From a virus: a stretch of DNA of 20,774 bases. The notes below the pieces were generated by a model. That model saw only the letters and a program-made list of their open reading frames with translations, was not told the DNA's origin and did no database searches. Within the stretch, counting starts at the first letter, position 1; each line of letters opens with the position of its first letter. The translations under genes were made by a program, and so were the position numbers. The stretch is from the IMG/VR virus record IMGVR_UViG_3300025141_000969, positions 1 to 20,774 of that record. One strand, written 5' to 3'. Positions 1 through 20,774 of the stretch are shown here, piece after piece.

Positions 1-182
1 TGTGCCTCTATATTTATTGTACTTAAATAAGCATCAAAGTCTGACACAAAGTTAATAAATCTCTCTTCAAACTCCTTAGACTTATGTTCCCATTTTATTT
101 TCTTTAATATTGATCCCCCATTTCCTAGCCATACAGAATGTATAGCTTTGCTTGAACAATCAATTCCTATAAAATTTTTCAT
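1..182 (-). CDS. RuvC-like Holliday junction resolvase, N-terminal part (runs off window)
   Basis: The reading frame opens with ATG at 182 and stays open for 60 codons to the window edge. The N-terminus reads MKNFIGIDCSSKAIHSVWL, a beta strand ending in an Asp (D8) followed by small residues, as in the first catalytic strand of RuvC/RNase H-fold resolvases. The fragment ends in INIEA, where E59 fits the second catalytic acid of the fold. The start overlaps the upstream stop codon as ATGA and has no strong ribosome site, so it is probably translationally coupled. Following recombinase, nuclease and mediator-like genes, a branched-DNA resolvase fits. The rest of the catalytic site is outside the window, so another RNase H-fold nuclease is possible. 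Confidence 0.7.
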   Translation of the reverse strand, partial: MKNFIGIDCSSKAIHSVWLGNGGSILKKIKWEHKSKEFEERFINFVSDFDAYLSTINIEA

Positions 183-385
183 TCTTGATTAGTATTGGGT
201 CGATCTAACATTACAGATTCTAAAGCTTCTAAACACATTTGTGTTTCTGAAATAATGTCTAGCATTAAATCAGCATCTTCTTTGTAAGCAGCGTATTTCA
301 TACCACTTACAGTTTTAGATAAATCATTTATTAAATCATTTACTGCGTAATCATCCCATTCATGTATAAATTCTGAAACATCCAT
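179..385 (-). CDS. Small acidic helical protein, unknown function
   Basis: This 68-residue protein is acidic (many Asp and Glu) and appears wholly alpha-helical, with no cysteine pair, membrane segment or motif that I recognise. Its ATG overlaps the stop of the upstream gene as TAATG. An AAGGAG ribosome site lies 11 bases upstream, rather far. Its own stop overlaps the resolvase start as ATGA. Tight coupling on both sides makes it a real member of the recombination operon. The size and charge would suit a small partner protein, but that is a guess. Confidence 0.75.
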   Translation of the reverse strand: MDVSEFIHEWDDYAVNDLINDLSKTVSGMKYAAYKEDADLMLDIISETQMCLEALESVMLDRPNTNQE

Positions 386-900
386 TATCTATTATACTCC
401 TTTTTATCTTGACTTCTTGCTGAGATAACTCTAGATATTGCATTATACATAGAAGTATAAGATTTTAATTCCCCTTCTATTAGTATATATCTTCCTATCG
501 CTTCTCTCATTTGTTCTTTATATTTTCTAAGCTCTTCAGATTCAGAAAAAGCTGCTCCTTCTAAGCCCTCTTTATTAAGTTTTATTAATCCTTCTTCTGC
601 TCTTCTATCTACTATTTTATATGTGGTAATAGAAAAAACCTCATTATACATATCTTCTATTAAAGCTTTCTTAGATTCTATATCAGACAGCTCTGCTTCT
701 AAAAAAGCTTTGCCTGCTCCATAATGATATAAAGTATTTTGTAACTCTTCGTCATTTAGGTCTACTAATTTAGTTACTTGAAGTTTAGGTCTTTCCTCTC
801 CTTCTTTTACTTCATCAAAAACCCCTGTAAAATCTAATTTATGAATAGGTAAATTTGATACATACTTGCTTATACTTCCTAAAGTTCTTATAGGTGACAT
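385..900 (-). CDS. Helical protein, possible UvsY-like recombination mediator
   Basis: The 171-residue product has a short N-terminal extension (1-48) and two long predicted helical stretches (about 50-105 and 119-163) joined by a variable linker. The first begins with LYHYGAGKAFLEAEL, and the second ends with SYTSMYNAISRVISARS. This layout, with an aromatic Y..L..E helix, a linker and a second helix with an I..RS end, resembles the T4 UvsY mediator that loads UvsX recombinase. A recombinase of that class lies three genes upstream. The similarity is by pattern only, so the function is inference. The start has GAGGAG six bases upstream, just after the stop of the Cas4-like gene ten bases away. 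Confidence 0.7.
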   Translation of the reverse strand: MSPIRTLGSISKYVSNLPIHKLDFTGVFDEVKEGEERPKLQVTKLVDLNDEELQNTLYHYGAGKAFLEAELSDIESKKALIEDMYNEVFSITTYKIVDRRAEEGLIKLNKEGLEGAAFSESEELRKYKEQMREAIGRYILIEGELKSYTSMYNAISRVISARSQDKKEYNR

Positions 901-910
901 TCACTTCTCC

Positions 911-1573
911 TCATTTTACTAGTTTACATTGACAATAAGATTCGCCTGTACATTTTTCAGGTATTCTTGTCATGCTCATTATTTTAAATAATCTTTCTAA
1001 TATATTATCCCACATTTTTGGGTCTTTATCAACTTTAAAAGCTTTTAATTTTTGATCATTTTTATTCTCATATAGAACAATTCCATGATCATAAGCTGCT
1101 AAATTTAAATATATTTGTATTTGAATCATATGATCTTCTTTTGGAGCAACTTTTAGTAAATCAAAATTTCTAGTATTAATAGATTTTAATTCTAATATAA
1201 CTTCATGATATTCCGGATGACTTATGATAAAGTCTAGTCTTCCTGATATGTTTGGAGTTTCTAATTTAAGTGGAACTTCTCTTCTTTTCACTATTCCCAA
1301 CTTTTCAAAATATTTATTTATTCTATATTCTAAATAATTTCCATTATCAAATATTCTTTGAAGATTTCCTGTTACTGACTGAGCTGGTAATAACCCATTA
1401 TAAGATAAAAAGACATATCTATCACATGGATTAGATACTATAGAGGGATAAAATACCCCCTTTTTACCAAAAACCTTATCTGAGGATAATAAATTATCCA
1501 TTGATTTTAAAAGCCATCTATCTTGATTAGATGTCCTTCTTCTTGTAGCTCCTATTTGTCTAATTCCTGCCAT
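911..1573 (-). CDS. Cas4-like PD-(D/E)XK exonuclease with predicted 4Fe-4S cluster
   Basis: Counted from the ATG at 1573 (220 residues), it shows the Cas4/AddB-type nuclease arrangement. There is an early Cys50 (NPCDR), a GRLD metal site (Asp114), an ELKS motif (Glu128, Lys130) and a QIQIYL motif (151-156). Three C-terminal cysteines (208, 214, 216 in CTGESYCQC) would hold an iron-sulfur cluster together with Cys50. Members of the family degrade or process DNA ends, making single-stranded tails. Next to a recombinase, a role in end resection is likely; no CRISPR array or cas1/cas2 is present. A start 21 bases further upstream is open, but the ATG at 1573 has a perfect AGGAGG six bases away and is preferred. 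It overlaps the upstream gene by 14 bases. Confidence 0.85.
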   Translation of the reverse strand: MAGIRQIGATRRRTSNQDRWLLKSMDNLLSSDKVFGKKGVFYPSIVSNPCDRYVFLSYNGLLPAQSVTGNLQRIFDNGNYLEYRINKYFEKLGIVKRREVPLKLETPNISGRLDFIISHPEYHEVILELKSINTRNFDLLKVAPKEDHMIQIQIYLNLAAYDHGIVLYENKNDQKLKAFKVDKDPKMWDNILERLFKIMSMTRIPEKCTGESYCQCKLVK

Positions 1574-1889
1574 TATCTTCCTCCTCAATTTCATTTAAAA
1601 CTTGTTCTATTAAAGGTATTATTCTTTTTTTACTTGTTTCTGATATATGAAACACCTTTCGTATATCATTACTATAATCTTCTAGTAGATTAGCATCTCT
1701 TTTAGCATCTGCTTTCTTTAAATGTCCAAGCATTCCATCTGCCTCGATTACTAATTTAACTTCAGGTATATAAAAATCGACTGAATAAGGTGGAAAAGAG
1801 TATTGAGTTTCATACCGAAGTCCAAACTCTTCTATACACTTAGCAAAAGTTTTTTCTTGGGGAGTGTAATCTTTATGATAATAAGTCAT
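1560..1889 (-). CDS. DUF559/Vsr-like PD-(D/E)XK endonuclease
   Basis: A compact single-domain protein of 109 residues. The core reads VDFYIPEVKLVIEADG followed by GH and, further on, KRD. Asp38, Glu49, Asp51, His56 and Arg64-Asp65 match the conserved positions of DUF559 and Vsr-type nucleases, which belong to the PD-(D/E)XK fold. Vsr nicks DNA near mismatches; many DUF559 proteins remain uncharacterised. Lying between recombinase and Cas4-like genes and overlapping both (17 bases with the recombinase, 14 with the Cas4-like gene), it probably works in DNA repair or recombination. A start at 1889 is supported by GGGAG six bases upstream. The substrate, whether nick, flap or mismatch, cannot be told from the sequence. 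Confidence 0.8.
   Translation of the reverse strand: MTYYHKDYTPQEKTFAKCIEEFGLRYETQYSFPPYSVDFYIPEVKLVIEADGMLGHLKKADAKRDANLLEDYSNDIRKVFHISETSKKRIIPLIEQVLNEIEEEDNGRN
1580..1585 (-). promoter_or_regulatory. Ribosome binding site deciding the Cas4-like start
   Basis: AGGAGG on the minus strand lies six bases before the ATG at 1573, inside the end of the upstream nuclease gene. It makes that ATG, not the in-frame ATG at 1594, the likely start. Confidence 0.8.
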
Positions 1890-2823
1890 CCTTTACTCCC
1901 TTAGTTAATTGTTCATACATATTTGGATTATCTACAAAATATTGTCTTACTCTATTTTTTCCTTGAATTCTTTCTTCATTATAAGAATACCAAGCTCCTG
2001 TTTGTTTTATTAAACCTTTATCTAGTGCTTCGTTAATAGTAACTTCTATTAAATCAATTCCTCCACCTACTTTATAAGGTAGTATAATTGAGTCCCAATC
2101 ATCTCCCCCCTGTTTAGTTTTCTTCAACCTTATCTCCATTTCAAACCCTATTTTCTTTTTATTTTCTTCTATCCAACCTGATCTTCTAATTTCTAATTGT
2201 AAATGAGAATAGAACTGTTGTCCTATCCCACCGGGCATATTATTATAAGTTACTCTACCAACATTACTTCTTAATTGATTTATCGCTACTAAAGCCGATC
2301 CATATTTCAAATGAGATAATAATTTAGGTAGGGCAGAGTTTAAAAATCTTGCCTGCCAAGCCATTGGATTATAACCAAATTCTTCCTCTTGTACAGTTTC
2401 AGGGACTAAACCAGCAAAACTATCTATTACTACAATATCTACGCCTTCCCTCAAAGCCGACCTAGTTAAATTAAGTCCTTCTTCCCCATTTTTAGGCTGT
2501 AGAACTATAATTTTACTTGTATCAACTCCATTTTTCTCATTCCATTTAGGGTCGAAAGATTGTTCAGTATCAATCCATACTGATGTTCCCCCATCTTTTT
2601 GAACATTAGCCACTAATTGAGAGGCAAGAAAAGACTTTCCGACATTAGTAGCTCCATAGAACATACTAAATCTCTTCCTTGGAATTCCTCCCCCTACTAG
2701 TTTATCTAGTTTAGGCACTCCAAAAGAAATCCTTTTATATTCAAATTCCTCATCGTCTCCTATTTTTAAATCTATTTTAGGATTTGCTTTTTGTAAACGT
2801 TCAAATAGTTTATCATTGTCCAT
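1873..2823 (-). CDS. RecA/UvsX-family recombinase
   Basis: This 316-residue ATPase carries the RecA-core signatures in order. Walker A is GATNVGKS (57-64). WIDTEQSFDP (83-92) holds the catalytic glutamate Glu87, as in the RecA DAEHALDP segment. Walker B is VVIDS (131-135). A loop follows with EEEFGYNP, then NQLRSNVGR (182-190), the RecA sensor glutamine region. A late GLIKQTGAWYSY (270-281) is very like RecA. It lacks the long C-terminal domain of bacterial RecA, and its size suits a phage recombinase. It should form filaments on single-stranded DNA and drive strand exchange with the SSB, Cas4-like nuclease and resolvase encoded nearby. AAGGA stands five bases before the start, and the upstream stop is one base away. 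Confidence 0.93.
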   Translation of the reverse strand: MDNDKLFERLQKANPKIDLKIGDDEEFEYKRISFGVPKLDKLVGGGIPRKRFSMFYGATNVGKSFLASQLVANVQKDGGTSVWIDTEQSFDPKWNEKNGVDTSKIIVLQPKNGEEGLNLTRSALREGVDIVVIDSFAGLVPETVQEEEFGYNPMAWQARFLNSALPKLLSHLKYGSALVAINQLRSNVGRVTYNNMPGGIGQQFYSHLQLEIRRSGWIEENKKKIGFEMEIRLKKTKQGGDDWDSIILPYKVGGGIDLIEVTINEALDKGLIKQTGAWYSYNEERIQGKNRVRQYFVDNPNMYEQLTKGVKDDLLS

Positions 2824-2824
2824 T

Positions 2825-3097
2825 TTATTCCTTCTTAGAATTTCGTTTTCTTAAATACTCAGCCCAAGCCATTAATATGGAAGCTCCTTGAATTACTTCT
2901 CCATATAATATATCTTCAGACTCGCTATCATCTACTATATCATACATTTTATGTATTATTCTAGAGGTGATACTTAACCATTTAGTATCTGAATTTTTAA
3001 TTTGGTCTCCCCACAGACTATCTTGTCTTTCTCTTTCAGCTAAAAGCGAGTGTAAAACCTCTGCTCTAACTATTTCTGTTTCTTTAGGGTCAAACAT
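2825..3097 (-). CDS. MazG-like all-alpha family relative, probably degenerate
   Basis: The 90-residue product opens with LLAERERQDSLWGDQ (18-32), the ER.RQ..WG.Q signature common in small phage proteins of the MazG/all-alpha NTP pyrophosphohydrolase type. It ends with GEVIQGASILMAWAEYLRKR, like their last helix. The central helix, which in active enzymes carries EExxE metal ligands, reads SRIIHKMYDIVDD here and lacks them. A structural or regulatory role, or a different activity, is therefore more likely than nucleotide hydrolysis. The start overlaps the upstream stop as TAATG and lacks a good ribosome site, implying coupled translation. The family assignment comes from motif recall and is moderate. 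Confidence 0.7.
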   Translation of the reverse strand: MFDPKETEIVRAEVLHSLLAERERQDSLWGDQIKNSDTKWLSITSRIIHKMYDIVDDSESEDILYGEVIQGASILMAWAEYLRKRNSKKE

Positions 3098-3318
3098 TAG
3101 CTTTTTGTCTCGTCTAGAACTTCATCTATTTTACTATCTACTTGTTTTCTTACTTCTTCCCAAACTTTATCTACAGTCTCTTTACTTTTATCTAGTTGAT
3201 CTTCTATAGGTAAATCAGTATCAACATCACCGATTGTAACATCGACTCTACTATATTGATTACTGTTTACATCCCCAACTCTGAATGTAAATCCTAAGTG
3301 TACATCTATTTTTGCCAT
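3097..3318 (-). CDS. Small conserved-looking phage protein, unknown function
   Basis: A 73-residue acidic protein. Residues 1-35 alternate like beta strands (IDVHLGFTFRVG, then SRVDVTIGDVDTDLP). Residues 38-70 look like one charged helix rich in Lys, Glu and Asp. No cysteine, membrane segment or catalytic motif is visible. A clear AAAGGA ribosome site precedes the ATG by seven bases, so expression is well supported. Its position between nuclease and recombinase genes suggests a DNA-metabolism accessory, but I do not recognise the family. Confidence 0.75.
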   Translation of the reverse strand: MAKIDVHLGFTFRVGDVNSNQYSRVDVTIGDVDTDLPIEDQLDKSKETVDKVWEEVRKQVDSKIDEVLDETKS

Positions 3319-3328
3319 TCCTTTTCCT

Positions 3329-3916
3329 TTAAATTGAATTCCAATCTATACCATCGTTAGTTTGAAACTCGTTTTTTATTAAATGTTTTAATCTCCACGC
3401 TTGGATATTATATTTATTTTGTGATACTTTATGATTATTATCAAGGTCTATAGTACCTTTTCCCAAAAATTTTGCTTTCTCGTAAAACTTTTTTGTAGAT
3501 ATGCATCCCATTAACCAAACAGCTTTTGGAACAAAGTTTTCCTTTTTATTTCCATCCTCAAATTCTACGCTGAAAAATACATACATATCTGCTCCCCCTT
3601 CCATAGCTTGATGAGTACTTGTTTCAGCTACAGAACATTCATGTGCTAATGAGGCTGGAACTGTCCTTTGCATAGTTTTAAGTTCATATTTTAAACCTTT
3701 AAGCATGATATCAAATTTATATCTCTGTTCTTCTGACTGTGAAACTAATGTACTATCTGAAAAGTAGTTTAAAAAGACTTCTTCGGATAAAAATCCTGCT
3801 TTGTTCCCTTCACCCTCAAGAATAGAGTTGTTTATTGCCCCCATTTCTTCAGCTCTTTTTTTTGCTTTTAATATCATCTCTTCTGTAAAAGGTAGTTTTA
3901 TAGGTAATTTTATCAT
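3329..3916 (-). CDS. PD-(D/E)XK nuclease-like protein
   Basis: Counted from the ATG at 3916 (195 residues), GFLSEEVFLNYF is followed by YKFDIML (Asp69) and YELKT (Glu78, Lys80), the D-(X)n-ExK arrangement of PD-(D/E)XK nucleases. Later segments (ADMYVFFSVEF, AVWLMGCISTKKF, KFLGKGTIDL) resemble phage and restriction-like members of the fold. The role is unknown; it could trim replication intermediates or degrade host DNA. The start at 3916 follows GAGGT by six bases and lies two bases after the polymerase stop, so it beats the in-frame ATG at 3940. The last residues, GIDWNSI, echo the C-terminus of the polymerase encoded just upstream. Confidence 0.8.
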   Translation of the reverse strand: MIKLPIKLPFTEEMILKAKKRAEEMGAINNSILEGEGNKAGFLSEEVFLNYFSDSTLVSQSEEQRYKFDIMLKGLKYELKTMQRTVPASLAHECSVAETSTHQAMEGGADMYVFFSVEFEDGNKKENFVPKAVWLMGCISTKKFYEKAKFLGKGTIDLDNNHKVSQNKYNIQAWRLKHLIKNEFQTNDGIDWNSI

Positions 3917-3918
3917 AT

Positions 3919-5958
3919 TTAAACCTCTACTGTATCCCAATCTATATGGTCTTCAACTTTAGTTTCTTCTATAGGAGGAGCTTCTTCTAATTTACCCCCT
4001 ATTACCCAATGAAATCCATTCTGTTCTACGAATGAAACTTCTTGTTTTGAAGCCCAAGAAGGCTGACAAATCTCAACATCAACTTTCAATGGTATATCTA
4101 AAGTATTGGTTTCTAATAAATTCTTAATTTCATGTGTTACATTGTGTAATTCATCCACATGAATCTCACAAATAATTTCATCATGTACTTGTAACAACAT
4201 ATTACTTTGCTTATCTTGTAAATATTTATGTACTTCTATCATTCTTTCGCTTAAAATATCAGCACTAGTACCTTGAACTAGGTAATTTACTCCTTTGTAT
4301 GCGTATTTTGATTCAATTGCATAAAATCTTTTATATTTGTTATATAAATATCCTCTATCGAAAACAGCTTGCATTACACCATTAATAAATTCTCTTGATC
4401 CTTCAATATTTTTAAAGTAATCTTGTTTATATTTCTTTGCTTTTTCAACTGTAGTTCCTAATTGAGTAGCTAATTTTTTATTTCCTATTCCATATATAAT
4501 TCCAAAGGTGATAGCTTTTGCAGCTTGCCTATAAGCTTTAAAATCTGCGTGGTTTTCTGAAACATTAAAAGCTAATGTAGCTGCTTCAGAATGAAAATCT
4601 AAATCTCCTTTCTTTAATAGATCATTAAACTTTGGATTCTTTAAATAATTCAAAAATACTCTTACTTCCATTTGAGAATAATCAAAAGAGACTAACATAT
4701 ACTCTTCTCTAGGTACAAATAATCTTCTAATAGATATTTCTTTCATATCTGTCTCATCAAAAGACTCGTCTCCTATAAATCCCCATGTGTCCAATACATC
4801 ATCATCCAAACGTTCAATAGGTTCTCCTCCTTTGGAAGTTAGTGAGGCGTTTATCCTTTTTATAATATCTTGTCTTTCTTCAATATTAAATTTTCTATTA
4901 GATAGTTTAAAATGATTTCTAGGAATATTTTGTAAATTAGGGTCTCTAGAAGATAGTCTACCTGTTAAGGTTCCCCAATTACAGAAAGAGGAATGCAAAA
5001 TCGGTATTTCATAAGGGTCTATTAATGATTCTACATAAGTACTCTTTAATTTTTCCAAAGTTCTATACTGTCTTACTAGCCCAGCGATTGGATTGTTTAT
5101 CCTAGCTAAAGCTTCTTCACTCCAAGATTGTTTTCCTTTAGGGGTTTTTACAGGAGATTTAATTCCTAACTCATTAAAAGCTTCTCCTAATTGTTTAGTA
5201 CTTCCAATATTTATTTCTGAATTGTTTAACAACTTTTTAACCTGTTTTTCTACTTCCTGTTTTCTAACCTCTAATTTGTCTATTAATTCTTTTGCATACT
5301 TTAAATCGATTGGTATACCTGTTTTTTCCATATGATTTAAAACATCAGTTAATTTACATTGTAATTCAAATAAATCCATTTGATCGGTTTCTTTTATATC
5401 CAACATCCTATCTTCATATAGTTTTGCAGTCCATTTCACATCTTGCTCACAATATTCCCCTAATATATTTACAGGGGTTAAAGAGAAATCTTTGTGCCAT
5501 TTATTAGCCTTTAAAATTTTCTTAGTTTCTATATCGTAAGAAGCTGCTTCCTTACCATAGCTTCTAGATATTGTAGAAGTTAAATCTAAATCACGAATAG
5601 TAGTAGGTTCAGTTAAACGTACCATTACTAAGACATCAACTAGTTTTATGTTGGTGGTATCTAATCCCTCCATTTCTAGAAATTTTAAATCAAATTTAAT
5701 GTTATATCCGATTAAAGCCTCTCTCTGACTCATAATCTCCATTAAAGGTTTTAAATATTCCGTAGAAATTAGGTTGCCACCCTGTTGATGTCGAAAGGGA
5801 AAGTAATAAGTATCTCCTTCTTCTGTCCCTATTCCAATTCCACATAATTGATTTATATGAAAAGGGTCTAAACCATTAGTTTCGACATCTACTATCCATG
5901 ATTTCTTTGGGAGAATCTTATCAATAACTTCTTGATAATTTTCTGTGTTTACTATCAT
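3919..5958 (-). CDS. polA: Family A DNA polymerase with 3'-5' exonuclease
   Basis: The 679-residue enzyme has a proofreading domain followed by a polymerase domain and no 5'-3' nuclease. Exo I is DVETNGLDP (Asp24, Glu26), Exo II GYNIKFD (Asp90) and Exo III YCEQD (Tyr169, Asp173). Polymerase motif A is FDYSQMEVR (Asp426), motif B RQAAKAITFGIIYG (Arg477, Lys481, Phe485, Tyr489), and motif C VHDE (Asp593, Glu594). Phe485 corresponds to E. coli Phe762. The stretch between NLQNIPRN (341-348) and RRLFVP (411-416) is about 62 residues, where Pol I has about ten, so it carries an insertion. An acidic, proline-containing tail ends in IDWDTVEV. The start overlaps the SSB-like gene as ATGA. It is the replicative polymerase of the virus. 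Confidence 0.96.
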   Translation of the reverse strand: MIVNTENYQEVIDKILPKKSWIVDVETNGLDPFHINQLCGIGIGTEEGDTYYFPFRHQQGGNLISTEYLKPLMEIMSQREALIGYNIKFDLKFLEMEGLDTTNIKLVDVLVMVRLTEPTTIRDLDLTSTISRSYGKEAASYDIETKKILKANKWHKDFSLTPVNILGEYCEQDVKWTAKLYEDRMLDIKETDQMDLFELQCKLTDVLNHMEKTGIPIDLKYAKELIDKLEVRKQEVEKQVKKLLNNSEINIGSTKQLGEAFNELGIKSPVKTPKGKQSWSEEALARINNPIAGLVRQYRTLEKLKSTYVESLIDPYEIPILHSSFCNWGTLTGRLSSRDPNLQNIPRNHFKLSNRKFNIEERQDIIKRINASLTSKGGEPIERLDDDVLDTWGFIGDESFDETDMKEISIRRLFVPREEYMLVSFDYSQMEVRVFLNYLKNPKFNDLLKKGDLDFHSEAATLAFNVSENHADFKAYRQAAKAITFGIIYGIGNKKLATQLGTTVEKAKKYKQDYFKNIEGSREFINGVMQAVFDRGYLYNKYKRFYAIESKYAYKGVNYLVQGTSADILSERMIEVHKYLQDKQSNMLLQVHDEIICEIHVDELHNVTHEIKNLLETNTLDIPLKVDVEICQPSWASKQEVSFVEQNGFHWVIGGKLEEAPPIEETKVEDHIDWDTVEV

Positions 5959-6632
5959 TCAAACAGATTCAAACTGTCCGATTTTTTCTCTGAAGAATCG
6001 GTTCCAATATTTGCAGAATATCTATTTTTAAAATATTCCTCTATAGATACTAATTCAGAAGTATCTTTATTTGGATTAGTAAGTTCTCTAGTAGAAACTG
6101 CTATATTATAAGTAGTTTCCATTCCTGTTCCATTTCTTTTTATTCGGATTACGCCTTTATTAAGGTTTCCCCACTCTTCAAAGATATCTACTAATTGATT
6201 CCAAAGATATCCACTTCTTCCAAAAGGTAAAGACATTATTCTAAAATCATTAAGTTCTTCTTTATATAGTGTTTTACCACTAGGGCCTTCTAATGCAGTC
6301 CAACTCTCTACTCTCTTTTCCACATGCAAGGCTTCATATATGTATGTCCACATTGCAAACTTCTTTTGAACTCTAGAATCTTCAGGTATACCTAAAGCCT
6401 CTCTCATCTCATCTACAGAATCATCTTCTGTTACTAAGACGTTTCTAAATCTATTGCCTTCTCTCCAAGTTATCATCGATATTTCAGAGATAAAAGGGTC
6501 TCCTTCTTTACCATCTCCTGCTGCAGAAAGGAAAATTTGATCTCCATCTCTTAAAAAGTATTCTTTTGAGTCTACGTTTTGGGTTAATAATCTTTCTTGT
6601 ATTCTTGATTGTATTCGTGCTATTCCACTCAT
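5955..6632 (-). CDS. Probable single-stranded DNA binding protein
   Basis: The 225-residue protein lies between primase and polymerase, the usual place of a phage SSB. Residues 25-70 look like beta strands (YFLRDGDQIFLSA). An aromatic segment follows (KFAMWTYIYEALH, 91-103), then GVIRIKRNGTGMETTYNIAVS (160-180), which looks like the closing strands of an OB-type barrel. This resembles phage replication SSBs of the gp32/gp2.5 type only in pattern; no clear motif settles it. The C-terminus is polar and serine-rich and ends DSLNLFE, reminiscent of the acidic hydrophobic tips by which SSBs recruit partners. AGGAG stands six bases before the start. Confidence 0.8.
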   Translation of the reverse strand: MSGIARIQSRIQERLLTQNVDSKEYFLRDGDQIFLSAAGDGKEGDPFISEISMITWREGNRFRNVLVTEDDSVDEMREALGIPEDSRVQKKFAMWTYIYEALHVEKRVESWTALEGPSGKTLYKEELNDFRIMSLPFGRSGYLWNQLVDIFEEWGNLNKGVIRIKRNGTGMETTYNIAVSTRELTNPNKDTSELVSIEEYFKNRYSANIGTDSSEKKSDSLNLFE

Positions 6633-6646
6633 ATTTTTCTCCTATT

Positions 6647-7486
6647 TTACCAAAAATTTCTTTTATTAATAATTGTATTTAATGTTACTTTATTTTTTAT
6701 TTCTTGAACATCTTTAAATTGCTTTGGTAAATCTATTAATGATACTATAACATCTTCGGAAAGTGTTGTCAATGTATAATTAGTAGCTTTTTTACCTGTT
6801 TCATCATTATCTAGACAAAGAACTAATTCTTGTGTAGGCAGTTTTATTAATAATTCTGCCTGTTTTCTAGATAGATGAGCTCCTAATAAGGCTACTGATG
6901 GATGTTCGTGTTTGTCTAACCACATTGCATCTAAGATACCTTCGGTAATACAAACATAATCAGTACTTTTAATTCTATTTGAACCAAATAAAACTAAAGA
7001 TTTCTTTAAACCATATGAATATAGATACTTAGGGGTTGCCCCAACTCTTCTAGCGATCCAACCTACTAATCTAGTCCTATCATCATATATAGGTATAATT
7101 AAATCATTATATTTATTGGTTCCACATCCCCATTTAAACAAGGTTTCTTCGTCAAACCCCCTATCAAATATCCAATTTGGATAAGATTCCGATACAAAAT
7201 CGTCAGGTAGAGTAACTTCTTGTAATTCACCTTCTTCTTCAGGTTCATAGAACTCGTCAAACAAATTTATGTCAAATTCAACGTCAACATTATGTCCCAA
7301 TTTCTCTGCAAAAGCTTTTAATGAACCTGATCCACAACCTGCGAAACAAATCCAAGCTTCTTTTTCTACATTTATAGAACAAGAAGACCTTTGATCGTCA
7401 TGAAAAGGGCATAGGATTGAAAATTGATCTCTATCTAAGGGAACATTTATTCCTATATTTAATAATGTCGATGTCCAATCTGCCAT
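6647..7486 (-). CDS. DnaG-type DNA primase (zinc finger plus TOPRIM)
   Basis: At 279 residues it is a short primase. An N-terminal zinc-binding domain has Cys26, His29, Cys47 and Cys51 (CPFH, then CFAGC), a CHC2-like finger with three rather than two residues between the last pair. A catalytic core follows. TOPRIM motifs are CITEGILDA (Glu182) and LVLCLDNDETG (Asp226, Asp228). It makes RNA primers for the polymerase and probably works with the DnaB-type helicase encoded two genes upstream; unlike T7 gp4, the two activities are on separate polypeptides. There is no helicase-interaction domain of bacterial length at the C-terminus. The ribosome site before the ATG is weak, and the preceding stop is only four bases away. 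Confidence 0.92.
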   Translation of the reverse strand: MADWTSTLLNIGINVPLDRDQFSILCPFHDDQRSSCSINVEKEAWICFAGCGSGSLKAFAEKLGHNVDVEFDINLFDEFYEPEEEGELQEVTLPDDFVSESYPNWIFDRGFDEETLFKWGCGTNKYNDLIIPIYDDRTRLVGWIARRVGATPKYLYSYGLKKSLVLFGSNRIKSTDYVCITEGILDAMWLDKHEHPSVALLGAHLSRKQAELLIKLPTQELVLCLDNDETGKKATNYTLTTLSEDVIVSLIDLPKQFKDVQEIKNKVTLNTIINKRNFW

Positions 7487-7490
7487 TTAC

Positions 7491-7661
7491 TTATTTCTTA
7501 GCAGTTGTTTCTAAAGCTTTAACTAAAGCCCAAAACTTCTTCATCAACGCACTTCTTTCTTTAGAAGAAATTTTACCATCTTGCATACTTGCAACTGATA
7601 CTTCTACTAAATCTAAAAGTTCCGGAAGAATACCTCTGTACTTAAAAATCATTCTAAGCAT
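7491..7661 (-). CDS. 56-residue helical protein, unknown function
   Basis: The start at 7661 is chosen because AAAGGAG stands five bases upstream; a longer form from 7703 would overlap the helicase gene and has no such site. The protein is two basic-amphipathic helices (about 8-26 and 32-53) around a DGKISSKE turn (28-35), which recalls an EF-hand-like loop without its full ligand set. No membrane segment is evident. Lying between helicase and primase, it could be a loader or adaptor for them, but nothing in the sequence proves this. Confidence 0.7.
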   Translation of the reverse strand: MLRMIFKYRGILPELLDLVEVSVASMQDGKISSKERSALMKKFWALVKALETTAKK

Positions 7662-7686
7662 ACTTACTCCTTTAACTTTTCTTTTA

Positions 7687-8991
7687 TTAATAATCTCTCT
7701 CATCTCTATTATACTCTCTAATTAAACCTTTATCAACATCCCATTTTAAGCTGAATTGATAAACAGGTAAATCTCCATCTCTATATTTTTGAAATTTAAT
7801 ATCTCTTTGTCTATCTATAAGTCTGTATATCTTTCTATTATCATAAGTCTCTAGAGAAATTTCTGATTTATCGTTTTCTGGTTTTCTCATTGCAATGACC
7901 ACATCTGCAGCTCTAATTAATGCATCGCCAAAAGCTACTGCAGTTGGAGTAGGAAATTCTGAGGTATCTGAAGCTTCTCTAGTAGCTTGAGTAGAAACAA
8001 CTATTGGTATATTAAAAGATAATGAAAGGTTTTTAAGCCCATAAAATAACGAATGTGATTGTTCCCACATCTGTCTGTTACTTCCACTTTTAGTGGTTAC
8101 TAAATATACTCCATCTAAAACCACTAATTCAGGATTGTATTTTCTAATTAAAGTGGCTATTCCTTCTAATGAAATACTCGACTCTCCTTCTATATGATCA
8201 CATATTAACAGTTTTTTACCATTCGATTTCTCTAAAAATTCTTTATATTTATCCTCATCTATATCTCTTCCTGTTCTTAAACTTGTATGGGAAAATTCAT
8301 ACCCCATTTTTTGTGCTAATACGACATCTAATCTTAAACTTATAGCTTCTACAGGCATTTCAGTAGATACTAATAGAGTTTTAACCCCTTCTTTAACTGC
8401 TGTAGCTGCTATATCTACACACATCCAAGTCTTTCCTATAGTTGGTCGAGCATAAAAAGCTATTAATTCACCGGGTAACCACCCAACTCCCATGTTATTA
8501 AGGACACTAAAAGGTGTTTTAATGCCTCTTAGCCCATCTTTAGTGTTCTCCCTTTCCTCTTTTCTTTTAATCCAGCTTTTAAATCTTTCATCACTACCTT
8601 TATCATACTCTACTATATCCTCGTCTCCATGAATTATAACATCATCTAATAAAGAACTTATTTGAGATATAGCTTTTTTAGGATTTTCTTGTAATAACTC
8701 TTTATTGTTTTGAAAGGCTCTAACAGCCCCTCTAAAAGTGACTTGGTTCTTAAAAACTTGGATTAAATAATCTAAATTATTGTCTGCAGCTTCCGGATTA
8801 AGCTCTGGAAAATTAGCTTTTAACAGCGAATGGGGAGGGAATTCACCATTTTCATCTACATAAGCATTTAACCATTTAAATGGTTTACCATGTTTGGCGA
8901 AATCTGAAGAAGAATATTTAAATTTTCTTAAAGCTACTTTACTGTTTAGGTTAAAAATTAAACCTGATTCTATAAACTCATTATTTTCCAT
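7687..8991 (-). CDS. DnaB-type replicative helicase
   Basis: The 434-residue protein has an N-terminal helical part (about 1-120) and a RecA-like motor. Walker A reads ARPTIGKT (181-188), with Ala in place of the usual first Gly. The STEMP segment gives the catalytic Glu211, as in DnaB LEMP. Walker B is LVVLDG (289-294), and VVSTQ (331-335) gives the sensor Gln. DRQRD (393-397) fits the DnaB arginine-finger region. The N-terminal domain is shorter than that of bacterial DnaB. It should unwind the fork as a hexamer, with the separate primase. AGGAT precedes the start by four bases, and the upstream stop is two bases away. No loader of the DnaC type is seen nearby. Confidence 0.92.
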   Translation of the reverse strand: MENNEFIESGLIFNLNSKVALRKFKYSSSDFAKHGKPFKWLNAYVDENGEFPPHSLLKANFPELNPEAADNNLDYLIQVFKNQVTFRGAVRAFQNNKELLQENPKKAISQISSLLDDVIIHGDEDIVEYDKGSDERFKSWIKRKEERENTKDGLRGIKTPFSVLNNMGVGWLPGELIAFYARPTIGKTWMCVDIAATAVKEGVKTLLVSTEMPVEAISLRLDVVLAQKMGYEFSHTSLRTGRDIDEDKYKEFLEKSNGKKLLICDHIEGESSISLEGIATLIRKYNPELVVLDGVYLVTTKSGSNRQMWEQSHSLFYGLKNLSLSFNIPIVVSTQATREASDTSEFPTPTAVAFGDALIRAADVVIAMRKPENDKSEISLETYDNRKIYRLIDRQRDIKFQKYRDGDLPVYQFSLKWDVDKGLIREYNRDERDY

Positions 8992-8993
8992 TG

Positions 8994-9236
8994 TTATCCT
9001 ATTGGGTATACTATTCTATTACTATTATTTTCTAAATATACATAATATTCTACATCATCTTTTGTATTGTTGTCAACATATGTCTTTGCTAATTTAAAAA
9101 TTGTATATTTTTCTTCTTCCCAAGTTTTATTTGTTTTTTTATTACGACCTATAATAATATATCTCCCTTCTTGTAGATTCTCTATCACTTCTTTTTTATA
9201 AAACCCACCACCCCCTCTTCTTTTTTTAAGTGGCAT
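8994..9236 (-). CDS. Small basic protein, unknown function
   Basis: From the ATG at 9236 (80 residues) it begins with a very basic, glycine-rich stretch (KKRRGGGGFYKK, 4-15). Alternating segments that look like beta strands follow (GRYIIIGRN, EEKYTIFKLAKTYV, DVEYYVYLEN). The ATG has GAGGA about five bases upstream, whereas the in-frame ATG at 9263 has no ribosome site. The gene overlaps the end of the sigma factor gene by 11 bases, so both are likely made together. The basic start suits nucleic acid or RNA polymerase contact, but that is inference only. Confidence 0.7.
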   Translation of the reverse strand: MPLKKRRGGGGFYKKEVIENLQEGRYIIIGRNKKTNKTWEEEKYTIFKLAKTYVDNNTKDDVEYYVYLENNSNRIVYPIG

Positions 9237-9762
9237 CAACTTCCTCTTTATATAAACATTCAAATTTCTTTCTAATTTTATTTCTTACTCTATAAGCAGA
9301 TTCTTCTAAATCTTCACTAATTTCTGTCATTGTTAAATCTTCAAATCTTAATTCTATATATCTTTTTTCTTTTTCGGTTAATTTTAAATTGTCTAAAACA
9401 TCAAATATTTCAATTTCGTCTATGAAAGCTGAAGCTTTTAAATCTTCTAAAGCTTTGGAAACTTTAAGAGGTACATATTCTGATTCACTATATACAATTA
9501 ATTTATCCATACTAGTAGGGTGAAGCCTTTTCTGTGCTTGAGATATAAAAGTTCTAATAGTGTTTATCATAGCTGTATGTAAATATGTATGGAAAGATAC
9601 TTTTTTATTTGGATCAAATTTTTTGGCAGCTTTTACAATTACTATTCTAAGTTCTTGAACTAAATCTTCTTTATCCATGCCTTGAATTGAAGTAGTAGCT
9701 AAAATTCTATGTATTTTAGGTTCCCATTGTTCGATTAATTGATTTGTAACTTCCATTTTCAT
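9226..9762 (-). CDS. Sigma-70-like RNA polymerase sigma factor
   Basis: From the ATG at 9762 (178 residues) it has a region 2-like block: MDKEDLVQELRIVIVKAAKKF (29-49) with the conserved D-L-x-Q-E, then FHTYLHTAMINTIRTFISQAQ (57-77). A region 4-like block follows, LKLTEKEKRYIELRF and MTEISEDLEESAYRVRNKIRKKF (126-167), the helix-turn-helix that reads -35 elements. It lacks regions 1.1 and 3, so it is ECF/SigF-sized or like phage late sigmas. It should redirect host RNA polymerase to viral promoters. AGGAG stands eight bases before this ATG. The gene overlaps the upstream zinc-finger gene by 47 bases. The bacterial-type factor is the best single sign of a bacterial host. Confidence 0.9.
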   Translation of the reverse strand: MKMEVTNQLIEQWEPKIHRILATTSIQGMDKEDLVQELRIVIVKAAKKFDPNKKVSFHTYLHTAMINTIRTFISQAQKRLHPTSMDKLIVYSESEYVPLKVSKALEDLKASAFIDEIEIFDVLDNLKLTEKEKRYIELRFEDLTMTEISEDLEESAYRVRNKIRKKFECLYKEEVDAT

Positions 9763-10201
9763 CTTTAAATCTCCTATCTTTTGTTTCACAAATTTTTCTA
9801 CAATATGCTTTTTCAGAGCCTAAATTATGAGCTTGTATTATTTGAGACCTCCATTTTATAAAAGGCTTTCCTTCTCTTGGGCATTTCTTATAAGAACAAG
9901 TTAATTCTATCTTATAATAATTTGTTTTACAAGTAATAGAACAGAATGTTTTCTCAGCTTCTCTCTCGTTATAATGATTTTTTCTTTTAATCGTCATAAC
10001 TAACTCTTTACATTTAGCACAATATACATGTCTACTGTTTAATCCACTTGGAATTTTAGTAATTACTCCATTTTCTTTTAAGACTTTATGTACATAGCTT
10101 CTAGTGTAACCCATCCTTTTGGCTATCTCACTAGTACGCATAAAAGGATTTTGCGTTTTATAGCGTATAACTTTAGTTTTTGTAGGTATTCTTCTAGGCA
10201 T
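9716..10201 (-). CDS. Helix-turn-helix and double zinc-finger DNA-binding protein
   Basis: The 161-residue basic protein starts with a helix-turn-helix (about 19-45; RTSEIAKRMGYTRSYVHKVLKENG has the usual A-x3-G-x5-V spacing). It then has two cysteine quartets: Cys61, 64, 87, 91 and Cys102, 107, 134, 138. Each is two Cys pairs about 23-27 residues apart, as in treble-clef zinc fingers. No HNH catalytic histidines stand out. It is likely a sequence-specific regulator. The 47-base overlap with the sigma factor gene suggests that the two are coexpressed and may act together, perhaps as activator and sigma. AAAGG precedes the start. It is the first gene after the tail hub-like protein, at the border of structural and DNA genes. 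Confidence 0.8.
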   Translation of the reverse strand: MPRRIPTKTKVIRYKTQNPFMRTSEIAKRMGYTRSYVHKVLKENGVITKIPSGLNSRHVYCAKCKELVMTIKRKNHYNEREAEKTFCSITCKTNYYKIELTCSYKKCPREGKPFIKWRSQIIQAHNLGSEKAYCRKICETKDRRFKDENGSYKSINRTMGT

Positions 10202-10209
10202 TTAAACCT

Positions 10210-13200
10210 TTAAAAATTCATTAAATGAGTATGTTCTGCATCAGTTAATAATCTAGCGTCGTAATAAGTAGGAAGTAGGGAATTTGTAGCAAAATTATAT
10301 ACTTGAGCTACATCTCCTTGATTAGCCTGATCTTGGTTGGCTGCTCCTCCTTTTATAATGGCTATCACTACTGAATCTTGAGGAAAGTCTGTAGATGTCC
10401 AATTTATTATAGTTTGTACTTGAAATTCATTTGGATGTTCATCATTCCAAAATAATATATAATGACTATTTAATCCCATATCAGCATTCAATATATCGGC
10501 ATCTTTAGTTGAACCTGCTCTAATTACATATTCTTCTCCTGTATCTAATATTAATGTTCTAGAAGCTGCTGATTGTTCTTTATGTGGTTGGCTTGAACTA
10601 TATCCCCAACGAATTTCTTTAGCTCTTTGAACAAAAACAGCTGCATCATCTACATGAGTTGAACTTCCTTGCAAAGCTCTAACTACTGTAAGTTCATTAC
10701 TTGAAACACTTGATACTAACATGGTCTCACTATTAGAAGCATCAGATACACATAGTAATTGTCCTGCAGAAAAATGAGCTCCATTATCTACATCAAATGT
10801 TGTGCCTCCTGTACCTGTTATTGCCCCATTTAATAATGATCCTGAAGGAGCTTGATTTGAAATATACATTACTTCATTAGTATCTTTTCCTAAAGCAAAT
10901 TTCTGTTGTGACCTATCTCTTTTAATATGATAAATACTTCTTTCTACAATTTCATTAGCTAAAAGTTCAGTTGTAATAGGATATTTTAATATGTCTGATG
11001 TTTCCTTTTTAATAGTTTCAAATTCTGTTTTTAAAACACTATTTAAATCGCTAAAAGTTAAACTAATGATTAAGTGATCATCATTTATATTAGCTAAATC
11101 ATTATCTATTCTTACTATATCTCCTGATCTAATAGGTACATATATTTTTATAAATTGTCCTGCTGCTAATGCTGTATCATCTGCCCACTCTTCAGTTGTT
11201 CTTCCATTTATTTGAATTCCCTGAATTGATCCTGAAGCAATAACTGCTTTATTTGTTCTATCATCTAAAATATCTGATATATACGCATGAGGCCATACCT
11301 CTTTTATTACAGCTCCTATTAATTGCTCTTCATCTGGAGTATAGGTGTGGGCTTCATTTCTTTGAACTCCTGTAAAAGTATTAGATGTTTTACCACTATA
11401 ATCAAATAATTCATTTCCTATTTGTAGGGTTCCTGAAGAGGGAAAATTTGTAGTAGCATTAGCGTCTATTATACCTGATCCTGTCATAGCAGTAGAAGAG
11501 GATATAGTAGTTCTTACAGTAGTTTGAGCTGGGTCTTTAGTAAAGTTAATATCTTCATATTTTTCTATAGCCATTCCTGTCTTTATTCCCCATTTTCTAG
11601 GGTCTATATAATGTGCTGAATTAGATAATAAAGCCACATCTACTCCATGACCTGCTGAAAGATTACTAGTTTTTCCAACTACAGTAGAATATGGATATTT
11701 AGCTATAGAGAAAAGCCCATTAAGACTATTTGTTTGATGACTATTAATTAAAGACGCTGTAATAGCCTCTCTTATATCTTTTTTATTATTTATACCTGTT
11801 AATCTAACTCTTTTTACTCTAGGCATTCCATATTTTTCTCTTAGTCTACCTTCACTTGGTTTCACATAAGAAGTTATTGCCGAAGTATTTCCTACCATTT
11901 TAGTTAATAAATATATTTTAGTATCATCGTCATGAGTAGCTGCTACTGTAGAGCCTACTCCTCTTGTACAACCTGTTAAATTTTCACTACTTATACCTGT
12001 ATAAGTTATGATTTCATCGTCTATCATTATAGCCCCAGCACTTGGTAAGTCACTAGCATCATCTAAAGTTATAGTAGTCTCACTATCATCTAAATCTTCG
12101 TTTAATTGTTGTTGTATGGGTGGAAAAAAGATTAAATCTACTCTAGAACCTGCTGCATGTTCAGTTGCATTAGTACCATTAGCCCCTCTTTTAGCTACTG
12201 TATATGTTCTAGTACTTAAAGAACTTACAATTATATCTTCTTTTCCTATTCTTAACATACAATGTAAGTTTGGAAAATCATCTCCATCATATAAAGTAGC
12301 GTCTTTTAATACTACCGAACTAGCACTTGACGTTAAATCAGTATTTAAAGTTGTTGATACTCTAGGTATATCTGAAATTAATACATATCCATTAGTTGCT
12401 GCTGTTATACTTGTTTGATGTTGTACTCTACATATTTCATTTGTAGCCGATCCTAAATATCCCCCAAGTCCTGATGAAGCAGGGGATTGAATTATTTCCC
12501 ATTTTTTCACACTAATAAAATTACTTCCATTATCATAAGATAATTTTAAAAATTCAGGGGCTTTCTTTATAGTAATTGTAGCATTATCTGAATGAGTTGC
12601 AGCAGAAGTATTATTGTAATTTCTTACTACAGTTAATGATGCATTAACACTAGTTATTAACATCTCTTCATTATCAATTTTAATAACATCTCCTGCCTGA
12701 AAAGCATCTGCCCTATCTACAGTTACGCCTGTTTCACTAGAATCTAAGTCTTCGGCTAATAAAGTACCACCTGCACTTATAAATTCGTCTCCTTCAAATA
12801 ATAAATCTCTCCAATGATATTCTCCACTAATCTCTCTTGCATATAATAACTCAAAAGTTTTATGTTTTGTATGTCCTGCTGGAATAGAATCATCTGAAAG
12901 GCCGGTTTCTGGATAATATACAACCCCTTCTGTAAACAATTCATTATTTTCTTCTGTAAAAGAGAAACTTGGGTACATTAAAGCTTTTGCTTTTGATACA
13001 TAATAAGCAGTTTTATTACTTAAATGGGCAGCTGCTGTAGTTCCTACTATATAAACTACTGTATTATCGTCATGAGCTACAGCTGTAGTACCATCGTATG
13101 CTCTAGTTACAGTTAAAGTGTTTGTAGATATGCCTGTTACAAACATTCTTTCATCTTTAACTTGAATTACATTTCCTTGAGCAAAATGACTTCCATCATC

Positions 13201-14523
13201 TACGTCTATTCCTGTTTCTGAATCATCTAAAGCTTCGGCTAATAAGGAACCTGAAGCTGTTTTAGGTATGGAATCTGCTCCTGAACCTCTTACACAATTA
13301 GATAGAGTTGTAGGTATAGCTTTATCATGTGATCCATATTCAATATATTCACTATCTATATAAATTACACCCCCATCACTTGGAAAAGTAAGAGCATTAT
13401 CTAATACAATTGTAGTATCATTATAAGCAATGTTTCCTAATACTTTAGCCCCTATATTTTGATTCTGACTATTATGTTCCGTAGCTACATAACCTGAATC
13501 TGCTGTATAAGCTATAGTAAGTCCTTTAGCTTTTAATGGAGCCCCACCTGAATCTAATGAAGGTCTAGTAAATTTTTGAAAATAATTCATAGTTTGTGGG
13601 GGAGCAGGAACATTTTGCTGTGCTGTTTTTACATTAGGGTCTACATAATAATTAAATCCATGCTTTCCTTCAAATAACAATTTAACTACATCATTATCAC
13701 TATGTGAAGCTGCTGTAGTATTATCCGAAGGTCTTACACAACCTGTAAATGTTGTACCTAGAGTAAGCCCTGTATATTCAATTATTTCTGTTCCTATTAA
13801 TATTTTCCCAGCTGTTGGGAATCCTGAAGTGTCTTCTACTACAATACTAGTTACAGAATCATTAATTCCAGCTGTTAAAGCTGTTGTATGTGAATGTGGC
13901 TCTGATTCAGCTAGTTTAGAAATAGAATTTATTAAATTCCTTCCATCTTTAGTTAAATCTATTTTAGAAGTTGATCCCATAAGGGTAGGAGATTTAGTAA
14001 ATTTAGCACTAGAATTTTTTACAAATTCATGATCACTATTTATTGAATCTTCAATATCAATAATTCCAGCATTTCTAATTCCTCTAGTTATTATATCTGA
14101 TCTTTTAGTTAAATTATCTGAAAATCCTTCTAAATTATCGGCAGTATGTCTCCAAGAATCTGTTTGAAAATCTTGAAGCTGTCGTAAAGCATCTGAACAA
14201 GTAAGCATTAATTCACTACCTGTTGTTTCACTTGCTATTTCTTCAACATTATATATTTTACCTGCAAATAATATTGAATGTGTTTCAGTATCGGTTATCC
14301 TTACATCTATAAATTCAGTAAAAACCCCATTAAAATAGCCCTTTCTATTAGCTTCTGTTGCAGAATAGATATTAGTAGGATTATCTTGTATTCTTACTAC
14401 AGCTACTCTAGATTGTCCTATTAAATCTGTTATAATACATCCTAGATAAGCCTCTTGACCTTCTCTAAGGGGTCGTTTCCATCTAGACCCATCCCAATAT
14501 TGAAATTTAGTTATTTGTGCCAT
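10210..14523 (-). CDS. Very large tail hub/tail-tip protein with eight repeated beta modules
   Basis: The 1437-residue protein begins with a domain (about 1-125) ending in LFAGKIYNVEEI and LMLTCSDALRQL. This resembles the first domain of tail hub proteins of the gp27/Tal type. A second hub-like block lies at about 1075-1170 (PIRSGDIVRID, DDHLIISLTFSD). Between and after them are eight modules of about 70 residues with the pattern DSETG.TVDD...F..GDVI.I..E.M.VT......LTV.R...GT.AA.H. The rest is hydrophilic sequence. The C-terminus (1303-1437) has no repeat and ends TDAEHTHLMNF. It is likely the end of the tail, with the modules added to contact the host. The start overlaps the upstream stop as TAATG. 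No peptidase or lysozyme motif was found. Confidence 0.88.
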   Translation of the reverse strand: MAQITKFQYWDGSRWKRPLREGQEAYLGCIITDLIGQSRVAVVRIQDNPTNIYSATEANRKGYFNGVFTEFIDVRITDTETHSILFAGKIYNVEEIASETTGSELMLTCSDALRQLQDFQTDSWRHTADNLEGFSDNLTKRSDIITRGIRNAGIIDIEDSINSDHEFVKNSSAKFTKSPTLMGSTSKIDLTKDGRNLINSISKLAESEPHSHTTALTAGINDSVTSIVVEDTSGFPTAGKILIGTEIIEYTGLTLGTTFTGCVRPSDNTTAASHSDNDVVKLLFEGKHGFNYYVDPNVKTAQQNVPAPPQTMNYFQKFTRPSLDSGGAPLKAKGLTIAYTADSGYVATEHNSQNQNIGAKVLGNIAYNDTTIVLDNALTFPSDGGVIYIDSEYIEYGSHDKAIPTTLSNCVRGSGADSIPKTASGSLLAEALDDSETGIDVDDGSHFAQGNVIQVKDERMFVTGISTNTLTVTRAYDGTTAVAHDDNTVVYIVGTTAAAHLSNKTAYYVSKAKALMYPSFSFTEENNELFTEGVVYYPETGLSDDSIPAGHTKHKTFELLYAREISGEYHWRDLLFEGDEFISAGGTLLAEDLDSSETGVTVDRADAFQAGDVIKIDNEEMLITSVNASLTVVRNYNNTSAATHSDNATITIKKAPEFLKLSYDNGSNFISVKKWEIIQSPASSGLGGYLGSATNEICRVQHQTSITAATNGYVLISDIPRVSTTLNTDLTSSASSVVLKDATLYDGDDFPNLHCMLRIGKEDIIVSSLSTRTYTVAKRGANGTNATEHAAGSRVDLIFFPPIQQQLNEDLDDSETTITLDDASDLPSAGAIMIDDEIITYTGISSENLTGCTRGVGSTVAATHDDDTKIYLLTKMVGNTSAITSYVKPSEGRLREKYGMPRVKRVRLTGINNKKDIREAITASLINSHQTNSLNGLFSIAKYPYSTVVGKTSNLSAGHGVDVALLSNSAHYIDPRKWGIKTGMAIEKYEDINFTKDPAQTTVRTTISSSTAMTGSGIIDANATTNFPSSGTLQIGNELFDYSGKTSNTFTGVQRNEAHTYTPDEEQLIGAVIKEVWPHAYISDILDDRTNKAVIASGSIQGIQINGRTTEEWADDTALAAGQFIKIYVPIRSGDIVRIDNDLANINDDHLIISLTFSDLNSVLKTEFETIKKETSDILKYPITTELLANEIVERSIYHIKRDRSQQKFALGKDTNEVMYISNQAPSGSLLNGAITGTGGTTFDVDNGAHFSAGQLLCVSDASNSETMLVSSVSSNELTVVRALQGSSTHVDDAAVFVQRAKEIRWGYSSSQPHKEQSAASRTLILDTGEEYVIRAGSTKDADILNADMGLNSHYILFWNDEHPNEFQVQTIINWTSTDFPQDSVVIAIIKGGAANQDQANQGDVAQVYNFATNSLLPTYYDARLLTDAEHTHLMNF
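10627..10842 (-). repeat. Tail hub beta module 8
   Basis: Residues 1228-1299. GSLLNGAITG, TTFDVDNGAHFSAGQLLCV, ETMLVSSVSSNELTVVRALQGSSTHVDD. It is a closely related copy with the AHF and LTV.R strands kept. Confidence 0.75.
11311..11526 (-). repeat. Tail hub beta module 7
   Basis: Residues 1000-1071. ATTNFPSSGTLQIGNELFDYSG and FTGVQRNEAHTYTPDEEQLIG form a divergent copy just before the second hub-like block. Confidence 0.65.
11905..12117 (-). repeat. Tail hub beta module 6
   Basis: Residues 803-873. NEDLDDSETTITLDDAS, IMIDDEIITYTG and LTGCTRGVGSTVAATHDDD. The second-strand variant IITYTG is shared with modules 1 and 7. Confidence 0.8.
12127..12357 (-). repeat. Tail hub beta module 5
   Basis: Residues 723-799. 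A longer and divergent copy: DLTSSASSVVLKDATL, LRIGKEDIIVSS, TYTVAKRGANGTNATEH. Confidence 0.7.
12565..12771 (-). repeat. Tail hub beta module 4
   Basis: Residues 585-653. GGTLLAEDLDSSETGVTVD, FQAGDVIKIDNEEMLIT and SLTVVRNYNNTSAATHSDN are closely related to module 3. Confidence 0.85.
13045..13248 (-). repeat. Tail hub beta module 3
   Basis: Residues 426-493, the closest match to the module inserted in the tail tube protein: by hand count about 41 of 69 aligned positions are identical. It shares GSLLAE, DVDDG, AHDDN and the LTV.R strand. Confidence 0.85.
13246..13452 (-). repeat. Tail hub beta module 2
   Basis: Residues 358-426. It keeps the TTIVLDNALTFP and VIYIDSEYIEYG strands and the NCVRGSGADSIP end. 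The histidine of the usual AxxH end is missing. Confidence 0.65.
13675..13887 (-). repeat. Tail hub beta module 1
   Basis: Residues 213-283. It reads DSVTSIVVEDTSGFP...ILIGTEIIEYTG...TGCVRPSDNTTAASHSD, with strand pattern, turn and conserved H274. It is divergent from the best-matched modules. Confidence 0.75.
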
Positions 14524-15218
14524 TACTGTGTTCCATCTGCTAGTCCTGCCCCACTACGACCACCTTCTTCTCCTTCATTATTAACTCCCAACTGATAAGA
14601 ATAATTATTTTGATCGTAAGTTATTGCAGAAGCACTTTTATGTTGATCTAATCTTGTAGTTGCTACAAAAGAAAGGGAAAAATCATATCTATTCTCTTTA
14701 CCTGCAGCTAAATTAAAAGAAGCATTTTGAATGGCTACATTATATATAGCCCCACCTGTATGATTTAGCCCTGTAGGCTTAGTATGATAATTAGGAGTTG
14801 ATCCTACAGCTGGGTCTTGTCCTAATATTTCTAATTGTATAGGACTATCTGAAGAAGAAAAATGTACATAAAATACAAAATCTTCTAAAACATTTTTATA
14901 TGGAACATAATATTTTTGAGTAGAATGGTTTGTAGTATTGGGAGTATTATATAAAGTATATTCTAATACTTGCATATGATTAGTTGTAATATCTGCTACA
15001 TTAGGAAGACCTACTGTATCTATCACTCCTGATATTGATATATTTGGTCTTGTTACTCCTAAGTCTATTAAATTAGGTCTATTTTGAGGTATAGGTATTT
15101 GTATTGGAGTTTTTGTCAGAGTAACCGAAAATGTAGCTACTTGCAAAGCAAACCTATTAGTAGCTGAATTTTCACTTCCAGCATGATTTCCATCTCTTAA
15201 TAATATACTTAAACTCAT
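14523..15218 (-). CDS. Tail protein, Dit/baseplate-like
   Basis: The 231-residue protein comes between tape measure and tail hub-like genes, the usual place of a distal tail protein in siphoviruses. Segments such as RPNISISGVIDTVG (57-70) and YYVPYKNVLEDFVFYVHF (103-120) alternate as beta strands, and ENRYDFSLSFVATT lies near the end of the fold. Such PNI.I.G..D strands are seen in tail tip and tube-like jelly-roll proteins, but I recognise no defining motif. The C-terminal 25 residues are glycine-rich and flexible. The upstream gene's final codons AAG GAG serve as its ribosome site, and its TAA stop directly precedes the ATG. It is a structural protein; the exact role is inferred from order. 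Confidence 0.78.
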   Translation of the reverse strand: MSLSILLRDGNHAGSENSATNRFALQVATFSVTLTKTPIQIPIPQNRPNLIDLGVTRPNISISGVIDTVGLPNVADITTNHMQVLEYTLYNTPNTTNHSTQKYYVPYKNVLEDFVFYVHFSSSDSPIQLEILGQDPAVGSTPNYHTKPTGLNHTGGAIYNVAIQNASFNLAAGKENRYDFSLSFVATTRLDQHKSASAITYDQNNYSYQLGVNNEGEEGGRSGAGLADGTQ

Positions 15219-16625
15219 TTATTTCTCCTTAAAATTCCTTAAATCTGATCCTGATAAGGTAGACGATGATATTTCTGCAAGAGCTTTATCCCCCATTTTT
15301 TTATTAGTTATATCATCATAATATCCTGCTGTCCCTGCAGTTCCTCCTCCCCCTATAATGTTTTTAACTACAGCCCCAAGTTCTGGACCCTCTAAAAGAT
15401 TTTCAAGGTTTGCTAAGAGTGTTGTTGGTTTACTAACAATCTTAATTACTTTTTGTATAGCCGATTTTAATCCTACTGCTCCAACCTTTTCATCAAATAT
15501 TTTTGATGCTGCATTTCCTGCTACTTCTATTGATAGTTGGCCCGGTGTTTCTCCATCCATATGAAAACCTGAGTATATATCTTTTACTAGTTCCGATCCC
15601 ATTTTTAAATTATCCATTACATCTTTCGCTGTTTCTGGTAGTTCCATAAATCCATGAGGTAATTTCTTGTCACCTAATTTTAAATTTACAAAATCTGGAC
15701 TTACCTGCAAATTCTCTATAGACATAGCATGGGAACCCTCTAATATTTTGTTAGCCTTTTGAAGATGTTCTTGTTGTTTAGATGCTGATGTTTTTGCCAT
15801 TGGATTTGCCGAGGCTCCAAAAAAAGGAATTCTACGAGCTTTTAATTCCCATCCCATTATATTAAAACCGGGAAAATCAAAACCAGATTTTTCTTTTATA
15901 GTCTTCCACGTTTTTTTTACCCAATTCCATATAGGATCAACTACTTTGGATGTAAAAAGACCAAACATATATTTTGCATATTTCCAATATTCATTTAATA
16001 AATGTTTTCCCAATCCTATAATACCATCTTTGTTCAATACATCAGCTAAATTTTTAAACCAATCTATTGTATTAAATATGATAGTCATAAATTTAGGAAT
16101 TCCTCTTGCAAACCATTCAAACAGTTTTGGAATTTTGTCTAAAAATGTCAGAGCAAAATCAAGACCTTTACCTACTTTTCTAGCCATTGCTATACCTTTA
16201 GAAGCAGCTTCATTAATAACTTTAGCTAAACGTGGAGCCAATGGGGCAAGGATTGTATCAATCATTGCTCCTGCGATTTGGAAGAATGATCCTGCTGTAG
16301 CAGTAAAAATTTGAGACTGTCTTATTAAAGCTCCAACTGAAATACCTCCAAACAAGCCTTTATAAGTTGATCTTCCAAGTTTTTGGAAGAACTTGCCTAT
16401 TTTAGGTAGAAAATTTCTAGGATTCGAGGCGTCTTTTATCTGTCCAACTTTTGTATTTAGTTGTTTCATGCCTGCATCTATTGCAGCCATACCCATAGTT
16501 CCAAGACCTGTAGGACCAAATCCACCTGTAGGAATACCCCCCTTTCCTTGAACATGCCCCTGTGAAGCTATAGCTGCAGAGGTATCCATCGCTATTTTAA
16601 TTGTTGTTGGTTCATGGCTTGCCAT
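15219..16625 (-). CDS. Tail tape measure protein (short)
   Basis: The 468-residue product lies just after the frameshifted chaperone, the regular place of the tape measure. It has a Gly-rich start, a hydrophobic stretch at about 90-137 (GLFGGISVGALIRQSQIF, then GSFFQIAGAMIDTILAPLAP) and further aromatic-hydrophobic helices to about 240. The family guides tail length and enters the host envelope on injection. By the usual rule of about 1.5 angstrom per residue, 468 residues suggest a tail near 70 nm. There is no lytic or peptidase motif. GAGGA stands upstream of the ATG, 12 bases after the chaperone extension stop. The short length and lack of tandem repeats are the main limits on this call. 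Confidence 0.82.
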   Translation of the reverse strand: MASHEPTTIKIAMDTSAAIASQGHVQGKGGIPTGGFGPTGLGTMGMAAIDAGMKQLNTKVGQIKDASNPRNFLPKIGKFFQKLGRSTYKGLFGGISVGALIRQSQIFTATAGSFFQIAGAMIDTILAPLAPRLAKVINEAASKGIAMARKVGKGLDFALTFLDKIPKLFEWFARGIPKFMTIIFNTIDWFKNLADVLNKDGIIGLGKHLLNEYWKYAKYMFGLFTSKVVDPIWNWVKKTWKTIKEKSGFDFPGFNIMGWELKARRIPFFGASANPMAKTSASKQQEHLQKANKILEGSHAMSIENLQVSPDFVNLKLGDKKLPHGFMELPETAKDVMDNLKMGSELVKDIYSGFHMDGETPGQLSIEVAGNAASKIFDEKVGAVGLKSAIQKVIKIVSKPTTLLANLENLLEGPELGAVVKNIIGGGGTAGTAGYYDDITNKKMGDKALAEISSSTLSGSDLRNFKEK

Positions 16626-16637
16626 TTATATTCCTCA

Positions 16638-16847
16638 TTAAAAATTATTTTTAAGAGATTCTTCGTTTTCTCTATTTTTTATAAGTTGATCTATTAGAAG
16701 TAAAGATTCTACTTCTTCTGTAGAAAGCTCATCTATTTTATCATAAGCTATTCCTAAACCTAAAAGTCTTACTTTAATCATCCAATAACTTAAAAAAATA
16801 GTTTCTTGTAAATTATTCTTTTTAGCTTTTAAGTTCCATTCGATTCT
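16638..16847 (-). CDS. Tail assembly chaperone, -1 frameshift extension (long form)
   Basis: The -1 frame of the chaperone gene is open from the end of an A9 run to a TAA at 16638-16640, giving 69 codons that begin RIEWNLKAKK and end ESLKNNF. No ATG with a ribosome site starts it; the only internal ATG (in SYWMIK) lacks one. Slippage at the A9 run after the 121st codon gives a 190-residue long form. This is the G/GT arrangement of lambda and many siphoviruses, where the frameshift product helps load tail tube subunits on the tape measure. The extension has the Trp/Leu-rich helical character of other GT tails. It fills what would otherwise be a gap between chaperone and tape measure. Transcriptional slippage would give the same result. 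Confidence 0.85.
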   Translation of the reverse strand, partial: RIEWNLKAKKNNLQETIFLSYWMIKVRLLGLGIAYDKIDELSTEEVESLLLIDQLIKNRENEESLKNNF

Positions 16848-17209
16848 TTTTTTTTATCTTCTGGAATTGTTGAGTCTTCAAAAGCTATTGGAACTATTTT
16901 TTCTAGAGCAGAACCTAATCTACCATCTATAGAAATTAAAAAAGTTTCTGTTGTTTTGCCCCAAGGAGCATCTACAATAATTTCTTTTAAAATTTCTCTC
17001 ATATATCCTTCAGTATTAAAGGAAGAAATTCCATCTGTAGACCATTTAACATATTTGGCAACAATTTGATTCTTTCTACTCCAAGATAGATTTTTTACTT
17101 TTACTTTAAACTCTTCTCCTGTTTCTTCTATTTTTACTGTTTTATTTAATAAGTCTGTGCTTATTACATACTTTTGAAAATCAAAAGTAGATTTAACTTC
17201 ACTTGCCAT
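16829..17209 (-). CDS. Tail assembly chaperone, short form
   Basis: The 126-residue protein lies between tube and tape measure, as expected of a tail assembly chaperone. It opens with FDFQKYVISTDLLNKTVKI and GEEFKVKVKNLSWSRKNQIVA-type strands, then has a helical part (YMREILKEIIVDAPWG, 69-84). An acidic Lys-rich end (PEDKKKESNGT) holds the slip site. Such proteins bind the tape measure and tube subunits and are absent from the virion. The start has AAGGAG five bases upstream. The zero frame stops at TAA, only five codons after the A9 run's GAA codon. Order and the frameshift are stronger evidence than sequence. Confidence 0.85.
   Translation of the reverse strand: MASEVKSTFDFQKYVISTDLLNKTVKIEETGEEFKVKVKNLSWSRKNQIVAKYVKWSTDGISSFNTEGYMREILKEIIVDAPWGKTTETFLISIDGRLGSALEKIVPIAFEDSTIPEDKKKESNGT
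16847..16855 (-). promoter_or_regulatory. A9 slippery site for programmed frameshift
   Basis: Nine A residues encode three lysines in the zero frame (GAT AAA AAA AAA GAA), and a -1 slip enters the extension frame. TTCCA upstream and TGGAA downstream could pair across the run. No clear pseudoknot or dnaX-like Shine-Dalgarno stimulator was seen. Confidence 0.8.
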
Positions 17210-17218
17210 TCTTTCTCC

Positions 17219-19162
17219 TTATGGATAAAGGGGAACGCTGTCCTTTATCTGAATCTTCATATTTCTAAAAATTATACTAGCATCTACTTCAAGAGCCCCA
17301 CTTCCACCTACATTATGAGTAGCTGATGTTATAAAAGCTCCTGATTCATTTCCTCCTTCAGCTGCAGTTCCATCTGATGGAATAGTCATAGTTATAGTAT
17401 CATTACTCCCTCTAGTAAAGGTTAAAGTAATTGCAAATCCTTTATTTGAGGCAATGTTTGCTCCTGCATAATCTCCTTCCATTAATAACTCTTTAAACAG
17501 AGTTGAATCACTTGATGTAGCACTAACACTATCAGGTAAGGCTATCGTAGCTGACATATTATAAGTTCTAGTTCCTTCTCTAGTTTCACTCGGCCCTCTT
17601 GATAGCTTTCCATGTCTAGTATTTATATAATACTTTGGTTCTATAGAGTTGTCAATACTTATACTAAAATCTCTTATTCTAGCGAATTCTGTTCCAAACA
17701 TAGAAATAGTACCTTGACTAAAGAAATAAGGGTTAGTTTTTGGATAACTTCTATCTCTTAGAGCATAGGAGTTTTCATTAGCAGCTACTGTTCCTACCAT
17801 ATCTGTATCATCTATAGTTTGGACTATAGCAGCTCCACCTGTTTTCAACCCTACCTTGATTGGAGCATTATCGTCATGTGCAACAGCTGTACTTCCTCTA
17901 TATCCTCTTTCTACAGTTAAAACATTTGCAGATATGCTTGTTACTAACATATCTTCATCATCAATTCTAATTACATCTCCTACAGCAAAATCAGTCCCAT
18001 CATCTACAGATACATCTGTTTCAGAAGAATCAAAACCTGATTCAGCTAATAAAGAGCCTGAAGTTTCATATATAGATTTCATTTGGTTATGATTCATTCC
18101 TAAAAAGGCTAGACCATCCCAACTCATAGATAACATACCTTCTTCAGAAGCTGAAATAGTTGTACTTCCTACTTTACCACCGAAATATCTTCTAATAAAA
18201 TCATTTGCTTCTGTCTCTCCACTATCTCTCATTAATACATTCCAAGATATAGTATCTAAATCTACTGTTTCAAAGATATCGTGTTGATAATATAATCCTG
18301 AAGTAGTTTCGGTTATCTCTTTAATCTGATCACTAGAACTACCTGCTGGGTGGTCAAATTGTAAAGGATAATTTAATTTAAAATAAACAGTACTTTGTAC
18401 ATCTACAAGTCTTCTTATTTCACAAATGCTTGAAGCAGTTGGACTACCTGTATAATCAATTGTAATCAAATCTCCTTCAGCTAAACTTCCAGCACTATCT
18501 ACCTTTATCCACACATCTCCTTTTTTATGATCTCCATCTAAATCGGTTACATCTGCAACTCCTCCTGAAGGTATAGAAGTTACTTTTCCTATTGGAAATC
18601 TTAATGGCCAACCATTTAATAATACAAATGATCCTATGCTTCCACTATATGCTTGAGAGCTTTTATATTGAGTATAAAAATTTCTTTTAGAGGAAGTTCC
18701 TAGTAAATATCTAGGTTCTATAGCCATTTCAGGATCAGGTACATCTACAGTTTCATACACACCGGGAATAAAAGTCATAAATTTATCGGAAGCAGTCTCT
18801 GCAGTTGCTGTTACAACAGCAATACCTGAATTATCAAGGTGAAAAAAGGCTGTCGGAGTATCTAAATGTAAAATGGTTGTACCCTCTACATATTCTACTG
18901 TTCTTATTTCAGAGTTTCTAAAAACTCCTGCCAATCCTCCACCGGTATTTATTTCCGGCCCAATTTGAATAAATTCTCCTGCAGTTATACCACTTAAAGC
19001 ATCTACTGTTATACTTCGTGATCCTGCAGGTAAACCATCTGCCATGTTTATTAAAGCAGTTCCTGTACCATCAGTAACTGAACTAGCCCCTTCAGGTATA
19101 CCACCTTGAGCTGCTTCAGTTGCAAAAGTCACAACTGCTTGATCTGCTCTGTATATTGCCAT
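17219..19162 (-). CDS. Major tail tube protein, enlarged by inserted beta modules
   Basis: This 647-residue protein has a tube-like core in segments, including IPGVYETVDVPDPEM (132-146), YKSSQAYSGSIG and NGWPLRFPIGKV (166-194). A later part (438-647) contains FARIRDFSISIDN and FAITLTFTRGSN, as in tube subunits. Between them are beta modules: one clear copy at 369-437, two looser ones at about 28-118 and 195-283. Usual tube proteins are far smaller, so the modules are probably exposed outside the tube. A sheath identity was considered and not preferred. The gene has AGGAGG six bases before the ATG and a possible -10 box upstream, which would suit high expression. Confidence 0.8.
   Translation of the reverse strand: MAIYRADQAVVTFATEAAQGGIPEGASSVTDGTGTALINMADGLPAGSRSITVDALSGITAGEFIQIGPEINTGGGLAGVFRNSEIRTVEYVEGTTILHLDTPTAFFHLDNSGIAVVTATAETASDKFMTFIPGVYETVDVPDPEMAIEPRYLLGTSSKRNFYTQYKSSQAYSGSIGSFVLLNGWPLRFPIGKVTSIPSGGVADVTDLDGDHKKGDVWIKVDSAGSLAEGDLITIDYTGSPTASSICEIRRLVDVQSTVYFKLNYPLQFDHPAGSSSDQIKEITETTSGLYYQHDIFETVDLDTISWNVLMRDSGETEANDFIRRYFGGKVGSTTISASEEGMLSMSWDGLAFLGMNHNQMKSIYETSGSLLAESGFDSSETDVSVDDGTDFAVGDVIRIDDEDMLVTSISANVLTVERGYRGSTAVAHDDNAPIKVGLKTGGAAIVQTIDDTDMVGTVAANENSYALRDRSYPKTNPYFFSQGTISMFGTEFARIRDFSISIDNSIEPKYYINTRHGKLSRGPSETREGTRTYNMSATIALPDSVSATSSDSTLFKELLMEGDYAGANIASNKGFAITLTFTRGSNDTITMTIPSDGTAAEGGNESGAFITSATHNVGGSGALEVDASIIFRNMKIQIKDSVPLYP
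17852..18058 (-). repeat. Tail tube beta module, clear copy
   Basis: Residues 369-437: GSLLAE, FDSSET, VSVDDGTDF, GDVIRIDDEDMLVTS, LTVERGY, GSTAVAHDDN. It is the same family as modules 3 and 4 of the tail hub-like protein encoded about 4.8 kb further along. Confidence 0.9.
18314..18580 (-). repeat. Tail tube beta module, loose copy
   Basis: Residues 195-283. It keeps DLITIDYTG and a VWIKVDSAGSLAEG strand pair but not the SLLAE or AHDDN ends. Membership of the family is likely but uncertain. Confidence 0.5.
18809..19081 (-). repeat. Tail tube beta module, loose copy
   Basis: Residues 28-118. SRSITVDALSGITAGEFIQIGPE matches the strand pattern, and FFHLDNSG is like the closing AxxHDDN turn; the middle is divergent. 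Confidence 0.5.
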
Positions 19163-19168
19163 AATTAT

Positions 19169-19174
19169 CCTCCT
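19169..19174 (-). promoter_or_regulatory. Strong ribosome binding site of the tube gene
   Basis: AGGAGG six bases before the ATG at 19162, the best-placed site among the structural genes. Confidence 0.75.
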
Positions 19175-19179
19175 GTATT

Positions 19180-19185
19180 ATTATA
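19180..19185 (-). promoter_or_regulatory. Possible -10 promoter box before the tube gene
   Basis: TATAAT occurs in the only 30-base intergenic gap of the tail module, but a good -35 (TTGACA) at 16-18 bases is not seen; TTAGAA is the nearest match. In AT-rich sequence this can be chance, so I treat it as weak. Confidence 0.35.
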
Positions 19186-19192
19186 CTATAAT

Positions 19193-19633
19193 TTAAGTAG
19201 TTTCTAACGTAATTGCAAAGTTTTGTAATTGCAAACTAATAGTACCACTCCATAAATTTACTTGTTCAGCTGTAAGTTCTGTAAAACTCATAAACTGTAT
19301 TCTTTGGAAATTAGTTAAACTGCTAGCTCTAACATGACAAACCTTTCTAATTTCCCTCATTAAATCATATAATCTTTGTCTACTATTTAAAGTATGAACT
19401 TCTAATTCAATATTATATATTCTATTTCCATAAGTCCAATTTCCTATAGGAGTTTCCTGTAAAGCTGGACTTCCTGCCCTACCTACTACATGATCATTAA
19501 CATTTAAATTAAATCTTATAGGTTCATTAGCTCCTGTGACTTCTATAAATGCCGGTTTAGACACATTAGAAGCTGACCATTGACTTTCTAGATCAGTTAT
19601 AAATTCATTTATTGGTAATGGTTCTGTTGCCAT
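19193..19633 (-). CDS. Probable tail terminator protein
   Basis: The 146-residue protein sits between connector and tube genes, the usual place for a tail terminator or completion protein that closes the tube and joins it to the head. It opens with a helix (INEFITDLESQW) and continues with strands such as YNIELEVHTL. A conserved-looking SRQRLYDLMREIRKVC helix follows (84-99), then strand pairs ending ISLQLQNFAIT. This alternation matches gpU-like tail terminators, but I see no unique motif. The start overlaps the connector stop as TAATG, with GAGGTG just upstream. No cleavage or membrane signal is seen. Confidence 0.72.
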   Translation of the reverse strand: MATEPLPINEFITDLESQWSASNVSKPAFIEVTGANEPIRFNLNVNDHVVGRAGSPALQETPIGNWTYGNRIYNIELEVHTLNSRQRLYDLMREIRKVCHVRASSLTNFQRIQFMSFTELTAEQVNLWSGTISLQLQNFAITLETT

Positions 19634-20754
19634 TAAAACACCTCAAAAGCTTTTAGACTCTCCAACGTATCTTCAATTTGTCGTTCATATATACCTATCT
19701 TCTCACTCATTTGTACTCTATCCATTCCACTTACTGCTAATCCTCCGAAGTCTGTTGTTGTTAAAACATCTATTGCTGCCATTTTCTTACACATATCAGT
19801 AACAGTAGCCCCTTCTCTAGTATCTGTAGCTATATTTTCCCCATATAAATACGAAACTTTAATAGGCATTACAAATTCTCCACCTCCCCATCTCCAAACA
19901 GGAGCATTATAAGATGTAAATCTTGCTGGAAGTAGAAAATATCTAGAAAAATGAACCATTCCTGTGTCTGTAACAAAGAAATAATCATTTTTTCTTCCTT
20001 GAGTCTTAGAATCCCAACTTCCACCACTCCAAATCTTCAATTCATTCACTTTATAAACAGGAAATCTATCTAATTTAAACCCATTTAGGTTAAATTCATG
20101 GTGTTCATTCCAAATTATATTTGGTCTCCACGATTTTCTGGTTACATAATCAATTCTTGATTGAGCTTCCATAATATAACTCTCTACAGTAGCTAAACTA
20201 GGGGTAGTAGAAGATGTAAAATTACTTGTTCCTGTTATATTCCCTAATTGTAATAATCGAAATACATCTTGTGTAGTACAATATGCTTGATATGACCTCA
20301 TTTGTATTCTTTTTATTGTTGGAGCAGTAGCAACACTAGTTGGAGAAGAACATCTAACCCAATATTTACTTTGTCCATTTATAGAGACTGTAGCCCAATC
20401 AGAAGATAATATGTTGCTTGGAAAAATTTCTCCCCCATCTTCAGAAAAATCATATTGAGAACCCTCATTATCATTTGGGTCTAATTGATATCTAGCTGAC
20501 GAAGGTGTAAACTCTGTCCATGCTGAATCATTATAATATTCCCACTTTAATGCTCCCAAACTCCCTGCAGTATCTACATCAAAAATTGCCATATCAAACC
20601 TAATGGCATCTCCCAAATATAAGAAATGGGAAGTCCCACCTAAAATAGAAAAAGATGTTCCTGCTGGAGACTGAGCCTCTAGAGTAGCATCTGTAAAACT
20701 ACTTCCATTGTAAGTGAATACTTTATCAAAATCTGATTTAGCTAAAGTTGCCAT
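19633..20754 (-). CDS. Head-tail connector protein with an added N-terminal beta domain
   Basis: Residues about 155-373 look like a gp6-like head completion protein. TTQDVFRLLQL and VESYIMEAQSRIDYVTRKSWR (190-210) are helical, followed by strands (PVYKVNELKIW, IKVSYLYG) and closing helices (MCKKMAAIDVL, ERQIEDTLESLKAF). Residues 1-150 are a separate beta domain (FLYLGDAIRFDM, LKWEYYNDSAW, YWVRC) of the kind seen in tail and surface proteins and not expected on a connector. The ATG has AAAGGA upstream. It is the first gene of the module seen here, so any portal, terminase and capsid genes lie beyond the right edge. The connector call rests on pattern and position. Confidence 0.78.
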   Translation of the reverse strand: MATLAKSDFDKVFTYNGSSFTDATLEAQSPAGTSFSILGGTSHFLYLGDAIRFDMAIFDVDTAGSLGALKWEYYNDSAWTEFTPSSARYQLDPNDNEGSQYDFSEDGGEIFPSNILSSDWATVSINGQSKYWVRCSSPTSVATAPTIKRIQMRSYQAYCTTQDVFRLLQLGNITGTSNFTSSTTPSLATVESYIMEAQSRIDYVTRKSWRPNIIWNEHHEFNLNGFKLDRFPVYKVNELKIWSGGSWDSKTQGRKNDYFFVTDTGMVHFSRYFLLPARFTSYNAPVWRWGGGEFVMPIKVSYLYGENIATDTREGATVTDMCKKMAAIDVLTTTDFGGLAVSGMDRVQMSEKIGIYERQIEDTLESLKAFEVF

Positions 20755-20774
20755 TTAAAAATTCCTTTATTCGT
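20755..20774 (-). promoter_or_regulatory. Leader and ribosome site of the connector gene at the window edge
   Basis: Reading leftward, AAGGA precedes the ATG by about eight bases. Too little upstream sequence is in the window to judge a promoter. Confidence 0.5.

Follow-up and report, generated by a model that had tools for sequence, protein, structure and literature searches.

In phage lambda, a short protein G and its -1-extended form GT are made from one gene and act on the tape-measure protein (PMC5009743). The review that describes this also lists -1 frameshifting in HVTV-1, a haloarchaeal tailed virus of the Druskaviridae, for which a short entry and a two-piece joined frameshift chaperone entry are annotated (gp129/gp130). 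In HHTV-2 (Saparoviridae), the corresponding proteins are gp47 and gp48, the latter annotated as a separate frame with its own start. A prophage chaperone-type protein is also known from B. subtilis (YqbN, PDB 3klu), which we take to be a tail chaperone of the XkdN type.

Here we analyzed a viral DNA stretch of 20,774 nucleotides, referred to as the window, and consider it highly probable that its minus-strand gene 17209..16829 encodes a G/GT tail assembly chaperone made with programmed -1 frameshifting. The relevant features are as follows.

16829..17209, minus strand: gene of a G-like tail assembly chaperone, short form of 126 aa (PHROG, tblastn, hhalign and Foldseek matches)
16847..16855, minus strand: A9 slip tract (window sequence and relatives)
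16638..16853, minus strand: T-like -1 frame extension, with KK common with the heptamer and then RIEWNLK...NNF (open in 73/73 distinct sequences)
16829..16831, minus strand: zero-frame stop TAA, five codons past the heptamer (usually 1-2 in relatives)
17219..19162, minus strand: tail tube protein gene, just upstream of the chaperone (PF18906 Phage_tube_2, E 1.3e-8)
15219..16625, minus strand: tape-measure candidate of 468 aa, just downstream of the chaperone (position and length)

With HVTV-1 this locus shares a homologous G part, the -1 shift, the gene order G, GT, tape measure, and a tape measure of similar length. However, HVTV-1 is haloarchaeal and GC-rich, and its short frame lacks a terminal poly-A site, whereas genes of the bacterial sigma-70, RecA and DnaG types are found in the window. 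HHTV-2 has the same gene order and provides the best annotated sequence match to both the G part and the tail tube, but its gp48 is longer than the window extension and could not be aligned with it. The likeness to lambda lies in the two forms derived from one gene, while no sequence similarity was detected and the slip site of the window family (A9/A7) presumably differs from that of lambda.

Several comparisons link the short form to known tail assembly chaperones. It matched the tail assembly chaperone families phrog_32593, phrog_35486 and phrog_25860 (E 7e-5 to 7e-4), HHTV-2 gp47 (tblastn E 6e-6, hhalign 97.1%) and HVTV-1 gp129 (hhalign 88.5%). An AlphaFold model of the G short form was of moderate confidence (pLDDT 67.6), and its sole credible fold match in the PDB was YqbN (Foldseek prob 0.93, E 0.11, TM about 0.46-0.49, 15% identity). 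Sequence searches of the PDB with both profiles returned no credible relative, and searches of G against Pfam and NCBIfam returned no chaperone match. A match to AcrF10 (E 0.0035, 2/18 members) was discounted as weak. The T-like extension had no match among chaperone families. T domains show little conservation from one phage group to another, and resemblance to known T domains is not a defining feature. We attribute a match of 31 extension residues to phrog_1063, a terminase small subunit family (E 0.002, 2/46 members), to chance helix similarity.

The small gene lies between the tail tube gene, which also matched phrog_290 (1e-10) and the HHTV-2 tail tube (BLASTP 4e-19), and a gene that is a tape-measure candidate by position and length only. 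The latter is placed like HVTV-1 gp131 (480 aa) and HHTV-2 gp49, and in sequence it matches HVTV-1 only very weakly (E 0.003). Between 10.2 and 20.7 kb the only large gap between listed genes is that of 203 bases at 16626-16828, the one which the earlier note had taken to be filled by the extension. Short repeated segments matching PHROGs 4406, 7578 and 8469 (of the type GSLLAE..DSSETDVSVDDGTDFAVGDVIRIDDEDMLVTSI) occur in a 1437-aa protein at 10210-14523 (minus strand) and are also inserted in the tail tube protein. A common repeat domain seems to decorate these two structural proteins.

The short frame ends with ...PEDKKKESNGT-stop, and its lysine codons are formed by the A9 run. This run is the sole A9/T9 of the window, against 3.7 expected from dinucleotide shuffles. 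Inside it, the in-frame heptamer A AAA AAA at 16853..16847, followed by G, is a canonical slippery heptamer, in phase and close to the end of the short frame. In the -1 frame, KKK is followed by RIEWNLKAKKNNLQ...LKNNF-stop, an open stretch of 69 codons with its stop codon at 16640-16638, giving a fused GT product of 190 aa (121 + 69). The +1 frame from the slip site shuts after 7 codons in the window. The earlier note had derived the end of the zero frame at 16829, the 69-codon -1 frame and the 190-residue product from the letters of the DNA, and all three agree with our reading. It had also placed the end of the -1 frame at the tape-measure gene, and indeed only 12 bases separate the -1 stop from the ATG of that gene at 16625.

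Searches of IMG/VR with the short form as query brought up two close relatives: L001, which is virtually the same virus, and L002, at 80% identity. The A9 and the open -1 frame are present in both. Profile searches widened the set to 73 distinct sequences, i.e. the window and 72 relatives, mostly viral. The only relative from a genome collection is L027 (NZMJ01000087.1), a 9.3 kb contig of a Maricaulis MAG which may be mis-binned phage. A megablast of the right half of the window against phages gave no match, and when the A9 clade was searched for additional members, with a protein query as well as a degenerate DNA pattern, only the two contigs already known came up.

An in-phase canonical X XXY YYZ heptamer was present at the homologous place in 73/73 distinct sequences, being A AAA AAA in 70, T TTA AAA in two (L012 and L025) and A AAA AAC in one (L014). 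It sits 1-5 codons ahead of the zero-frame stop, and in every sequence the -1 frame continues for 63-88 codons beyond that stop, while the +1 frame shuts within about 20 codons in all but four of the 73. We looked in the 72 relatives for stop codons at homologous positions, the finding that the earlier note had set against the extension, and there were none; the conserved -1 frame that it had named as support was found throughout. The extensions are homologous and can be aligned from the slip site onward with a mean column identity of 40%, showing a KKR start, a near-invariant W and then LL..GI.(W/Y). Between the window and L002, dN is 0.145 and dS 0.517 in the extension (dN/dS about 0.28), a pattern close to that of the short form (dN 0.096, dS 0.311). 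On these substitution rates the extension is under purifying selection.

A downstream RNA structure accompanies the site in part of the family. A stem with co-varying arms follows it in about 20/54 non-redundant members, with stable structure 5-9 nt downstream, and the strongest values a few nt past the slip site include -24.5 (L015), -23.2 (L099) and -23.1 kcal/mol (L062). Strong stem-loops at about +6 to +60 were also seen in L009, L016, L017, L070 and others. The contribution of coding constraint was separated from that of the stem by pairing 5' arms with 3' arms from other members of the set. Native arm pairs were stronger (mean -7.71 vs -5.63 kcal/mol; 0/20,000 permutations), and two control regions showed no excess of native pairs in this test. 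Judging from its distribution on the tree, the stem was gained or lost several times. In the window the stem is weak (-5.7 kcal/mol), AU-rich and distant, starting 19 nt downstream of the site. We found no upstream Shine-Dalgarno stimulators at a consistent 8-14 nt spacing.

Several other explanations of the open -1 frame were considered. Short ORFs can stay open by chance, in which case the short form would be the sole product, but in the window alone a first-order Markov model of the region gives a 69-codon opening a probability of about 4e-4, and homologous openings in all 73 sequences together with the dN/dS leave this explanation with next to no credibility; we regard it as refuted by conservation. 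The comparison is equally decisive against the idea that the homopolymer was missequenced or misassembled and hides one unbroken frame. Homopolymers are generally error-prone, yet the same phase is seen in L001 and L002, contigs from separate metagenomes, and in all other relatives, where the run is mostly A7 and in three cases there is no long A run. We consider such an error refuted. It is somewhat less remote, though still very improbable, that the extension forms a small gene of its own, encoding 47 aa and initiated internally at ATG 16781. This codon lies in frame within the -1 ORF and is also found in L006, so that the statement in the earlier note that the -1 frame has no start of its own is not literally correct. 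However, no Shine-Dalgarno-like sequence precedes ATG 16781, while AGGAGA and GAGG precede the neighboring gene starts, and the methionine is not conserved in the alignment of relatives, where the extension is conserved from the slip site itself onward. The statement is for these reasons right in substance.

A more serious alternative concerns the agent of the shift. RNA polymerase could add one A to the A9, so that some mRNAs would encode the fusion directly, and it could do so alone or alongside ribosomal slippage in the clade of the window. In many bacterial genomes, selection against slippage becomes apparent once runs reach a length of nine (PMC1088944). In our set a run of nine was found only in the window, L005 and L006, which group together on a long branch as a single clade with good support. 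This clade is set apart by the A9, a five-codon zero-frame tail and the lack of the strong stem that many relatives have close to the site, although the tail length recurs in L071, and only there, and many A7 members also have no strong proximal stem. Due to these three features transcriptional slippage is possible in the window clade, but it is not favoured, and we assign it a small share of the probability. A run of at least nine A or T is not kept across relatives; the A run is exactly seven in 66/73 sequences, and relatives with A7, A6C or only A4 still need a -1 shift. Inside the A9, moreover, A AAA AAA G is retained in frame as an intact ribosomal heptamer, and the co-varying stem in part of the family also points to ribosomes. 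The earlier note had held ribosomal and transcriptional slippage to be both possible from the A9 tract. Both were retained here, but the heptamers of the relatives (A7, T TTA AAA and A AAA AAC) shift the balance toward the ribosome, and ribosomal slippage is taken as the mechanism of the family since the same shift is required in relatives whose heptamer is A7 or not a homopolymer.

Taken together, the site conserved in 73/73 sequences, the direction of the shift and the extension, along with family and fold evidence and gene order, support a family of G/GT tail assembly chaperones with programmed -1 frameshifting and bear out the G/GT reading of the earlier note. Under ribosomal frameshifting, most ribosomes would complete the 126-aa G form, and a minority would move back by one base on A AAA AAA G, inside the A9, to produce the 190-aa GT form carrying a T-like domain. 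If the roles are as in lambda, G would coat the tape-measure protein and the T part may recruit tail tube subunits. The site, the open and conserved extension, the purifying selection, the family membership by sequence and the gene order are seen directly in the sequences, whereas we infer the slipping, its efficiency, the role of the T part and, for the window clade, the ribosome rather than RNA polymerase as its agent.

The tail module of this virus is closest, among named viruses, to those of haloarchaeal tailed viruses, and the same virus carries a sigma-70 family gene at 9226-9789 (minus strand; PF04542, sigma-70 region 2, E 3e-14). The window also encodes a bacterial RecA and a protein with a DnaG-type zinc ribbon and Toprim. 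An archaeal host was considered since the nearest named chaperones are haloarchaeal; the sigma-70, RecA and DnaG genes point to bacteria instead and, judging from gene content, favour a bacterial host even though the tail module has haloarchaeal kin.

Recoding of this kind is textbook for tailed phages, and the window gene is a well supported but ordinary case which supplies a missing 190-aa tail protein for a group of uncultured phages. The only local twist is the small clade of the window, which combines the A9 with a longer zero-frame tail and lacks a strong stem close to the site. One unlikely but not negligible possibility is that the A7 site of the family, often followed by a stem and with the zero-frame stop one or two codons away, was rebuilt to A9 in this clade and that the G/GT balance there is set partly or wholly by transcriptional slippage; if true, the mechanism acting at a conserved recoding site would have changed. 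More broadly, the more than 70 homologous -1 sites, which vary in heptamer (A7, A9, T TTA AAA, A AAA AAC), stop distance and stem, form a natural series that may prove useful for studying how the G/GT ratio is tuned and how stems are gained and lost.
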